Shown here piece by piece: positions 1 to 64,000 of a DNA stretch of 64,000 bases (positions within the stretch are counted from its first letter, which is position 1; each line of letters opens with the position of its first letter). Under the pieces are notes generated by a model that saw only the letters and a program-made list of their open reading frames with translations, made no database searches and had not been told where the DNA came from. The stretch is from the NCBI GenBank assembly GCA_024998685.1, contig JACOEH010000007.1:1-64000 (forward strand), in the 5' to 3' direction. The position numbers were made by a program, and so were the translations under genes. Source of the stretch: Nitrospira sp. (GTDB lineage: Bacteria; Nitrospirota; Nitrospiria; Nitrospirales; Nitrospiraceae).

Positions 1-4
1 TGGT

Positions 5-21
5 GGCCCTCCTTGAGGGCC
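5..21. terminator. Hairpin at window edge, possible terminator of an upstream gene
   Basis: A perfect 7-bp stem (GGCCCTC / GAGGGCC) encloses a 3-base loop. There is no clear T-run on either side, so it may be a terminator core or only a structural repeat. The gene it would serve lies outside the window. Confidence 0.3.
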
Positions 22-71
22 TACCCTAAACCGGACAGATCATGTGCTAGCGACACTGACTTGTTGATGCC

Positions 72-100
72 TTGACTTGCCCAGCTTGGTCCGATACACT
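72..100 (+). promoter_or_regulatory. Sigma-70-type promoter for ffh
   Basis: TTGACT (72-77) and TACACT (95-100) are separated by 17 bases. The predicted transcript start near 107 leaves a leader of about 80 bases before the ffh start at 190. Seen by eye only. Confidence 0.5.
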
Positions 101-189
101 CCCCGATGCTCTTTTCCAAGGATTTTCGAGGCGATCGGAGGTCTGGTGCAAGGCTTCGATGGCCTCTTTCTTTATGGTGATGCGGCGTC

Positions 190-1539
190 ATGCTCGATGC
201 GCTGAGCGATAAGTTTGAGAAAATTTTGAAGAAGCTCCGAGGGCAGGGTGTGCTCACGGAGCAGAATATCACGGAAGCACTGAAAGATGTGCGGTTTGCG
301 CTTCTTGAAGCAGACGTCAATTTTAAGATCGTCAAGGAGTTCATCGATCGCGTCCGTCAAAAGGCCGTGGGCCAGGAAGTCCTGCAGAGTCTGACTCCCG
401 GACATCAGGTCGTCAAAGTCGTCTGGGATGAGCTCAAAGGGATGATGGGGCATGAGCGGGCGGGACTTGCCCTGAGCTCAAAGCCGCCGACCATCCTGAT
501 GATGGTTGGATTGCAAGGAGCCGGAAAGACCACCGCCAGCGGCAAGCTCGCGCGCCTGTTTAAGAATCAGGGCAAACGAGTGCTGTTGGTTGCCGCCGAC
601 CCGCGTCGTCCAGCAGCCGGTGAGCAACTAAGCGCTCTTGGTCGGGATCTCGGAGTGGAGGTTCACCGGGCGGATCGCGCTCAGGCTTCTCAGTCGGATG
701 TGGTGTCTATTTGCCGTGCGGGTGTAGAGCGAGGGCGCGATCAGGGTTTTGATCTCATCATTCTGGATACCGGAGGTCGATTACATATCGACGACGAGTT
801 AATGAACGAACTTGTCGCCGTGAAAACAGCCGTGTCTCCTCATGAGGTGTTGTTGGTAGCCGACGCGATGACCGGACAGGATGCGGTCACCATGGCCGGG
901 CAGTTTGATCAAAAGGTCGGATTGACCGGTATTATTCTGACCAAAGTTGAAGGGGACGCACGCGGAGGGGCGGTCTTGTCGATCCGGGCCGCAACCGGCA
1001 AGCCCATCAAATTTCTTGGTGTCGGGGAAAAGCTGGATGCACTGGAGCCGTTTCATCCGGACCGGATGGCTTCCCGTATTCTTGGGATGGGCGATGTGCT
1101 GTCGCTCATTGAGAAAGCCCAAGAGAGCATCACGCGGGAGCAGGCGGAGGAAGCTCAGAAGCGGCTCACCAGTAATACCTTCACCCTGGAAGATTTTCGG
1201 ACTCAGCTCGGCCAGATGAACCGCATGGGCTCGTTCGAGCAGATTCTTGGCATGCTCCCAGGGGGGCAAAAACTCAAGCAAACGATCGAAGGCGACAAGC
1301 CGGAGCGAGAGATCGGCCGTGTGATCGCCGTAATCGATTCAATGACTCCCCGGGAACGCCGCGATCATACCATCATCAATGGAAACCGGAAGAAGCGGAT
1401 CGCTCGTGGCAGCGGCACGACGGTGCAGGATGTGAATCGTCTCATCAAGCAGTTCTTGTCCGCGAAGAAGTTGGCAAAAGCCATGACGACGGGTGCGGGA
1501 GGGCGTCGACAGCTCGCCCAACTCATGCGATCTCGGTAA
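190..1539 (+). CDS. ffh: Signal recognition particle protein Ffh
   Basis: The 449-residue protein is the SRP54-type GTPase that binds 4.5S RNA and delivers signal-sequence-bearing ribosomes to the membrane receptor FtsY. An N-terminal helical N domain (about 1-90) is followed by the G domain with GLQGAGKTT at 107-115, a DTGGR switch near 196 and TKVEGDARGG near 251. The C-terminal methionine-rich M domain starts near 325. Length and domain order match the family. It heads a block with rpsP, rimM, trmD and rplS, a common bacterial order that places SRP with ribosome maturation. The ATG at 190 gives the normal N domain. No anomaly seen. Confidence 0.97.
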   Translation: MLDALSDKFEKILKKLRGQGVLTEQNITEALKDVRFALLEADVNFKIVKEFIDRVRQKAVGQEVLQSLTPGHQVVKVVWDELKGMMGHERAGLALSSKPPTILMMVGLQGAGKTTASGKLARLFKNQGKRVLLVAADPRRPAAGEQLSALGRDLGVEVHRADRAQASQSDVVSICRAGVERGRDQGFDLIILDTGGRLHIDDELMNELVAVKTAVSPHEVLLVADAMTGQDAVTMAGQFDQKVGLTGIILTKVEGDARGGAVLSIRAATGKPIKFLGVGEKLDALEPFHPDRMASRILGMGDVLSLIEKAQESITREQAEEAQKRLTSNTFTLEDFRTQLGQMNRMGSFEQILGMLPGGQKLKQTIEGDKPEREIGRVIAVIDSMTPRERRDHTIINGNRKKRIARGSGTTVQDVNRLIKQFLSAKKLAKAMTTGAGGRRQLAQLMRSR

Positions 1540-1582
1540 ATGACATGACAGATAGTGCGAATTAACGTAAAGGAGGAGAGTT

Positions 1583-1876
1583 GTGGCTGTACATTTGAGA
1601 CTCGCTCGAACGGGAAGACACAAACGACCGATGTACCGGGTGGTAGCGGCTGATTCACGAAAAGCGCGCGACGGGCGATTCCTGGAAATTCTTGGAATTT
1701 TTGACCCCTTGAAAGAAACGGGCGTGCCGGAGTTGAAGCAGGAACGTGTTCTGACTTGGCTGAGACACGGTGCTCAACCCACGGTGACCGTGCGGACGTT
1801 GTTGCGTAGGGCCGGAGTCTGGACGCAGTTTGAGGCCGAAAAAGCCGCGCAGAAAAAAGCGCCTGCGCAATCCTGA
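1583..1876 (+). CDS. rpsP: 30S ribosomal protein bS16
   Basis: This 97-residue protein is bS16, a small-subunit protein that binds 16S rRNA early in assembly. The N-terminus AVHLRLARTGRHKRPMYRVV carries the typical family start, with conserved basic residues for RNA contact, and a short basic tail follows the core. The start is GTG at 1583, preceded by a very strong ribosome binding site (AGGAGGAGAG at 1571-1580). It begins 43 bases after ffh and is followed after 7 bases by rimM, so the block is probably co-transcribed. Confidence 0.97.
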   Translation: MAVHLRLARTGRHKRPMYRVVAADSRKARDGRFLEILGIFDPLKETGVPELKQERVLTWLRHGAQPTVTVRTLLRRAGVWTQFEAEKAAQKKAPAQS

Positions 1877-1883
1877 TGTCTCG

Positions 1884-2402
1884 ATGGTGAATCAACCGGA
1901 AACCGTGACGGTGGGACGGATCGAGCGGCCCTTTGGCGTCAAGGGAGAAGTAAAGGTTCGGCCGCTGTCCGATGTCCCGGGCCGATTTGAAGGGTTGAGG
2001 AGTGTGAGTCTCCATGCAAAGAACGGACAGACTCTTGAGACCAGCGTCACCCATGTGAGGCGGGTGGGGGCTGAATTTATTCTTGGATTCACCGGTTTGA
2101 CGACGCCGGAGGATGCGAGTCTCTGGAGAGGCGGATTCATCCAGACGATTCGTGGGGCTGTGCCCGGGCTTCCGGATGGGCAGTACTATGAGTGCGATCT
2201 GATCGGTCTTGCCGTCTTCAGCGAGAAGAACCAGCCGATCGGGGTGCTGGAGGAGGTCTGGGACGTGTCGGGAAATTCTTTGTTTGTTGTTCGACAAGGA
2301 GCCAAAGAAATCTTGATCCCCGCAGCGAAAGAACTGGTTCGTGCCGTCGACCTGACGGCTCGGAAAATGATCGTCCGGTTGATCGATGGATTAGGTGATT
2401 AG
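1884..2402 (+). CDS. rimM: Ribosome maturation factor RimM
   Basis: RimM (172 residues) assists 16S rRNA processing and late 30S assembly and binds uS19. The N-terminal RimM domain starts with VTVGRIERPFGVKGEVKVRPL and the C-terminal PRC-barrel region contains YYECDLIGLAVF. An in-frame upstream start (1830) exists but overlaps rpsP; ATG 1884 was chosen because it gives the normal N-terminus and follows the rpsP stop by 7 bases. trmD follows after 2 bases. The adjacency rpsP-rimM-trmD-rplS is conserved in many bacteria. Confidence 0.95.
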   Translation: MVNQPETVTVGRIERPFGVKGEVKVRPLSDVPGRFEGLRSVSLHAKNGQTLETSVTHVRRVGAEFILGFTGLTTPEDASLWRGGFIQTIRGAVPGLPDGQYYECDLIGLAVFSEKNQPIGVLEEVWDVSGNSLFVVRQGAKEILIPAAKELVRAVDLTARKMIVRLIDGLGD

Positions 2403-2404
2403 AC

Positions 2405-3199
2405 ATGTTGCGGTTCGATGTGCTGACACTGTTTCCCGGGATGTTCGCTCCGGTGTTGGCTCACAGCATGCTCAAACGAGGCCAAGAAAAAGGGCTTCTC
2501 ACCGTGAAGGTGCACAATGTGCGCGACTTCACGGCGGATCGCCACAAAGTGGCCGATGATATGCCGTATGGAGGCGGGGCCGGCATGGTGATGAAGGCCG
2601 AACCGATTCTTCTTGCGGTTGCCGCGCTTCGAAATGAAGCGCGGGCAAACGGTGAGGACATTCGGATGATGTTTCCAACTCCTCACGGGCGGCCTTTTAC
2701 ACAAGACTATGCCCAGCAGTTGGCGGGTGAACGTCGCCGAATCGTCATTCTGTGCGGGCACTATGAGGGAGTGGATGAGCGTGTCCGTCTGACATTAGCT
2801 CCGGAGGAAGTCTCGCTCGGAGATTATGTGTTGACCGGCGGCGAATTGCCGGCGCTCATATTGATCGATGCGGCGGCCAGACTCGTTCCCGGCGTCTTGG
2901 GCGACCCAAGCTCTGTCTTGGAAGAGTCGTTTTCCGATGCATTGCTGGAGTATCCGCAGTACACGAGGCCGGCAGAAATCGGAGGAATCGGTGTGCCCGA
3001 TGTCTTGCTTTCGGGCCATCATGAGGCCATTCGGTTGTGGCGTCGAAAACAAGCGTTGCGCAGCACGTATGTGCGACGCCCCGATCTTCTGAAAGATCGG
3101 ATGTTCACGAAGGAAGATCGACAGTTATTGGATGAATTGATGAGCGAAGGCCTTTTGACAGGCCTCGACATCACGCCGGGAGGAGGGGTAAGTCCATGA
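2405..3199 (+). CDS. trmD: tRNA (guanine-N1-)-methyltransferase TrmD
   Basis: TrmD methylates G37 N1 of tRNAs reading CNN codons, preventing +1 frameshifting. The 264-residue protein begins [14 protein letters not shown] and carries the SPOUT trefoil-knot motifs: [12 protein letters not shown] near residue 117 and [11 protein letters not shown] soon after, which form the SAM pocket. Length is typical. It starts 2 bases after rimM and its stop overlaps the rplS start (ATGA at 3196-3199), so the two are translationally coupled. Confidence 0.97.
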
Positions 3200-3597
3200 A
3201 TCAGTTGGAGCGAATTCAGCGGTCGCTGACGAAAAAATCAGTGCCGAGCTTTGAGATTGGGGATACCGTCAGGGTCCATGTCAAAGTCGTCGAAGGTGAG
3301 AAAGAACGTATTCAAGTCTATGAAGGAACCGTGATCGCACGCAAGGGGAGTTTGAATACTGAAACATTTACGGTCCGAAAACTTTCGTACGGAGTCGGGG
3401 TTGAACGGATTTTCCCTGTACATTCTCCCATCGTCTCCAAGGTTGATGTAGTTCGGCAGGGGCGCGTTCGGCGCGCAAAGCTGTACTATCTGCGCGGCAA
3501 AAAGGGGAGATTTGCGAAGGTCGAAGAGCGCGAGTTCGTCGGAGAGAGTAAGTCCTCGACACAACCGACAGCTTCTGAGGAGGCTGTGACGGCCTAG
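3196..3597 (+). CDS. rplS: 50S ribosomal protein bL19
   Basis: This 133-residue protein is bL19, located at the interface of the 30S and 50S subunits. The core ([10 protein letters not shown] through [14 protein letters not shown]) matches the family, including the [19 protein letters not shown] segment. It is slightly longer than many homologues because of a Ser/Thr/Glu-rich C-terminal tail of about 20 residues, likely disordered. Its ATG overlaps the trmD stop. It ends the translation block before rnhB. Confidence 0.96.
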
Positions 3598-3638
3598 ATT
3601 GCTTCCATGTCTGTGTTCCCTTACGGCAATGCGATGGC

Positions 3639-4295
3639 ATGATCGGCGAAGGGATGTATGATAGACCCACCGAAGAGTTCGAGCGGACAGCCCGGCTGCG
3701 TGGGTATCGTCGTATTGCCGGTATCGATGAAGCCGGACGCGGTCCATTAGCAGGTCCGGTCGTTGCCGCCGCTGTCGTCTTACCGACCCGATGTCGACTC
3801 TTAGGCGTCGATGATTCCAAGCAACTTTCTGAAGGAAAGCGAGACCGATTGTATGCCGCAATTCTTGAGCAAGCCCTGGGAGTGGGAATCGGATCGGCGG
3901 ACGTCGGTGAGATCGATCGGTTCAATATTCTAGAAGCGACCCGGCTAGCGATGCGGCGGGCCATCGATCAGTTGGCTCCTTCCCCTGATTATCTACTCAT
4001 TGATGCCGTGGCTCTTCCTGGGATCAGGATCTCTGTGCAGCCTATCATTAAGGGAGACTCGCTTTCCCTCTCGATTGCCGCTGCCTCCATCGTCGCCAAG
4101 GTCACGAGGGACCGTCTCATGGCGATGTATCATGACATGTTTCCCGAATATGACTTCCTCTCGCATAAGGGGTATTGTACGACAGGACATCTGCAGCGAT
4201 TGGCGCGCCACGGCCCGTGCTCCATTCATCGTCGAACGTTCATTCCGGTGCAAGAGGTGATCATCGCCGCAAAAAGGAGCGGGCCGGACGGATGA
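3639..4295 (+). CDS. rnhB: Ribonuclease HII
   Basis: RNase HII removes ribonucleotides and RNA primers from RNA/DNA hybrids. The 218-residue protein has IAGIDEAGRGPLAGPVV (about 27-43), giving acidic residues D30 and E31, and a further conserved Asp in YLLIDAV (D122). The C-terminal FLSHKGYCTTGHL segment is typical. The start may be ATG 3639 or ATG 3654; neither has a strong ribosome binding site. It is often found next to rplS and yraN, as here. Confidence 0.94.
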   Translation: MIGEGMYDRPTEEFERTARLRGYRRIAGIDEAGRGPLAGPVVAAAVVLPTRCRLLGVDDSKQLSEGKRDRLYAAILEQALGVGIGSADVGEIDRFNILEATRLAMRRAIDQLAPSPDYLLIDAVALPGIRISVQPIIKGDSLSLSIAAASIVAKVTRDRLMAMYHDMFPEYDFLSHKGYCTTGHLQRLARHGPCSIHRRTFIPVQEVIIAAKRSGPDG

Positions 4296-4322
4296 GCCTT
4301 ACAGTGTTCGAACAGTAAACGC

Positions 4323-4700
4323 ATGACCATTTCCGACCCGCGCCATCAGTTCGGCCAAGCCAGCGAACTGCAAGCCGAACAGTTCTTGGTGGCCAAGGGT
4401 TATCGAATTCTCGATCGCAACGTACGAACTTTTCTCGGCGAATTGGACCTGGTGGCAGAAGACCAAGGTGTTGTGGTCTTTGTCGAGGTCAAGGGCAGGA
4501 CCACGGAAGCCTTCGGCGGTGCTTTGCTGGCGGTGAATCATCGCAAGCGGGTGAAGCTGACGAAACTGGCTGCGCAGTATTTAGCGCAACGGCATTGGTC
4601 CGATAAGGCGTGCCGATTCGATGTGGTGTTGGTCCAGGGGAAATCTTCCGATCAAGGACGGATCGAACATCTTCAGAACGCGTTTGACGTCGGCGAATAA
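4323..4700 (+). CDS. yraN: YraN/UPF0102 family protein
   Basis: A 125-residue protein of the UPF0102 (YraN) family, which has a predicted restriction-endonuclease-like fold and no firmly established role. The core GELDLVAEDQGVVVFVEVKGR (about 40-60) holds the Asp, Glu and Lys typical of the PD-(D/E)XK arrangement. It follows rnhB by 27 bases, a very common pairing. Function is inferred from fold only. Confidence 0.88.
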   Translation: MTISDPRHQFGQASELQAEQFLVAKGYRILDRNVRTFLGELDLVAEDQGVVVFVEVKGRTTEAFGGALLAVNHRKRVKLTKLAAQYLAQRHWSDKACRFDVVLVQGKSSDQGRIEHLQNAFDVGE

Positions 4701-4719
4701 GGAAGATTCCAGCCTTTCA

Positions 4720-4730
4720 GGGGGGGGGGG
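4720..4730 (+). repeat. 11-G homopolymer directly upstream of ftsE
   Basis: Eleven consecutive G residues end one base before the ftsE ATG (4732), where a ribosome binding site would lie. Such tracts can change length by slipped-strand mispairing and so alter translation. The exact length could also be a sequencing artefact. Confidence 0.8.
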
Positions 4731-4731
4731 C

Positions 4732-5421
4732 ATGGATGCCATCATCCAACTCATCCATGTGTCCAAATGGCATGATCGAAAAGCCGCGCTGTCCGATGTC
4801 ACGCTTGAGATCGAGAAGGGAGAGTTTGTCCTACTCATGGGAGCGAGCGGAGCCGGGAAGTCTACCCTGTTGCGCATGTTGATCGGTGAGGAGCAGCCGG
4901 ACGAAGGTCAGATTTTCGTTCATGGTAGGAATGTCACGAAGATGAGACCGACCGAGATTCCCTATCTTCGACGGAAGGTCGGCGCGGTCTTTCAAGACTT
5001 TCGTCTTTTGCCGAAGAAATCCGTCTTCGACAATGTGGCGCTTCCGTTGATCGTTCAAGGTGCCTCCGAGAAAGATATCCGTCGTAAAGTCACCGAGGCA
5101 TTGCGCGCGGTCGATGTCGATCACAAAAAAGATCAGTTGCCGAACAGTCTCTCCACGGGAGAGCAACAACGTGTGTGCATCGCGCGGGCGATAGTCAATG
5201 GACCGGTGGTGCTTTTGGCCGACGAACCCACAGGCAATCTTGACCCGGAACGTACAAGAGAGATTATGGAGTTGTTCAAATTGATCAATGCCCGAGGGAC
5301 GACCGTGATCGTCGCGACGCACGACCCTCATGTCTTGAACCACATGAATCGGCGGGTGATCACCTTGGTGCAAGGGGTATTATTGTCCGAGCGGCGGATT
5401 GGGCAAGGGGTCGGAGTATGA
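4732..5421 (+). CDS. ftsE: Cell division ATP-binding protein FtsE
   Basis: FtsE is the ABC-type ATPase of the FtsEX complex, which transmits cytoplasmic ATP hydrolysis to periplasmic cell-wall hydrolases at the division site. The 229-residue protein has Walker A GASGAGKST (about 40-48), Q-loop FQDFRLLPKKSVFDN, signature LSTGEQQRVCIARA and Walker B VLLADEPTGNLD. Upstream in-frame starts reach back into yraN; ATG 4732 gives the standard N-terminus. The stop overlaps ftsX by ATGA (5418-5421). The poly-G tract just before the start is unusual. Confidence 0.95.
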   Translation: MDAIIQLIHVSKWHDRKAALSDVTLEIEKGEFVLLMGASGAGKSTLLRMLIGEEQPDEGQIFVHGRNVTKMRPTEIPYLRRKVGAVFQDFRLLPKKSVFDNVALPLIVQGASEKDIRRKVTEALRAVDVDHKKDQLPNSLSTGEQQRVCIARAIVNGPVVLLADEPTGNLDPERTREIMELFKLINARGTTVIVATHDPHVLNHMNRRVITLVQGVLLSERRIGQGVGV

Positions 5422-6317
5422 GGCGACTATTTTATCTCGTTCGCGAAGCATGGGCCAACATGCGGACCAATCGCACGACGACGATCGTCGCCGTTCTGAC
5501 TACGGCGTTTACCTTGGCCTGTGTGGGCATCTTTCTGTTGCTCTATGTGAATCTACGAAATGCAGCGGGGTCGCTCCAAGAAGATGTCAAGGTCATGGTT
5601 TATTTGGAGGATCGACTTCCCGGCAAAACAATGCAGGAATTGGAGCGAAAACTCAGGGCCGATCGTACGGTTGACGGGTTGGTCTTTATTTCGAAAGAAC
5701 AAGCGCTGGGAGAATTTCGAGTTCAATTCCCCAGTGAGTCTCACTTGCTCGAGGGGCTTGGCGAAAACCCGCTCCCGGCCTCGTTCGTGGTGACGCTTGC
5801 ATCGAGCTTCCGGTCTCCGGACGCCATGAAAGGCTGGGTTGAACGAGTGCAAACAATGGAAGGCGTCGCCAAGGTGGACTATAATCAAGAATGGCTCAGT
5901 TTATTGGCCGAACTGATCGGATACATCGAGCTGGCTGCGATCGGGGTCGGTATCCTCCTCTCTGCGGCCGCGGTGACGATCATCGGGAATACGATCAGGC
6001 TCGCGCTGTTGGGCAGACGGGAGGAGATCGAAATTCTTCGCTCAATTGGAGCCACGCGTACGTTCATCCGTATTCCATATTTCCTCGAAGGAGCCGTGCT
6101 CGGAGCCTGTGGGAGCGCGCTGTCGTTGGGAATTCTCAAGTTTGCGTTTGAACTGTTCCGGCAGCAGATTCAATTGACAGGCCGTTTCAACGGGATCGAA
6201 GGTATGATCTCGTTCTTTCCCCTCTCGGTGTGTCTGGCGCTCATCATGGTGGGAATAGGGCTTGGCTTTGCCGGTAGCGTCATGTCGCTTCTTCGTGTCG
6301 GGGAAGGGCGGGCATGA
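5418..6317 (+). CDS. ftsX: Cell division protein FtsX
   Basis: FtsX is the membrane partner of FtsE. The 299-residue protein has an N-terminal membrane segment at about 20-43, an extracytoplasmic domain (about 45-165) that in the family contacts EnvC-like activators, and three C-terminal membrane segments with the FtsX/MacB-type core (about 170-295). It overlaps ftsE and the downstream EnvC-like gene by ATGA junctions, so the three products are probably made in balance and act together at the septum. Confidence 0.93.
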   Translation: MRRLFYLVREAWANMRTNRTTTIVAVLTTAFTLACVGIFLLLYVNLRNAAGSLQEDVKVMVYLEDRLPGKTMQELERKLRADRTVDGLVFISKEQALGEFRVQFPSESHLLEGLGENPLPASFVVTLASSFRSPDAMKGWVERVQTMEGVAKVDYNQEWLSLLAELIGYIELAAIGVGILLSAAAVTIIGNTIRLALLGRREEIEILRSIGATRTFIRIPYFLEGAVLGACGSALSLGILKFAFELFRQQIQLTGRFNGIEGMISFFPLSVCLALIMVGIGLGFAGSVMSLLRVGEGRA

Positions 6318-7498
6318 GAATCTTCTTCGTCATCCTCCTCTGGGGTTTTGCGGTAGGAGGAGAATGGGTATCGGTGGCGGGTGCGGCGAATGATCCGATC
6401 TCCGAAAAAATTGAACGTGAGAGAAAGAGGCTTGAGACGCTCAAGGACAAGATCGAAGAAAAACGGAAACGGGCCGATGAAGCAGAGAAGAAACGAGAAT
6501 CGGTTTTGCAAGGCATCCAATCTCTGGACGAAGGACTGGTCCATCATCGTCAGGACCATCATGAGATCAGCAGGAAACTGCGACAGAAAGATCGGGAGAT
6601 TGAAGAAATTACAGATCGGTTGGTGGCGATGCGAACCAGCATTGATGCACGACGTGAGGCCATTCTTGCCCGGCTTCGCGTACAGTATATGGAAGGACGG
6701 TTTGGGCGCGTGAAGGCTCTCTTAACGGCGGGCTCATATAGTGATTTCCAGCGGCGAGGGCAATACCTCTCTGCCGTTTCGCACAAGGACTACGAATTGT
6801 TGGAGACATTCCGAGCCGATATGGAGCGGATGGAACAGGCTGAGCGTCAGCGCGCCGAGGCCAGAGCCGTACTGGTCGCCTTCAAGCTCAACATCGAGAA
6901 GAAACTGGCCGACATTCGAGTGCTCCAGAAGGAGAAAAAAGTTTATCTGGCGAAGATCACGCATGAAAAAGATGCCTATAATCGCACGGTCGAGGAACTG
7001 CAGCGTTCCGCCGCGCGAGTGGATAGCTTGTTGCATGATTTGGAAACGCGCCGACGTGCCATGGCCGCGCGCCCTCCGACGTCTTCACCCTTGGCTCATG
7101 GAGTGAGAGGCACACTGCCTTGGCCGGCCGATGGAAAAGTCGTGTCGTACTTCGGGCGTCAGAAACACCCCACATTCAATACCTATGTCCAGCGCAAAGG
7201 CATCGAAATCCGAACGACAGAGGGAAGCATGATCCATGCCGTCATGGCCGGAAGCGTCGTCTATGCGGACTGGTTGAAAGGATACGGACTCGTTATAATC
7301 TTAGATCACGCCAACGGATTTTTTTCCCTGTATGCGCATGCGTCCAAGATTCTGGCCAAAGTGGGGGAACAAGTAACCGAAGGTCAACCGATCGGAGAGA
7401 CAGGAGACACGGGCATGATCGGAGAAAATACTTTATACTTCGAGTTGCGTGAAGGGGCCGAGCCGGTTGATCCGCTCCACTGGCTGGCGAAACGATAA
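6314..7498 (+). CDS. EnvC-like murein hydrolase activator
   Basis: The 394-residue protein has a signal peptide (about 1-25), a long coiled coil (about 28-250) and a C-terminal LytM/M23 domain (about 270-390). The metal-binding residues of active M23 peptidases are missing: the usual His-x-Gly site reads RKGIEIRT and the HxH motif reads TLYFEL, as in E. coli EnvC. It is therefore likely a non-enzymatic activator of periplasmic amidases driven by FtsEX. The ATGA overlap with ftsX supports this. The ctpA protease gene follows. Confidence 0.88.
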   Translation: MRIFFVILLWGFAVGGEWVSVAGAANDPISEKIERERKRLETLKDKIEEKRKRADEAEKKRESVLQGIQSLDEGLVHHRQDHHEISRKLRQKDREIEEITDRLVAMRTSIDARREAILARLRVQYMEGRFGRVKALLTAGSYSDFQRRGQYLSAVSHKDYELLETFRADMERMEQAERQRAEARAVLVAFKLNIEKKLADIRVLQKEKKVYLAKITHEKDAYNRTVEELQRSAARVDSLLHDLETRRRAMAARPPTSSPLAHGVRGTLPWPADGKVVSYFGRQKHPTFNTYVQRKGIEIRTTEGSMIHAVMAGSVVYADWLKGYGLVIILDHANGFFSLYAHASKILAKVGEQVTEGQPIGETGDTGMIGENTLYFELREGAEPVDPLHWLAKR

Positions 7499-7562
7499 AG
7501 CGCGCATTGTCGGTGTCGAGTCCGAGCGTTGGGTAACACAGGAAAGAAGGGATGTGAAGATT

Positions 7563-8918
7563 ATGGAACAGCAGCCGCAGCGGAAGTCTTGGGTGGTCGG
7601 ACCGATGATCGCACTCGCCCTGCTCTGCGGAGTGATCATCGGGAAAGGCTGGGAGCGAACCGGTCATGCCGGTGAAACTTATGAAGAGCTCAAAACCTTC
7701 TCCGAAGTCTTGAATCAGGTTCAAAAGCACTATGTCGATGAGACGAAGCCGAAGGATCTTATTCAAGGGGCCATCCGCGGCATGCTGTCGACACTCGATC
7801 CGCACTCAGCGTATATGACTCCGGAGATGTATAAGGAGATGCAGGTCGAAACCAGGGGGGAATTCGGCGGAGTCGGCATTCAAATCGGTGTGAAGGACAA
7901 TCGGCTGGCCGTGATCGCGCCGATCGAAGGCACCCCTGCGCATCGAGCCGGGATCAAAGCCGGCGATTTCATCACGAAAGTCAACGACGACCCTACGAAG
8001 GATCTGACGTTGATGGATGCCGTCCAGAAGATGCGCGGGCCGAAAGGCAGCAAGGTCAATCTCACTATTCAACGGGATGGGGCAACGGACCCTTTGGTGT
8101 TTACCCTCGTCCGGGATACCATCAAAATTGAAAGCGTGAAGTCGAAGGTCATCGACAATTTGGGCTATGTTCGGCTGACTCAATTTCAGGAGGCGACCGG
8201 ACGTGATCTTTCCAAAGCGATCAAACAGTTCAAGGAACAGAAAGTCCAAGGAACCATTCTCGACCTGCGAAACAATCCAGGCGGCTTGCTGACTGCGGCC
8301 GTCGATGTGTCCGAGCAATTTCTTCCCAGCGGGAAGCTGGTTGTGTATACCAAGAGCCGGGAAGGGAAAAAGGACGAATGGTTCGCGAAGTCCAAGGATC
8401 AACTGGAAGACCTTCCAGTCATCATTCTTGTCAACGAGGGATCGGCGAGTGCGTCGGAGATCGTAGCCGGGGCGTTGCAAGATTGGGGGCGGGCCGTCGT
8501 GGTTGGAACGACTTCCTTCGGAAAGGGATCGGTGCAGACGATCTTGGCCCTCGGTGATGGTTCGGGGCTTCGTCTCACGACCGCGAAGTACTATACGCCA
8601 AAAGGTCGGTCGATCCAGTCGACCGGGATTACGCCTGATATTGTCGTGAAGCTGCCGACGCCGATGCTCGCCAAGGCTGACGGGAAGCCGGCTGAAAAGG
8701 ACACGGAGGGGAAGGCCGTCAAACCACCGACAGGAAAAGATGCCTCACCTCCGAGTGGAAAGTCTCCTGAGGAGGCAAGTCCGAAGAACGGCACAGGTCC
8801 ACAGTCGTCACCGGCTGAAACGGGAGGGGAACTCTCGCTTGAGCAGGATGTCCAGCTGCAGAAGGCGGTGGAACTGCTGAAGAGCTGGAAAATATTCAAA
8901 GAACTCAAGAGTTCCTAA
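7563..8918 (+). CDS. ctpA: Carboxyl-terminal processing protease CtpA/Prc family (S41)
   Basis: The 451-residue protein is a periplasmic S41 peptidase that trims or degrades proteins from the C-terminus, often cell-wall enzymes. It has an N-terminal membrane anchor (about 10-28), a PDZ domain (about 85-165) with GVGIQIG, and the catalytic region with GSASASE (about 293-299) and SFGKGSVQ holding the Ser-Lys dyad. A Lys/Pro/Ser-rich tail (about 370-425) precedes a terminal helix. ATG 7563 was chosen over an upstream in-frame start inside the EnvC-like gene. It ends 4 bases into the convergent HhH gene. Confidence 0.93.
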   Translation: MEQQPQRKSWVVGPMIALALLCGVIIGKGWERTGHAGETYEELKTFSEVLNQVQKHYVDETKPKDLIQGAIRGMLSTLDPHSAYMTPEMYKEMQVETRGEFGGVGIQIGVKDNRLAVIAPIEGTPAHRAGIKAGDFITKVNDDPTKDLTLMDAVQKMRGPKGSKVNLTIQRDGATDPLVFTLVRDTIKIESVKSKVIDNLGYVRLTQFQEATGRDLSKAIKQFKEQKVQGTILDLRNNPGGLLTAAVDVSEQFLPSGKLVVYTKSREGKKDEWFAKSKDQLEDLPVIILVNEGSASASEIVAGALQDWGRAVVVGTTSFGKGSVQTILALGDGSGLRLTTAKYYTPKGRSIQSTGITPDIVVKLPTPMLAKADGKPAEKDTEGKAVKPPTGKDASPPSGKSPEEASPKNGTGPQSSPAETGGELSLEQDVQLQKAVELLKSWKIFKELKSS

Positions 8919-9385
8919 GACTCCCGATTGTGCATCCGTTGTCGGACAGCCTGCAACAAATGCTCCTCTGATCCGGAGAAACTCGGCAGGGTTCGAAGCA
9001 GGTGAGATTGAATGAGCTGATCGAGATCGGGCAGCGTCCGTATGCCGAGTCGGAAGTACACATAGGCTACGAGTGATTCGGAGAGTCCCGGAAGAGTTGC
9101 CCAACTTCTGACCTCTGCCGGAAGTGGGGTCTGAAGCTCCTCGTAAGCGCGGATGGTTCCAGTCTCAAGAAATTCTTCGATCTTTTTCGCCAGATCGGTT
9201 CCAACACCTTCGATATCTTCAAGCTCTTGGCGTTCAGCCAGGATCGCCACATCTTCATCGACGGCAAGCAGAGCATCCGCAGCCCGCCGGTAAGCCCGCA
9301 CTCGATAAGGATTCGCCCGTTGAGATGACAGGAGATCAGCCATCGATCGGAAGAGCCCAGCCAGCCGTTGATTGTTCTCCTTCAT
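8915..9385 (-). CDS. Helix-hairpin-helix protein resembling the N-terminal domain of PolX
   Basis: This 156-residue protein resembles the N-terminal 8-kDa and HhH region of bacterial X-family DNA polymerases: FRSMADLLSSQRANPYRVRAY near the start, then LEDIEGVGTDLAKKIEEFLETG, a helix-hairpin-helix likely to bind DNA backbone. The catalytic polymerase and PHP domains are absent, so it is a stand-alone DNA-binding module. It is convergent with ctpA, overlapping by 4 bases, and diverges from thiS. Function beyond DNA binding cannot be read from the sequence. Confidence 0.75.
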   Translation of the reverse strand: MKENNQRLAGLFRSMADLLSSQRANPYRVRAYRRAADALLAVDEDVAILAERQELEDIEGVGTDLAKKIEEFLETGTIRAYEELQTPLPAEVRSWATLPGLSESLVAYVYFRLGIRTLPDLDQLIQSHLLRTLPSFSGSEEHLLQAVRQRMHNRES

Positions 9386-9474
9386 GCGCAGGACCTTGGA
9401 GGTGTATTGTGCGGTGTTTTCGGCCTTTCAGGCAAGGGGCACTTTGTTGACAAGGAGAATTCCGGTCCCATAGG

Positions 9475-9723
9475 ATGACAGACGTGCAGGATGCCATCCA
9501 CATCCACGTGAACGGGCAGGCAAGGACCTGGCGCAGCGGAGCAACGGTCGCCGATCTGTTGCAAGACTTGGACATACGAACGGAGCGGGTCGCCGTGGAG
9601 CTGAATCTCGAAATCCTCGATCAGGCGGCGTTTGGGCAACGTCAGCTCAAAAACGGGGACCGGGTCGAGATTCTCGGGTTTATCGGCGGCGGCGCCGCGG
9701 CAAAGGCAAAGGCAAAGGATTGA
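9475..9723 (+). CDS. thiS: Sulfur carrier protein ThiS, with C-terminal tail
   Basis: ThiS carries sulfur as a C-terminal thiocarboxylate for thiazole formation by ThiG. The 82-residue protein has the ubiquitin-like fold pattern: IHVNGQARTW, ATVADLLQDL, and a C-terminal RVEILGFIGGG (about 63-73). Known ThiS proteins end at Gly-Gly; here nine residues (AAAKAKAKD) follow the Gly run, encoded by a hexamer repeat (GGCAAA three times). Either the tail is removed or the gene uses another mode. thiG starts 69 bases downstream. Confidence 0.88.
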   Translation: MTDVQDAIHIHVNGQARTWRSGATVADLLQDLDIRTERVAVELNLEILDQAAFGQRQLKNGDRVEILGFIGGGAAAKAKAKD

Positions 9724-9792
9724 GCCTGTTGGAGTCTGCTTGGAGGAGCCTACGGTTTGTGGCTCCGTAAATATATTCCCAAGAGGATTACG

Positions 9793-10566
9793 ATGACGGA
9801 CGATCGACTGGTGATTGCGGGGCGCGAATTCAAGTCCCGGTTATGGGTGGGAACAGGAAAATATAAAGACTTTGTCGAGACGCAAAAGGCCATTGAAGCG
9901 TCCGGTGCCGATGTCGTGACGGTCGCGGTTCGTCGAGTGAATATTACAGATCGATCGAAAGACAATCTGCTGGATTACATCGACCCGAAGAAATACACGA
10001 TTCTGCCCAATACCGCCGGATGCTATACCGTGGAGGATGCGGTACGATACTCGCGCTTGGCTCGCGCGGCAGGTGTTTCCGATTTGGTCAAGTTGGAAGT
10101 GCTCGGTGACGAGAGGACGTTGTTTCCGGATACGGCCGGTTTGATCGAAGCGGCCAAGATCCTCATTAAGGAAGGATTTATCGTCCTTCCGTACACGAAT
10201 GACGATCCGATTGTCGCGAAGAAGCTCGTGGATATCGGATGTCCGGCGGTCATGCCTTTAGCTGCACCCATCGGATCCGGGCTCGGCATCCGTAATCCGT
10301 ACAATTTGAAAATCATCATGGAAACAGTCAAGGTGCCGATTATCGTGGATGCCGGTGTCGGAACCGCGTCGGACGCAGCTTTGGCGATGGAATACGGCGC
10401 CGATGCGGTGCTCATGAATACGGCCATTGCCGGTGCGCAGGATCCGCTTGCCATGGCGGAAGCGATGAAATATGGGGTCCATGCCGGTCGTCTGGCGTAC
10501 AAGGCCGGTCGCATTCCCAGGAAACTTTACGCGACAGCCAGTAGTCCGATTGAAGGGATGCTCTAA
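9793..10566 (+). CDS. thiG: Thiazole synthase ThiG
   Basis: ThiG condenses 1-deoxy-D-xylulose 5-phosphate, dehydroglycine and ThiS thiocarboxylate into the thiazole phosphate of thiamine. The 257-residue TIM-barrel protein begins [20 protein letters not shown] and contains the VTVAVRR segment, [18 protein letters not shown] (Schiff-base Lys region) and [13 protein letters not shown] phosphate-binding loop. ATG 9793 was chosen over an upstream in-frame start because of AGAGGATT placed before it and the normal family N-terminus. It sits between thiS and thiE. Confidence 0.96.
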
Positions 10567-10684
10567 AATGAGTTTGAGTGCTGAGTTCTGAGTCTGATGA
10601 GCGACAAAGGAACAACCAAAACGTGAATCAAACGGTTATCTCGATGGCCACAGCGCCCAGTCCTTCGCTCTCGATCTCTCTCCA

Positions 10685-11311
10685 ATGCCTCCGATAAATT
10701 TTCGTCTGCTGCTCGTTACTGACAGAACCCAAGCTGGCGGTCGATCGCTTCCCTCTCTTATTCGACAGGCGGTCTGCGCCGGGTTGCCAGCTGTACAATT
10801 GCGGGATCGGGATCTATCCACCCGTGACTTGCTTCCGCTGGCACATGAAATCCGGTCGATTACGACATCGTACGCCGTTCCTTTGATCGTCAATGATCGC
10901 GTTGATCTGCTGATGGCGTTGAATTTGGACGGCGTGCATCTTCGATCCGACAGTCTGTCTCCCCTCCCTGTGCGGCAGCTGATCGGACCCCGTCGATTGA
11001 TCGGAGTCTCCACCCATTCGGTCGAGGATGTGCAACGTGCGAATCAAGACGGTGCCGATTATGTCGTGTTTGGTCCCATCTTTGAAACTCCGTCGAAGCG
11101 TCCGTTCGGCCCCCCGCTTGGGCTGCATCTGCTGGCCGATGTCTGCCGCCGATCGTCCATACCGGTGCTGGCCATCGGAGGGATCACTTGCGAACGAGTA
11201 CGCGACGTTCGCAGAGCCGGCGCTCACGGGGTTGCCGTGATCGCAGCACTGTTGTCTCGTGATGACATCGGCGAAGCCGTCCGAGAGTTCAGACATGCTC
11301 TGGAAGCGTGA
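10685..11311 (+). CDS. thiE: Thiamine phosphate synthase ThiE
   Basis: ThiE joins hydroxymethylpyrimidine diphosphate with thiazole phosphate to give thiamine phosphate. The 208-residue TIM-barrel protein shows VQLRDRDLSTRDLL, VNDRVDLL, DGVHL, FGPIFETPSK and a phosphate-binding AIGGI near residue 163. The usual VQLREK motif reads VQLRDRD, a small variation. It is separated from thiG by 118 bases with no feature I recognise. thiL, the next enzyme of the pathway, lies at 25806-26849 on the other strand. Gap after it holds the proteasome promoter. Confidence 0.92.
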   Translation: MPPINFRLLLVTDRTQAGGRSLPSLIRQAVCAGLPAVQLRDRDLSTRDLLPLAHEIRSITTSYAVPLIVNDRVDLLMALNLDGVHLRSDSLSPLPVRQLIGPRRLIGVSTHSVEDVQRANQDGADYVVFGPIFETPSKRPFGPPLGLHLLADVCRRSSIPVLAIGGITCERVRDVRRAGAHGVAVIAALLSRDDIGEAVREFRHALEA

Positions 11312-11361
11312 GACGGCGGTGCACGGCGAGGGCGAATCTCGCGCAAGATCATTCGGTGGAG

Positions 11362-11390
11362 TTGACCACCCCTAGGTCGGGTGTTAGAAT
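11362..11390 (+). promoter_or_regulatory. Sigma-70-type promoter for the proteasome operon
   Basis: TTGACC (11362-11367) and TAGAAT (11385-11390) are separated by 17 bases, each one base from consensus. Predicted transcript start near 11397, 54 bases before the arc/mpa ATG. Confidence 0.6.
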
Positions 11391-11450
11391 CCGATTGCCA
11401 ATTTATTCGCGTCTACGCTTGATGTCGCGAGCTATTCGTATCGTCCCGAT

Positions 11451-13214
11451 ATGGCGGAAAGCAAGGGTCAGCCAAATCGACTCCGGTCCCTCCGAGATTC
11501 TGTCAAGAAGATTACGAAGCGGCTGTCCGAGGGGGAAATGATTCACAAGAACGACGAACACGCGCGCGAAATGGACAAGCTTCGCGTTCAGATTCAATCG
11601 ATGGAGGAAGAAATCCGTCGGCTTTACCAATCACGCTACCAACTCGATCAAGTCAATAAGCAGAACGAAAAACTCGTGGCCACGCTGCAGGAAGCGAAGG
11701 TGCAGATCGAGGCGCTGCGTACCGAGGTGGAAAAACTGACGGCACCGCCGTCGGCGTATGCCATTTTTTCCAGCATGAATGCGGACGGTACCGGAAATGT
11801 CTATGTGTCAGGACGGAAAATGAAGGTCAGCCTTCATCCTTCGATCAAGCGCCATGAGTTGCGAAAGGGACAAGAAGTGGTCCTGAATGAGGCGCTCAAT
11901 GTGATAGAGGTCAAAGGATTCGACAGTCAGGGAGAGGTGGTTCGACTCAAAGACGTGCTGGAAGGTGGGCGGGCATTGGTCACCCTTCATTTTGATGAGG
12001 AAAAGGTGGCCGAGCTCGGCGACCCGCTGCTCGCTGAGCGGTTAAGTGTGGGGGATCATCTGTTATATGACCCTCGTTCCGGGTATGTCATTGAGAAATT
12101 GCCGAAGTCGGAAGCAGAAGAGCTCGTGTTGGAAGAGGTTCCGGATGTCGACTATGAGCACATCGGAGGTCTTCAGAAGGAATTGGAACAGGTGCGCGAT
12201 GCCGTCGAACTTCCGTTCCTGCATCCACACGTGTTCTCCGAGTACAAGCTCAGCGCACCGAAAGGGGTTCTACTTTATGGTCCGCCGGGTTGCGGGAAGA
12301 CGTTGATCGCCAAAGCCGTCGCCAATTCGATCGCCAAGAAATTAGGCCATCGGACGGGCAAAGAAATTCGGAGTTACTTTCTTCATGTGAAAGGCCCCGA
12401 GTTGCTCAATAAGTATGTCGGGGAGTCGGAGCGTCAGGTCCGTGAGGTGTTTAAAAAAGCGAAAGAGCGGGCCGAGGATGGTCATCCGGTGATCGTGTTT
12501 TTCGATGAGATGGATGCGCTCTTCAGAACCCGTGGGACAGGTATCTCCTCGGATATCGAGTCGACGATTGTTCCCCAGTTTCTTTCCGAGATCGATGGGG
12601 TCGAACGATTGCGCAACGTCATCGTCATTGGGGCCAGCAACCGCCAAGATTTGATCGACCCGGCGGTGCTCCGCGCCGGCCGGTTGGACGTCAAGGTCAA
12701 AGTGGGGCGACCTGATGCCACGGCTGCTCGTGACATTTTCTCGAAGTACATCTCGACGGATCTCCCTTTTGCCGCCGAGGACTTGGAACGGCATGGAGGC
12801 GATCGACAGGCCCTGGTCGATCGATTGACGGCTCTGACGGTTGAGACTATGTATGCGGCCAGTGAAGAAAATAAGTTCATCGAAGTGACCTACGCCAACG
12901 GCGAAAAGGAAGTTCTGTACTTTCGGGACTTTGCCAGCGGTGCCCTGATCGAAGGAATCGTTTCACGCGCGAAAAAATTTGCCGTGAAGCGCGTGATCGC
13001 GTCAGAGGGAGTCGGCCTGCGATCGGACGACTTGATCCGCGCCATCCGTGAGGAGTTCAAGGAACACGAGGACCTTCCCAATACGACCAATCCTGACGAT
13101 TGGGCGAAAGTCGCCGGCAAGAAGGGCGAGAAGATCATTCATATTCGAACCATCAGTGGTGGGCCCACCGAACATCGGCAGATTGAAACCATCAGTACCG
13201 GCCACTATCTGTAA
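11451..13214 (+). CDS. mpa: Proteasome-associated AAA ATPase ARC/Mpa
   Basis: This hexameric unfoldase feeds tagged proteins into the 20S proteasome. The 587-residue protein has an N-terminal coiled coil (about 40-97) that in Mpa binds Pup, an OB-fold region (about 100-225), and an AAA domain with Walker A GPPGCGKT (277-284) and Walker B VIVFFDEMDAL. The C-terminus ends GHYL, matching the penultimate-Tyr GQYL-type motif that docks on the proteasome. It is the first gene of the arc-dop-prcB-prcA operon and follows a good promoter. dop starts 8 bases after it. Confidence 0.95.
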   Translation: MAESKGQPNRLRSLRDSVKKITKRLSEGEMIHKNDEHAREMDKLRVQIQSMEEEIRRLYQSRYQLDQVNKQNEKLVATLQEAKVQIEALRTEVEKLTAPPSAYAIFSSMNADGTGNVYVSGRKMKVSLHPSIKRHELRKGQEVVLNEALNVIEVKGFDSQGEVVRLKDVLEGGRALVTLHFDEEKVAELGDPLLAERLSVGDHLLYDPRSGYVIEKLPKSEAEELVLEEVPDVDYEHIGGLQKELEQVRDAVELPFLHPHVFSEYKLSAPKGVLLYGPPGCGKTLIAKAVANSIAKKLGHRTGKEIRSYFLHVKGPELLNKYVGESERQVREVFKKAKERAEDGHPVIVFFDEMDALFRTRGTGISSDIESTIVPQFLSEIDGVERLRNVIVIGASNRQDLIDPAVLRAGRLDVKVKVGRPDATAARDIFSKYISTDLPFAAEDLERHGGDRQALVDRLTALTVETMYAASEENKFIEVTYANGEKEVLYFRDFASGALIEGIVSRAKKFAVKRVIASEGVGLRSDDLIRAIREEFKEHEDLPNTTNPDDWAKVAGKKGEKIIHIRTISGGPTEHRQIETISTGHYL

Positions 13215-13222
13215 CGATTCTT

Positions 13223-14722
13223 ATGTCAGATCACACATCCACGAATCGCATGCGCGTGCTCGGCACTGAAGTCGAGTTCGGCATCGCGGCAAAAGATCCA
13301 TCTGCGATCGATCCTGTGTCGGGCTCATTCGCCGTGATCGGACATTACCCGAGGCTCCCGGCCCCGGGGGCTCTGTGGGATTACGAAAACGAAAATCCAC
13401 TTTTAGATGCCAGGGGATTTGAAGTCGACGGCGAGCGGGAACGTCCCAATCCCGATTATAACCGGCAACTGAACAAGGTGTTGGCGAACGGGGGACGTTT
13501 ATATGTCGATGGAGCTCATCCGGAATACTCGACGCCGGAGTGTTCAAATGCCAGGGAGGTCGTGGCGTTCGAACGAGTCGGAGAGCGTATTCTCGCTGCA
13601 TGCCTTCATGAAATGGCCCGGGTGAGGGGAGGCGAACAGTATGTCCTGTACAAGAATAATTCCGACGGCAAGGGCAACAGCTACGGATACCACGAAAATT
13701 ATTTAGTCTCGCGATCCGTGTCGTTCGACAGGATCGCGCGAGTGTTGACGCCGTTCCTTGTCACACGACCGATCTTCGCCGGGGCGGGAAAAGTCGGGGC
13801 TGAGAATCAGACCAGCCCGACGGAATATCAAATCTCGCAGCGCGCCGACTTTTTTGAATGCCTCATGGACCTCAATACGATGGTCAAACGGCCGATCATC
13901 AATACACGCGATGAACCGCATGCCGATGTGTCAAGATTTCGGAGGCTCCATGTCATCACAGGCGACGTCAACATGGCGGAACTCTCCACCTATCTGAAGG
14001 TGGGAACGTTGGACATCGTTTTGGATTTGCTTGAGTCAGGAGCCGATCTGCCTGAGTTCGAACTGGACGAGCCGGTTCGCGCGTTCAAGCAAGTGTCCCG
14101 CGATCTGGATGTGAAAGAAACCGTAAAACTGACCGGTGGAAGGCCCACCACGGCTCTTGCCGTCCAGCGGGCGTACCTGAGCGCCGCCAAGAGGTTTTTT
14201 GCCTCGCAGGATCATAGCCCTACCACTCATGATGTGTTGCTCCGCTGGGAGGATGTGTTGAATCGGCTCGATCGCGATCCGCGGTTATTGGAGAACGCCT
14301 TGGATTGGGTCGTCAAGCGTCACATGATCGAGTCCTACATGGAACGTAAAGGCTGCGGATGGGATGATCCTCGAATGAAGCTGATGGACCTCCAATATCA
14401 TGATGTCCGTCCGGACAAGGGATTGTTCTATACGCTGGAGCGCAGTCGTCTCATCGAGCGGATCGTGGAGGAAACCGATATTCAACGAGCGGAGCTCAAT
14501 CCGCCGACGGGTACCAGGGCCTATTTTCGTGGGCGGTGTGTCAGTAAGTTTGCGAAGGCGTTGTACGGGGCCAGTTGGACGTCGGTGCTGTTCGACGTCG
14601 GCAATACGACGATCAAGAAAGTGCCTCTGATGGACCCTCATCGAGGGACGCAGGCATTGACACAAGAGCTGCTCGATACGACCGATTCGGTCGATGCCCT
14701 GATCGAAAAACTCAGGGTTTGA
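13223..14722 (+). CDS. dop: Depupylase/deamidase Dop
   Basis: Dop deamidates the C-terminal Gln of Pup-type modifiers and removes modifiers from substrates. The 499-residue protein belongs to the glutamine-synthetase-like PafA/Dop family. GTEVEFG (14-20) carries the ATP/metal Glu residues, and GRLYVDGAHPEYSTPEC has the catalytic Asp (D96). A loop of about 35 residues before it (DARGFEVDGERERPNPDYNR region) is the Dop-specific insertion absent from PafA, which is why this copy is called Dop. ATG 13223 was used; ATG 13250 is an alternative. prcB follows after 23 bases; the expected modifier gene is not there. Confidence 0.92.
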   Translation: MSDHTSTNRMRVLGTEVEFGIAAKDPSAIDPVSGSFAVIGHYPRLPAPGALWDYENENPLLDARGFEVDGERERPNPDYNRQLNKVLANGGRLYVDGAHPEYSTPECSNAREVVAFERVGERILAACLHEMARVRGGEQYVLYKNNSDGKGNSYGYHENYLVSRSVSFDRIARVLTPFLVTRPIFAGAGKVGAENQTSPTEYQISQRADFFECLMDLNTMVKRPIINTRDEPHADVSRFRRLHVITGDVNMAELSTYLKVGTLDIVLDLLESGADLPEFELDEPVRAFKQVSRDLDVKETVKLTGGRPTTALAVQRAYLSAAKRFFASQDHSPTTHDVLLRWEDVLNRLDRDPRLLENALDWVVKRHMIESYMERKGCGWDDPRMKLMDLQYHDVRPDKGLFYTLERSRLIERIVEETDIQRAELNPPTGTRAYFRGRCVSKFAKALYGASWTSVLFDVGNTTIKKVPLMDPHRGTQALTQELLDTTDSVDALIEKLRV

Positions 14723-14728
14723 GGAACG

Positions 14729-14744
14729 GTGATTCGATAATCAC
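14729..14744 (+). promoter_or_regulatory. Small hairpin between dop and prcB
   Basis: A perfect 6-bp inverted repeat (GTGATT, loop CGAT, AATCAC) ends two bases before the prcB ATG, covering the position of the ribosome binding site. It could restrict prcB translation or couple it to dop. Confidence 0.35.
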
Positions 14745-14745
14745 G

Positions 14746-15561
14746 ATGAAGCTTCCCTATCTTCCCGACCACGACGGATCCAGTTTTTTTGACTTCGTCT
14801 CAACACATCATCCTGAGTTGGCCTTGCAAAGCCACGGAATGGCGGCGGTTCACGACCAGATGTGCACCGTCGGGCCGGTCGCCGTGCCCTCCGCCACGAC
14901 GGTGCTGGCGCTCAAGTATCAGCAGGGTGTCGTCATTGCCGGAGACCGCCGAGCCACGGAAGGGTTTCAGATCGCGGATCGCCGAATCGAAAAAGTCTTC
15001 AAGATCGACGACTGGTCTGCCATGGCGATCGCAGGGGCGGCCGGTCCCTGCATCGAGATGGCCAAGTTATTTCAGACCGAGTTGGAACATTATGAAAAAC
15101 TCGAAGGCGTGCCGCTCTCCTGTGAAGGGAAGGCCAATAAACTTGGACAGATGGTCAAGGCCAATCTTCCGATGGTGTTTCAGGGGCTGGTCGTCATGCC
15201 GTTGTATGTCGGGTATGACTTGAAACGAGGCGAGGGCCGCATCTTCAAGTACGACCTCACCGGAGGACGGTACGAAGAGTCGGATTACCATGCGATCGGT
15301 TCCGGTGGGAAAGATGCCCGTAACACGATGCGCGAGCATTTTCGAAGAGGTCTTTCTGAGCAGGACGCGCTCAAGTTGGCTTTGCTGTCGCTCTATAATG
15401 CCGCGGATGATGATGTCGGTACGGGCGGACCGGACCTGATACGAGGAATCTATCCGACCGCAAAGTTTGTGACCGCTCATGGCATCACCGATGTCTCCGA
15501 TGACAAACTAAGAGCTGTGTATGACGAGATGATGACCGCACGCCGTTCAAGGGAGACGTAA
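14746..15561 (+). CDS. prcB: 20S proteasome beta subunit PrcB
   Basis: PrcB is the catalytic subunit of the bacterial 20S proteasome. The 271-residue precursor has a propeptide of about 50 residues followed by TTVLALKY; Thr51 is the predicted N-terminal nucleophile after self-cleavage. D67 (in AGDRR) and K83 align with the catalytic Asp17 and Lys33 of the mature enzyme. The junction is Ala-Thr instead of the common Gly-Thr. The later part (YDLKRGEGRIFKYD, AIGSGG, TGGPDLIRGIYPT) closely resembles actinobacterial PrcB. An upstream in-frame start inside dop is rejected. prcA follows after 2 bases. Confidence 0.94.
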   Translation: MKLPYLPDHDGSSFFDFVSTHHPELALQSHGMAAVHDQMCTVGPVAVPSATTVLALKYQQGVVIAGDRRATEGFQIADRRIEKVFKIDDWSAMAIAGAAGPCIEMAKLFQTELEHYEKLEGVPLSCEGKANKLGQMVKANLPMVFQGLVVMPLYVGYDLKRGEGRIFKYDLTGGRYEESDYHAIGSGGKDARNTMREHFRRGLSEQDALKLALLSLYNAADDDVGTGGPDLIRGIYPTAKFVTAHGITDVSDDKLRAVYDEMMTARRSRET

Positions 15562-15563
15562 TC

Positions 15564-16250
15564 ATGCCGATGCCCTATTACGTATCTCCCGAACAGATGA
15601 TGCAGGATAAGGCTGAGTATGCCAAAAAGGGGATCGCCAAAGGCCGCTCGATCATCGCGATGGAGTATATCGACGGCATTCTGTTGACGGCGGATAATCC
15701 GAGCGCCTCACTGCACAAGGTTTCGGAAATCTACGACAACATCGCGTTTGCGGGAGCCGGCAAGTACAGCGAGTTTGAAAATCTTCGAAAGGCGGGTATC
15801 CGCCACGCCGATCTGAGAGGATTCATGTACAGCAGGGAAGATGTGACCGGCCGCTCGCTTGCAAACGGGTATTCGCAAAGCCTTGGAACCGTGTTCAGCC
15901 AGGAAATGAAGCCGCTTGAGGTTGAGATCCTCGTAGTGCAAGCCGGCACCGATCATCACTCGAACGAAATCTTCCGTATTTCGTTCGACGGCAGCATCAT
16001 CGATGAGAAGAACTTTGCGGTGATCGGGGGAAGGTCTGAAGCGGTACAAACCGTGTTGAAAGAAAAAAGCTCCGGCCAGATTCCGCCCTTGGACGCTGCG
16101 TTGAAGCTGTGTGTTGCGGCGCTTGAGCAGACGGCCAATCAAAAGCTGCAGCCGGAAGGGTTGGAAGTCGCGGTCTTGGACCGGACTCGTGCAGGCAGAA
16201 AGTTTCGGCGGTTATTGATCACCGACGTTCGACACATCCTCGTTCCCTGA
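15564..16250 (+). CDS. prcA: 20S proteasome alpha subunit PrcA
   Basis: PrcA forms the outer rings and gate of the 20S proteasome and receives the ATPase C-termini. The 228-residue protein starts MPMPYYVSPEQMMQDKAEYAKKGIAKGRS, the N-terminal gate helix characteristic of bacterial alpha subunits, and continues with the Ntn-fold core (IIAMEYIDGILL, IAFAGAGKYSEFENLR). No N-terminal Thr nucleophile is present, as expected. Its ATG lies 2 bases after the prcB stop, indicating co-translation. pafA follows after about 70 bases that contain a separate promoter. Confidence 0.93.
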   Translation: MPMPYYVSPEQMMQDKAEYAKKGIAKGRSIIAMEYIDGILLTADNPSASLHKVSEIYDNIAFAGAGKYSEFENLRKAGIRHADLRGFMYSREDVTGRSLANGYSQSLGTVFSQEMKPLEVEILVVQAGTDHHSNEIFRISFDGSIIDEKNFAVIGGRSEAVQTVLKEKSSGQIPPLDAALKLCVAALEQTANQKLQPEGLEVAVLDRTRAGRKFRRLLITDVRHILVP

Positions 16251-16274
16251 CCCTGCCCTCCATAGAGGCTTCCT

Positions 16275-16304
16275 TTGTTGAAGATCTAAAAAGCGGCGTA
16301 TAAT
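16275..16304 (+). promoter_or_regulatory. Sigma-70-type promoter for pafA
   Basis: TTGTTG (16275-16280) and a perfect TATAAT (16299-16304) are separated by 18 bases. The transcript would start near 16311, leaving only about 12 bases of leader with AAGG before the pafA start. Confidence 0.5.
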
Positions 16305-16323
16305 CTGTCTTAAGGTCATCATG

Positions 16324-17715
16324 ATGTCTGCCGGTCCTATGAAACAACGGATATTCGGCCTCGAGAACGAATACGGCCTCATTTTTTCCCCCAACGGCCG
16401 CATCTATCTCCCCATGGAAAAAGTCCTGGGGTACATTTTTGAAGGACTGATACCGAACAGCTGGCCGTCGAACGCCTTCTTGGTCAACGGGGCGCGGTTT
16501 TATCAAGACACCGGTTGCCATCCTGAATATTCGACGCCGGAGTGTGACAACATCCTTGACCTCGTGGTTCACGATAAAGCGGGCGAGCGCTTGTTGGAAG
16601 CCTGTTTGCCTGCAGCGGAGGAGCGGCTTCGAGAGGAAGGATTATCCGGAGAAATCTATATTTTCAAGAATAACACGGATTCTCTGGGGAATACCTACGG
16701 ATGCCATGAAAACTTCCTCATGCGTCGCGATGTCGATTTCTGGAAAGTCACCGAACAATTGATCCCATTTTTCGTGACCCGGCAGGTGTTCAGCGGGGCC
16801 GGAAAAGTATTAAAAGTATCCGGAAAGCCGCAATATTTCATCTCTCAGCGCGCGCAACATATCCACGAGAAGACGTCATCGTCGACAACGTCTTCCCGAA
16901 GCATCATCAATACCCGCGACGAGCCACATTCGGACGCCGAACGGTATCGGCGCCTCCATATCATCGTCGGGGATTCCAACATGTCGGAGTATGCCACCTA
17001 TCTCAAAGTGGGAACGGCCGCGCTCGTCTTGTCGATGATTGAAGAGGGGTACACGGTCCATGGGTTAGAACTGGAGGATCCCGTCAAGGCGATCCGAGAA
17101 GTCTCGCGGGATCCGACATTGAAGAAAAAAGTGAAACTTGATGACGGCCGACAATTGACCGCCATTGAAATCCAACTGGCCTATCTCAAGAGGGCCGGAG
17201 AGTATTTAAATCAACAGGCGCATGATCCCATCCTCGACGATGTGTGGGAGAAGTGGGAACGGATGCTTCAGCGGCTGGAAGAAGATCCGATGCAACTCAT
17301 CCATCAGGTCGATTGGATCACGAAGAAGCATTTGATCCAATCCTATGTGGATAAGAAGAATTGCGGGTTGGACGATCCAAGAGTGTTTCTTCTTGATTTG
17401 CAATTCCATGACGTGAAGCGGACGAGAGGGTTATATTACCTGATGGAATCTCGGGGCCTCATCGAACGGGTCGTCGAGGAGGAGGCGGTTCAGCGGGCGA
17501 TGTCCACTCCACCTCAAACGACAAGGGCCAAGGTTCGTGGGGATTTCATCCGGTTCGCTCGTGCCAAGAATCGGTCCTATACGGTCGATTGGACATATTT
17601 GAAGCTGAACGGCTATTGGGAGGAAACCATCCTCTGCATGGACCCCTTCAGCGCGGTGAATCGACGGGTCGAGGAACTGATTTCTCAAGTGTCCGGAGGG
17701 CGGTTTTATCGATGA
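16324..17715 (+). CDS. pafA: Pup-type protein ligase PafA
   Basis: PafA attaches the modifier (Pup or UBact) to substrate lysines using ATP. The 463-residue protein has GLENEYG (12-18) with the ATP/metal Glu residues and ARFYQDTGCHPEYSTPEC with catalytic Asp (D62). The Dop-type insertion is absent and the C-terminal DWTYLKL / VRGDFIRFA region matches PafA, so this is the ligase of the pair. Start choice: ATG 16324 has AAGG at good spacing; ATG 16339 (MKQRIFG) matches the usual family N-terminus. The stop overlaps the M23 peptidase gene by ATGA. Confidence 0.93.
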   Translation: MSAGPMKQRIFGLENEYGLIFSPNGRIYLPMEKVLGYIFEGLIPNSWPSNAFLVNGARFYQDTGCHPEYSTPECDNILDLVVHDKAGERLLEACLPAAEERLREEGLSGEIYIFKNNTDSLGNTYGCHENFLMRRDVDFWKVTEQLIPFFVTRQVFSGAGKVLKVSGKPQYFISQRAQHIHEKTSSSTTSSRSIINTRDEPHSDAERYRRLHIIVGDSNMSEYATYLKVGTAALVLSMIEEGYTVHGLELEDPVKAIREVSRDPTLKKKVKLDDGRQLTAIEIQLAYLKRAGEYLNQQAHDPILDDVWEKWERMLQRLEEDPMQLIHQVDWITKKHLIQSYVDKKNCGLDDPRVFLLDLQFHDVKRTRGLYYLMESRGLIERVVEEEAVQRAMSTPPQTTRAKVRGDFIRFARAKNRSYTVDWTYLKLNGYWEETILCMDPFSAVNRRVEELISQVSGGRFYR

Positions 17716-18707
17716 AGCCGGCGGTGTATCTGCATCACGCACGAGGTGCCACGCCGATGGGGTGGTTATTGGGCATCGCCATTCTGTTCACCGGTTGCCT
17801 GTTCCTCGACCTCCTTCCAGGTTCTGTAACGACAGCTCAAGGTGCCGATGGCCGTTATACCGGGAAACAGGGAGAAATTATCGTCATCAAAGTCCCGGTC
17901 GATGATTCAGCTACCCGCGTGCAGGGGAAATTCCTGGGGCGCTCCATCAGCTTCTTCCCCGACACGAGACTCGAAGAACCGAAAGGATTTATCGGATTGC
18001 TCGGGATAGACTTGCAAGACGAACCGGGAACTCATGAACTGCTCGTCGAGCTGAAGACGACTGAGCAGAATCGCACGCTCCGCTACAGCGTAGTAGTCGT
18101 CAAAGAGAAATTTCACGTCGAACACCTCACCCTTCCCAAAGCCAAAGTCGATCTTGACGAAAAAAGCTTGGCGCGCTGGAAGGCTGAGCAAGAGCAGGTG
18201 AAAGCGGCACTGATCAACGATTCTTCGACAAAGTTATGGCAACCGGGTTTCGTGGAGCCGGTGAGCGGCAAACGAACCGGTATCTTCGGCAGCATGAGAA
18301 TCATGAACGGCCAGGCACGGAATCCGCACAACGGTGAAGACATCGGCGCTCCGCTGGGCACCGCCGTCGCCGCGACGAATGATGGGATGGTGCGGCTCAT
18401 CGTCGATCATATTTTCTCCGGGAAGGGCGTGTTTTTGGACCACGGGTTGGGTTTCTATTCGATGTATTTTCATTTGTCCGAAGTCCTGGTCAAGGACGGC
18501 GATCACGTGAAGGCCGGGCAGATCGTCGGGAAGGTGGGAGCGACCGGCCGGGCCACCGGTCCGCATCTCCATTGGGGAGTGAAACTCAACGGCGCGCGCG
18601 TCAACCCCTATGCCTTGCTGGATCTGCCGTTTAAAGGCGCAGCGCAGTCTGTAGCTCCTGAACCATTTGGTGATTCAACTTCCAGCATAGGTGCGCCGGC
18701 TCCATAG
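17712..18707 (+). CDS. M23 family metallopeptidase, exported
   Basis: The 331-residue protein has an N-terminal membrane or signal segment (about 17-45), a beta-rich middle region and a C-terminal LytM/M23 domain (about 190-300). The zinc ligands are intact (HNGEDIG and HLHWG), so unlike the EnvC-like protein it should be an active peptidoglycan endopeptidase. Its start overlaps the pafA stop (ATGA at 17712-17715), which couples its translation to the modifier ligase. Whether this coupling has meaning is unknown. ATG 17712 was chosen over a start inside pafA. Confidence 0.87.
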   Translation: MKPAVYLHHARGATPMGWLLGIAILFTGCLFLDLLPGSVTTAQGADGRYTGKQGEIIVIKVPVDDSATRVQGKFLGRSISFFPDTRLEEPKGFIGLLGIDLQDEPGTHELLVELKTTEQNRTLRYSVVVVKEKFHVEHLTLPKAKVDLDEKSLARWKAEQEQVKAALINDSSTKLWQPGFVEPVSGKRTGIFGSMRIMNGQARNPHNGEDIGAPLGTAVAATNDGMVRLIVDHIFSGKGVFLDHGLGFYSMYFHLSEVLVKDGDHVKAGQIVGKVGATGRATGPHLHWGVKLNGARVNPYALLDLPFKGAAQSVAPEPFGDSTSSIGAPAP

Positions 18708-18783
18708 CGTCGATCGGTTTCAGTTCTTGCCATCCGTATGATTTCTGGTTGACCTCGCCCCGCCGCGAGAATACTATTTTGGA

Positions 18784-19029
18784 ATGGGGCATCAGAACAT
18801 GAGAATCTTGTTGTTTATCCTCTCCGTGCTTTCTCTCCTGCTGGCCGCGCACCGATTCTACCTCGCCGAGCATACCGGACAGCATAAGGGAGGGCTCTTC
18901 TTTCTGCTCGTCGGCATCCAGCTGCTGATTGCCGCGGCACTCATCAGTAGTCATCGAGAAGAACACGCCTCCAAGCCACCGACGTCGACAGGAAGAGGAG
19001 ACAGCAACGAAGCCGAGCCAAGAGCCTGA
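18784..19029 (+). CDS. Small two-segment membrane protein, unknown
   Basis: An 81-residue protein with two hydrophobic segments: LLFILSVLSLLLAAHRFYLA and LFFLLVGIQLLIAAALISS, followed by a polar, Ser/Glu-rich tail of about 25 residues. ATG 18799 (MRILLF) is an alternative start. I recognise no family. It is a tandem neighbour of the M23 peptidase but separated by 76 bases, so operon membership is uncertain. Codon use looks like that of its neighbours. Confidence 0.55.
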   Translation: MGHQNMRILLFILSVLSLLLAAHRFYLAEHTGQHKGGLFFLLVGIQLLIAAALISSHREEHASKPPTSTGRGDSNEAEPRA

Positions 19030-19528
19030 TCAAGGGGAATTTGGTGAGTTTAGTCGAACAAAGCAATCGAGTTGTTGATAGCGGCCATTCTTGTTGCCGT
19101 ACCGGAACCACCGCATAGCGGCGAGCTCAACCCGATCCTGCAATGAGCAATTTAGTCATCACAGCACCAAGCAGCTAAGTGATGTTGGTCGGTATCAACT
19201 TTCTATCAGGCTTGAGGTAAGAAACTGAAATCTCTCCGGACTGTGTCAAAATGAATGTGTGGAGAAACGTCCATACACACGTTGGTCTTATTGCTAAGAC
19301 CGCCACGGTTACCGCTGCTCAGCATGATCACCTATGGCTCGACGAGGGCTGAGAACATCCGAGTAAATATCGGCAAGCCGAGAAGAGCTTGGTGACATGC
19401 GGCCGCCGTGATCTACAGGGTATGTCCTAATCCTCTAAATTCGAATTACACCGTAAATGGCTTGTACGGGTCCATAGGACGCTGCCGTAATGCTTTATCA
19501 TCCGACGATGTGTGAATAACCGAATTCC
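19030..19528. other. Intergenic region without recognised gene
   Basis: About 500 bases between the small membrane protein and the acyltransferase gene. Base composition is more AT-rich than its flanks. The stretch around 19250-19340 weakly resembles a decayed IS5-type transposase fragment in one frame (HVGLIAKTATVTAA), but this is too weak to call. No RNA gene or clear promoter seen. Confidence 0.5.
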
Positions 19529-21775
19529 ATGCGGTATCGCCCAGAGATAGATGGCTTGCGAGCCATTGCAGTCATTCCAGTGATACTGTTCCATGCGGGG
19601 GCTTCACTGTTCAGCGGCGGCTTTGTCGGCGTCGATATTTTCTTTGTTATCAGCGGATACTTGATTACAACGATTCTTCTTGGAGAGCTTGAGGCCGGCC
19701 AGTTTTCCATCCTCAAGTTCTATGAGCGACGTGCACGGCGTATTCTACCCGCGCTGTACGTGGTCCTGGCGTTATGTCTGCCCTTTGCCTGGTTGTGGCT
19801 CATGCCAAGCGATGCGAAGGAATTTTACAAAAGCGTCATGGCCGTTTTGGTGTTTGCATCGAATATCTTTTTCTGGCGGCAAAGTGATTACTTCGATGCC
19901 GCCACCGAGTTAAAACCGCTGCTGCATACTTGGAGTTTGGGGGTGGAAGAGCAGTTTTACGTGCTGTTTCCTGTGTTTCTCATATTTGTGTGGCAATTTG
20001 GGCGAAAGCGTATTGCCGTGCTGCTGGCGATCGTAACGCTGCTCAGCCTTGGATTAGCCGAGTATGCGATCATCTGGAAGCCAGATGCGACATTTTTTTT
20101 GCTGCCAACTAGAGGATGGGAGTTAGCGATGGGTTCCCTTATCGCCTTCTACTTGGAAGGGAAGGAACATCACCGTTTCCCCGTAGCTTTCTATCAAGTG
20201 TTAAGCCTTGTCGGGCTCGGACTGATCACATTCGGGGTCTTGACCTTCAGTAAAGAGACCCCTTTCCCAGGTCTATCAGCTTTGGTGCCGACAGTGGGCG
20301 CCGGTCTCATCATCATTTTTGCGTTGCCAGAAACGTTCGTTGGGCGATTGTTGGCGAGTAGAGTGTTAGTCGGTATCGGTCTTGTCAGCTATAGCGCCTA
20401 TTTATGGCATCAACCACTGTTGGCCTTCGCTCGCCATAGAAGTTTCACTGAGCCTGATAATGGTGTTATTGCGCTTATGGTCGTGCTGACCTTCGGTCTT
20501 GCGTACGTAACGTGGCGTTATGTTGAACAGCCGTTTCGCCAAAAAAATACGATCACGAAACCAGGGGTGTGGAGGTTTTCATTGATTTCGGCGGCTGTCC
20601 TATCCGTGTGCGTCGTCGGTCTGCAGCTCACTGCAACAGAGTCTCACAGTAGGCTCAACCATGATGCTGATGTGCTCTCTCGACTGCATACGTGCTTATT
20701 TGATCCGGGGCAGACCTTTGAGACACTGATACAGAATCATTGCGACTCGGTGCAGCCATCAACTATTCGGACAGATGGAGGGCAGGCTCGACCATCGAAC
20801 GTCTATGTATTGTTCGGGGACAGCCTTGCGGCGAGTTTATATCCAGGTCTTGTACGTGTATTCGGTCAGAATGCCATCATTCAGCTCACCGGAACTTCTT
20901 GTCGGGCCATACGCAGCGGACAAGACCGTCGGTGCACTGATTTCTATGAATGGTTCGTTGATGACTATCTCCCAAGCAATCATATGGCTGCAATTATTGT
21001 ATCCAGTAGCTGGCTGAAGACATACGAGAAGCTTGGCGATAAAGAATTCCGAGCCAAGCTCGATGCTCTATTCGAGAAGCTGAAAGAGAAGCGCGTGGTC
21101 GTCTATTCTCAGCCGGGGTCACTCGCACTAGATATTCATCGGTATGTCTACAAGCTTGAGAAATTTGGCATCGAAGTGCCCAACAATTTGGAGGTAGACG
21201 CAGACAATCTTGACGCTGTCAATTCGGCTCTTAGCGAAGAGGCTGGAAAGTTTGGCATTGAATTTATCGATGCCTCGCAATTGTTCTGTGCAAAGGGTAA
21301 GTGCACAGTCGCGAAGGATGGAGTGTTTTATTTTTGGGATACTCTTCATTTAACGATGCCAGGTTCCGTGCTTCTGGCAGAAGTGACCGAAAGTCTCTTG
21401 TTAGGAATTGATCCAGAACACCCGAGCGGAGGACAGGATAAGCAGAAGAAAGACCGCATCCCTTCTGCTGAGGCCCTTATGGTCCGCAATCTGGATGGTA
21501 CGATCCGGTACTGGAGTAATGGGGCGAAGAAGCTGTATGGATGGGAGCCTCAAGATGTGCTGGGGAGGACTTCTCACCAGCTGCTTAAGACTGTCTTTCC
21601 TGTTCCACTTGAGGTGATTGAGGAGGAACTTCTCGCGAAGGGACAATGGGAAGGGCAACTGATCCACGAGCGCCATGATGGATCAAGAGTTACAGTGACA
21701 AGTCGGTGGGCTCTTCAGAAGCACGCACCCACTAAGGTTCCGACAGTGATCGAAACCAACGGTTGGCAAAGTTAG
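19529..21775 (+). CDS. OafA-type acyltransferase with SGNH and C-terminal PAS domain
   Basis: A 748-residue fusion. Residues 1-365 form a multi-pass acyltransferase_3 domain starting MRYRPEIDGLRAIAVIPV, with HTWSLGVEEQFY. Residues about 425-620 form an SGNH hydrolase domain with FGDS (about 430) and DTLH (604-607). Such pairs O-acetylate cell-surface glycans. Residues about 640-745 form a PAS domain (MVRNLDGTIRYWSNGAKKLYG, ALGR-like VLGRTSHQLLKTVFP). PAS sensors are normally attached to kinases; attachment to an acyltransferase is unusual, and the kinase part is missing. It lies in an accessory region, so it may have been acquired and fused. Confidence 0.85.
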   Translation: MRYRPEIDGLRAIAVIPVILFHAGASLFSGGFVGVDIFFVISGYLITTILLGELEAGQFSILKFYERRARRILPALYVVLALCLPFAWLWLMPSDAKEFYKSVMAVLVFASNIFFWRQSDYFDAATELKPLLHTWSLGVEEQFYVLFPVFLIFVWQFGRKRIAVLLAIVTLLSLGLAEYAIIWKPDATFFLLPTRGWELAMGSLIAFYLEGKEHHRFPVAFYQVLSLVGLGLITFGVLTFSKETPFPGLSALVPTVGAGLIIIFALPETFVGRLLASRVLVGIGLVSYSAYLWHQPLLAFARHRSFTEPDNGVIALMVVLTFGLAYVTWRYVEQPFRQKNTITKPGVWRFSLISAAVLSVCVVGLQLTATESHSRLNHDADVLSRLHTCLFDPGQTFETLIQNHCDSVQPSTIRTDGGQARPSNVYVLFGDSLAASLYPGLVRVFGQNAIIQLTGTSCRAIRSGQDRRCTDFYEWFVDDYLPSNHMAAIIVSSSWLKTYEKLGDKEFRAKLDALFEKLKEKRVVVYSQPGSLALDIHRYVYKLEKFGIEVPNNLEVDADNLDAVNSALSEEAGKFGIEFIDASQLFCAKGKCTVAKDGVFYFWDTLHLTMPGSVLLAEVTESLLLGIDPEHPSGGQDKQKKDRIPSAEALMVRNLDGTIRYWSNGAKKLYGWEPQDVLGRTSHQLLKTVFPVPLEVIEEELLAKGQWEGQLIHERHDGSRVTVTSRWALQKHAPTKVPTVIETNGWQS

Positions 21776-21870
21776 TGAGCCACCGTCGGTAGCAGTTCTT
21801 CTTGCCTGACGCATCCTTCATTGCCCGCCGGATCTTTCGATCATCATGTTCATGACCCAGCAAATGGCGG

Positions 21871-22170
21871 TCAATAGACAATAGGCGGACGCTTGCCTTG
21901 AACAATCAGCAGCAGACGCTTGAATTGTAACGGCTTGTCGGGATCACGCGTGTAGTGGGTTGGATCTTCCGAGACCTCGATCTCGCTGAGCGGGATCGAC
22001 AGTTTCTGCGGAAGATGGGGAATGTTGGTTTCAAGTTCCAAATCAACGAGTCGCTCGCTGCAGCCGGTCACGATTGTATTGATATCGCGTTGGTCATCAA
22101 ACTGCGCCGTGATCCGTTCTTCTGGGTTGATCCATGGCGTGATGAGGGCCACCTTATCTTTGCGACTCAT
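21871..22170 (-). CDS. Conserved hypothetical protein
   Basis: A 99-residue protein beginning MSRKDKVALITPWINPEERI, charged and without membrane segments. It has a hydrophobic ILV pattern near the C-terminus (FKRLLLIVQGKRPPIVY). No domain recognised. The start at 22170 is preferred to an in-frame start 18 bases upstream because it gives a basic N-terminus. A reading frame on the opposite strand over the same DNA has poor composition and is rejected. It is followed downstream by no same-strand gene within 90 bases. Confidence 0.55.
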   Translation of the reverse strand: MSRKDKVALITPWINPEERITAQFDDQRDINTIVTGCSERLVDLELETNIPHLPQKLSIPLSEIEVSEDPTHYTRDPDKPLQFKRLLLIVQGKRPPIVY

Positions 22171-22243
22171 GGCGGAGGCGTTATCCATACTCCGATCATA
22201 CTCCCTCTCGTTCCATCGGCGTCACCAGGGTATCCCCTTGCAG

Positions 22244-22615
22244 TCAATTCGGTGAGATGCCTAATCCTCCCATCAACGGCATCAAGCTTTCTTCTCCGGG
22301 CCCCTTCCCCTGCCTCGATGCGTCACTGATTTCTTCGAGAAGCTGACCGGCCTCGGGGTTCAACCGTTTCAACTTCTCTCCAAGTTGCCCGGACGTCAAG
22401 CCTTGTTGAATCTCGGCATCCGAGATTTTTCCGTCTTTGATGCCCTGCTGAAGGATCTGTGCCAGGGACCGTACCTTTGTCAGGACGTCAGGGGGCATGC
22501 CGTTCAGGATACGGGTCGCATCCTGCTGCCCCCCTCCAAGTTGAGCATAGACTGGAATAGCTCCCGAAAGCAAAAACCCACAGAAAGCGATCATCAGTTT
22601 GCCTATAAGTGGCAT
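22244..22615 (-). CDS. Small exported hypothetical protein
   Basis: The 123-residue protein has a clear signal peptide (KLMIAFCGFLLSGAIPVYA, cleavage about residue 24) and a helical, Gln/Gly-rich mature region with LTKVRSLAQILQQGIKDGKI and LQQ repeats. No family recognised. It may be periplasmic or secreted. A stem-loop is not evident downstream. The gene is oriented opposite to the acyltransferase and co-directional with the hypothetical protein at 21871-22170, 73 bases apart. Confidence 0.65.
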   Translation of the reverse strand: MPLIGKLMIAFCGFLLSGAIPVYAQLGGGQQDATRILNGMPPDVLTKVRSLAQILQQGIKDGKISDAEIQQGLTSGQLGEKLKRLNPEAGQLLEEISDASRQGKGPGEESLMPLMGGLGISPN

Positions 22616-22944
22616 CGTGGTTTCCCTCCTTTTGGACCGGATAAGCCGAGCATCCGAGCGATAAATGCATGATGTCTGCCAGCTCTGTATAGAAAGGGAA
22701 GGAAGGGGTTGAAAAACGAGCGCTTCAAGAGGGATGGGCCATATGGTCCCGTACCGGTTGAGAAAACAACTAATTCCTTAGATAGCTTGTATGAAGTTGA
22801 TGGCGGTTATCGAGTGAAGCTGATGTGAGAGAGCGTGCTCATACCTTAAGGACGAGATTTTCCGGACATGAAAGTCTATTTGATGGGCAGTCTTGGACTT
22901 CGCGGCGTCATCGATCAAGCATCGATGAGGAGCGACAGATAACT
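22616..22944. other. Intergenic region upstream of the IS630 element
   Basis: About 330 bases with no reading frame of note and no recognised RNA or repeat. It presumably contains the promoter of the exported protein on the minus strand; I could not pick it with confidence. Confidence 0.5.
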
Positions 22945-22965
22945 TAGAGCATTTTCTATTTAGTC
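22945..22965 (+). repeat. IS630 left terminal inverted repeat
   Basis: Matches the right repeat at 18 of 21 positions in inverted orientation. It lies just outside the transposase stop codon. Confidence 0.7.
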
Positions 22966-23814
22966 AGGCAGCATATCCTGCGTGTTTGAAGTAATTGGCG
23001 CACTCGGGTGGAGAGAAGGTGTCGAGGAGTGTTCCGATTTCGTTCCAGAGGGCGTCGACGGTTCGGGGGGCAGCCTTTTTCAGGCGCGCCTTGAGTTTGG
23101 CGAACACCATTTCGATCGGATTCAAGTCGGGGGAGTACGGCGGGAGGTAGCGGATGGTGGCGTCGACCGCCTCAATGGCGTGACGCACGGCATCAGTTTT
23201 GTGACTATTCAGATTGTCGGCGATGACAATGTCGCCGGGATGCAGTGTGGGGCAGAGGATCTCACGCACATAGACGAGGAAGGCGTCTTGATCCATCGGG
23301 CCGTCGAGCACCATGGGTGCGGTGAGTGCCCCGACGCGGAGTCCGGCGATGAAGGTGGTGGGTTTCCAATGACTGCCGGGAACTGCGGCATGACACCGCT
23401 CGCCCTTGGGGGAGCGCCCACGCGCACGGGTCATGTGTGTGGTCGCCCCGGTTTCGTCGATAAAAATCAGTTTGGCAACATCAAGAGCCGGCTGATGTTC
23501 TTGCCACGTGGCGCGTGCTTGTTTGACGTCGTCCCGCTCGTGCTCGCTGGCGCGTAGCGTTTTTTTTAAACGTCAGATTCCACTTGTCGAGCTGATGCCA
23601 TAAGGCTGTTGTTTTAATCAGAATCCCATGCTCGGCCAGCCGCTCGCTCGCCGTCCTGTTCGTAGCGATTCTTGACGTGATACACCCACCGGAGACTCAC
23701 TTCCAGCCGCCGTGCAATCGACGTCGCGCCTTCGCCGCGCTCAAGCCCGCGCAGCACACGATCCCGTAAATCTTGCGAATAGGCCGCCGTGTCTGCCCCC
23801 CTCCTTATAGACAA
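22964..23814 (-). pseudogene. IS630-family transposase, disrupted
   Basis: The N-terminal part (23614-23814, TTG start) has the helix-turn-helix ATSIARRLEVSLRWVYHVKNRY. The C-terminal part (22964-23434) has the DDE region: PGDIVIADNLNSHK and YLPPYSPDLNPIEMVFAKLK. The middle codes AEHGILIKTTALWHQ then KTLRASEHERDDV, with FIDETGA. It is broken twice: an internal deletion of roughly 40-50 residues after YEQDGERA, and a frameshift at an A8 run (T8 on the + strand, 23560-23567). One missing A would restore the frame, so slippage could restore some reading, but the deletion makes activity unlikely. Confidence 0.8.
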
Positions 23815-23839
23815 GGACAGAATACCCTATGTCACGCAA

Positions 23840-23860
23840 GATTAAATAGAAACTACTCTA
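23840..23860 (-). repeat. IS630 right terminal inverted repeat
   Basis: Partner of 22945-22965. Its outer TA plus C forms, on the minus strand, the TAG stop of the HD gene. Confidence 0.7.
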
Positions 23861-25279
23861 GTAGTTGGATTCGAGGCTGGTCGGTGTCTTGTTGAGGACC
23901 GTTGCCGCCGCTTGCGACAGGGCGGCATCGTGGTGGTGATCGGGAGAATAGATTCGAAACTGGATGAGTCTCGTGGGCAAAAGGTCCAAGAATTCTTCCA
24001 GCTGCTCGGTCGAAACCTGACCTGTCCCGGGATCATACACGTAAAGGAGATGTCCACGGCGGTCTTTGGGGTCCGGACGTGGATCCAACAGGGCCATGTC
24101 CACGCGAAACGGCAGCCGCCTCAAGCCGGAGGGCAACTCTTTGGCAATCTGCTGCTCAAAATGCCGATGGCTGGGGAACGCCATGCCGCGTTCCTGTCCT
24201 TTTTCTTTCAACGTCGTGCTGTAGGCCATTTTCCATTTGACGTCTCGGCTTAAGATCCGTGCCCACTCCTGTCCTAACTGGCGGCGAACTTTGTGGCGGG
24301 ACTGTTTCCATCCTCGGACTTCTTCCAAGAGCGACCAATCGGTCAGGGTCCGATACCTCTCCATATTCTTGCGCGGATCGTTCGGACAGAGGAGCTGCAT
24401 CGTCTGGCCGAAGATGTCTCGCAGATGGATGTCGATGGCTCTGGTGGTGCGATGGAAATAGACGTTGGAGTAGAGATACATCCGGGTGTTCAGGAACATT
24501 TGGAGGGACGGAAGGCCGGTTTTGTGAATGGTAAATCCTTTTTCCGTCACGATCGTGTAATGAATCAACCTCGTCAGATCGACCGGGCCGACCGCCACGC
24601 CGCACATATAGGAATCCCTCAGGACATAGTCCAAATTATCGCCGGTATAACTTCCTGAGATCACGGGCTGAAGCATGTTCAACCAACGAGGGAGGCGGGA
24701 ATTGTCCTTGCCTTTCTCCTTGAGGATCAGATGGGCAATCTGGTCGGGATTCAATTCTTCCCCTTTCGCGAAGGGGCCGGACGGGCTTCGGCGGATTTTC
24801 CTGATGAGAGGAGCCAAATGTTCCCGGATGATGATCTGGCCCAACCGTTCATGGGTGAGGCCATGGGCATGAAGAAAATTGTCATCGAAAAAATGACAAA
24901 ACGGACCGTGCCCGATGTCATGAACCAAGGCCGTTATCCGCAAGAGTTCTTCGACAAAATTTGCCGACGGTACATCTTTGACGGCTTTCTTGAGGAATGG
25001 ATAGAGATGTCTGGCGAATCGTCCAGCCACGTGCATCGTTCCGAGGGAATGCACGAATCGGGTATGTTCCGCCGAGGGATAGACCCAGCGGGCACTCTGC
25101 AGCTGGTAGATGTATCGCAGCCGCTGAACCCAGGGGGAGTCGATCAGGTCTTTCTCTGTGTATTCATGGGGATCAGGCTGAGCATATGGAACGGTGAAGG
25201 TGACGTATTTGTGGATGGGATCGGCAATAAGCGCCGATCCATCATACGGAGCGTTCGGTCGGTCTGCCGATTCCATGAC
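23858..25279 (-). CDS. HD-domain phosphohydrolase (SAMHD1/dGTPase-like)
   Basis: The 473-residue protein carries the HD signature: SAEHTRFVHSLGTMHVAG supplies the first His, and ALVHDIGHGPFCHFFDD supplies the HD pair, with a later GDNLDYVLRDS Asp. This architecture matches HD phosphohydrolases related to dNTP triphosphohydrolases; the true substrate is unknown. Start ATG 25279 was chosen 11 bases after the DUF2062 stop, rather than an in-frame start reaching back into that gene. The last codons and the stop are formed at the IS630 junction, so the original C-terminus may be truncated. Confidence 0.85.
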   Translation of the reverse strand, partial: VMESADRPNAPYDGSALIADPIHKYVTFTVPYAQPDPHEYTEKDLIDSPWVQRLRYIYQLQSARWVYPSAEHTRFVHSLGTMHVAGRFARHLYPFLKKAVKDVPSANFVEELLRITALVHDIGHGPFCHFFDDNFLHAHGLTHERLGQIIIREHLAPLIRKIRRSPSGPFAKGEELNPDQIAHLILKEKGKDNSRLPRWLNMLQPVISGSYTGDNLDYVLRDSYMCGVAVGPVDLTRLIHYTIVTEKGFTIHKTGLPSLQMFLNTRMYLYSNVYFHRTTRAIDIHLRDIFGQTMQLLCPNDPRKNMERYRTLTDWSLLEEVRGWKQSRHKVRRQLGQEWARILSRDVKWKMAYSTTLKEKGQERGMAFPSHRHFEQQIAKELPSGLRRLPFRVDMALLDPRPDPKDRRGHLLYVYDPGTGQVSTEQLEEFLDLLPTRLIQFRIYSPDHHHDAALSQAAATVLNKTPTSLESNY

Positions 25280-25290
25280 CAGTGGGTATC

Positions 25291-25806
25291 TTAGCCCACC
25301 TGGTCGGGAGGCGGCAACGGCTCGGTCGTCGGTTTGATGGCCGAAGGGCGATGTTTGTGGAAAAACAGATAGGCAGCAGGATAGGACAACAAGGCCCCGA
25401 GCGCACTGAGAACGAGTCCTCCGAGTATGAAAGGAGCTGCGTAAGGAAGGACTTGTTGGTAGATTCCGCTGAAACTCAGATCCTGCCAATCAAAATTCGG
25501 TACATCGGTCCGTCCCAGGAGCAATGCACCGGTCCAGTAGGTTGCGCCTAAGATCGGAATGATGGTCCAGGGATTGTTGATCAAGGCACCGGTGAACAGG
25601 GCCAAGAAATTGAGTCCGAACAGCCAAGTGCACAGCACGACCATCGCCGTGTGCAGGCCATAGGCTGGAGAGAATGCGATGAAGACACCCAATGCAAATG
25701 CCAGCGCGGTGCGTTGCGGTGACTCCTGCAAGTGGAGCATCTGGCGCAAGAGAGCCCTGAATGATCGGTGCCCTCGAGCGGAAGGCTGATGATTCATATC
25801 AGCCAT
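25291..25806 (-). CDS. DUF2062 membrane protein
   Basis: The 171-residue protein has three hydrophobic segments and the DUF2062 hallmark SPQRTALAFALGVFIAFSPAYG followed by LINNPWTIIP. The family is widespread, inner-membrane and of unknown function. Its start overlaps the thiL stop (ATGA at 25803-25808 region), and the HD gene follows closely, so lon-thiL-DUF2062-HD looks like one minus-strand unit. A Pro-rich tail ends the protein. Confidence 0.85.
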   Translation of the reverse strand: MADMNHQPSARGHRSFRALLRQMLHLQESPQRTALAFALGVFIAFSPAYGLHTAMVVLCTWLFGLNFLALFTGALINNPWTIIPILGATYWTGALLLGRTDVPNFDWQDLSFSGIYQQVLPYAAPFILGGLVLSALGALLSYPAAYLFFHKHRPSAIKPTTEPLPPPDQVG

Positions 25807-26849
25807 CAGCGGAAATGTTCATAACTGGTGACCGGCATCGGCTGCGTCCGACCGTCGATCGTCATCTGAATCCCGAACCGCTGCGGACGAATCGTTCCGA
25901 TACGGGTCATGCGATAGCCTCGTGTTCGGGTTCCCCGCTCAATAGTACCGCAGTCGCGCGGAGAAGCGGTGAACAGAAGCTCATAATCTTCGCCGCCGGC
26001 GAGCGCGAGTCGAATCGGCGAGGCGCCGATCGCCCGGGCATAGGCTTGGCAGGCTGGTGAGATCGGTAGCCTATCGAGTTCCACCTCCGCACCGACTCGA
26101 CTTTCTTCGCACAGATGTCGAAGGTCTCCGGAAAGGCCATCGGACAGATCAATGGCAGCGGAGGCGAGTCGCCTCTCGTTGAGCCACCGGCCTTCGGCGA
26201 TCCTCGCGGTTGGGTAAGAATGGCGGCGAACAAGAAATTGCCGATGGGAACGCGAGAATCCAGTCTTCCTCTGTCCCAAGGGAGATGCGGTTGTGCTGCT
26301 CATTAGGAGTTTGAGGCCTGCCAAGGAGTCTCCAAGAGTCCCCGAAACATAGATGTGATCACCTACTTTGGCACCGTGTCGAAACAGCGCCCGATGCCCG
26401 CTCGTGGTACCGAGCAGGGTGATGCTGAGAAAGAGCCCAGCCTTGGACACCGAGGTGTCTCCACCGATGAGTGCCACGGCATAAGGGCTACAAGCTTTCA
26501 TCAATCCGCGGTACAACTCGTAGATGTGCGACCGCTTCACTGTCTTCGGGACGGCGAGCGAAATGAGCAGATAGCGAGGGACGGCGCCCATCGCGGCAAT
26601 ATCGCTGAGGTTGGCCATGGCGGCTCGGTATCCGACCGACTCAGGGGGTGTTGACCTCAGGTCAAAGTGGACTCCTTCTGCCAGCAAGTCCGTTGTGAGA
26701 TGACACCAGGTCTTGGAGGAGGTTTCGATCACCGCCGCATCATCGCCGATGCCTTGAACGAGCCCTGGCGTATGACGGGCATACCGGCTTTCGAGAGATC
26801 GGATCAGAGCAAATTCCTGGATGGGAGCATCGGCCGGACGACGGGCCAC
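25806..26849 (-). CDS. thiL: Thiamine-monophosphate kinase ThiL
   Basis: ThiL phosphorylates thiamine monophosphate to the cofactor TPP. The 347-residue protein shows GIGDDAAVI (ATP/Mg site), TTDLLAEGVHF, NLSDIAAMGA, LIGGDTS, GDHIYVSGTLGDSLAGL, AIDLSDGLSGDL and LAGGEDYELLFT, all family motifs in order. The start is GTG at 26849. It completes the pathway begun by thiS, thiG and thiE near 10 kb, although on the other strand. It lies 9 bases after lon and overlaps the DUF2062 start. Confidence 0.94.
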   Translation of the reverse strand: MARRPADAPIQEFALIRSLESRYARHTPGLVQGIGDDAAVIETSSKTWCHLTTDLLAEGVHFDLRSTPPESVGYRAAMANLSDIAAMGAVPRYLLISLAVPKTVKRSHIYELYRGLMKACSPYAVALIGGDTSVSKAGLFLSITLLGTTSGHRALFRHGAKVGDHIYVSGTLGDSLAGLKLLMSSTTASPLGQRKTGFSRSHRQFLVRRHSYPTARIAEGRWLNERRLASAAIDLSDGLSGDLRHLCEESRVGAEVELDRLPISPACQAYARAIGASPIRLALAGGEDYELLFTASPRDCGTIERGTRTRGYRMTRIGTIRPQRFGIQMTIDGRTQPMPVTSYEHFR

Positions 26850-26858
26850 GGCACTATC

Positions 26859-29357
26859 CTATGACCGTGTAGGTATTCGGGTTGTCATCACTGTGGCAGG
26901 GAGTTCGTGCGACCGCCGATTTTTGCCGGGTCGCAGAGGGCGGATGCGCGTCGGCGTCGGAGGGGGCGATGGTTTCCGAGAGGCCGGCGAAGTCTTGACG
27001 CTTCGGCGGAGGGCGATTTTCATGACGTCGTCCATGGTTTCGACGAACGCCAATTGAATGCCCTTGAGGAGATGTTTGGGGATTTCCTCCAGATCCTTCT
27101 TATTCCGACGCGGGAGGATCACTGTCGTGAGCTTCGCCCGTTTCGCCGCCAAAATCTTTTCCTTGAGCCCCCCGATCGGAAGCACGCGGCCGCGCAAGGT
27201 GATTTCCCCCGTCATCGCCAGATCTCGTCTTGTCGGCGTACCTGAAAATGCCGAGGCAATGGCGGTTGCCATTGTGATACCGGCCGAGGGCCCGTCCTTG
27301 GGAATAGCGCCGGCCGGCACATGGATGTGCAGGTCTTGTTTGCTGAACATCCCGGGGCTGAGATGCAAGGTTTTTTCTCGTGAGCGGACGTAGCTGAGCG
27401 CCGCCTGAGCGGATTCTTTCATCACATCGCCCAGGTGGCCGGTGAGGGTCAATTGCCCTTTCCCCTTCATCACCGTCGCCTCGATGTAGAGCACATCGCC
27501 GCCCGATTCCGTCCAGGCTAGGCCGGTCGCCACACCGATTTCGTCTTTCTCGAGTTCTGCTTCCGGCACATATTTCGACACCCCCAGATATTTATGGAGA
27601 TTGGAGGGTTCGATCGGAAATCCCAGACCTTTGCCCTCGGCGACCTTCTTTGCAACCTTACGCATCACATTGGCGATCTCACGCTCAAGATTCCGCACCC
27701 CGGCCTCCCGCGTGTAGTGCGAAATGATCTGGCGAATCGTCGGCTCCGTAAGACGGACATGTTTACTTGTAATCCCGTGTTCTTCGAGCTGGCGGGGAAT
27801 CAGGTATTTCTGGGCGATGCCGAGTTTTTCTTCCTCGGTATATCCGGGGATTTCGATGATCTCCATGCGATCGCGTAATGCGGGAAGGATCGGATCGATC
27901 AAATTTGCCGTGGTGATGAACATCACTTCGGTCAAGTCGAACGGGACCCCGAGATAGTGGTCGGTGAACGCACTGTTTTGTTCAGGGTCGAGGACTTCCA
28001 GCAAGGCTGCCGAGGGGTCGCCTCGAAAATCCATTCCCACCTTGTCCACCTCGTCGAGCATGAACACGGGGTTGCCGGTGCCTGCTTGCTTCATGCCCTG
28101 AATGATACGTCCCGGTAATGCGCCGACATAGGTGCGGCGGTGACCTCGGATTTCTGCCTCATCCCGCACGCCACCCAAGCTGATACGCACGAACTCGCGC
28201 CCCAATGAACGGGCGATCGACTTCCCGAGCGATGTTTTTCCGACTCCCGGTGGGCCGACGAAGCAAAGGATCGGCCCCTTCATCTTCTCTTTCAGTTTGC
28301 GGACGGCCAGGTATTCGAGAATCCGCTCCTTGACCTTTTCGAGGTCATAGTGGTCTTCATTCAATACTTTGGTGGCGGCTTTCAGATCGAGATTATCCTT
28401 CGATCGCTTGGACCACGGTAATTCGACCATCCATTCCAGATAGGTCCGCACCGTTGCGGATTCGGCGGTATCCGGGTGCATCTTCTCGAGACGCTTGAGC
28501 TGTTTTTCAGTCTCCTTCAAGACCTTGTCGGGCATCCTCGCGTCTTTGATCCGTTTGCGGAATTCCGTGATTTCTTCCGCACGCTCATCGAGTTCACCCA
28601 ACTCCTTTTGAATGGCCTTCAGCTGTTCCCGCAAAAAATACTCCCGTTGGGTCTTGTCCATCTCGCCCTTGGCTTGCGCCTGGATCTTTTGCTGCATGGA
28701 AAGAACTTCGATTTCCTTCCCGAGAATGTCGCTCACTTGGCGAAGGCGTTGAATCGGATCGGAAATTTCCAAGACGGCCTGGGTGGCGTCGACTTTAAGG
28801 CCGAGATTAGAGGCCACCATGTCGGCCAGTCGGCCCGGCTCCTCCAGGTTTTCGATGACGACCATGACATCGGGGATCAAAACTTTTCCCAAGCTCACGA
28901 TTCGTTCGATCTGCTCTTTCACGGTCCGCATGACGGCTTCTGTCTCAAGGTCCGTGGCCGTCGTTTTCGTATCAATCAGCTTGTCGATCCGAACGGAGTA
29001 GTAGGGGTCGGTTTGAATGTATTTGGTGATCTTCGCTTTGGCGATGCCCTGTACCAGGATTTTGATGCGTTCATCAGGCAACTTCAGCATCCGCATGATG
29101 ATGCCGACGGTGCCGATCGTGTGGATGTCTTTGGGAGCGGGATTTTCGACGTCGAGCGCTTTCTGAGTCGCGAGGAAGATCATCCGATTGCCGGCAAGAG
29201 CCGCTTCGATGGCCTTGATCGACATGTCGCGTCCGACGAAAAGGGGGAGCACCATATATGGAAAGACGACGATATCCCGGACCGGCAACAGCGGGAGTTG
29301 GCCGGGAACCTCAATGTTTTGAGGAGGTTGAATGTCTTGCTCGTTTGGATCGGTCAT
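26859..29357 (-). CDS. lon: ATP-dependent protease La (Lon)
   Basis: Lon degrades misfolded and regulatory proteins in the cytoplasm. The 832-residue protein has an N-terminal LON domain ([19 protein letters not shown]), a coiled helical region, an AAA domain with [15 protein letters not shown] and VFMLDEVDK, and the S16 protease domain with [14 protein letters not shown] holding the catalytic Ser and a downstream Lys. The C-terminus carries a Pro/Arg-rich tail of about 40 residues not typical of the family. It begins with ATG at 29357, after a leader containing a hairpin. It coexists with the proteasome. Confidence 0.96.
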
Positions 29358-29382
29358 ATGTCTACCTGTTCTTTATCTCTAA

Positions 29383-29409
29383 GACCCGGCGGATTCGACG
29401 AACCGGGTC
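29383..29409 (-). promoter_or_regulatory. Hairpin in the lon leader
   Basis: A perfect 7-bp stem (GACCCGG / CCGGGTC) with a 13-base loop lies about 25 bases upstream of the lon ATG on the minus strand. It may be an end of an upstream transcript or a regulatory fold. Confidence 0.35.
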
Positions 29410-29603
29410 GTGCAACGACTCGTCATGCATTGGAGCGACGTGACTTCTCTTCTACGAGCCTCGACGTCCCATTCTATGGAACTAACGTGACCGATCGGGA
29501 TTGCGCGATGCACCAGGTCGGACAATCCGTCCACTATCAAGCCGGGTGCGGAATGGTCGTTGCCGAGAATCTCGCGACTGAGTGCCCATCATGACTGAGC
29601 GGG

Positions 29604-30500
29604 TCATCCTCGACGATTATTCGAGGCAGCGTGCATCCTTGTCGAAAGGTAGTCGCGGAACTCTGCCCCCAATGCCGGGTTCTTCAGTGCGAACTCAACG
29701 GTGGCGATCAAAAAACCCAATTTGTCTCCGGCGTCATGGCGCTGTCCCTCTACCTCCAGAGCATACATCGGATTTTTTCTGGCAAGTGTTTTGAGTGCAT
29801 CGGTCAACTGAATTTCCCCGTTCTTTCCAGGAGCGGTTCTTCTCAGGATCGGAAAGATTTCCGGAGGAAGGACATACCGGCCGATCACGGCGAGCGTGGA
29901 TGGGGCGTCGGTCGGCGATGGTTTCTCCACCAAATCCTCAACCCGATGTAGACCGTGAGCGAGGCGCTTGGGGGTCACAATTCCATATCGACTGACATCC
30001 GCCTTGGGAACCTCTTGCACTCCCAGTACCGCCCCATGGCGCTTTTTATAGATGTGGATCAATTGCGCGAGCCCTGGAACATCGGCGTCGATGATCTCAT
30101 CTCCGAGAATGACGGCGAAGGGTTCATCACCGATCAGGTGTTGCGCACACAACACGGCATGTCCCAAGCCGAGGGCTTCAGATTGTCGAACGTAACAGAA
30201 GTTCGCCAGATTCGAGATCTGTCGGATTTGATGGAGCACCTGACTCTTGCCGGTGCCTTTTAAATTTTCTTCCAACTCAACGGAACGATCGAAGTGATCT
30301 TCAATGGCGCGTTTACCGCGGCCGGTAATGACGATAATGTCCTCGATGCCCGACGCCACCGCTTCTTCGACGGTGTATTGAATGAGCGGTTTGTCGACCA
30401 ACGGCAACATCTCTTTAGGGGATGCTTTTGTGGCGGGAAGGAATCGTGTCCCAAGGCCGGCCGCGGGAATGACCGCTTTTCTGACAGTCAGACGTGACAT
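29604..30500 (-). CDS. galU: UTP-glucose-1-phosphate uridylyltransferase GalU
   Basis: GalU makes UDP-glucose for surface glycans. The 298-residue protein begins MSRLTVRKAVIPAAGLGTRFLP, with the nucleotide-binding GLGTRFLPATKASPKEM and the ENPL-like VDKPLIQYTVEEA. GIEDIIVITGRGKRAIEDHFD and the VEKPSP segment follow the family. It is divergent from bamA across a 480-base region with a strong promoter on the other strand. The lon gene lies 246 bases downstream. Confidence 0.95.
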   Translation of the reverse strand: MSRLTVRKAVIPAAGLGTRFLPATKASPKEMLPLVDKPLIQYTVEEAVASGIEDIIVITGRGKRAIEDHFDRSVELEENLKGTGKSQVLHQIRQISNLANFCYVRQSEALGLGHAVLCAQHLIGDEPFAVILGDEIIDADVPGLAQLIHIYKKRHGAVLGVQEVPKADVSRYGIVTPKRLAHGLHRVEDLVEKPSPTDAPSTLAVIGRYVLPPEIFPILRRTAPGKNGEIQLTDALKTLARKNPMYALEVEGQRHDAGDKLGFLIATVEFALKNPALGAEFRDYLSTRMHAASNNRRG

Positions 30501-30981
30501 GGAAGGATACTATGTGATGGGGTGTGTGAAGTCAAGAAACGGACGAACTCACCGCATCGAAGGCGATCTTGTCGTTTCGTGAAATGAAGATGCGAGCGAT
30601 CCTCACGAAGAGACCTGAGCGGTGCCGTCTCCGGAAGAGCGGGTGCCTGTCGCGATCGATGCGATCTATTGGAGCGCCGGGATTCAGAACCGAGCAGGAT
30701 GTACGTATGTTGAATTCAAAGGCGGGACGCTCCTTTACAATGCAGAGTGACCTCAATATAATCCCGAAGTTTTACGCGATCAGGTAGTACTAAGGACGTT
30801 CGCATGGTAAAGCAGCCGGCAGCAAGCTCCGACGAGAGTGCGCTCTTGCGCTTCAACGTGTGTTTCAGAGCGGGACGGATTGACTCGTAGGTGTCGGCGT
30901 GCGGTCGCTAACGGAGAGGATCTGTGTGATGGTTCCAGCCGCATTATCCAGCTCCATACTTGGCCGCAGGAATCCTTATCG
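30501..30981. other. Divergent intergenic region between galU and bamA
   Basis: About 480 bases. It contains a strong promoter toward bamA at 30734-30762. Small reading frames here have biased composition and are not supported. No RNA gene recognised; the galU promoter on the minus strand was not identified. Confidence 0.5.
30734..30762 (+). promoter_or_regulatory. Strong sigma-70-type promoter for the bamA operon
   Basis: TTTACA (30734-30739) and perfect TATAAT (30757-30762) with a 17-base spacer. Predicted transcript start near 30769, giving a leader of about 210 bases before bamA. Confidence 0.7.
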
Positions 30982-33303
30982 GTGACCGAGCATGCCGTCC
31001 ACAGGCCTCGATTGTTCGTGGTCGCGGTCATGGTTGTCTCTGTGTTGTGGAGCGTGCTCGAAGCACTCGCTCAGACGCCGGACCTCAAGGTCGCCTCGAT
31101 TGAAATTCGAGGAGCCAAACGAATCGAGGTTCCGGCGATTGCCGGTCGCCTCACACTGAAAACCGGCGATCGGTATACGCCGGACAATGTGCGCGGACAA
31201 GTGAAGATTTTATACGACACGGGTTTTTTCGAGGATGTACAGGTTGAAACCGAATTGATCGTCGAGGGGATGGCGGTGACCTTCGTCGTGCAAGAGAAGC
31301 CGTTCATCACCGAGATCGTCTTCGACGGCAACGAGCAGTTGACCGACGAGAAGCTGAAGGAAAAAACGACGATCAAGAGCCAGACATTTCTTGACCAACA
31401 ACAGATGAAGGAAAGCGCCGAGACCATTCGTCTGGCCTACCAGCATGACGGATATTACAACGCGCAGGTTGTTCCAGTGATCGAGGCATTGGATGAGGAC
31501 CGGAAGCGCCTGACCTTCCATATTACGGAGGGAGAGAAGGCCAAGGTCAAGACCGTGATATTCGAAGGGCTGCGTGCGGCAACGAAGAACGAGATGCTCA
31601 ATGTCATGTCGACTCGAGAATGGATTCCTTGGTACGGCATCGTGACGAGGTTCAAGCTACCGTCAGTCGTGTCTGATGCGGGCGTCTTGAAACGGGAAGA
31701 ACTGGCCAATGATGTGGAGCGGATCAAGGAAGTGCTGCTGAACAAAGGCTACTTCAATGTTCGGGTCGGCCAGCCGTCGGTGGAGCTCACGGAAGATAAA
31801 AAGTGGTTCATCGTCAGCTACCACATCACCGAAGGAGAGCCGTTCACGATAGGCGACATAGGGTTTCGAGGGCACACGGTGTTTGAGGAGCCCGAGCTTC
31901 GAGAAGGATTGAAGATCAAGGAAGGGGAGATCTTTCAGCGCGCCAAAATCCGAGATGAGATCTCTCGAGTGACGGACCTGTATGGAAGCAAGGGGTATTC
32001 ATTTGCCGAAGTCGTGCCCAGCGTGAATCCGAACAACGAGGAACGGACGGTCGGCCTCATCTTCAACATCAAAGAAGGGGAGATGATGCGGATCCGACAG
32101 ATCAATATCTACGGGAATGACAAGACGCGAGACAACGTCATCCGGCGGGAAATACGAGTGGACGAACAGGATGTGATCGACACCGCCTCCCTGAAGCGAA
32201 GCTTCCAACGGTTGAACAACTTGAATTTCTTCGAGACGGTCGAAATCCTGCCCGCGCAAGTCGCGCCCGACAAGGTCGATCTGAACGTGCGTGTGAAAGA
32301 AAAACCGACGGGGATGTTCAGCCTCGGCGGTGGGTTCAGTACGCTGGATCGGCTGGTGGCGATCGCCGATATCACCCAAGGCAATTTGGGCGGGTACGGC
32401 TATATGGGGCGCATCCGCGGCCAGCTCGGCCAGCGAAGAAGTCTCGGGTCCATCACCTTCCGCAATCCCTATTTGTACGACTCATTGACGTCGCTGCAGA
32501 TAGATGGGTACCGCAGTATCACGAATTACCTCTCGTATTTTGAGCAACGAACCGGCGGAAACGTCACGCTCGGCCGTTGGTTATCGGAATATGTAACGGG
32601 GAGCATCAGTCTCTTTGGAGAAGAGATCAGATTTTCAGACCCTCAAGCGGGTCTTTGCCCGGATTTGGTGCCGATCGTGTGTCGGCAGTTGGGAACACGA
32701 TCGTCGACAGGATTTCGGACGGCCCTCTTCCGGGACACCAGAGACTACTATCTCGATCCCAGATCAGGCTGGCGTATCGGCGGAGGATTTGATGTCGGAA
32801 CGCCTTATCTGGGCGGGACCAACAATTTCATCAAATATTATGTGGATGTCATCAAGGTCACGCCGCTTCCGCTCGATATGAGGTGGTCGTCACGGGTGCG
32901 TTTCGGCGAGGTTCAAGCACTCGGCGGGACGCAGATTCCACTGAATGAACGGTTCTTCGTGGGCGGTATCAATACCATGCGCGGGTTTGCCTTCGGTCGG
33001 GCCGGTCCCACGGTCCCCACGACACATGCCCCATTCGGCGCGGCCAAGCAATTGATCTTCAGCAACGAGCTGATCTTTACGATCTCCTCCGAGGCGAAAT
33101 TGAACGGGGTGCTCTTTTTCGACTACGGAAAGGGTTTTGACGACAATGAACCATTGTCGCTCAATCTGAGGAGCGCGGCCGGTCTGGAAGGGCGCTGGAT
33201 ATCTCCGTTTGGTCCGTTGCGTGTCGCCTATGGGCTCAATCTAGATAAACGGACCGGTGAACGATTCGGTGTGTTCGAGTTTACGATCGGAACCTTGTTT
33301 TAG
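30982..33303 (+). CDS. bamA: Outer membrane assembly factor BamA
   Basis: BamA inserts beta-barrel proteins into the outer membrane. The 773-residue protein has a signal peptide (about 1-31), five POTRA repeats (about 35-420) and a C-terminal 16-strand barrel ending in a terminal Phe (FEFTIGTLF). The track of in-frame starts reaches 30838, but GTG 30982 has CAGGA 10 bases ahead and yields a normal signal peptide. It is followed directly by two Skp-like chaperone genes and lipid A genes, the usual order. Confidence 0.95.
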   Translation: MTEHAVHRPRLFVVAVMVVSVLWSVLEALAQTPDLKVASIEIRGAKRIEVPAIAGRLTLKTGDRYTPDNVRGQVKILYDTGFFEDVQVETELIVEGMAVTFVVQEKPFITEIVFDGNEQLTDEKLKEKTTIKSQTFLDQQQMKESAETIRLAYQHDGYYNAQVVPVIEALDEDRKRLTFHITEGEKAKVKTVIFEGLRAATKNEMLNVMSTREWIPWYGIVTRFKLPSVVSDAGVLKREELANDVERIKEVLLNKGYFNVRVGQPSVELTEDKKWFIVSYHITEGEPFTIGDIGFRGHTVFEEPELREGLKIKEGEIFQRAKIRDEISRVTDLYGSKGYSFAEVVPSVNPNNEERTVGLIFNIKEGEMMRIRQINIYGNDKTRDNVIRREIRVDEQDVIDTASLKRSFQRLNNLNFFETVEILPAQVAPDKVDLNVRVKEKPTGMFSLGGGFSTLDRLVAIADITQGNLGGYGYMGRIRGQLGQRRSLGSITFRNPYLYDSLTSLQIDGYRSITNYLSYFEQRTGGNVTLGRWLSEYVTGSISLFGEEIRFSDPQAGLCPDLVPIVCRQLGTRSSTGFRTALFRDTRDYYLDPRSGWRIGGGFDVGTPYLGGTNNFIKYYVDVIKVTPLPLDMRWSSRVRFGEVQALGGTQIPLNERFFVGGINTMRGFAFGRAGPTVPTTHAPFGAAKQLIFSNELIFTISSEAKLNGVLFFDYGKGFDDNEPLSLNLRSAAGLEGRWISPFGPLRVAYGLNLDKRTGERFGVFEFTIGTLF

Positions 33304-33316
33304 TCGGAGTCTTGGC

Positions 33317-33892
33317 GTGGTACGTTGCAACGGGAATCGGTGGAAACAATCGGCGAGACGGATCGAAAGGGCGGTGATGTCGACGGCGGTCACCATCATG
33401 CTGGTTCTCAGCGGATGCGCCGGCGGCGGGGGGAAAATCGACGCAAAGATCGGGGTGATCAATTCACAGCGCTTGCTCAACGAGACGAGCGCGGGAAAGA
33501 AGGCCAAAGAGAACCTGACCGCCTTTTCGAAAAATCGGCAGGCGCTGATGGAATTGGAGGAAAAGGAGTTGCGGAGGATGGAGGAGGACTTTGTCAAGCA
33601 GTCCTCTGTCTTGAGCCCCGCCGCGAAACGAGATCGGGAAGAACAGTTTCGCCGACGCATGCAAGAGTATCAGCAAAAGGCCGCGGAATTGAATCGGGAA
33701 GTCCAAGAAAAACAAAAAGATGTTCTGGAAGGGTTTCGCGACAAGATCGAAATGATCGTCGCAAAGGTCGCCAAGCGTCTCGGGTTGCAGGTTGTCGTTG
33801 ATAAGAGCAAGGGTGGTCCGACCATCTACCATGAAGAGGGTCTGGATATTTCAGAACCGGTCATCGAGGAGTTCAACCGCGAATATCCTTAG
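33317..33892 (+). CDS. OmpH/Skp family chaperone, predicted lipoprotein
   Basis: The 191-residue protein resembles Skp/OmpH, a periplasmic holdase for outer-membrane proteins, with a long coiled-coil region (about 60-140, rich in Glu, Gln, Arg, Lys). Its N-terminus ends in LVLSGCAGGG, a lipobox, so it is likely lipid-anchored, unlike classical soluble Skp. GTG 33317 was chosen for CGGAG 7 bases ahead and a basic N-terminus; ATG 33377 is the alternative. It is the first of two Skp paralogues between bamA and fabZ. Confidence 0.83.
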   Translation: MVRCNGNRWKQSARRIERAVMSTAVTIMLVLSGCAGGGGKIDAKIGVINSQRLLNETSAGKKAKENLTAFSKNRQALMELEEKELRRMEEDFVKQSSVLSPAAKRDREEQFRRRMQEYQQKAAELNREVQEKQKDVLEGFRDKIEMIVAKVAKRLGLQVVVDKSKGGPTIYHEEGLDISEPVIEEFNREYP

Positions 33893-33915
33893 TCGCTGCG
33901 GAGGGGAGGTAGATC

Positions 33916-34458
33916 ATGACGGGAATAGTGAGAATGATGGTAGCGGTCGTCGCATTGTCGCTTGCGCAGTGGGTCGAGCTGCTCCATGCCGGAGAAGTGA
34001 TCAGGGTCGGTGTCATGGACCAGCAGATGGTGATGGAAAAAACAAAAGGCGGGAAACTGGCCATGGAAGACGTGAAGGGCTATTCCATGACCAGGCAGAA
34101 GATCATTAATGCCGATGAGCAAGAACTCAAAGATCTGGATCAGTCTTTACAAGATTCGAACGCCAAACTCACCGACCAGGCGAGACAAGAGAAAGAGGAG
34201 CAGTTGCGGGGCAAGATGGAAGCGTATCAGCGCCGCCTGCAAGAATTTAATCGTGAAGTTCAACAAAAACAGCGCGAGATGGTGGCAGAATATGCGCAAA
34301 AGATCGCGACCGCCGCGAAGGCTGTGGCTCAGAAGGAGGGATATACGGCCATCCTCGATAAAGGCAATGAGGCCCTCATCCGGATCGTGCTCTATTATCA
34401 GCCGGCGCTGGACGTGACGGACTCGGTCATCAAGGAATTTGATCGGCAGAATCCTTAA
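33916..34458 (+). CDS. skp: OmpH/Skp family periplasmic chaperone
   Basis: The 180-residue protein has a signal peptide (cleavage after LLHA, about residue 25) and a Skp-type coiled coil (about 65-140) followed by a terminal IRIVLYYQPALDVTDSVIKEFD strand segment. It shares the pattern EEQLRGKMEAYQRRLQEFNREVQQKQRE with its upstream paralogue. It should escort unfolded outer-membrane proteins to BamA. A strong GGAGGT precedes the ATG at 33916. fabZ follows after 38 bases. Confidence 0.88.
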   Translation: MTGIVRMMVAVVALSLAQWVELLHAGEVIRVGVMDQQMVMEKTKGGKLAMEDVKGYSMTRQKIINADEQELKDLDQSLQDSNAKLTDQARQEKEEQLRGKMEAYQRRLQEFNREVQQKQREMVAEYAQKIATAAKAVAQKEGYTAILDKGNEALIRIVLYYQPALDVTDSVIKEFDRQNP

Positions 34459-34496
34459 ACCGTAGAACTATCAGGGAGAGAGAGGAGGCAGAGCCA

Positions 34497-34946
34497 ATGG
34501 CATCGGTCGAGCAGGCTGAGATTCAGGCGTTACTTCCCCACCGGTATCCCTTCTTGCTGGTAGATCGGATCAAAGAGTTTGAACCGCATCAGCGGATTGT
34601 CGGGATTAAAAACGTGACGGTCAATGAGCCGTTCTTTCAAGGACATTTCCCCGGACGCCCTGTGATGCCTGGAGTGCTGATTATCGAGGCCATGGCTCAA
34701 GTGGGTGGCGTGCTGGTCTTCAAGTCGGGGGGGACGGTCGGAAAAACCGTCATGTATCTGACGGGTATCGATGAGGCAAAATTCCGGCGACCGGTCGTGC
34801 CGGGCGATCAGCTCCGTTTTGAGATCGAAGTGCTGAAGAAGCGTCCACCGTTCTGGAAAATGCAAGGGAAGGCATACGTCGACAATGAGGTCGTCTGTGA
34901 AGCCGTGGTGACGGCGATGGTGATGGAAGAGAAGGCAGGTCAATAG
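34497..34946 (+). CDS. fabZ: 3-hydroxyacyl-ACP dehydratase FabZ
   Basis: FabZ dehydrates 3-hydroxyacyl-ACP in fatty acid elongation and competes with lipid A synthesis for its substrate. The 149-residue hot-dog-fold protein has LPHRYPFLLVDRI, the catalytic GHFPGRPVMPGVLIIEAMAQ (His and Glu), and ends in a normal position. AGAGGAGG lies just before ATG 34497. It lies between skp and lpxA as in many Gram-negative genomes. Confidence 0.95.
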   Translation: MASVEQAEIQALLPHRYPFLLVDRIKEFEPHQRIVGIKNVTVNEPFFQGHFPGRPVMPGVLIIEAMAQVGGVLVFKSGGTVGKTVMYLTGIDEAKFRRPVVPGDQLRFEIEVLKKRPPFWKMQGKAYVDNEVVCEAVVTAMVMEEKAGQ

Positions 34947-35008
34947 TCATGAGTCAATCGATTATTGCAAGGACCATTGACGATTGACGCTTTTTTATGG
35001 GGGCATGC

Positions 35009-35827
35009 GTGAAGATACATCCTACAGCGGTCGTTCATCCCAAGGCGAGCCTTGATGGTGATGTGGAGATCGGACCATTCTGTGTAATCGGGGAGCATGT
35101 CGCGATCGGAAAGGGAAGCCGATTGCTCTCCCATGTGACGATCGATGGGTGGACGGAGATTGGGGAACGGAATGAAGTGCACCCGTTTGCTTCAATAGGA
35201 GGACCTCCACAACACCTTGGATATAAAGGTGAGCCGACCAAGGTCATCATCGGTCATGATAATGTCATTCGCGAATATGTCACCGTCAATCGAGGAACTG
35301 TGCAAGGAGGCGGAGTGACGTCGATAGGATTAAAGAGTGTCCTGATGGCCTATGTACATATGGCGCACGATTGCCATATCGGCAATCATGTGATCATGGC
35401 CAATGCAGCAAGTCTGGCTGGACATATTACGATTGGCAATCATGCGATCATCGGTGGATTGACGGGTATTCACCAGTATGTCCGTGTTGGGGACTACGCA
35501 ATGGTTGGTGCGTGTTGTGGCATTGGTCAGGATGTCCCGCCCTTTATGTTCGCCGCCGGCGGGTATCGGGCGCATCTCTACGGCCTCAATTCAGTCGGCC
35601 TGCAACGGCATGACTTCTCCGCGGATCGCATCGCCGTGCTGAAGAAAGCATTCGATCTGCTTTTTCGAGCAGGTCATAGAACGGCCGAAGCGATTCGATT
35701 GGCTAAGAAGGAGTTCAAGGGGCAGGCCGATGTGGCTAAGATCCTCATGTTTATGGAGGGCACCAAGCGCGGGATCTCACGGGCTGTCAGCCTCGATCTG
35801 GAGCGCGAGTTCGATCAACAAATGTGA
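35009..35827 (+). CDS. lpxA: UDP-N-acetylglucosamine acyltransferase LpxA
   Basis: LpxA catalyses the first step of lipid A synthesis. The 272-residue protein is a left-handed beta-helix of hexapeptide repeats with IHPTAVVHPKASL at the start, the catalytic His in YVHMAHDCHIGNH (about 120-130) and a helical C-terminus. GTG 35009 is preferred over ATG 34997 because GGGGG lies 6 bases ahead and the family normally begins near IHPTA. The stop overlaps lpxI by one base (TGATG). Confidence 0.93.
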   Translation: MKIHPTAVVHPKASLDGDVEIGPFCVIGEHVAIGKGSRLLSHVTIDGWTEIGERNEVHPFASIGGPPQHLGYKGEPTKVIIGHDNVIREYVTVNRGTVQGGGVTSIGLKSVLMAYVHMAHDCHIGNHVIMANAASLAGHITIGNHAIIGGLTGIHQYVRVGDYAMVGACCGIGQDVPPFMFAAGGYRAHLYGLNSVGLQRHDFSADRIAVLKKAFDLLFRAGHRTAEAIRLAKKEFKGQADVAKILMFMEGTKRGISRAVSLDLEREFDQQM

Positions 35828-36693
35828 TGTCAGCCGCTATGCACCTTACCATGCCGATATCCGAGGGTCGAATCGGGGTGATCGCCGGGAATGGACGTTT
35901 TCCGATCATCTTTGCGGATAATGCCCGCAAGATGGGCCTCCAAGTATTCGCGGTGGCTCATGAGGGCGAAACCGAACCGGAGCTCGAACAGCATGTCGAT
36001 CGGATCCATTGGGTCAAGATCGGCCAACTCAATAAACTGATCAACGCGTTCAAGTCCGACGACGTCCGAAAAGTGGTCATGCTGGGAGGCATCAAGAAAA
36101 CGCACGTCTATAGCCATGCACGTCCTGATTTTCGCGTGCTGGCACTGGCCACGAAATTGGTTCTCTGGAAGGATGATGATATCCTACGTGCGCTCGCTGC
36201 AGAACTCGAAAAGGATGGAATCACCATCTGTGAGTCGACGTTCGGCCTGGAAGGGATCTTGGTTGAGGAAGGGGCGCTTACTTCCCGCCAACCCACCAAA
36301 AGGGAGTGGGTCGACATACGTTATGGCTGGGACGTGGCTGAAGAGACAGGGCGCCTCGACATCGGTCAATGTGTCGTGATTAAAGACCGGGTCGTCGTGG
36401 CGGTCGAAGCGGTCGAAGGAACCGATGAAGCGATCAAGCGTGGAGGCGAATTGGCCAAGGATGGTGCCGTGGTGGTGAAGCGATGCAAGCCGCAGCAGGA
36501 TCTCCGGTTTGACCTGCCGGCTGTCGGCCCCAGGACCATCGACGTCATGCGTTCCGTCAAGGCTTCGGTACTGGCGGTCGAGGCCGGTCGGTCCGTCATG
36601 CTGGATCGAGAATTGTTGATCAACAAGGCGGAAGAGGCTGGAATCGCCGTCATCGGTCTCGTTCGCGAAGAGAAGCCGAGCACGGGGACCTAA
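35827..36693 (+). CDS. lpxI: UDP-2,3-diacylglucosamine pyrophosphatase LpxI
   Basis: LpxI (DUF1009 family) removes UMP from UDP-2,3-diacylglucosamine to give lipid X, replacing LpxH. The 288-residue protein has GRIGVIAGNGRFPIIFADNA at the start, MLGGIKKTHVYSHARPD in the middle and VKRCKPQQDLRFDLPAVGPRTID near the C-terminus, all family marks. ATG 35827 overlaps the lpxA stop. A 10-bp inverted repeat lies after it. Together with lpxA, lpxB and lpxK the window gives most of the Raetz pathway; lpxC and lpxD are not here. Confidence 0.9.
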   Translation: MSAAMHLTMPISEGRIGVIAGNGRFPIIFADNARKMGLQVFAVAHEGETEPELEQHVDRIHWVKIGQLNKLINAFKSDDVRKVVMLGGIKKTHVYSHARPDFRVLALATKLVLWKDDDILRALAAELEKDGITICESTFGLEGILVEEGALTSRQPTKREWVDIRYGWDVAEETGRLDIGQCVVIKDRVVVAVEAVEGTDEAIKRGGELAKDGAVVVKRCKPQQDLRFDLPAVGPRTIDVMRSVKASVLAVEAGRSVMLDRELLINKAEEAGIAVIGLVREEKPSTGT

Positions 36694-36715
36694 GTCAGAC
36701 CTAAGTCAACGGAGA

Positions 36716-36755
36716 AGTTTCGGAACCGAAGATCTGTTTATTGATTTCCGAAACT
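36716..36755 (+). promoter_or_regulatory. 10-bp perfect inverted repeat between lpxI and the oxidoreductase
   Basis: AGTTTCGGAA (36716-36725) and TTCCGAAACT (36746-36755) flank a 20-base loop. There is no T-run, so a factor-independent terminator is doubtful; an operator or processing hairpin is possible. Confidence 0.4.
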
Positions 36756-36803
36756 CAGCAAATCAATCGATCAAGAGATTCCCAAACTCAATCCAAGAGG
36801 TAT

Positions 36804-37751
36804 ATGGCCAAACTTCGTGCCGGTGTCATCGGGGTCGGACATCTTGGTCGGCACCATGCGCGACTGTATGCCTCGTTGCCCGACTCGACGTTGGTCGGCG
36901 TCGTCGATGACGACTGCGAACGGGCTTCTCTTATCGGCCGTCAATACGGCGCACGGGCGTTTGGCGACCTGCCGAACCTTTTGGAACAGATCGATGTCGT
37001 GAGTGTCGCCGTCCCCACATCCGTGCACTATTCCGTTGCCAAAGTCTGTCTCGAAGCCGGGAAACATGTTTTAGTGGAGAAGCCGATCGCCGTGCTGCCG
37101 ATCGAGGCTCAAGAGTTGGTGGAGTTGGCCAGGGTGAATAAATGCACGCTGCAAGTAGGGCATAGCGAGCGGTTCAACCCGATCATGCAGATGATGCGAC
37201 CGCACATTCGGCGGCCGGTGTTGTTCGAGGGGCAGCGGATGGGCGTCTACAGTGAGCGCGGAACAGACGTCGATGTCGTCCTTGATTTGATGATTCACGA
37301 TCTGGATTTGGTGTTGTCCTGCCGTCCCGGCCCGGTGGAAGAAGTACGGGCGGCCGGCCTTTCGGTGCGTTCTTCTACGAGCGATGTCGCCAATGCGTAC
37401 ATCCAATTCGAGAGCGGATGTGTCGCCAGCTTGATCGCAAGTCGAGTCTCTTTGAAGGCGACGCGGTCTATGCGTTTGTTTCAACCGGATGAGTCCATAT
37501 CGATAGATTTCCAGTCCCGCCAGGGAGTGATCGGACGCCGATCGGTTGAGCGAGGCTCAAAACCGATGGTGGCAATTGAAGAGTTTCAGGCCGGCGATGA
37601 CGAGCCGCTGAGATTGCAGCTGGAGTCGTTCCTGCAGGCCGTTCGTGCGCAATCATGCCCGGTCGTGTCGGGGGAAGATGGGACGGCCGCTCTGGAGGTG
37701 GCGCATCGCGTGTTATCCGCCATCAAAATGTTCGGACAGCGTAATTCCTGA
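36804..37751 (+). CDS. Gfo/Idh/MocA family oxidoreductase in the lipid A cluster
   Basis: The 315-residue protein has an N-terminal Rossmann domain with GVIGVGHLGRHHARLYA, then EKPIAV (catalytic Lys region) and a C-terminal alpha/beta domain. ATG 36804 follows AAGAGG. It sits between lpxI and lpxB. GnnA, which oxidises UDP-GlcNAc at C3 for amide-linked lipid A, belongs to this family and lies near lpxA in some bacteria, but its aminotransferase partner GnnB is not seen here. The substrate is therefore open. Confidence 0.8.
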   Translation: MAKLRAGVIGVGHLGRHHARLYASLPDSTLVGVVDDDCERASLIGRQYGARAFGDLPNLLEQIDVVSVAVPTSVHYSVAKVCLEAGKHVLVEKPIAVLPIEAQELVELARVNKCTLQVGHSERFNPIMQMMRPHIRRPVLFEGQRMGVYSERGTDVDVVLDLMIHDLDLVLSCRPGPVEEVRAAGLSVRSSTSDVANAYIQFESGCVASLIASRVSLKATRSMRLFQPDESISIDFQSRQGVIGRRSVERGSKPMVAIEEFQAGDDEPLRLQLESFLQAVRAQSCPVVSGEDGTAALEVAHRVLSAIKMFGQRNS

Positions 37752-37836
37752 GGACATCTTCTGTCGGCTGACCATATTGAGTTCCTCGCGACCATGCGCA
37801 TCAGGCCACTACACATCTAGGGTCTTGTCGATCGTC

Positions 37837-38979
37837 ATGGCCCGTATCCTGATCATTTCCGGTGAAGCCTCCGGCGACCTCCACGGAGCCAATCTTGCCA
37901 AAGCGCTGAAAGCGCGCGATCCCCGGGTCTCATTGGCAGGAATCGGGGGGCGCGCGATGGAGGCGGCCGGTGTGCGATTGGTGGAGGAAATGGGGCGATT
38001 TGACGTCATCGGCATGGTCGGCCCCTTCGCGTTGGTGTCGATCATCCGGCGGTTTATCACGATGCGGCGGTTATTCCGATCAAAACAATGGGATACGGTG
38101 GTGTTCATCGACCATCCGGGTCTCAATATGCGCTTGGCGTATTTTGCCAAAGCGGCGGGCCTGCGGGTGGTGTACTATATCGCGCCGCAGATTTGGGCGT
38201 GGGCACCTTGGCGGATTCGTTGGATCAAACAGCGGGTCGATCACGTCTTGGTCATACTGCCTTTTGAGAAGTCCCTCTACGACGAAGCGGGCGTACGATG
38301 TACGTTCGTGGGTCATCCCATATTGGATGCGGTCGCAGGACGCTACGATCGAAAGGAGCTTCGCAGCAGATTCGGTTTCTCCGATGACGAGCGGGTGATC
38401 GCCTTGTTGCCGGGAAGCAGGGCCCATGAGGTACAAGTATTGCTGCCGATCCTCCTCGAAGCTGTCGAGAAATTAGCGCGCTGCGAACCCAAAACGAAGT
38501 TTATCCTGGCGCAAGCCTCTACCATACACGATAATCTGCTGCAGCCTCTCCTGAGGCAGAGCCCGGTCCCTATCGCGCTGGTGAAGGAGCAGGCCACCGA
38601 AATGATGGCATTGTCGGACCTTGTGTTGGTGGCATCGGGGACGGCTACGCTGCAAGCGGCTGTTGTCGGAACTCCGATGGTGTTGTTCTATCGAACTACG
38701 CCGCTGACATTTTGGTTTGCGAATGTCGTGATTCGATTCGTGATACGAGTCAAATGGATCGGGCTCGTCAATCTGGTGGCTGGTCGGACGGTCGTGCCGG
38801 AGTTGATCCAATCCGCTGCGACGGGGCAGCGATTATATGAAGAAGCTCTGCGGCTCCTGGAAGATCGACCGACATATAATGAGATGAAACGAGATTTAGC
38901 AAAGGTTCGGGCCGCCTTGGGTGAACCGGGCGCGTCAGCCAGAGCCGCAGAGGTGGTGTTGTCGGCATGTCGGGCTTAG
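37837..38979 (+). CDS. lpxB: Lipid-A-disaccharide synthase LpxB
   Basis: LpxB joins UDP-2,3-diacylglucosamine and lipid X. The 380-residue GT-B protein has ISGEASGDLHGANL, FIDHPGLNMRLA, YIAPQIWAWAPWR, LLPGSRAHEV and VASGTATLQAAVVGTPMVLFYR, all family motifs. ATG 37837 is chosen over an in-frame start reaching into the oxidoreductase gene. The downstream msbA start overlaps its last codons by 13 bases. Membrane-associated in the cytoplasm. Confidence 0.95.
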   Translation: MARILIISGEASGDLHGANLAKALKARDPRVSLAGIGGRAMEAAGVRLVEEMGRFDVIGMVGPFALVSIIRRFITMRRLFRSKQWDTVVFIDHPGLNMRLAYFAKAAGLRVVYYIAPQIWAWAPWRIRWIKQRVDHVLVILPFEKSLYDEAGVRCTFVGHPILDAVAGRYDRKELRSRFGFSDDERVIALLPGSRAHEVQVLLPILLEAVEKLARCEPKTKFILAQASTIHDNLLQPLLRQSPVPIALVKEQATEMMALSDLVLVASGTATLQAAVVGTPMVLFYRTTPLTFWFANVVIRFVIRVKWIGLVNLVAGRTVVPELIQSAATGQRLYEEALRLLEDRPTYNEMKRDLAKVRAALGEPGASARAAEVVLSACRA

Positions 38980-40721
38980 AGCGATTCAAGCGGCTGATGA
39001 GCTATGTGAGACCGTACCGCACGCGGTTCGCAGGAGCGTTTGTCTGTTCAGGTCTGGTGGCCCTGCTCAGCGGGGCCTACGCCTGGCTTGCGCGCCCGGT
39101 TTTGGACGATATCTTCATCCAAAAAGATGAGCGGATGTTGCTGGTGCTGCCGCTGGCGCTTTTAGGGGTCGCCACGCTCAAGGCGGTGTTCAGCTACGGC
39201 GTGGGATATTTGATGGCCTATGTCGGCAATGGAGTCGTGGCGGATATTCGACAGCAATTGTTCCAGCAGCTTATGCGGCTGTCCGTCGGATTTCATGATG
39301 CCAATACATCGGGACGCTTGGTCTCGCGGGTCGTGAACGATGTGGGGATGATGGCGAATGCCGCATCGAGCGTCGTCAAAGACATTTTCCAGAACGGCTT
39401 CACCTTTCTGGCGATGGTCGGAGTCATCATCTATCAGAACTGGAGGTTGGCGGCGATCTCTCTGGTCGTGATCCCGCTCTCGGCGCTCACCATGGTGCGG
39501 GTGGGAAAACGATTGAAACGATTGGCGACCAGCGGACAGGAGCAAATGGGGGATATGGCCTCAACGCTCCAAGAAACGTTCGCCGGTATCCGAGTCGTGA
39601 AAGCCTTCGGACGGGAGGAGGCGGAGGCTGAACGATTCAAGGCACGAAACCAGACCTTTCTCTTGACCACGTTGAAGTCGAATCAAGTCTGGTCGCTCGG
39701 CCACTCGCACATGGAAATCATCGGCGTGATCGGGGTTGCGACCATTATTTGGTATGGAGGCTATCTGGTCATTCATGAGGAGATGACTCCCGGCGCCTTT
39801 TTCTCCTTCATGGCGGCGATGTTTATGGCCTACACCCCGATCAAAAAACTATCGGGCGCCAACAATTTGATTCAACAAGCGCTGGCCGCAGCCGAGCGGG
39901 TCTTCGACGTGTTGGACTTGGAAACCGAACAGTCCCAGAACCGCGGCACGGTCCCGCTTGCGGGAATCAATCGGGCTATTGAATTCCAGGGAGTCTCCCT
40001 GCGGTATGAGAATCAGACGGTCCCGGCTCTGACCGATGTGGATCTCACGATTAAGCCCGGCGAAGTGGTGGCGCTCGTCGGGAGCAGCGGAAGCGGAAAG
40101 ACCACATTGGTCGGTTTGCTGCCGCGTTTCTATGAGCCGACAGGGGGCGGCATTTACATAGACGGCATCCCCTTGACCGCATACGAGTTACAATCGCTGC
40201 GGGCCCATATCGGAATCGTCTCGCAAGAGATCGTGTTGTTCGATGATACCGTCCGAAGCAACATCGCGTTCGGAAGGACCGGTGCCGGCCAGGCCGACGT
40301 CGAGCAAGCGGCAAAATCGGCCTATGCCCATGACTTTATTCTCCGCCTGCCTGAAGGGTACGATACGATCATCGGGGAACGCGGCCTCAAGCTCTCAGGC
40401 GGCGAGCGGCAACGCCTGGCGATCGCCCGAGCCATTCTTCGTGACCCGCCGATTCTGATCCTCGATGAAGCGACGTCGGCGCTCGACACCGAATCTGAAC
40501 GGATCGTACAGTTGGCCTTGGGCAATTTGATGAAGAATCGAACGACCCTGGTGATTGCCCATCGGCTCTCGACCATTCAAAATGCCGATCGAATCATCGT
40601 TTTGGATCGAGGGGCTATTGTTGAAGTGGGCTCTCATGACGAACTGCTTCGACAGGGAGGCGCCTATCACCGCCTGCATGCCATGCAATTTCAGGATGTG
40701 ACGAGCCCGCACTATTCATGA
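38967..40721 (+). CDS. msbA: Lipid A export ABC transporter MsbA
   Basis: MsbA flips core-lipid A across the inner membrane. The 584-residue half-transporter has six membrane segments (about 15-310) and an ATPase with Walker A GSSGSGKTT, signature LSGGERQRL, Walker B ILILDEATSALD and H-loop LVIAHRLST. The last residues (TSPHYS) and the stop codon are encoded by the left end of a terminal-inverted-repeat element (40704-40897), so the natural C-terminus was probably altered by insertion, apparently without loss of a domain. Confidence 0.94.
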   Translation: MSGLERFKRLMSYVRPYRTRFAGAFVCSGLVALLSGAYAWLARPVLDDIFIQKDERMLLVLPLALLGVATLKAVFSYGVGYLMAYVGNGVVADIRQQLFQQLMRLSVGFHDANTSGRLVSRVVNDVGMMANAASSVVKDIFQNGFTFLAMVGVIIYQNWRLAAISLVVIPLSALTMVRVGKRLKRLATSGQEQMGDMASTLQETFAGIRVVKAFGREEAEAERFKARNQTFLLTTLKSNQVWSLGHSHMEIIGVIGVATIIWYGGYLVIHEEMTPGAFFSFMAAMFMAYTPIKKLSGANNLIQQALAAAERVFDVLDLETEQSQNRGTVPLAGINRAIEFQGVSLRYENQTVPALTDVDLTIKPGEVVALVGSSGSGKTTLVGLLPRFYEPTGGGIYIDGIPLTAYELQSLRAHIGIVSQEIVLFDDTVRSNIAFGRTGAGQADVEQAAKSAYAHDFILRLPEGYDTIIGERGLKLSGGERQRLAIARAILRDPPILILDEATSALDTESERIVQLALGNLMKNRTTLVIAHRLSTIQNADRIIVLDRGAIVEVGSHDELLRQGGAYHRLHAMQFQDVTSPHYS

Positions 40722-40897
40722 ACGTTTCTGCTGCAATCACGGATTCGCTGCTGCGACAAGCCTGTCGGCGGGCGTGCTCGCCGCTCAGTCGGTCAACATA
40801 CTGTTTCAAGTATGCTTCGCTCCTTCGCGGCTGCGCTTGCCCGTCTCGCGACGCGACTCCACGATTTCGCGACGAACCGTCATGGATACTGCGGGCT
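40704..40897 (+). mobile_element. Non-coding terminal-inverted-repeat element, family A copy 1
   Basis: A 194-bp element with ends AGCCCGCACTATTCATGA and its near-inverse (TCATGGATACTGCGGGCT). It shares with the copy at 56787-56997 the ends, a 27-base identical core (40793-40819) holding a CATACT/AGTATG hairpin, and GCTGCGACAAGCCTG. No coding capacity, so it looks like a MITE or large REP-type element. It supplies the msbA stop codon. Confidence 0.75.
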
Positions 40898-40922
40898 AGT
40901 GTCTGATGATGTGAGGTGTTGA

Positions 40923-41611
40923 GTGCCGAGTGCTGATGGTGGGAACAGCCTGAAGAAACGCGTCGCACAATGGATGAAATGTTCGCTCTTGCCTCCGGTC
41001 GGAGCCGCTGCCATTCGCAGCATCGCACACTCGATGCGTTATGAGACTCGCGGCCATGAAGCGGTTGATGGGTTGTATCGGGAAGGGCGGAACATCATTC
41101 TCGCGTTTTGGCATGCCCAGCAGCTGATGATCCCGATCGGCTATCGAGGAGCCGGTGCCCATGTGCTGATCAGCCGGCATGGCGATGGGGAAATCATCGC
41201 CCGGATTATCGCCCGGTTCGGCCACGAAGCGGTTCGAGGGTCGAGTACGCGGGGAGGCGCCGGCGCGCTTCGGGCCCTGATCAAGCTGGGACGGTCTGGT
41301 CGGGATGTCGTGGTGACACCGGACGGCCCCAAAGGGCCGCGCCACGTCGCAAAGCTCGGAGTGATCCATCTGGCGAAGGCGACAGGTCTTCCCATCATGC
41401 CTCTGGCCTTTGCCTGTTCAAAAAAAAACTCTTTTCGAGCTGGGATCGCTACATGGTCCCGTACCCGTTTTCCAGAGGACTCTTTCTTTACGGGAATCCG
41501 CTCTGGGTCTCGCGCGAAGCCGATGACGCCTCGCTCGAGGCGACTCGCCTGGAGCTGGAGGTTATCCTCAATCGACTGACGGATCAGGCGGAACAAGACG
41601 TTATTCGTTGA
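40923..41611 (+). pseudogene. DUF374-type lysophospholipid acyltransferase, frameshifted
   Basis: The reading starts at GTG 40923 and codes a DUF374 protein (acyltransferase related to lipid A late acyltransferases) with AFWHAQQLMIP, SRHGDGEIIARI, STRGGAGALRAL and VVTPDGPKGPRHVAK. At an A9 run (41420-41428) the frame is lost; the neighbouring frame continues with LFSSWDRYMVPYPFSRGLF and ends at 41611 with the expected C-terminus. One more A restores the full protein of about 229 residues. This may be a real mutation, transcriptional slippage or a sequencing error. It lies between msbA and waaA. Confidence 0.78.
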
Positions 41612-41693
41612 TCGTCAACTGCAGTCCCGGGCGTGAATGCTTCCGGCCCTTCCATGTTTTGACGCATGACGAGTGACGGTCGGCGGTGTTTCC

Positions 41694-43094
41694 ATGTGGA
41701 AGTTTCTCTATAACATCGGCCTACTTCTTGCTGCCCCTGTCATCGTGGGCGTTCTCCTGGCCAAGCCACGTTGCCGACAAGGGTTGGCGGAGCGATTCGG
41801 GTTGGAAAACGGTTTGTCTGGTTTGTTTGGTGGTGGAAACCCAGACCAGCCGGATCAACCAAATAAACCAGATGAACCAGATAAACTAAATAAATCCGAC
41901 AAACCAGTCATCTGGATTCACGCGGTGTCGCTCGGTGAAGTGGTGGCGGCGGCGCCGCTTGTGAAGGCACTGCACGAGCGCCATCCGGAGTTTCGCTACA
42001 TCGTGACGACGGTGACTGAGACCGGACGCGAAGCGGTCGAACAACGTTTAGAGGGTATCGCCGAACATCGATACGCTCCACTGGATTTTTCCTGGGCCGT
42101 GGCCGGTATGGTTCGGCGCCTGCGTCCAATGCTCTATGTGTTCGTTGAAACCGAAATATGGCCGAACCTACTGTGGACGTTACGAGAGCAGGATGTGCCT
42201 TCTGTGCTGGTGAACGGGCGGTTGTCTTCCCGATCGTTTCGCCGCCAGGATGTGCCCGTGATTCGGTCCTTCTATCGCTCCGTGCTTCAAACATTGACGC
42301 TCTGTCTGATGCAAACCTCTAGAGATGGAGACCGGCTGGTTGCGTTGGGGGCCGATCCGACGCGGGTTCATGTGACCGGCAATATCAAGTTTGATCAACC
42401 GTTGCCGAACGTTCGATCGGATGAGTCGCTTCGCCGAAACTTAGGCATTGATGAGCGCGAACAATTGATTCTTGCCGGCAGTACCCATCCCGGAGAAGAG
42501 GAACTGCTGGTTTCAGCTTATCGACAGATCGTGAAGACCCATCCCTCAACGGTATTGATATTGGCGCCTCGCCATATCGAGCGGGTGGAACGAGTCGAAG
42601 CGATGCTTCGAGAAGCAGGACTTGTCGTGCAGCGGAGGAGTCGGATTCGGGAGAAGCAATCCGGCCCGCGCGTAGTCATTTTGGATACCAGAGGAGAGTT
42701 GTCTCGCGCCTATCGAGAAGCAGTCGTCGCATTCGTCGGCGGGACGCTGGTTCCCGTGGGTGGGCACAATTTGTTGGAACCGGCTGTGTGGGGCACACCT
42801 GTCATGTTTGGACCCCACACGGATCATTGCGCTGAGGTCGCGACGCTCTTATCCGAGGCCGGAGGAGGTCGACGAGTGACGGGAGTGGAGGATCTTGTTG
42901 CCTCTCTTGAAGAATGGCTGGGTCAGCCTGAAATTCGATATCAGGTGGGGCAGGCCGCAAGACAGGCGGTGTTGAACAATCAAGGTGCGCTCACACGGAG
43001 TCTGGAGTTCATTGAAACCTGCCTCCGCGCGGCTCCTTCGTATTCCGACTCTTGTGTGGAGCCGGGGACGGGACCTCTGATGGCCAAACACTAA
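41694..43094 (+). CDS. waaA: 3-deoxy-D-manno-octulosonic acid transferase WaaA, with repeat insertion
   Basis: WaaA adds Kdo to lipid A at the inner membrane. The 466-residue protein has an N-terminal anchor (MWKFLYNIGLLLAAPVIVGVLL), the catalytic base region IHAVSLGEV, and FVGGTLVPVGGHNLLEPAVWG near the C-terminus. Between the conserved AERFGL and the start of the catalytic domain, residues about 40-71 are a low-complexity insert (GLSGLFGG then PNKPDEPDKLNKSDKP) encoded by a 9-bp-period inverted repeat. It is in frame, so the enzyme probably works. ATG 41694 gives the membrane anchor. Confidence 0.93.
   Translation: MWKFLYNIGLLLAAPVIVGVLLAKPRCRQGLAERFGLENGLSGLFGGGNPDQPDQPNKPDEPDKLNKSDKPVIWIHAVSLGEVVAAAPLVKALHERHPEFRYIVTTVTETGREAVEQRLEGIAEHRYAPLDFSWAVAGMVRRLRPMLYVFVETEIWPNLLWTLREQDVPSVLVNGRLSSRSFRRQDVPVIRSFYRSVLQTLTLCLMQTSRDGDRLVALGADPTRVHVTGNIKFDQPLPNVRSDESLRRNLGIDEREQLILAGSTHPGEEELLVSAYRQIVKTHPSTVLILAPRHIERVERVEAMLREAGLVVQRRSRIREKQSGPRVVILDTRGELSRAYREAVVAFVGGTLVPVGGHNLLEPAVWGTPVMFGPHTDHCAEVATLLSEAGGGRRVTGVEDLVASLEEWLGQPEIRYQVGQAARQAVLNNQGALTRSLEFIETCLRAAPSYSDSCVEPGTGPLMAKH
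41811..41905 (+). repeat. 9-bp-period inverted repeat R1 inside waaA
   Basis: The left arm (41811-41830) is TGTCTGGTT-like repeats; the right arm (about 41847-41904) is AACCAGATR-like repeats, so the RNA can fold into an imperfect hairpin. Same family as 45227-45398, 50044-50137 and 50502-50538. Confidence 0.85.
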
Positions 43095-43095
43095 C

Positions 43096-44187
43096 ATGCC
43101 ATTCCTGCATCCTGGACAACCGGTCCGTAAAGGGCTGTACTGGGTTGCCGGGTTATACGGCCTCATTATCCGATTTCGTCTGTGGTGCTATCGGAAAGGT
43201 TGGTTGACGATCACACGGCTGCCCTGTCGTGTGGTGAGCGTGGGCAATCTGACGGTCGGGGGGACAGGAAAGACTCCTATCGTCATACTGTTGACAGAAT
43301 GGTTCTTGGCCAAAGGGCAGAGAGTGGCGATTTTGAGCCGTGGGTACAAACGGACGAGCAAGGAACCTCGTCTTCTCGTGTCAGATGGATCACGAATTTT
43401 GGCCGGTCCGTTAGAAGCGGGGGACGAGCCGTTTCTCATAGCACAGCGTTGCCCACAGGCGATTGTCGCGGTAGGAGCCGATCGGGTTGCGCTGGGGCGA
43501 TGGGTGTTGGAACAACATCCAATCGACTGCATCGTGTTGGATGACGGCTTTCAACATCGGTCGCTTCATCGTGACGTCGATCTTGTGTTGCTGGATGCCA
43601 CCGATGCCGCAGGACTTGACGCACTCTTTCCGGCGGGAAGACTGCGGGAACCCTTACAGGAACTGGATCGAGCGAGTGCGGTCATGATTACCCGTGCCGA
43701 TTCGCGTCAGGATGTGGATGAGATCTATGGCCGATTGCGAGCGATCGGCGGTCCATATGAAGATGCCATTGAGGTTGTGTTTCGACCACAGTCCGTTCTG
43801 TCGATCGTTTCGGGTGAGCAACAATCGGTTGAATGGTGCAGAAGGAAAAAAGCATGGTTGGTCAGCGGCATCGGAAATAGTCGATCATTCCGTCGATCAG
43901 CCGAAACGATGGGGGTCGAGATTCTCGGTGAGACCGCCTTTGAAGACCATCATGGCTATCACCACGGTGATATTGAGAAGATTCGCGCCGATGTGCAAGC
44001 GACTGGTTGCGAGATCGTTCTGACGACTGAGAAGGACGGAGGGAAGCTGCTTCCCTTGCTCATGCCGAGCGACTCCTGGTGGATGCTTCGTCTTGGGACG
44101 GAAGTCGTGCGCGGAGAAGAGCGGCTGTACAGTTTGATCGACGGATCGCCACTCGGCGAGACGCGACAAGCGAGGTCTCGTGCGTAG
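43096..44187 (+). CDS. lpxK: Tetraacyldisaccharide 4'-kinase LpxK
   Basis: LpxK phosphorylates the 4' position of the lipid A disaccharide. The 363-residue protein has Walker A VGNLTVGGTGKTP (about 49-61), SRGYKRT, VGADRV and DDGFQHRSLHRDVDLVLLD, all family motifs. ATG 43096 directly follows the waaA stop by one base. Its C-terminus overlaps the start of the heptosyltransferase gene by 8 bases. Membrane-associated. Confidence 0.93.
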   Translation: MPFLHPGQPVRKGLYWVAGLYGLIIRFRLWCYRKGWLTITRLPCRVVSVGNLTVGGTGKTPIVILLTEWFLAKGQRVAILSRGYKRTSKEPRLLVSDGSRILAGPLEAGDEPFLIAQRCPQAIVAVGADRVALGRWVLEQHPIDCIVLDDGFQHRSLHRDVDLVLLDATDAAGLDALFPAGRLREPLQELDRASAVMITRADSRQDVDEIYGRLRAIGGPYEDAIEVVFRPQSVLSIVSGEQQSVEWCRRKKAWLVSGIGNSRSFRRSAETMGVEILGETAFEDHHGYHHGDIEKIRADVQATGCEIVLTTEKDGGKLLPLLMPSDSWWMLRLGTEVVRGEERLYSLIDGSPLGETRQARSRA

Positions 44188-45997
44188 GAATTTGCCTCGA
44201 AAAATTCTGGTGCGGGCGCCGAATTGGATCGGCGATGCCGTCATGTGCGAGCCGGCTGTCCGAGGGCTTCGGTCTCTGTTTCCCGAGGCGGAGTTGGCGA
44301 TGCTCGCCAAACCTGCCGTCGCGGAGCTATTCCTCTCCTATCCGGGGCTTCATAGCGTGCTTGTGTACGATGACAAGAAGGCTCATGCGGGGATTTCAGG
44401 AAAGTGGTCACTGGCCGATATGTTGCGAAGGCACCGCTTCGATTTGGCGGTACTGTTACAGAACGCGTTTGAAGCAGCATTTCTTACGTGGCTCGCCGGT
44501 ATCCCACGGCGATATGGGTATGCCACGGACGGAAGGGTCTTCTTTCTGACCGAACCGGTCGCTGTTCCCAACGGCCCTACGCCTGTGCATCAAGTCGAGT
44601 ACTATTGGAACTTATTGAAACCATTGGGACTGGCCGGTGGAGCTCCTCTCCCTACGCTGCTCATTTCGGCAGATGAGAAACGAACGGTCGACGTACGGCT
44701 TGCTTCAGCCGGTATCAATTCGTCGGATCTCATTATCGGTATCAACCCCGGATCGACCTATGGTAGCGCCAAACGTTGGTCGTCCGACCGATTCGCCGAA
44801 GTCGCGAGGCGTCTTGTGCGGCGATTGGAACAGGCCGAGAGCGCGCATGTCGCAGTGGTCATCCTGGGAGCGAAGGGAGAGGAATCGCTGGGAAAGGACA
44901 TTGCGGCTCAGATCGGTGGACGATCGGTTGTCCTATCCGGCGCGACAACCATTCGGGAACTCATGGCGGTGGTGAAGCGTTGTCGCGTGCTGATGACGAA
45001 CGATACAGGACCGATGCATATTGCGGCGGCTTTCGGTGTGCCGGTCGTGGCGGTGTTCGGTCCCACGGACTGGCGCACCACCTCTCCCTACGGGCAAGAA
45101 CGGTCGATTGTGCGGGAAGCCGTAGATTGCGCACCTTGCCTCCTCAGGGAGTGTCCCATCGATCACCGTTGCATGACTCGCATCCCCGTTGACCGGGTCT
45201 ATGAAGCGGCCGTGCAACAGTTGGGAGGTTCGTTTGGTTGGTCTGGTTTGTCTGGTGAGAAAAGACAGGTCGAAGGTTCATTTGGTTCGTCTGGTCTATC
45301 TGGTGCGCCGCATGCGAACGCATCGGAGATGAACCAAAGAAACGAGACCAACCAAATCAACCAGACAAACCAGATGAACCAAACAAACCAGACGAACATT
45401 CTTTCCGGCCACACCATTTTTCTCGATCGAGACGGAACGCTCAATCCCGACCCCGGCTATATTAAGTCGCCTGATCAGTTTGAGCTGTTTCCTGGGGTGT
45501 CCAAAGCGCTCGCCAGGCTGAAGCGGGTCGGTGCTCGATTAGTCGTCGTAACCAATCAATCTGGAATTGCGCGAGGATTATTATCGCGCGATGATCTCGA
45601 CGCCGTACATCTGAAACTCAAGCATCTCCTTGGTGGCGCAGGTGTGTCACTCGACGGGATCTATTTCTGCCCTCACCATCCTGACGACGGTTGCGACTGT
45701 CGAAAGCCGAACCGTGGGATGATTGACCAAGCGGTACGAGAATTGGGAGTGAATCTCGATCGATCCTATCTGATCGGCGACCATATCCGCGATATCGAGT
45801 TGGCGAAGAGGATTGGGGCGCGAAGTGTTTTGGTGACGACAGGAGTCATTTCTCCGCAGGAGGCAGAAAGACTGAAAGCCTCGGAGCCGGCTCCGGATTG
45901 GATCGCATCCTCGCTGGCGGAGGCCGCCGACTGGCTGTTGGCCGATGCAAGCAAGTTGCCCGTACAGATCCGTGATCGCCGGGTGGCGCATCCGTAG
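44180..45997 (+). CDS. Fusion of heptosyltransferase (WaaF-like) and GmhB-type phosphatase
   Basis: A 605-residue protein. Residues 1-345 form a GT9 ADP-heptose:LPS heptosyltransferase (VRAPNWIGDAV, GINPGSTYGSAKRW, TNDTGPMHIAAAFGVPVVAVFG). Residues about 408-600 form a HAD phosphatase like GmhB (FLDRDGTLN at about 414, CPHHPDDGCDCRKP zinc loop, GDHIRDIELAKRIGA), which makes heptose 1-phosphate. The joint, residues about 350-406, is entirely a 9-bp-period repeat (GLSG then NQTNQMNQTNQ). The two are usually separate genes. Start GTG 44180 overlaps lpxK. Confidence 0.9.
   Translation: MRRNLPRKILVRAPNWIGDAVMCEPAVRGLRSLFPEAELAMLAKPAVAELFLSYPGLHSVLVYDDKKAHAGISGKWSLADMLRRHRFDLAVLLQNAFEAAFLTWLAGIPRRYGYATDGRVFFLTEPVAVPNGPTPVHQVEYYWNLLKPLGLAGGAPLPTLLISADEKRTVDVRLASAGINSSDLIIGINPGSTYGSAKRWSSDRFAEVARRLVRRLEQAESAHVAVVILGAKGEESLGKDIAAQIGGRSVVLSGATTIRELMAVVKRCRVLMTNDTGPMHIAAAFGVPVVAVFGPTDWRTTSPYGQERSIVREAVDCAPCLLRECPIDHRCMTRIPVDRVYEAAVQQLGGSFGWSGLSGEKRQVEGSFGSSGLSGAPHANASEMNQRNETNQINQTNQMNQTNQTNILSGHTIFLDRDGTLNPDPGYIKSPDQFELFPGVSKALARLKRVGARLVVVTNQSGIARGLLSRDDLDAVHLKLKHLLGGAGVSLDGIYFCPHHPDDGCDCRKPNRGMIDQAVRELGVNLDRSYLIGDHIRDIELAKRIGARSVLVTTGVISPQEAERLKASEPAPDWIASSLAEAADWLLADASKLPVQIRDRRVAHP
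45227..45398 (+). repeat. 9-bp-period inverted repeat R2 in the waaF-gmhB linker
   Basis: Two TGTCTGGTT-type arms (45227-45256 and 45275-45303) and a long AACCAGACA-type arm (45330-45398, about seven units). The period of nine keeps the reading frame, which explains how it is tolerated in a gene. Confidence 0.88.
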
Positions 45998-46122
45998 CAC
46001 GTGATGGAGAGATGGAGAAGCTGTGTTCGACCTGGTCTTGTGTTGGTTGGAGAGCCGGCGTAAGTTGTGTGGGTAGAATACGAGAAGCAAGGAAGTCGGC
46101 TGTGTTGCTCAGAGAGAGGAAG

Positions 46123-47124
46123 ATGGCGGAGAACCGGCTCGTGAACGCGTGTTCCATTCCTTGTAACCTCTGTGGCGGTGTCGAGGTGTCGATTCTTTCG
46201 AACAGAAGCCGAAGCGGGAAGCCTTTACGGACCGTCATTTGTCAAGCCTGTGGGCTCGTATGGTCGGACCCACGCCCTCACGAAGCCAGGCAGTTTTACG
46301 AGGAGGAGTATCGCCTCTCTTATAAACGCGCCTACAGCCCGAAATCGAAGCATGTCTTGCGCGCGGGCCATGTGGCCTTATCGCGATTCGAAAAGATCGA
46401 GCAGTTGTTGTCGAGTCGGAAAGCCGTCCTGGATGTCGGCACAGGCGGCGGTGAGTTCGCCTATCTGCTTCAATCGTTAGGACATGGTGTGGAGGGGATT
46501 GAGCCGAATAGAGGATATGCCGACTATTCCATACGCGAATATGGGCTCACGGTTCAGGTCGGGTTCGTGCAGGATGCGGCGTTTGTACCGGACTCATTCG
46601 ACGTGGTGACGATCTGGCATGTACTCGAACACACGGAAGATCCGGGTTTCATTTTAGCCCTGCTCCGGTCCTGGCTTAAACCGGACGGCATGCTTGTCGT
46701 GGAAGTCCCGAATGTGGAGGCGACGTGTCAGGCTCCTCGCAGCACGTTCCACGAAGCCCATCTCTATAACTTCAATGTTGTGTCTTTGCGAAGATTGGCC
46801 AGGAAGCACGGGTTATACGAGACCAAACATCTGATCTCACGCGACGGTGGAAACATCACGCTATTCCTTTCTCGTATTGAGCCGCTGGTCCAAGATCCGT
46901 ACGACGCCTCGATTCCCGGAAATTGTGCATGGATCTCGCGGATCGTGCGCCGGCACAGCAACGTGCGACGCCACTTGACGCCGATGCCGTATCTGCGGGC
47001 TTGGCAGCGCCTCTGTCGATCACTGCAAGAAAGACGTGAAACGGCGGGTACGCGGAGCGGTAAGGCACTGCTCGACACGCTCTATTCTCCTCAGCTTCAC
47101 GCCCATTCTGTGGGACGTGAATGA
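46123..47124 (+). CDS. Class I SAM-dependent methyltransferase with N-terminal zinc ribbon
   Basis: The 333-residue protein has an N-terminal Cys pair set (C14, C17, C40, C43) typical of zinc-ribbon sugar methyltransferases, a SAM motif VLDVGTGGGEFAYLL (about 103-115), and HVLEHTEDPGF. AGAGAGGAAG lies just before ATG 46123; a longer in-frame start is rejected. Located between heptosyltransferases, it may methylate a core sugar. Exact acceptor unknown. Confidence 0.8.
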   Translation: MAENRLVNACSIPCNLCGGVEVSILSNRSRSGKPLRTVICQACGLVWSDPRPHEARQFYEEEYRLSYKRAYSPKSKHVLRAGHVALSRFEKIEQLLSSRKAVLDVGTGGGEFAYLLQSLGHGVEGIEPNRGYADYSIREYGLTVQVGFVQDAAFVPDSFDVVTIWHVLEHTEDPGFILALLRSWLKPDGMLVVEVPNVEATCQAPRSTFHEAHLYNFNVVSLRRLARKHGLYETKHLISRDGGNITLFLSRIEPLVQDPYDASIPGNCAWISRIVRRHSNVRRHLTPMPYLRAWQRLCRSLQERRETAGTRSGKALLDTLYSPQLHAHSVGRE

Positions 47125-47251
47125 ACAGATTCGGACGGTGCAAGGATCATCACACGCGTTCTCGCTCCGTCTTTCGGTGGTGACGCGGCAGGGTTCGCTG
47201 GAAGGTTGTCCGGTGTCATCTGTCAACCCTCTCGATAGTCGTTCCGCATCG

Positions 47252-48286
47252 ATGTTGAACAGCGCCCGCATCCTTTTGATCAAACCCAGTTCTCTTGGGG
47301 ATATTGTTCATGCGTTTCCAGTCGTGTCGGCGATCAAAACACAATGGCCGGGATCGCATATTACATGGGTGGTGAAGCGCCAGTGGGCTGACCTTGTTGA
47401 ACGGGCGGAAGGAGTCGATCGGGTCTGGCCGGTTGACATAACGGTGAGAAGCTGGGCGAGGACATGCCACGCGCTGAGAGCACAGGGGTTCGACCTCGCC
47501 ATGGATTTGCAAGGGCTGTTTCGCAGTGGCATCTTGGCACGATTCAGCGGTGCACCGACGCGTATCGGGTTCGCGAATGGGAGAGAAGGGAGCCCGTGGT
47601 TCTATACTCAACGCGTCTCGGTTCTCAGTCCCGATATCCACGCCGTCGATCGATATCTTTCGGTTGCCGTGGCGTTGGGGGCCTCCATACCAGGTAAACC
47701 GCGATTTGGGTTCAGGTTGTTGGAGAAGGACATGGCGACTGTTCGGGATCTCTGTCGACGCGGAGGCTTCTCGATGGACAGACCATGGGTCGCTATGAAC
47801 ATTGGGGCACGGTGGCCGACAAAGCGCTGGCCGCTGGAGTCATTCGCCGCCGTTGTGGATCAGTTGTATGAGGCACGTCTTGATCCGGTCGTCATGATAG
47901 GAGGGTCGGAAGAGCGAGTCTATACGAATAGGATGAGAGCTCTGACGGCCCGTCCGTTCATCGACCTGAGCGGTGCTATCCCATTGGGGTGCTTACCGGC
48001 GTTACTTTCTAAAGCGACCGCCATGATCACAAACGATTCCGGGCCAATGCATATCGCGGCTGCGCTTGGGGTTCCGGTGGTTGCGATGTTCGGACCTACA
48101 AGTGCAACTCGAACTGGACCATATGGAGACGGTCATCAGGTCTTGATCGGTCAGGTTCCCTGCAGCCCTTGTTACAGTCGTGTCTGTCGACATGATCCTG
48201 AATTGGAATGTCTGCATCTCATCAAGCCGACCCAAGTGGTCGATGTGATACGGCCGCTGTTGGCGGCTCAGATCCCATGTCGATGA
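47252..48286 (+). CDS. Lipopolysaccharide heptosyltransferase I-like (WaaC family)
   Basis: The 344-residue GT9 protein begins MLNSARILLIKPSSLGDIVHAFPVVSAIK, the WaaC-like start, with FDLAMDLQGLFRSG, GARWPTKRWP and NDSGPMHIAAALGVPVVAMFG. It likely adds the first heptose to Kdo. ATG 47252 was chosen because it gives the usual start; in-frame starts upstream overlap the methyltransferase. Its stop overlaps the next GT9 gene (ATGA at 48283-48286). Confidence 0.85.
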   Translation: MLNSARILLIKPSSLGDIVHAFPVVSAIKTQWPGSHITWVVKRQWADLVERAEGVDRVWPVDITVRSWARTCHALRAQGFDLAMDLQGLFRSGILARFSGAPTRIGFANGREGSPWFYTQRVSVLSPDIHAVDRYLSVAVALGASIPGKPRFGFRLLEKDMATVRDLCRRGGFSMDRPWVAMNIGARWPTKRWPLESFAAVVDQLYEARLDPVVMIGGSEERVYTNRMRALTARPFIDLSGAIPLGCLPALLSKATAMITNDSGPMHIAAALGVPVVAMFGPTSATRTGPYGDGHQVLIGQVPCSPCYSRVCRHDPELECLHLIKPTQVVDVIRPLLAAQIPCR

Positions 48287-49299
48287 ACGTCCTGATTGTT
48301 CGTCCGGACGGCATCGGCGATGTCCTGCTCTCTCTTCCCGTAGCGGCTCAACTTAAGCGACTTGTCCACGGGGTCACAGTCGGGTTTCTCACCAGCCCTA
48401 CCGTCGCGCCCCTTCTCGAGCACCATCCCGACGTGGATTATGTGCGAACGATTCGCTTCACAGACCCCTTCAATGAACTCCGTCTCGCCTTTTCACAGGG
48501 AGTTGAAGCCGCGATTTTTTTGAAGCCGTTTCGTCGCCTTATGTGGGCCGCATGGGTGGCACGCGTACCGATTCGAATTGCAACGGGATACCGTTGGTAT
48601 AGCCTGTTGGCCAATCGCCATACCTATGAACATCGCAGCGAATTTTCGAAACATGAATCAGAGTACAACGTTGAAATGTTGAAAGGCTTGGGGTTGAGCC
48701 CCCAGCCGATCAGTCCGCCGGTGCTCACCGTAACCGAGACCGAACGGGCCGCCGGGGCATCCCATTGGTCAGGCTTGCCGAACCTTCGCGTCGTGATCCA
48801 TCCCGGCGGTGTTTCTGCGCGCCGATGGAGCTTCGAGCATTATCGTGGCCTGGCTATGACACTGGTGGAGCGGGGGTACGGCGTTGTGCTGACAGGCAGC
48901 GAGCAGGAACGAATTGAGTTTGGCTGTCAACCGCGCACGACAGTCCCTCCATCGGGGATAAGAGACCTTATGGGTAAGCTGTCGCTCCGAGAACTCATGG
49001 CGTTGATCGCCAATGCTCATGTCGTTGTCTGTGGAGCGACAGGACCTGCTCACTTGGCGGCAGCTCTTGGAATTCCCACCGTCACCTTGTTTGATCCCCG
49101 ACGAAACAATTTGCCGGTGAGATGGAAACCGCTTGGGCTGGGAGCATTGCTGCGGCCGGATGTTCCCACTTGTGAAAAATGTATCGGAGAAACCTGTCCT
49201 TATTGGGATTGTCTTGATCGGCTCACTGTCGCGAAGGTGACCGCCGCAATCAATAGGGTCTTGGAGAATCCTTCTCCGCTCACCGTTCTTCACCTATAA
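48283..49299 (+). CDS. Third GT9 glycosyltransferase of the core cluster
   Basis: The 338-residue protein is another GT9 member (LIVRPDGIGDVLLSLPVAAQLK, VIHPGGVSARRW, VCGATGPAHLAAALGIPTVTLFDPRRN). The Cys-rich CEKCIGETCPYWDC near the C-terminus is typical of heptosyltransferase-family proteins. ATG 48283 overlaps the upstream stop; ATG 48277 is possible. It may be heptosyltransferase III or a different core transferase. Acceptor unknown. Confidence 0.82.
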   Translation: MNVLIVRPDGIGDVLLSLPVAAQLKRLVHGVTVGFLTSPTVAPLLEHHPDVDYVRTIRFTDPFNELRLAFSQGVEAAIFLKPFRRLMWAAWVARVPIRIATGYRWYSLLANRHTYEHRSEFSKHESEYNVEMLKGLGLSPQPISPPVLTVTETERAAGASHWSGLPNLRVVIHPGGVSARRWSFEHYRGLAMTLVERGYGVVLTGSEQERIEFGCQPRTTVPPSGIRDLMGKLSLRELMALIANAHVVVCGATGPAHLAAALGIPTVTLFDPRRNNLPVRWKPLGLGALLRPDVPTCEKCIGETCPYWDCLDRLTVAKVTAAINRVLENPSPLTVLHL

Positions 49300-49391
49300 G
49301 CCAGAGTTCAAGAATGACTCTCCTGGTTGCTCTTGACTCCAAATCGCTTCTGTGTTCATATTCTGAACGTTCGGCATGGAACTCTAACTAT

Positions 49392-49979
49392 ATGAATCTC
49401 CAAGGACAACGAGATCTTCTCCTGCTGACAGAGGTGGAGCGAGACGGTGCAGTTACTCAGCGGTCTCTCGCTTCAAAGTTAGGAGTTGCTCTGGGTTTGA
49501 CCAATCTCTATCTTAAGAGGTTGGCGCGGAAGGGCTATATCAAGATAACCACCATTCCCTCACACCGGGTTCGGTATTTACTGACTCCGCAAGGGTTTAC
49601 CGAGAAATCCAGGCTGACCTATCTCTATATGGAGTATTCGTTATCTCACTACCGTGAGATGCGTGCGCGGTTACGAGAAGCGCTGTCCCACGCCGTCAAA
49701 AAGGGAACGAAACGAGTCGTCATCTATGGCACCGGTGAACTGGCGGAGATGGCCTATCTATCGCTCCGAGAAATGCATATGACCTTGGTTGGGTTCGTAG
49801 ATGATAATCAGCAAGAGGCGTTCTTATCCTATCCGGTCTGGCCACCGGAAGCATTGAGTGAGTGGGAGTTTGATGCGGTATTGCTGGCGGATATTGGACA
49901 GACGGTACGGCACCGCGAAATGTTGGGGCGGTATCACGTTCCAGATGTGAAAATTCTAGCGTTGGGCCCATCGGTCTAA
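49392..49979 (+). CDS. Winged-helix protein with C-terminal Rossmann-like domain
   Basis: The 195-residue protein has an N-terminal winged helix (TQRSLASKLGVALGLTNLYLKRLARKGYIKI) and a C-terminal segment VVIYGTGELAEMAYLSLREM, resembling the nucleotide-binding fold used in sugar-O-acyltransferase-type proteins. It may be a regulator sensing a nucleotide or sugar for the surface polysaccharide genes that follow. ATG 49392 was chosen over a poor upstream start. Function is inferred. Confidence 0.65.
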   Translation: MNLQGQRDLLLLTEVERDGAVTQRSLASKLGVALGLTNLYLKRLARKGYIKITTIPSHRVRYLLTPQGFTEKSRLTYLYMEYSLSHYREMRARLREALSHAVKKGTKRVVIYGTGELAEMAYLSLREMHMTLVGFVDDNQQEAFLSYPVWPPEALSEWEFDAVLLADIGQTVRHREMLGRYHVPDVKILALGPSV

Positions 49980-50043
49980 GCGTTTGAAAGATCGTCGATT
50001 TTTCCGTTCACTGTAAGTGAGAGAGCGAAGCTGTGTCCGAATT

Positions 50044-50137
50044 GGGTTTATCGGGTTGCTGGTTTGTTTAGTTTATCTGGTTCATGACTCGGAACCAGAC
50101 AACCAAGAACCAAACAAACCAAATAAACCTGACGAAC
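50044..50137 (+). repeat. 9-bp-period inverted repeat R3 upstream of the S23-type gene
   Basis: Left arm 50044-50083 (GGTTTGTTTAGTTTATCTGGTTC-like; short form) and right arm 50091-50137 (AACCAAACA-type). The left arm is also complementary to R4 at 50502-50538, which would place the four-helix gene in the loop. Confidence 0.85.
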
Positions 50138-50143
50138 GAGATT

Positions 50144-50527
50144 ATGAAACTCACACGTTTTGAAGATTTGGATTGCTGGAAAGAAAGTAGACAGCTTACG
50201 CGTCAGATCTACGAGGCGGTTCATCAGAATCTGAACTGGCAAAGGGATGTGCGACTCTGCAGCCAAATCCAAAGCGCTGCTGGATCTGTGATGGCTAATA
50301 TAGCCGAAGGATGTGTCCGTCGGTCGAACAAAGAGTTCGTGCAGTTTCTCTTCATCGCGATGTCCTCTGCCGCAGAAGTCCAAAGTCATTTATACATTGC
50401 GGTAGATCAAGGATATGTGTCGAAGGAAATTTTCGAGTCGATTTACAAGCAAGCTGACAAGACGGCGAGAATCATTTCTGGTCTGATTAAATACCTTCGT
50501 TCCAAACAAACCAGATCAACGACATGA
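50144..50527 (+). CDS. Four-helix bundle protein (S23/IVP family)
   Basis: The 127-residue protein has FEDLDCWKESRQLTRQIYEAV and ASGSVMANIAEG-type motif (AAGSVMANIAEG), then FVQFLFIAMSSAAEVQSHL, the hallmark of the S23-type four-helix bundle first found in 23S rRNA intervening sequences. The family forms a homopentameric barrel; its role is unclear. ATG 50144 gives the family N-terminus; an in-frame ATG at 50084 would add residues coded by the repeat. It is flanked by inverted repeats R3 and R4 and overlaps the antiterminator start. Confidence 0.88.
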   Translation: MKLTRFEDLDCWKESRQLTRQIYEAVHQNLNWQRDVRLCSQIQSAAGSVMANIAEGCVRRSNKEFVQFLFIAMSSAAEVQSHLYIAVDQGYVSKEIFESIYKQADKTARIISGLIKYLRSKQTRSTT

Positions 50528-50538
50528 ACCAGACAAAC
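50502..50538 (+). repeat. 9-bp-period repeat R4 between the S23-type gene and the antiterminator
   Basis: AACAAACCAGATCAACGACA then GAACCAGACAAAC. It includes the stop region of the S23-type gene and the first five codons (MNQTN) of the antiterminator gene. Confidence 0.8.
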
Positions 50539-51027
50539 GCACTCCACTGGTACGCGCTTCGTACGAAATCACGCCATGAAAAACTGGTACGAGATCAGTT
50601 GAATAGGCAAGGAATCGAGCCGTTGCTTCCGACGGTCAAACGGCTGAGCCAATGGAAAGACAGGAAAAAGGAAATCGAGGTCCCGCTGTTCTCGGGATAT
50701 TGTTTCGTGCGGTTTTCTCAGCTCGAAAAGACGCCTGTACAAAAGATCGTGGGCGTCGTTGAAATCGTCGGCAGCGGAAGTCGACCCGAACCGATCCCGG
50801 AGCAAGAAATCGATGCGCTACGCCGTCTCATGACGAGCGTCCTTCCGTATGACCCCCATCCATACCTGCATGAAGGCATGAAGGTAGAGGTCGTCCGCGG
50901 GCCCTTGCAGGGTGCGCACGGCATTCTGTTGCGAAAAGAAAAGCGGCATCGCTTAGTTGTCGGAGTACGACTTATTCAGCAGGCGGCGGCGGTTGAAATC
51001 GACGTGAATGACGTAGTGCCGGTGTGA
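50524..51027 (+). CDS. NusG-like transcription antiterminator (UpxY/RfaH type)
   Basis: The 167-residue protein has an NGN domain (HWYALRTKSRHEKLVRDQL, about 8-110) and a C-terminal KOW domain (EGMKVEVVRGPLQGAHG...). It is a specialised NusG paralogue of the type that opens long polysaccharide operons. Its position at the head of the polysaccharide island fits. The start ATG and first codons (MNQTN) lie in repeat R4, and it overlaps the S23-type gene by 4 bases. Confidence 0.88.
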   Translation: MNQTNALHWYALRTKSRHEKLVRDQLNRQGIEPLLPTVKRLSQWKDRKKEIEVPLFSGYCFVRFSQLEKTPVQKIVGVVEIVGSGSRPEPIPEQEIDALRRLMTSVLPYDPHPYLHEGMKVEVVRGPLQGAHGILLRKEKRHRLVVGVRLIQQAAAVEIDVNDVVPV

Positions 51028-51118
51028 GGAGCTCGTCGTTCAACCAGGCCGTTTCTATCCCATCCAAGTCGGCAGTCAGCGCCGATGTCTGTTGCAATAT
51101 GCTGGTTCGCTTGCCCGA

Positions 51119-51598
51119 ATGATGAAGAACTCTAAGATTTGCTCCATGTATGGGAATAGGGTCGTGGATGGGATGCGGGTACGGGTGGGAGTCGGAGTGG
51201 TCGTCCGAGGAACAGAAGAAACCATACTCTTGGAGAAACGTCGTGATTGCGGATGGTGGGGATTGCCGGGCGGAAAGGTAGAGCCGGGAGAGTCGCTCGT
51301 TGACGCGGCAGTGCGAGAGGTGTTGGAGGAGACGGGCCTCACCGTAGAGGTGACGCATCTGATCGGAGTGTATTCAGACCCTGACGGCCGTATCGTGACT
51401 TATCCGGATAACGGTGATGTGGTTCAACTGATCGACGTCGTTGTTGGAGCGCGGGTGCTGTCCGGACGAATCATATGTAGCCACGAGAGTGAAGAGGTAC
51501 GGTTTTTCTCCCCCTCTCAACTACCGGCGCACATTGTCCCCCCTGCGCGGCAACCCCTTGCCGATGCATTCGAAGGCCGATGCGGAGTCCTACGATAG
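51119..51598 (+). CDS. NUDIX hydrolase
   Basis: The protein (about 159 residues) carries the Nudix box GKVEPGESLVDAAVREVLEETGL split as GGKVEPGESLVDAAVREVL plus EETG. It probably hydrolyses a nucleoside diphosphate derivative; GDP-mannose-type or pyrophosphate substrates cannot be told apart. The start is uncertain: TTG 51092, ATG 51119 and ATG 51149 are possible, none with a good ribosome binding site. The flippase gene follows after 12 bases. Confidence 0.8.
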   Translation: MMKNSKICSMYGNRVVDGMRVRVGVGVVVRGTEETILLEKRRDCGWWGLPGGKVEPGESLVDAAVREVLEETGLTVEVTHLIGVYSDPDGRIVTYPDNGDVVQLIDVVVGARVLSGRIICSHESEEVRFFSPSQLPAHIVPPARQPLADAFEGRCGVLR

Positions 51599-51610
51599 GA
51601 TGGACGCGTC

Positions 51611-53122
51611 ATGACACCATTCCGAGATCTTCTCGTGCTTGGTCTTGGACGGGGGCTCCAAGTCCTTGCGGGACTTGTCACGATCAAGACTGCGACGACA
51701 ATGTTGTCGCCCGGTGAAGTCGGAAGCATGAATCAGCTGATGAGTCTTGCCATCCTGGGGACGTCGGCCTTGTTGATGCCCATGACCGCCTATATCGGTC
51801 GGGGATGCTTGGAATGGATGGATGCCGGAATATTAAGTCGAAGGCTGGACTCCTATCTGCTCATTATCCTGGCTGTTGCTCTGCTATGTGGTTCGGCCAT
51901 GTGGGGCGTTCAGATTCAGCTGGCGCTAGTTTCAGGTATGACTCCAGTTTGGGTCACGGGATTAGTCGTACTCTATACGGTCGGTTTTGCGCTACATACG
52001 ATGGGGACCTCAGGACTGAATCTTATAGGCCATCGATTTCTCTATATCTTGTTCGTGAACCTCGCGGCGTGGGGAGGGCTCCTCTTAGCAATATGGTGGT
52101 CGACACAGAAAGCAAGTCCGGAGATGTGGTTGCTTGGAATCTTTTGCGGATTTTTTCTTTCGTCCCTTTCCTATGTGATCTTAAACCGCTGTGCCGGAGA
52201 GTCTGTTCATGTGGGCTCATCTCATCCGCCACGTGTGCTGCCATTCGATTGGTGGACATTATTCATGTTTGTGGGGCCGCAGGCGATCGCGTTCCTGTTT
52301 TTCTGGATCCAGACACAAAGTTATCGGTTTGTTCTGAGCTGGGTTGCCGACATTACCACCGTCGGCTTGTTTGCTGCCGGGTATATGATCTGTTCAGTAC
52401 CAATGCAGACCTTTGAAAATCTATTCAATGAGTTTTACAGTCCGACGTTGTTTCGAGCACTCAAAGGGCAAGACAGAGAAGGAATTGCGCGTGCATGGAA
52501 TGATTATGCGGCAGCCTATATTCCTGCCGTCATTCTGTTCGGCGCGTTCTTAATCGGGAACGCAGCATTTATGGTGAAACTTCTCTTAGGAGAACAGTTC
52601 CAAGCGATAGCGTCGATTCTCCTATGGCCTGCGTTGACGGAGACCTTTCGGGCCATCTCTTCGACGCTCCACCATCTCGGTTTGGCGAAGGTCGATATGA
52701 CGGTCAATGTCCTGCCTGTCGTGCTTGGCGCGCTCGTCGCACCCACGCTTGTATACTTTCTGGCTTCTTACGAGCCTGTGTTAGGGACGGCATTGGCGCT
52801 TTTCGCGGCTGCGGTGGTTGCATTTGCTGCTGTTATTCCCATCAGTCGTCGCGCTTTGCCGGTCGTGTGGCCCCTCAGGCGAATCATGTATGCTGCGGCA
52901 TTAGCCGTTCCATTGTGCCTACTCGGACGTGCAATGGGTGCTGGATTCGGCCAATTATCTGAAAGCAAGGCCGTGCTCGCGCTGGTGATCTCCGGACTCG
53001 CCATGGTGTTTCTGCAGTATGTCATGGCGAAGGAATGGATTCGTCAGGTTCGCCCCGTAGTAGATAAAGTCTCCGAGAAAACCGGGGCTTGTCCTCAATA
53101 TGGGACGAGTTCTCAAGGGTAA
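51611..53122 (+). CDS. Polysaccharide flippase, Wzx-like
   Basis: The 503-residue protein has about 12-14 hydrophobic segments and the overall pattern of oligosaccharide flippases (MATE/PST superfamily), e.g. MTPFRDLLVLGLGRGLQVLAG and the paired FRAISSTLHHLGLAKVD. It would translocate lipid-linked repeat units across the inner membrane. The stop overlaps the GT2 start by one base (TAATG). A transporter permease of the ABC type also exists at the window end. Confidence 0.8.
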   Translation: MTPFRDLLVLGLGRGLQVLAGLVTIKTATTMLSPGEVGSMNQLMSLAILGTSALLMPMTAYIGRGCLEWMDAGILSRRLDSYLLIILAVALLCGSAMWGVQIQLALVSGMTPVWVTGLVVLYTVGFALHTMGTSGLNLIGHRFLYILFVNLAAWGGLLLAIWWSTQKASPEMWLLGIFCGFFLSSLSYVILNRCAGESVHVGSSHPPRVLPFDWWTLFMFVGPQAIAFLFFWIQTQSYRFVLSWVADITTVGLFAAGYMICSVPMQTFENLFNEFYSPTLFRALKGQDREGIARAWNDYAAAYIPAVILFGAFLIGNAAFMVKLLLGEQFQAIASILLWPALTETFRAISSTLHHLGLAKVDMTVNVLPVVLGALVAPTLVYFLASYEPVLGTALALFAAAVVAFAAVIPISRRALPVVWPLRRIMYAAALAVPLCLLGRAMGAGFGQLSESKAVLALVISGLAMVFLQYVMAKEWIRQVRPVVDKVSEKTGACPQYGTSSQG

Positions 53123-54057
53123 TGCTCTTGGATTTTCGAGATGTTTCGCAACCGGTGATTTCCGTCGTGACACCATCACTCAATCATGGGCGTTTTCTGA
53201 GGCAAACGATCGAAAGTGTAGCGGCGCAGACCTTCCGAAGCTTCGAGCACATTGTCGTCGATGGGGGGTCGACGGATGACACGGTGAAGATCCTGAAAGA
53301 ATTTCCCCATCTCCGGTGGGTATCTGAACGGGACGAACATGTTGTCGAGGCTTATGAAAAAGCCTTCGCGATGGTGAGAGGTCGATACATCATCCAGTGC
53401 TGCGTCTCGGACGGTTTTCTCGATCCGAACTGGTTCAAAAAATGTGTTGAAGTCCTTGAAAAGGATGATGAGGTGTCCTTGGTGTGGGGATTTGCTCAAA
53501 CTATGTCTGAGGAGGGGGATTTACTGAACGTTTCGTTTCAGGAGTTCTTTAACGATCCTCCGCCACAGAAGCAAGACTTTCTGGCCTTTTGGCTGGTAAG
53601 CGGATTCCCTTTACCCGAGGGGAACTATTGCGTGAGAAGCGAGGTGATTCGAGCGTGGTTTCCCGATACCCGGTCGAGTGGTTGGTTGCGAACCTGTCCG
53701 CATCTCGGGTTCATGTACAAGTTTTTTACGGAAGGGTATAGCCCATACTTTATTCCGGTGGTCGCAAACTTCGGCCGCACGCATCACGATCAGCGCAGTC
53801 AGCGTTTGAGCGATGTGGAGAAGCCCGGACAAGTCGCTTATCTCAAGGCTGTGAAAGAGTACGGCAAGAGCCTCCTGAAACGGAATATGGTTCATCGGTT
53901 CCGTAACGGCGCGTCGCAGGTGATCGGGAAGGTCCAGCCGCAGGACCTCGCTTCGCTGAGAAGGAATATGTGGCGACATCGACTGCTCCGCTCTCGTCTG
54001 CTCCGGCGCGATCCGTATACGCTGGCGTTGAAGCTCAAAGCACGAATATTCTGCTGA
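53122..54057 (+). CDS. Family 2 glycosyltransferase
   Basis: The 311-residue protein starts with ISVVTPSLNHGRFLRQTIESV and the GT2 marks IVVDGGSTDDTVKIL, SERDEHVVEAYEKAFAMVRG and a CVSDG in place of the usual DD motif. It probably transfers a sugar to the growing surface polysaccharide. ATG 53122 overlaps the flippase stop with AAGGG ahead. Donor and acceptor unknown. Confidence 0.85.
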   Translation: MLLDFRDVSQPVISVVTPSLNHGRFLRQTIESVAAQTFRSFEHIVVDGGSTDDTVKILKEFPHLRWVSERDEHVVEAYEKAFAMVRGRYIIQCCVSDGFLDPNWFKKCVEVLEKDDEVSLVWGFAQTMSEEGDLLNVSFQEFFNDPPPQKQDFLAFWLVSGFPLPEGNYCVRSEVIRAWFPDTRSSGWLRTCPHLGFMYKFFTEGYSPYFIPVVANFGRTHHDQRSQRLSDVEKPGQVAYLKAVKEYGKSLLKRNMVHRFRNGASQVIGKVQPQDLASLRRNMWRHRLLRSRLLRRDPYTLALKLKARIFC

Positions 54058-54102
54058 CTGAACCGTGGGACCTGGTGGGCTTTTTCATGATTGCAGTTGC
54101 GT

Positions 54103-54121
54103 CATCATGTCCGGCATGATG
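54103..54121 (+). promoter_or_regulatory. Palindrome upstream of the radical SAM gene
   Basis: Arms CATCATG (54103-54109) and CATGATG (54115-54121) pair perfectly around a 5-base loop TCCGG. It lies about 60 bases before the start of the next gene and could be an operator. Confidence 0.3.
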
Positions 54122-54179
54122 CAGAGACCGGCTTCGCGAGAGATATTCCACTCCTAGTCGAGGAGAGATACTGGTCGTG

Positions 54180-55736
54180 ATGGCTACGCCGCGCATGCCT
54201 TCCCGGAGGCTTGATGTGCTTTTCGTCAATGCGGATTCGTCGCTGCAGGCCTATCAGGGCTTGGCGAAGACCTATTCGGCGATCGAGCCTCCCACATGGG
54301 CCTTGTTGCTCGCGCAGTCATGTCGAGCGAAGGACTTCGGCACGGCGATTCTGGATTGTGATGCGGAGAAATTGCCGCTGTCCGAGGCGGTCAACCGTAT
54401 TCAGAGCGCGAATCCCCGGCTGGTCGTGTTCGTCGTGTACGGACAAAATCCCAATTCCGGAACGACCGGAATGATCGGGGCCGGCGCGCTCGCAAAAGAA
54501 CTCAAGCAACATCATCCGAATCTTCCCATTTGTTTCGTGGGATCCCATACCAGCGCATTGCCCATGGAGGTCCTGCAGCTTCCGTTTGTGGACTTTGTAT
54601 TGCTGAATGAGGGCGTGTATGCATTGCACAATCTGTTGCGGACGGATCTTCGTTCCGATTTGGGAGCTGTGAAGGGGATTGGATATAAGGCAGGCAATTC
54701 CGGAGAAACGCGACGAGCAGTCTTGAACGAGCCGCAAGGAGTCGTGCCGCAAGATCGGATGGACATCGATATGCCGGGCTACGCGTGGGATCTCCTGCCA
54801 TACCGGTCACGCCCGCTGGATATGTACCGAGCGCATTTTTGGCATGCCGAGTTCGATCATGGGAAGCGCACACCGTTCGCGGCGATCTATACGTCTCTGG
54901 GGTGCACATTTGCCTGTGATTTCTGCATGATCAACATCGTGAATCGGGTGGATAACGGAAGCGGGATCGATGCCGCTCAGTCACGGGGAATGCGGTTCTG
55001 GAGCGCGAAGTTGATCGCGGGCGAGCTTGAAAAGCTTGCGAAAATGGGGGTGGAGACCGTCCGCATCAGCGACGAAATGTTTTTCTTGAATCGTAAATAC
55101 TACGAGCCTCTCTTGGGAGACATCATCGAACGTGACCTGCGACTGCGGATGTGGGCCTACGCCAGAGTCGATACGGTACGCCATGAGTATATTGACTTGT
55201 TCCGGCGAGCCGGCATCAATTGGCTGGCGCTCGGGATTGAAGCCGGCAACCAAACGGTACGTCAAGAGGTCTCAAAGGGGTCGTTTCAGGAGGTCAACAT
55301 TCGGGCCGTTTGCGACAAGGTGCGGGCCGCCGGGATGAACATCATCAGCAACTACATTTTTGGGTTTCCTGACGATACGCTGGAGACGATGGAGGAAACA
55401 TTGGATTTAGCGCTTGAACTGAATACCGAAATGGCCAATATGTATCCCTGTCAAGCCTTGCCGGGAAGTCCGATGTATCACATGGCCAAACAGCAAGGAT
55501 GGAAGCTGCCGGATAGCTATAGCGGATACGCCTTCCTGTCGTACGATAGCCAGCCTCTTCCCACGAAGCATGTGACGGCGGCGGAGGTGCTGAGATTTCG
55601 GGATGAGGCCTGGCAAAAATACTTTTCAAATCCGATGTACCTGAACTTGGTTGAAGCGAAGTTCGGGGAGAAAGAGCGGGTGAACGTCGAAGCCATGGCC
55701 ACAGTGCGGTTACGGCGGAAACTGCTCGGCGATTGA
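54180..55736 (+). CDS. B12-binding-type radical SAM protein
   Basis: The 518-residue protein has an N-terminal region resembling cobalamin-binding domains (LDVLFVNAD through FVVYGQNPNSG) but no DxHxxG motif, followed by the radical SAM domain with C242xxxC246xxC249 (GCTFACDFC). Such proteins methylate or rearrange unactivated carbons. In a polysaccharide island it may modify a sugar or lipid. GTG 54177 is an alternative start; GAGGAGAG lies 12-20 bases ahead. Confidence 0.85.
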   Translation: MATPRMPSRRLDVLFVNADSSLQAYQGLAKTYSAIEPPTWALLLAQSCRAKDFGTAILDCDAEKLPLSEAVNRIQSANPRLVVFVVYGQNPNSGTTGMIGAGALAKELKQHHPNLPICFVGSHTSALPMEVLQLPFVDFVLLNEGVYALHNLLRTDLRSDLGAVKGIGYKAGNSGETRRAVLNEPQGVVPQDRMDIDMPGYAWDLLPYRSRPLDMYRAHFWHAEFDHGKRTPFAAIYTSLGCTFACDFCMINIVNRVDNGSGIDAAQSRGMRFWSAKLIAGELEKLAKMGVETVRISDEMFFLNRKYYEPLLGDIIERDLRLRMWAYARVDTVRHEYIDLFRRAGINWLALGIEAGNQTVRQEVSKGSFQEVNIRAVCDKVRAAGMNIISNYIFGFPDDTLETMEETLDLALELNTEMANMYPCQALPGSPMYHMAKQQGWKLPDSYSGYAFLSYDSQPLPTKHVTAAEVLRFRDEAWQKYFSNPMYLNLVEAKFGEKERVNVEAMATVRLRRKLLGD

Positions 55737-55784
55737 CTCGATTCCCATGCCTATGAGCGCAGAGGAAACGCGGGATCTTCCGGC

Positions 55785-56786
55785 ATGATCATTACACGAA
55801 CACCGTTCCGCATTTCATTTTTCGGCGGCGGCACCGACTATCCTGCCTGGTATCAGGAGCATGGCGGGGTCGTGCTGGCGACGTCGATCGATAAATACTG
55901 TCATATCAGCTGCCGGTATCTCCCGCCCTTCTTCGAGCACCGGCACCGCATCGTCTATTCGATCATCGAAAATGTGCGCCGCGTCGAGGAGATCAAGCAC
56001 CCTGCCGTCCGCGCCGTTCTTGCCTGGGCCGGCTGCGATGATCAGGGACTCGAGATTCATCACGACGGCGACTTGCCTGCGCGATCGGGTCTGGGGTCCA
56101 GTTCGTCCTTCACCGTCGGATTGATCCATGCCATCGCCGCGTTGCGGGGGAAGTATATTTCCAAAGACGAATTGGCCGCGCAAGCCATCAATATGGAGCA
56201 GCAGATCATCAAGGAAAATGTCGGTTCGCAAGATCAGATCTCGGCCGCATTCGGTGGGTTCAACCGAATCGACTTCAAGCGGAACGATACGTTCCAAGTG
56301 TCGCCCATCATCCTGACCAAAGATCGGTTGCATGAGTTTCAGTCGCATTTGATGCTGTGTTTCACGGGATTTTCCAGAATCGCATCCGAGGTCGCCAAGT
56401 CCAAGATCGCGAACTTTAAGAGCCGGGAAACCGAATTGAAACGCATGAAAGAGATGGTCGACGAAGCTATTCACATCCTACAGAATCCGAAGACGCCGAT
56501 CGAAGAAGTGGGCCGATTGCTTCACCAAAGCTGGCTCTGTAAGCGCAGCCTTTCGGGGCAGGTTTCGACGCCGGAGATCGACCATCTGTACGAGGAAGCC
56601 ATGAGGGTCGGCGCTCTGGGAGGAAAGATTCTAGGGGCCGGCGGGGGGGGATTTATGCTGTTGTTCGTCAAGCCCGGACTGCAATCGAAAGTGCATGAAC
56701 GGCTGAAACATCTGATCCATGTGCCGTTCAGGTTTGAAACCACAGGCAGTCGAGTCGTGTTATATCAGCCGCATGGACTCTCCTAA
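55785..56786 (+). CDS. hddA: GHMP kinase, D-glycero-alpha-D-manno-heptose-7-phosphate kinase-like
   Basis: The 333-residue GHMP kinase starts RTPFRISFFGGGTDYPAWY and has LPARSGLGSSSSF and GGKILGAGGGGFML. The family member HddA phosphorylates heptose 7-phosphate at C1 for GDP-heptose. A nucleotidyltransferase of the HddC type lies at 60727, which supports the assignment. The gene starts 48 bases after the radical SAM gene. A family A element follows directly. Confidence 0.82.
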   Translation: MIITRTPFRISFFGGGTDYPAWYQEHGGVVLATSIDKYCHISCRYLPPFFEHRHRIVYSIIENVRRVEEIKHPAVRAVLAWAGCDDQGLEIHHDGDLPARSGLGSSSSFTVGLIHAIAALRGKYISKDELAAQAINMEQQIIKENVGSQDQISAAFGGFNRIDFKRNDTFQVSPIILTKDRLHEFQSHLMLCFTGFSRIASEVAKSKIANFKSRETELKRMKEMVDEAIHILQNPKTPIEEVGRLLHQSWLCKRSLSGQVSTPEIDHLYEEAMRVGALGGKILGAGGGGFMLLFVKPGLQSKVHERLKHLIHVPFRFETTGSRVVLYQPHGLS

Positions 56787-56997
56787 CCCGCACTATTCAT
56801 GAAGGCTTCTACTGCAACCGCCGACACGCCGCTGCGACAAGCCTGGCCACTAGTTTTACGCGGCCAGGCGGACGGGCTCGCCACTCGGGCCCTCAACATA
56901 CTGTTTCAAGTATGCTTCGGGCCCTCGCGTCTCCACGCGCCCGTCTCGCGTGGCGTCTCAGCGGTTTCGTCACGAACCCTCATGAACAGTGCGGGCT
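56787..56997 (+). mobile_element. Non-coding terminal-inverted-repeat element, family A copy 2
   Basis: A 211-bp copy of the element at 40704-40897. Ends AACCCGCACTATTCATGA and TCATGAACAGTGCGGGCT are inverted repeats; the 27-base core (56893-56919) is identical to copy 1. It fills the gap between the kinase and the reductase gene. No coding capacity. Confidence 0.75.
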
Positions 56998-57001
56998 AAG
57001 C

Positions 57002-57979
57002 ATGATGCTGAAGTATGATGCCTCCATATATGTTGCAGGCCATGCCGGTCTTATCGGCTCGGCGGTCGTTCGTCGATTGGAGCGTGACGGATATCGACCG
57101 CCGATCACCAGACGGCGCAGCGAATTAGAGCTGGAGGATGCCGGACAGGTGTCCGAGTTCTTCGAGAAGGTCCGTCCGGAGTATGTGATTCTCGCTGCCG
57201 GAAGAGTCGGCGGAATAATGGAAAATCAGACATTCCCTGCCGACTTTATGGATGAAAACATGGCCATTCAGCTCAATGTGCTGAAGGCGGCGCGTCGAGC
57301 CGGCGTGCGGAGACTGATTCTATTCGGCTCTTCCTGCATGTATCCCAGGGAATGTTCTCGGCCGATGGCCGAGGATACGCTCTTGTCGGGCACACCTGAA
57401 CCGACGAGCTTGCCGTATGCGATTTCCAAGCTCGCAGGGACGTATCTGTGTCTGGCCTATAACAAACAAGACCACGAGATCCGCTTCATTCCAGTGATTC
57501 CGAATAGTGCCTATGGGCCGTACGATAATTTTGACCCCAAATCAGCCCATGTCTTGTCCGCGCTGATGGCACGTTTCCATCAGGCCAAGGTGAACGGCGA
57601 CGAATCGGTCGCCTTGTGGGGAAGCGGCTCGCCGAGACGGGAGTTCATCCATGCAGATGATATTGCTGCCGCCTGTGTGCATCTGTTAAGGCAAGACAAT
57701 CTTACGGTCGAGCTTCCCCTCAACATTGGAGTGGGTCAGGATGTCTCGATTAAAGAACTGGCTGAATTGATCGCCGAAGTGGTGGGGTACAAGGGGCGGG
57801 TGGAATGGGATCGGACAAAACCTGATGGCGCGCCACGAAAACTTCTGGATAGTGCGAGGATTCAGTCGCTCGGTTGGAAACCACAGATCGGGCTTCCCGA
57901 GGGCTTGTCGGAAACCTATCGGTGGTATGTGGGCCATGTCGAGACGCAGGCCGCATCCATGCAGGAAGTGCGTAGGTAA
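57002..57979 (+). CDS. NAD-dependent epimerase/reductase, GDP-L-fucose synthase-like
   Basis: The 325-residue SDR protein has GHAGLIGSAVVRRL, AAGRVGGIMENQTFPADFM, GSSCMYP, YAISKLAG (catalytic Tyr and Lys), YGPYDNFDP and WGSGSPRREFIHADDIA, which mark the GDP-fucose synthase/GDP-colitose synthase branch. It likely epimerises and reduces a GDP-4-keto sugar. No GDP-mannose 4,6-dehydratase is seen. ATG 57002 follows the family A element; GTG and other earlier starts lie in the element and are rejected. Confidence 0.85.
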   Translation: MMLKYDASIYVAGHAGLIGSAVVRRLERDGYRPPITRRRSELELEDAGQVSEFFEKVRPEYVILAAGRVGGIMENQTFPADFMDENMAIQLNVLKAARRAGVRRLILFGSSCMYPRECSRPMAEDTLLSGTPEPTSLPYAISKLAGTYLCLAYNKQDHEIRFIPVIPNSAYGPYDNFDPKSAHVLSALMARFHQAKVNGDESVALWGSGSPRREFIHADDIAAACVHLLRQDNLTVELPLNIGVGQDVSIKELAELIAEVVGYKGRVEWDRTKPDGAPRKLLDSARIQSLGWKPQIGLPEGLSETYRWYVGHVETQAASMQEVRR

Positions 57980-58077
57980 TCGATGAGGTCTTGGCTTTCG
58001 GTGCTCTGTAGAGTGATGGTTCAATGTGCGGGAACAATGGCCTGCGCACCCGTGCGCAATATGCGAAGGATGGGGAA

Positions 58078-58677
58078 ATGACGAAAGAAGAGTTGATTGC
58101 TTTTGAGGAAGAAATTGCGGTGTTGTTCAACGCGGGAAAGATTCGCGCGCCCATTCATCTGTATTTTGGAAATGAAGAGGCGATGATACGAGTATTTCGT
58201 AACATTCGCGCTCAAGACTGGGTGTTCTGCTCGTGGCGGTCCCATTATCAATGCTTGCTGAAGGGCGTACCGAAAGATCAGGTCCGAGATGAGATCTTGG
58301 CCGGACGATCGATCTCCCTCTGTTTCCCCGAGCAGCGTGTGTTCTCCTCGGCCATCGTCGGTGGTGTCTTGCCGATCGCCGTCGGCGCAGCGATGTCGAT
58401 CCGGCAGCGTGGAGAGGATGCGAAAGTCTACTGTTTCATGGGCGACATGACGGCGGAGACGGGGATTGCGCATGAGGCGATCAAATACAGCCGGAACCAT
58501 CGTTTGCCGATCCATTTCATTGTTGAGGACAACGCGAAATCGGTCTGTACTGATACCAGAGAGGCCTGGAATCAGCCTCGTCTGAGTTTTGAAGACGCAG
58601 CGGATGAATACATCAGTTACTACCGCTACGAAACGAAGTACCCGCATGCAGGCGCCGGCGTCCGGGTTCAATTCTAA
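58078..58677 (+). CDS. TPP-dependent enzyme, E1 alpha-like subunit
   Basis: The 199-residue protein resembles the alpha subunit of 2-oxoacid dehydrogenase E1 and transketolase N-terminal domains: WRSHYQCLLKG (His56), AIVGGVLPIAVGAAM and MGDMTAETGIAHEA... ending in N152, a GDG-to-N TPP-binding pattern. It is much shorter than true E1 alpha. ATG 58078 follows GGGGA; a longer frame is rejected. The beta-like partner follows after 8 bases. It probably transfers a two-carbon unit rather than feeding a dehydrogenase, as no E2 or E3 is present. Confidence 0.85.
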   Translation: MTKEELIAFEEEIAVLFNAGKIRAPIHLYFGNEEAMIRVFRNIRAQDWVFCSWRSHYQCLLKGVPKDQVRDEILAGRSISLCFPEQRVFSSAIVGGVLPIAVGAAMSIRQRGEDAKVYCFMGDMTAETGIAHEAIKYSRNHRLPIHFIVEDNAKSVCTDTREAWNQPRLSFEDAADEYISYYRYETKYPHAGAGVRVQF

Positions 58678-58685
58678 GGTGAGGC

Positions 58686-59222
58686 ATGAAATATTTTGAT
58701 GAACTCAAACGGTCCATGAACTTCCTGGCACAAGACCCGCGGACGATCTTTCTCGGACAAGCGGTGTCCGTTGCCGGTACGGCGATGAGCAACACGCTCA
58801 AAGAGGTGCCGCCGGATCGCTTGATCGAGCTTCCGGTCGCGGAGGAAATGCAGATGGGGATGACGAACGGCTTTGCCTTGACCGGGCTCATTCCCGTGAG
58901 TATTTTCCCGCGATGGAATTTCCTGCTCTTAGGGATCAATCAATTGGTCAACCACTTGGATAAAATTCACGTCATGTCCAACGGAGGGTACAAGACCAAG
59001 GCGATTATCCGGACGGGAATCGGTTCTCAGCGCCCGCTCCATCCGCAGCATCAGCATGTGGGCGACTTTACGGAAGCGATCCGCATGATGTGCGGCACGA
59101 TTGAAGTCATTCGGTTGGAAGAACCGAAAGACGTGTTTCCCGCCTATGAGTGGGCGCTGCTGCGTGACGATGGACGCAGTACCATCATCGTCGAGTATGG
59201 AGACTATTACAACGAGAAATGA
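58686..59222 (+). CDS. TPP-dependent enzyme, E1 beta-like subunit (pyrimidine domain only)
   Basis: The 178-residue protein resembles the pyrimidine-binding domain of E1 beta/transketolase: RTIFLGQAV, IELPVAEEMQMGMTNGFALTG (the activating Glu at about 53) and HPQHQHVGDFTEAIRMM. The C-terminal transketolase domain is missing. With the alpha-like gene it forms a minimal split TPP enzyme. It starts 8 bases after the alpha gene. Actions on sugars by such split pairs are known for branched sugars in avilamycin biosynthesis. Confidence 0.82.
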   Translation: MKYFDELKRSMNFLAQDPRTIFLGQAVSVAGTAMSNTLKEVPPDRLIELPVAEEMQMGMTNGFALTGLIPVSIFPRWNFLLLGINQLVNHLDKIHVMSNGGYKTKAIIRTGIGSQRPLHPQHQHVGDFTEAIRMMCGTIEVIRLEEPKDVFPAYEWALLRDDGRSTIIVEYGDYYNEK

Positions 59223-59300
59223 CGGCCTCTGACGGCGGAAAAACTTGGTTGATGCCGGAGTTTGGCCGGTTTCCATTCGATGCTGATACCAGAATCACTT

Positions 59301-59536
59301 CAGGATGCTCAAAAAGGCTGTCCAGCAAGGCCGCAGCGAGGTCCGCGACGCGAAGAGTAATGAGCGTCACGTCTGCGGACGGGCGCGAGTCGGTGAGCGC
59401 CCAGTGTCTTCAAGGGCGAGGCGTAATCCTTTTTCACCCGCCCACCCCGAGCAGCCGAAGCTGCTCTGTCCCGACTTGGTACGTTGAGCCTCTGAACGAT
59501 GTGAGAACGAAGCTGGCGGACTTTTTCAGCATCCTG
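59301..59536 (+). mobile_element. Non-coding terminal-inverted-repeat element, family B
   Basis: A 236-bp element with ends CAGGATGCTCAAAAAGGC... and ...CTTTTTCAGCATCCTG, inverted with two mismatches over the first 16 bases. It lies between the beta-like TPP gene and the dehydratase gene and reaches to 13 bases before the latter's ATG. No coding capacity. Resembles MITE-type elements. Confidence 0.7.
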
Positions 59537-59549
59537 TGAATAGGTGCCT

Positions 59550-60719
59550 ATGAAATTTCCGCTAATGCGCAACAACATTCTTCGTGAAGATCTGGATGCG
59601 GTGATCGAGCATCTCAAACAGGAAGATCCGATCCTGACGCATGGTCAGAATGTGCGGGCCTTTGAGGCCGAATGGTCTGCTTGGTTGGGAGTGAAGCATA
59701 GTGTCTTCGTCAATTCAGGAGCCTCGGCGAATCTCTTGACGATGGCCGTCCTGAAAATCCGCTATCCTGAGGGCGGTGAGGTGATCGTTCCTCCGTTGGC
59801 CTGGGTGTCCGATATCGCGTCGGTGCTGCAGAACGGATTCAAACCGGTGTTCGTAGACATCGATCCTCGAACCCTGGGGATGGATCCGGCGAAAATTTGT
59901 GCCGCCATGACGGAACGGACCCGCGCGGTGTTCCTGACGCACGTGCAAGGCTTCGATGGACTGGAGGATAGACTGTTGACCGAATTGCAGCAGCGACGTG
60001 TTCCACTGATCGAGGACGTGTGTGAGTCTCATGGGGCCACGCACCATGGCCGGAAATTGGGAAGTTTTGGGTGGATATCGAATTTCTCGTTCTACTATGC
60101 GCACCATATGAGCACGATCGAGGGAGGGATGATTTGCACGAATGATCAGGAGGTGTACCAACAAGCGCGCATGTTGCGGTCTCACGGCATGGTTCGAGAG
60201 GCCAACGACCCAACCGTGCTGGAGGCTTACCGATCAACGTACCCGGAATTAAACCCTGATTTTATTTTTGCGTTCCCGGCCTATAACACCAGAAATACGG
60301 AGATCGGCGGCATCCTGGGCCGGAGCCAACTGAAGCGTTTGGATCGCAATGTGAAGCGACGAACGGAAAATTTGCTGCGATTTCTGACGCAGATCGATTC
60401 TGCCAGGTACCGCATTGACTTCAAGGTCGAGGGATCGAGTAATTACGCGTTCAATCTCGTACTGAAGCATCCGGACAATGTATTGGTCGAGCGGCTCATG
60501 AACGTGATGCGCGAGGCAGGAATCGAGTTTCGACGAGGAAGCGCGGGCGGCGGCAATCAGATTCGCCAGCCGTATTTGCAAGGCATTGTTCCGAAAGATC
60601 ACCACTTGCACTTTCCGGAAACCGAGCATGTCCACTTCTACGGTTTCTACATCGGCAACTATCCGGATCTGCGCGATGAAGAGATCGATGAATTGTGCAA
60701 AGTTCTAAACTCCGCGTGA
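59550..60719 (+). CDS. DegT-family PLP enzyme with His in place of Lys (ColD-like 3-dehydratase)
   Basis: The 389-residue protein has the DegT/DnrJ/EryC1 fold with LIEDVCESHG (D156, cofactor ring contact) and SFYYAHHMSTIEGGM, where H185 stands at the position of the internal aldimine Lys. This replacement is the hallmark of GDP-4-keto-6-deoxymannose 3-dehydratase (ColD) and the CDP-sugar 3-dehydratase E1. So it probably removes the C3 hydroxyl instead of transaminating. ATG 59550 lies 14 bases after the family B element. hddC follows after 7 bases. Confidence 0.85.
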   Translation: MKFPLMRNNILREDLDAVIEHLKQEDPILTHGQNVRAFEAEWSAWLGVKHSVFVNSGASANLLTMAVLKIRYPEGGEVIVPPLAWVSDIASVLQNGFKPVFVDIDPRTLGMDPAKICAAMTERTRAVFLTHVQGFDGLEDRLLTELQQRRVPLIEDVCESHGATHHGRKLGSFGWISNFSFYYAHHMSTIEGGMICTNDQEVYQQARMLRSHGMVREANDPTVLEAYRSTYPELNPDFIFAFPAYNTRNTEIGGILGRSQLKRLDRNVKRRTENLLRFLTQIDSARYRIDFKVEGSSNYAFNLVLKHPDNVLVERLMNVMREAGIEFRRGSAGGGNQIRQPYLQGIVPKDHHLHFPETEHVHFYGFYIGNYPDLRDEEIDELCKVLNSA

Positions 60720-60726
60720 GAGTGCC

Positions 60727-61428
60727 ATGCCTTCGGCCGTAATCCTTGCCGGCGGACTCGGGACCAGGTTACGCAGCGCCGTGCCCGATCTTCCGAAGCC
60801 CATGGCTCCGATCAGCGGCCGCCCCTTTCTTGAATGCCTGCTCAATTATTGGATCAGCCAAGGGGTCAGCCGATTTGTGTTGTCCGTCGGTTACCGGCAC
60901 GAGGCCATCACGGAGCATTTTGGACCTCGATATAAAGGAGTGGAGATTGAGTATGTCGTCGAGGAACGCCCATTGGGGACCGGCGGCGGGTTTCTGGCTG
61001 CCGCGGAGAAAGTCGGCCGCCGCGAGCCGTTTTTGCTTCTGAATGGAGATACCTACTTCGAGGTGGACTGGAACATATTACATGCCTATGCCTTGGAACA
61101 CGACGCGGATTGGTGCTTGTCCTTATTCAGGACGAGTGAGAAGGGGCGGTACATGGGCATCGAGGTGTCGTCTGAGGGACGGATCACGTCGCTGAAGTCC
61201 GGCATTGAGCAGGGCTCTCGCCTTGCCAACGGGGGAGTCTATTGGGTGCATCCACGTATGTTATCCAAAGCTCCGCGTGTGGATGAAAAGCTGTCTTTGG
61301 AAGACGACCTGTTTCCTCGCGCCTTCGCCGCCGGTCGGCGATTGTTCGGCATCGAATTCAAGGGGACGTTTATCGATATCGGAGTGCCCGAGGACTATCA
61401 TCGGGCTTCGGCTCTATTGGCAGGTTAG
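60727..61428 (+). CDS. hddC: Nucleotidyltransferase, D-glycero-alpha-D-manno-heptose-1-phosphate guanylyltransferase-like
   Basis: The 233-residue protein begins AVILAGGLGTRLRSAVPDLPKPMAPI, the nucleotidyltransferase signature, with LLNGDTYFEVDW and FIDIGVPEDYHRA. The HddC branch makes GDP-heptose from heptose 1-phosphate. Paired with hddA (55785) it suggests GDP-D-glycero-alpha-D-manno-heptose as the sugar nucleotide of this island. ATG 60727 is 7 bases after the previous gene. Confidence 0.82.
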   Translation: MPSAVILAGGLGTRLRSAVPDLPKPMAPISGRPFLECLLNYWISQGVSRFVLSVGYRHEAITEHFGPRYKGVEIEYVVEERPLGTGGGFLAAAEKVGRREPFLLLNGDTYFEVDWNILHAYALEHDADWCLSLFRTSEKGRYMGIEVSSEGRITSLKSGIEQGSRLANGGVYWVHPRMLSKAPRVDEKLSLEDDLFPRAFAAGRRLFGIEFKGTFIDIGVPEDYHRASALLAG

Positions 61429-61473
61429 GCCGACAGGAGCACTGTTCATTAATCAGCAAAAGAGGGTATGTCG

Positions 61474-62412
61474 ATGAGTTACAACATTCTCGTTACCGGT
61501 GGCGCCGGCTATCTTGGCTCTACCATGGTCCCGGATCTTCTTCAGTTGGGGCACAAGATTATGGTGCTGGATAGCTTCATGTACAAGCAAGCCAGCCTCA
61601 ACCATATATGCCATCACCCCAACTTTTCGGTGCTGAAAGGCGATATCCGCATTGAAAGCGTCATGGCGCCATTGATCAAGAAGGCCGACATTGTGATTCC
61701 GTTGGCCGCGCTGGTGGGGGCGCCGATGTGCAGCCAAGACCCGGTGGGCGCGACGACCGTCAACCATGACGCCATCATTCTCATGTTGAAGCTGATGTCG
61801 AAGCAGCAGATGGTCTTGATGCCGACCACGAACAGCGCGTATGGGACCGGTGATAAGAATAACTTCTGCACGGAGGAGTCGCCGCTCAACCCGATTTCTA
61901 TGTATGCGAAGGAGAAAGTGGCCATCGAGAAGGAGCTCATGCAGCGGGAAAACGCGATCAGTTTTCGCCTGGCCACGGTGTTCGGGATGTCGCCGCGCAT
62001 GCGGATCGATTTGCTGGTCAATGATTTTACCTACCGAGCCGTATACGATCGTTTCGTGGTCTTATTTGAAAGTTCTTTCAAGCGGAATTACGTCCATGTG
62101 CGCGACGTCTCGCGCGTGTTCCAGCATGCCATTGAACATTTCGACACGATGAAAGGTCAGATCTACAACGTCGGTCTGTCCGAGGCCAACGTGTCGAAGA
62201 GAGAATTGTGCGAGCATATCCAAAAACAGGTTCCCGACTTCGTGTTCCTCGATGCTCCGGTTGGAAAAGACCCTGATCAGCGTAACTATATTGTCTCCAA
62301 TGCCAAAATAGAAGCCACCGGATTCAAGCCGATGTACTCGCTCGATGCAGGCATCGGCGACTTGATCAAGGGTTACACGATGATCAAGAACACGCGCTAT
62401 GGGAATGTATAA
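61474..62412 (+). CDS. NAD-dependent epimerase/dehydratase
   Basis: The 312-residue SDR protein starts SYNILVTGGAGYLGSTMVPDL and has TNSAYGTGDKN and SMYAKEKVAIEKEL (catalytic Tyr/Lys). It likely oxidises, dehydrates or epimerises the nucleotide-linked sugar of this cluster; its role in removing the 6-hydroxyl could replace the missing dehydratase, but this is not provable here. ATG 61474 was chosen because AGAGGG lies 8 bases ahead; ATG 61468 is possible. Confidence 0.78.
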   Translation: MSYNILVTGGAGYLGSTMVPDLLQLGHKIMVLDSFMYKQASLNHICHHPNFSVLKGDIRIESVMAPLIKKADIVIPLAALVGAPMCSQDPVGATTVNHDAIILMLKLMSKQQMVLMPTTNSAYGTGDKNNFCTEESPLNPISMYAKEKVAIEKELMQRENAISFRLATVFGMSPRMRIDLLVNDFTYRAVYDRFVVLFESSFKRNYVHVRDVSRVFQHAIEHFDTMKGQIYNVGLSEANVSKRELCEHIQKQVPDFVFLDAPVGKDPDQRNYIVSNAKIEATGFKPMYSLDAGIGDLIKGYTMIKNTRYGNV

Positions 62413-62472
62413 TCCAGCCGTTCTCCGAAACCCTCATTTGCAAGTAGGAATGAATGACTGAGCAATCGTAGC

Positions 62473-63111
62473 ATGCACTCTAAGAATATCCCCGATGTTG
62501 TTCGGCATCCTGTGTCGGTCACGAGGACTCGCCGGGAAACGAGAAACGGACATCGTGGGGCCATCGTGTGGTTGACCGGATTGTCAGGATCCGGCAAATC
62601 AACGCTGGCGTATTCGGTCGAGGAAGTACTTCACGGGTGCGGCTTCCAGACCGTGGTGCTGGATGGGGACCATCTCCGCCATGGTTTGTGTCGCGACCTT
62701 GGCTTTTCGCCGCAAGATCGCCGGGAAAACATTCGCCGGGTCGGCGAAGTAGCAAAATTATTTATGGAAGCCGGCACCATTGTGCTCACGGCTTTCATTT
62801 CCCCCTATCGTGCAGATCGTGAAAACGTACGCGGATTAGTAGGTTCCGGAGATTTCATTGAAGTATATTGCAATGCGCCGATCGAAGTTTGCGAAGCCCG
62901 TGACCCCAAGGGGCTTTATCGAAAGGCCCGTCTAGGCCAAATTGCCGAGTTTACGGGAATCTCATCTCCCTATGAAGTTCCGTATGACCCGGAGATTATC
63001 GTGGACAGCGGAGCTGCGGAGATAGGTATTTGCGTGCAACGGATTATTGAAGAAATAGCGAAGCGCGGTATTTGCCGATTTCCACAGGCCTCAAGGCCGG
63101 CTCCACGATGA
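62473..63111 (+). CDS. cysC: Adenylylsulfate kinase CysC
   Basis: CysC makes PAPS from adenylylsulfate. The 212-residue protein has an extended N-terminus of about 30 residues, then [12 protein letters not shown] (Walker A), [28 protein letters not shown] and [19 protein letters not shown]. Its place in a surface-sugar island hints at sulfated glycans, but no sulfotransferase is visible in the window. ATG 62473 used. Confidence 0.9.
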
Positions 63112-63247
63112 ATGCGCGAGTCGGCAGCACGTTCTTGGGAAAAAGGATTCGAGCCGTGCATGACATGGGCGGCCATGTGGGTCCCTGCGACAGCCTTGGC
63201 CGAATGTGCGCCGCCCAGACCCTCGCGATGAGGTCAGGGTTACACCC

Positions 63248-64000
63248 ATGTCGGGGATCTCGATGACGCCGATCGTCCAACTGCTGCGTAATCTCTATCA
63301 TCATCAGACCCTTGTTTTTGCACTGGCGGTTCGAGAGTTGCAGAGCAGGTACGTGGGGACTTTAGGCGGCATTCTGTGGACGTTCGCGCATCCGCTCGCG
63401 GTGATTACCGTCTTCTATTTCGTATTTGCAGTCGGGTTCAGATCCCAGGGGCCGGGCCGTACTCCGTTCCTGCTCTGGTTCGTGTGCGGATTGGTGCCGT
63501 GGTTCTTTTTCAATGAAACGCTGTCGGCCGCGACCGAGTCGATTACCCGTCATACCCATTTGATCAAGAAGACGGTCTTTCCGTCCGAAATCCTTCCCGT
63601 GGTCAATATTACGGCCGGGCTGGTTCCTCATTCGATTTTTCTTCTTATAGTAACGGGGTTGCTGGTCTGGTACCATGTGCCGTTTGCTGCGGGCCGATTG
63701 CTGGTCGTCTACTTCCTCTTCTGCACCTGTGTATTACTCGTCGGTCTCAGTTGGTTACTCTCTGCGATCCAAGTGTTCTATCGCGATGTTTCACATGCAC
63801 TGTCCATCGTGCTCAATTTGTGGTTTTGGACCACTCCCATCGTCTGGTCACCAGACATGATACCCCAAGGGTATCGAGGGTTGTTGTTCTTCAACCCGAT
63901 GTATTACATCATCGAAGGGTATCGAGGTCTGCTGATCTACAACGAAATCATATGGCCGAGCGCACAGCACACGGTTTACTTCGGAGGCGCCGTCACGGTG
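63248..64000 (+). CDS. ABC-2 type polysaccharide export permease, partial (runs off window)
   Basis: The translated part (about 250 residues from ATG 63263, or 255 from ATG 63248) has the Wzm/KpsM pattern: LAVRELQSRYVGTLGGILWTF, then about six membrane segments, FFNPMYYIIEGYRGLLIYN. It has no stop before 64000, so the gene is cut by the window end. AGGTCAGGG precedes ATG 63248. It would pair with an ABC ATPase further on. It was read directly from the DNA. Confidence 0.85.
   Translation, partial: MSGISMTPIVQLLRNLYHHQTLVFALAVRELQSRYVGTLGGILWTFAHPLAVITVFYFVFAVGFRSQGPGRTPFLLWFVCGLVPWFFFNETLSAATESITRHTHLIKKTVFPSEILPVVNITAGLVPHSIFLLIVTGLLVWYHVPFAAGRLLVVYFLFCTCVLLVGLSWLLSAIQVFYRDVSHALSIVLNLWFWTTPIVWSPDMIPQGYRGLLFFNPMYYIIEGYRGLLIYNEIIWPSAQHTVYFGGAVTV

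Follow-up and report, generated by a model that had tools for sequence, protein, structure and literature searches.

An in-frame linker in the Nitrospira waaA gene built from a palindromic 9-bp repeat family of Nitrospiraceae

How a block of short repeats comes to lie within a single-copy gene of the essential type is the question raised by waaA, which encodes the Kdo transferase in a Nitrospira draft genome of 105 contigs (G000) and occupies positions 41694-43094 on the forward strand of the window, the whole 64-kb stretch of DNA that was analysed. The ORF is intact from the ATG at 41694 to the stop at 43094 and contains the Glycos_transf_N domain (PF04413, E 1.7e-61), and a relative in the PDB is the Aquifex structure 2xci (E 1.7e-39). 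The HAxSxGE motif is present with its Glu; H76, S79, G81 and E82 were invariant in 22 sequences, Glu82 being the catalytic residue. The original prediction placed an in-frame copy of a 9-bp repeat between the anchor and the catalytic domain of WaaA, and both the copy and its position were borne out. The N-terminal part of the protein (MWKFLYNIGLLLAAPVIVGVLLAKPRCRQGLAERFGLENGLSGLFGGGNPDQPDQPNKPDEPDKLNKSDKPVIWIHAVSLGE) contains a membrane-anchor segment with a helix at residues 2-23, the codons of which run through KPRCR (41694-41777, forward strand; AF2 model and pairwise alignments), and IWIHAVSLGE lies downstream; residues ~40-70 between them (LENGLSGLFGGGNPDQPDQPNKPDEPDKLNKSDK) form a low-complexity linker encoded in frame by DNA of the AACCARAYR family. 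TRF found periods of 9 and 27 bp at 41841-41907. The insert is an inverted repeat, a palindrome missed in the original prediction: antisense units at 41806-41832 (left arm, reverse strand, translated as GLSGLFG; unit and hairpin searches) are followed by a short loop with approximate limits of 41833-41852 (hairpin search) and by ~7 degenerate sense units at 41848-41910 (right arm, forward strand, translated as PDQPNKPDEPDKLNKSDKP; TRF and unit search), with 41811-41831 complementary to 41858-41878. Of the interruption of ~32 residues that had been claimed, the low complexity stands and the size does not, since insert-free congeners have a 13-residue linker unrelated to the repeat at this site, and the old linker appears to have been replaced, not merely interrupted, with a net gain of ~21 residues.

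The AACCARAYR family is not confined to waaA. Two-unit matches with at most two mismatches numbered 16 in the window and 0-1 in 12 shuffles, and all three hairpins scoring 13 or more belong to the family, where shuffles gave 0-1. A second in-frame palindrome (45222-45397, forward strand; domain and unit searches) joins a heptosyltransferase domain to a GmhB domain in a fused gene (44180-45997), so that two window genes carry in-frame copies. The reading frame of the right arm differs between the two genes, waaA and the heptosyltransferase-GmhB fusion (NQT vs PDK). In most Nitrospira species examined the linker of the fusion comes from the 9-bp palindromic family, which would resemble read-through of an intergenic hairpin. 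An intergenic palindrome (50040-50143, forward strand; unit and hairpin searches) lies upstream of a PF05635 four-helix-bundle gene, and units at 50500-50544 (forward strand; unit search) mark its junction with a NusG-like gene; within 50040-50544 the PF05635 gene therefore has 9-bp units on both sides, and the NusG-like gene following it begins within them (MNQTN...). Genome-wide counts were based on pattern searches and 400-kb samples. Palindromes of the family occur at ~20 sites in this genome, mostly in gaps of 55-117 bp separating codirectional genes. Seventeen of 21 palindromic sites were called codirectional; at three sites in the window the neighbouring genes were overlooked by the gene caller, and with those set aside the remaining 18 sites, all outside the window, were 14 codirectional, 2 divergent, 1 convergent and 1 intragenic, the palindromes often lying only a few to ~20 bp from the adjoining genes. 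A third in-frame copy lies at local positions 408-475 in a prophage-like gene, the product of which is a portal/Mu F-like head protein containing a Mu F-type head domain; the gene belongs to a prophage-like region (L123, C97:124700-144000) that holds several copies within ~16 kb. Sixteen intergenic copies had on average 2.9 of six frames open, vs 1.1 after shuffling. Other palindromic families with 7-bp units (ACTCAGG/ACTCAGC, GAATGGT and GACTAAT types) fill similar intergenic places (L150-L189, 400 kb each of G000 and its congener G023).

Within Nitrospiraceae the family is an interspersed repeat of high copy number, pattern matches running into the hundreds in some genomes. Of 300 genomes sampled from the phylum, 23 contain the strict pattern, and most of these are Nitrospiraceae. 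A looser pattern gave 205+197 matches in one relative, where the backwards control was also high (108+82); the reversed pattern resembles the unit and is not an independent control, and shuffles were used in its place. Copies share the 9-bp units only, with loops and arm lengths that vary. No match was obtained when the window was searched against Rfam, and a plasmid search gave no similar DNA. Viral contigs yielded no exact palindrome and direct arrays in seven stretches only; long direct arrays of up to ~12 units without an opposite arm were seen on contig IMGVR_UViG_3300013103_000070 (L191, L193). The PF05635 gene was considered as a mobile partner and rejected, the repeat being present at 1 of 16 such loci and missing at 15, and a RAYT/Y1 transposase was likewise rejected as mobiliser, with no AACCARAYR arrays within ~1.5 kb at 12 PF01797 loci. 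No earlier description of the family was found in the openly accessible literature.

The waaA site was then compared across the family Nitrospiraceae. In a first sample, the segment N-terminal to the catalytic Glu was 60-62 residues long in most congeners and 68-83 residues in seven, and all seven carried the AACCARAYR family. A wider search of 236 genomes of the order, plus fetched regions, found the repeat-type linker also in other genera (g25, g27 and probably g16) and in a deep groundwater lineage (L144); in four g27 alleles (L262, L272, L274 and L278) the length of the linker is kept and the palindrome is lost. When a linker was scored as long if 66 or more residues precede the catalytic Glu, alignment of homologues gave a split picture as to whether the loop is usually of unrelated sequence: 46 of 77 distinct Nitrospiraceae sequences have a short unrelated linker, and the lengthened linkers of the other 31, at the same site, are nearly all of the repeat family. 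On a tree of these 77 sequences, made with the linker removed, presence of the long state changes 14 times, at least 12 of these changes being forced by well-supported branches; the counts come from a single gene tree, some branches of which are weak. One old gain followed by many losses is possible, and the tree sets no direction; the linker would in any case seem to be a recurrent or old allele across several genera, not a one-off insertion. The expectation that a period of nine preserves the frame was confirmed by linker lengths, which in 27 alleles were 20, 23, 26, 29, 32 or 35 residues, or else 31, 34 or 37, leaving the third class modulo 3 empty (27/27). Because one of three classes is skipped, the lengths are consistent with gain and loss of 9-bp units. 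All insert alleles inspected are in one reading frame.

Comparison of close alleles suggests how the linker has changed. The pairs L270/L060, L038/L040 and L141/L146 are near-identical elsewhere in the gene and wholly different between the KPRCR and IWIHA codons. Thus L038 and its sister L040 share 92-100% identity outside the tract, falling to 57% over the flanking 30 bp and 78% over the flanking 36 bp, and the right flank of L038 is 97% identical to those of L036 (the allele of G000) and L141. The right end of the tract, at 41904-41940 on the forward strand (CCAGTCATCTGGATTCA..., codons PVIWIHAVSLGE), is 94-97% identical at the DNA level to insert alleles from distant, unrelated lineages. 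Since this right-flank similarity between lineages is at the DNA level, the linker and its immediate flanks appear to have moved together as a short tract with DNA-level homology. The waaA site would then have changed by exchange of cassettes and by gaining and losing 9-bp units, and not through a single clean insertion. The in-frame repeat of the original prediction holds; a precise insertion, for which it had proposed a test, seems unlikely, as relatives show the whole KPRCR-IWIHA tract replaced, the flanks exchanged and no clean empty site. At waaA and at intergenic junctions alike no target-site duplication was seen, and the flanking spacers are replaced, hence the missing empty site. One comparison is awkward. 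L036 and L126, the allele of the nearest relative, G136, are almost letter-identical in the core of the insert and differ in both immediate flanks, a pattern that a single tract exchange does not explain and that counts against the best explanation given below.

A comparable turnover was seen in spacers between genes. The DNA flanking ten intergenic copies was sought in six congeners, and eight junctions could be aligned. The genes adjoining the aligned gaps are mostly 89-98% identical to those of G136 (81-84% at two sites), and the G136 spacer is quite different at six of the eight gaps. Because spacers differ so often between genes mostly this similar, intergenic spacers must be replaced whole and quickly between species. 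At one aligned gap a 7-bp-unit sequence stands in G136 and G023 instead of the AACCARAYR element, and at two gaps (L110 and L122) the element is common to G000 and G136.

The structural context of the linker was taken from an AF2 model of WaaA (22 sequences, mean pLDDT 79), which has the anchor helix at residues 2-23, short helices up to residue 45 and the first Rossmann strand at 72-76. Residues 46-67 have pLDDT values below 50, so the insert is modelled as a disordered loop ahead of the first strand of the catalytic domain, leading to Glu82, in line with structural tolerance. The loop is rich in Pro, Asp and Gly. Whether the palindrome itself is selected was approached at the level of the DNA. 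An arm pairs better with the opposite arm of its own palindrome than with arms of other species, even after row and column centring (p 0.00005 for all 27 alleles and 0.00085 for 17 non-redundant alleles at waaA; p 0.04 at the heptosyltransferase-GmhB site). Such a preference is predicted both by a function of the hairpin and by concerted evolution of the units; it could mean selection on the hairpin, and counts to that extent against the best explanation. Codon-shuffle tests in waaA gave no sign of strong hairpin selection: compared with synonymous controls, folding energies were lower by a mean of only 0.5-1.0 SD, the G000 copy lay at -0.9 and -0.4 SD, and several short alleles folded worse than their controls. 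As the strength of the hairpin goes only slightly beyond what coding for the protein would impose, and some alleles have lost the palindrome, passive tolerance is favoured over selection, the two having been left as alternatives in the original prediction.

The explanation we prefer, with moderate confidence, is that the waaA insert is a copy of a palindromic spacer found throughout Nitrospiraceae, old or recurrent at this site, slipping in 9-bp steps, moved by short-tract recombination, and tolerated rather than needed. The element consists of arms of tandem 9-bp AACCARAYR units, or of the variants GACCAGACA and AGCGAGACA, facing each other across a short loop, and chiefly fills short gaps between codirectional genes. 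Since the elements are unusually stop-free, a copy landing at a length-tolerant junction within a gene could yield a flexible linker on translation. For WaaA the junction is the loop that joins the membrane-anchor segment to the first strand of the catalytic domain. Slippage of units would shift the length of the linker in 9-bp steps, recombination over short tracts would swap ~80-130 bp between the KPRCR and IWIHAVSLGE codon blocks across lineages, and the linker would be neutral. Observation covers the anatomy of the palindrome, its membership of the family, its patchy spread, the swapped tracts and the modelled disorder of the loop; slippage, recombination as the vehicle and neutrality are inferred.

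Other readings must be weighed against this one. Many independent insertions of a transposing palindrome (RPE/MITE-like) at a hot spot in waaA would account for the high copy number, the polymorphism from site to site, the dozen or more presence changes at the waaA site alone and the copies in the prophage-like region and on viral contigs. We nevertheless regard such transposition as rather unlikely, because it sits poorly with the missing target-site duplications and clean empty sites, the exchange of flanks along with the insert, the single frame of the inspected alleles and the lack of a RAYT-type transposase next to copies at the 12 PF01797 loci. Improbable to a greater degree is selection on the hairpin as an RNA or DNA element that acts in mRNA processing, pausing or translation coupling, is kept in operons and is incidental in waaA. 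Its location in intra-operon gaps close to the neighbouring genes, the better fit of arms to their own partners and the comparable role proposed for STRR hairpins (PMC2670836) speak for it, whereas the small excess of folding in waaA with several short alleles below their controls, the frequent absence of the palindrome from the corresponding gap of near relatives and the majority of WaaA genes lacking it speak against.

That the stretch is an ordinary low-complexity protein linker, shaped by selection on the protein and codon slippage and merely resembling the repeat, might be thought from its disorder and its Pro, Asp and Gly content. This is very improbable and largely refuted by the intergenic copies of the same DNA family, and neither the palindromic DNA nor the different right-arm frames at two genes (NQT vs PDK) agree with it. 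An artefact of assembly, conceivable in a draft of 105 contigs, has next to no probability and is already refuted, as the same type of linker occurs in independent assemblies, including the single-contig genomes G023 and G112.

A separate observation concerns the DUF374 (PF04028) gene at 40923-41611, just upstream of waaA, which is split at a stretch of exactly nine A (41420-41428, TCA AAA AAA AAC) by a frame change that puts its conserved C-terminal part (SWDRYMVPYPFSRGLFLYGNP) in the -1 frame. The exact A9 and the same frame change were present at 48 of 48 distinct loci, probably reflecting conserved programmed frameshifting or transcriptional slippage. This frame change is unrelated to the AACCARAYR repeat.

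We put forward, as a tentative and on present evidence doubtful generalization, that Nitrospiraceae carry distinct junction-seeking palindromic spacers with a translatable 9-bp unit, which repeatedly replace whole gaps and interdomain linkers. If true, new protein linkers, and gene fusions such as heptosyltransferase-GmhB, would keep arising from such spacers. The waaA site offers a countable natural experiment on repetitive DNA in an essential gene, in which one site has switched at least 12 times across dozens of species and near-identical pairs differ in having the linker, and it suggests a route by which interspersed repeats turn into flexible linkers and join genes.

Among known repeats, REP/BIME sequences are likewise interspersed intergenic palindromes, but they are mobilised by RAYT, and no RAYT adjoined AACCARAYR copies at the 12 loci; the AACCARAYR unit is presumably also unlike REP in sequence. 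The TAACTGA repeats of Beggiatoaceae form many intergenic short-unit arrays that are patchy across lineages (PMC4679880), as in the present family; they differ in being direct repeats of a heptamer, with one indirect repeat noted, placed mainly just 5' of start codons. Rickettsia palindromic elements (RPE) lie in frame within protein genes and are predicted to be structurally tolerated (review PMC10969869), and the Nitrospira palindromes also occur in frame in coding genes; however, RPE measure ~150 bp, have a family sequence that is conserved and lie in ORFs in about half of cases, whereas the Nitrospiraceae repeat has 9-bp units, no longer consensus and a mostly intergenic location. The STRR of filamentous cyanobacteria are short tandem units that form intergenic hairpins of unknown function (PMC2670836), a likeness to the AACCARAYR family, yet their units are of 7 bp, so that gain of a unit breaks the frame, where AACCARAYR units of 9 bp stay in frame within genes. 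STRR are cyanobacterial and AACCARAYR belongs to Nitrospira, though separate 7-bp palindromic families share those genomes. The AACCARAYR family thus mixes features of RPE and STRR, lacks one defining feature of each, and is a member of neither.
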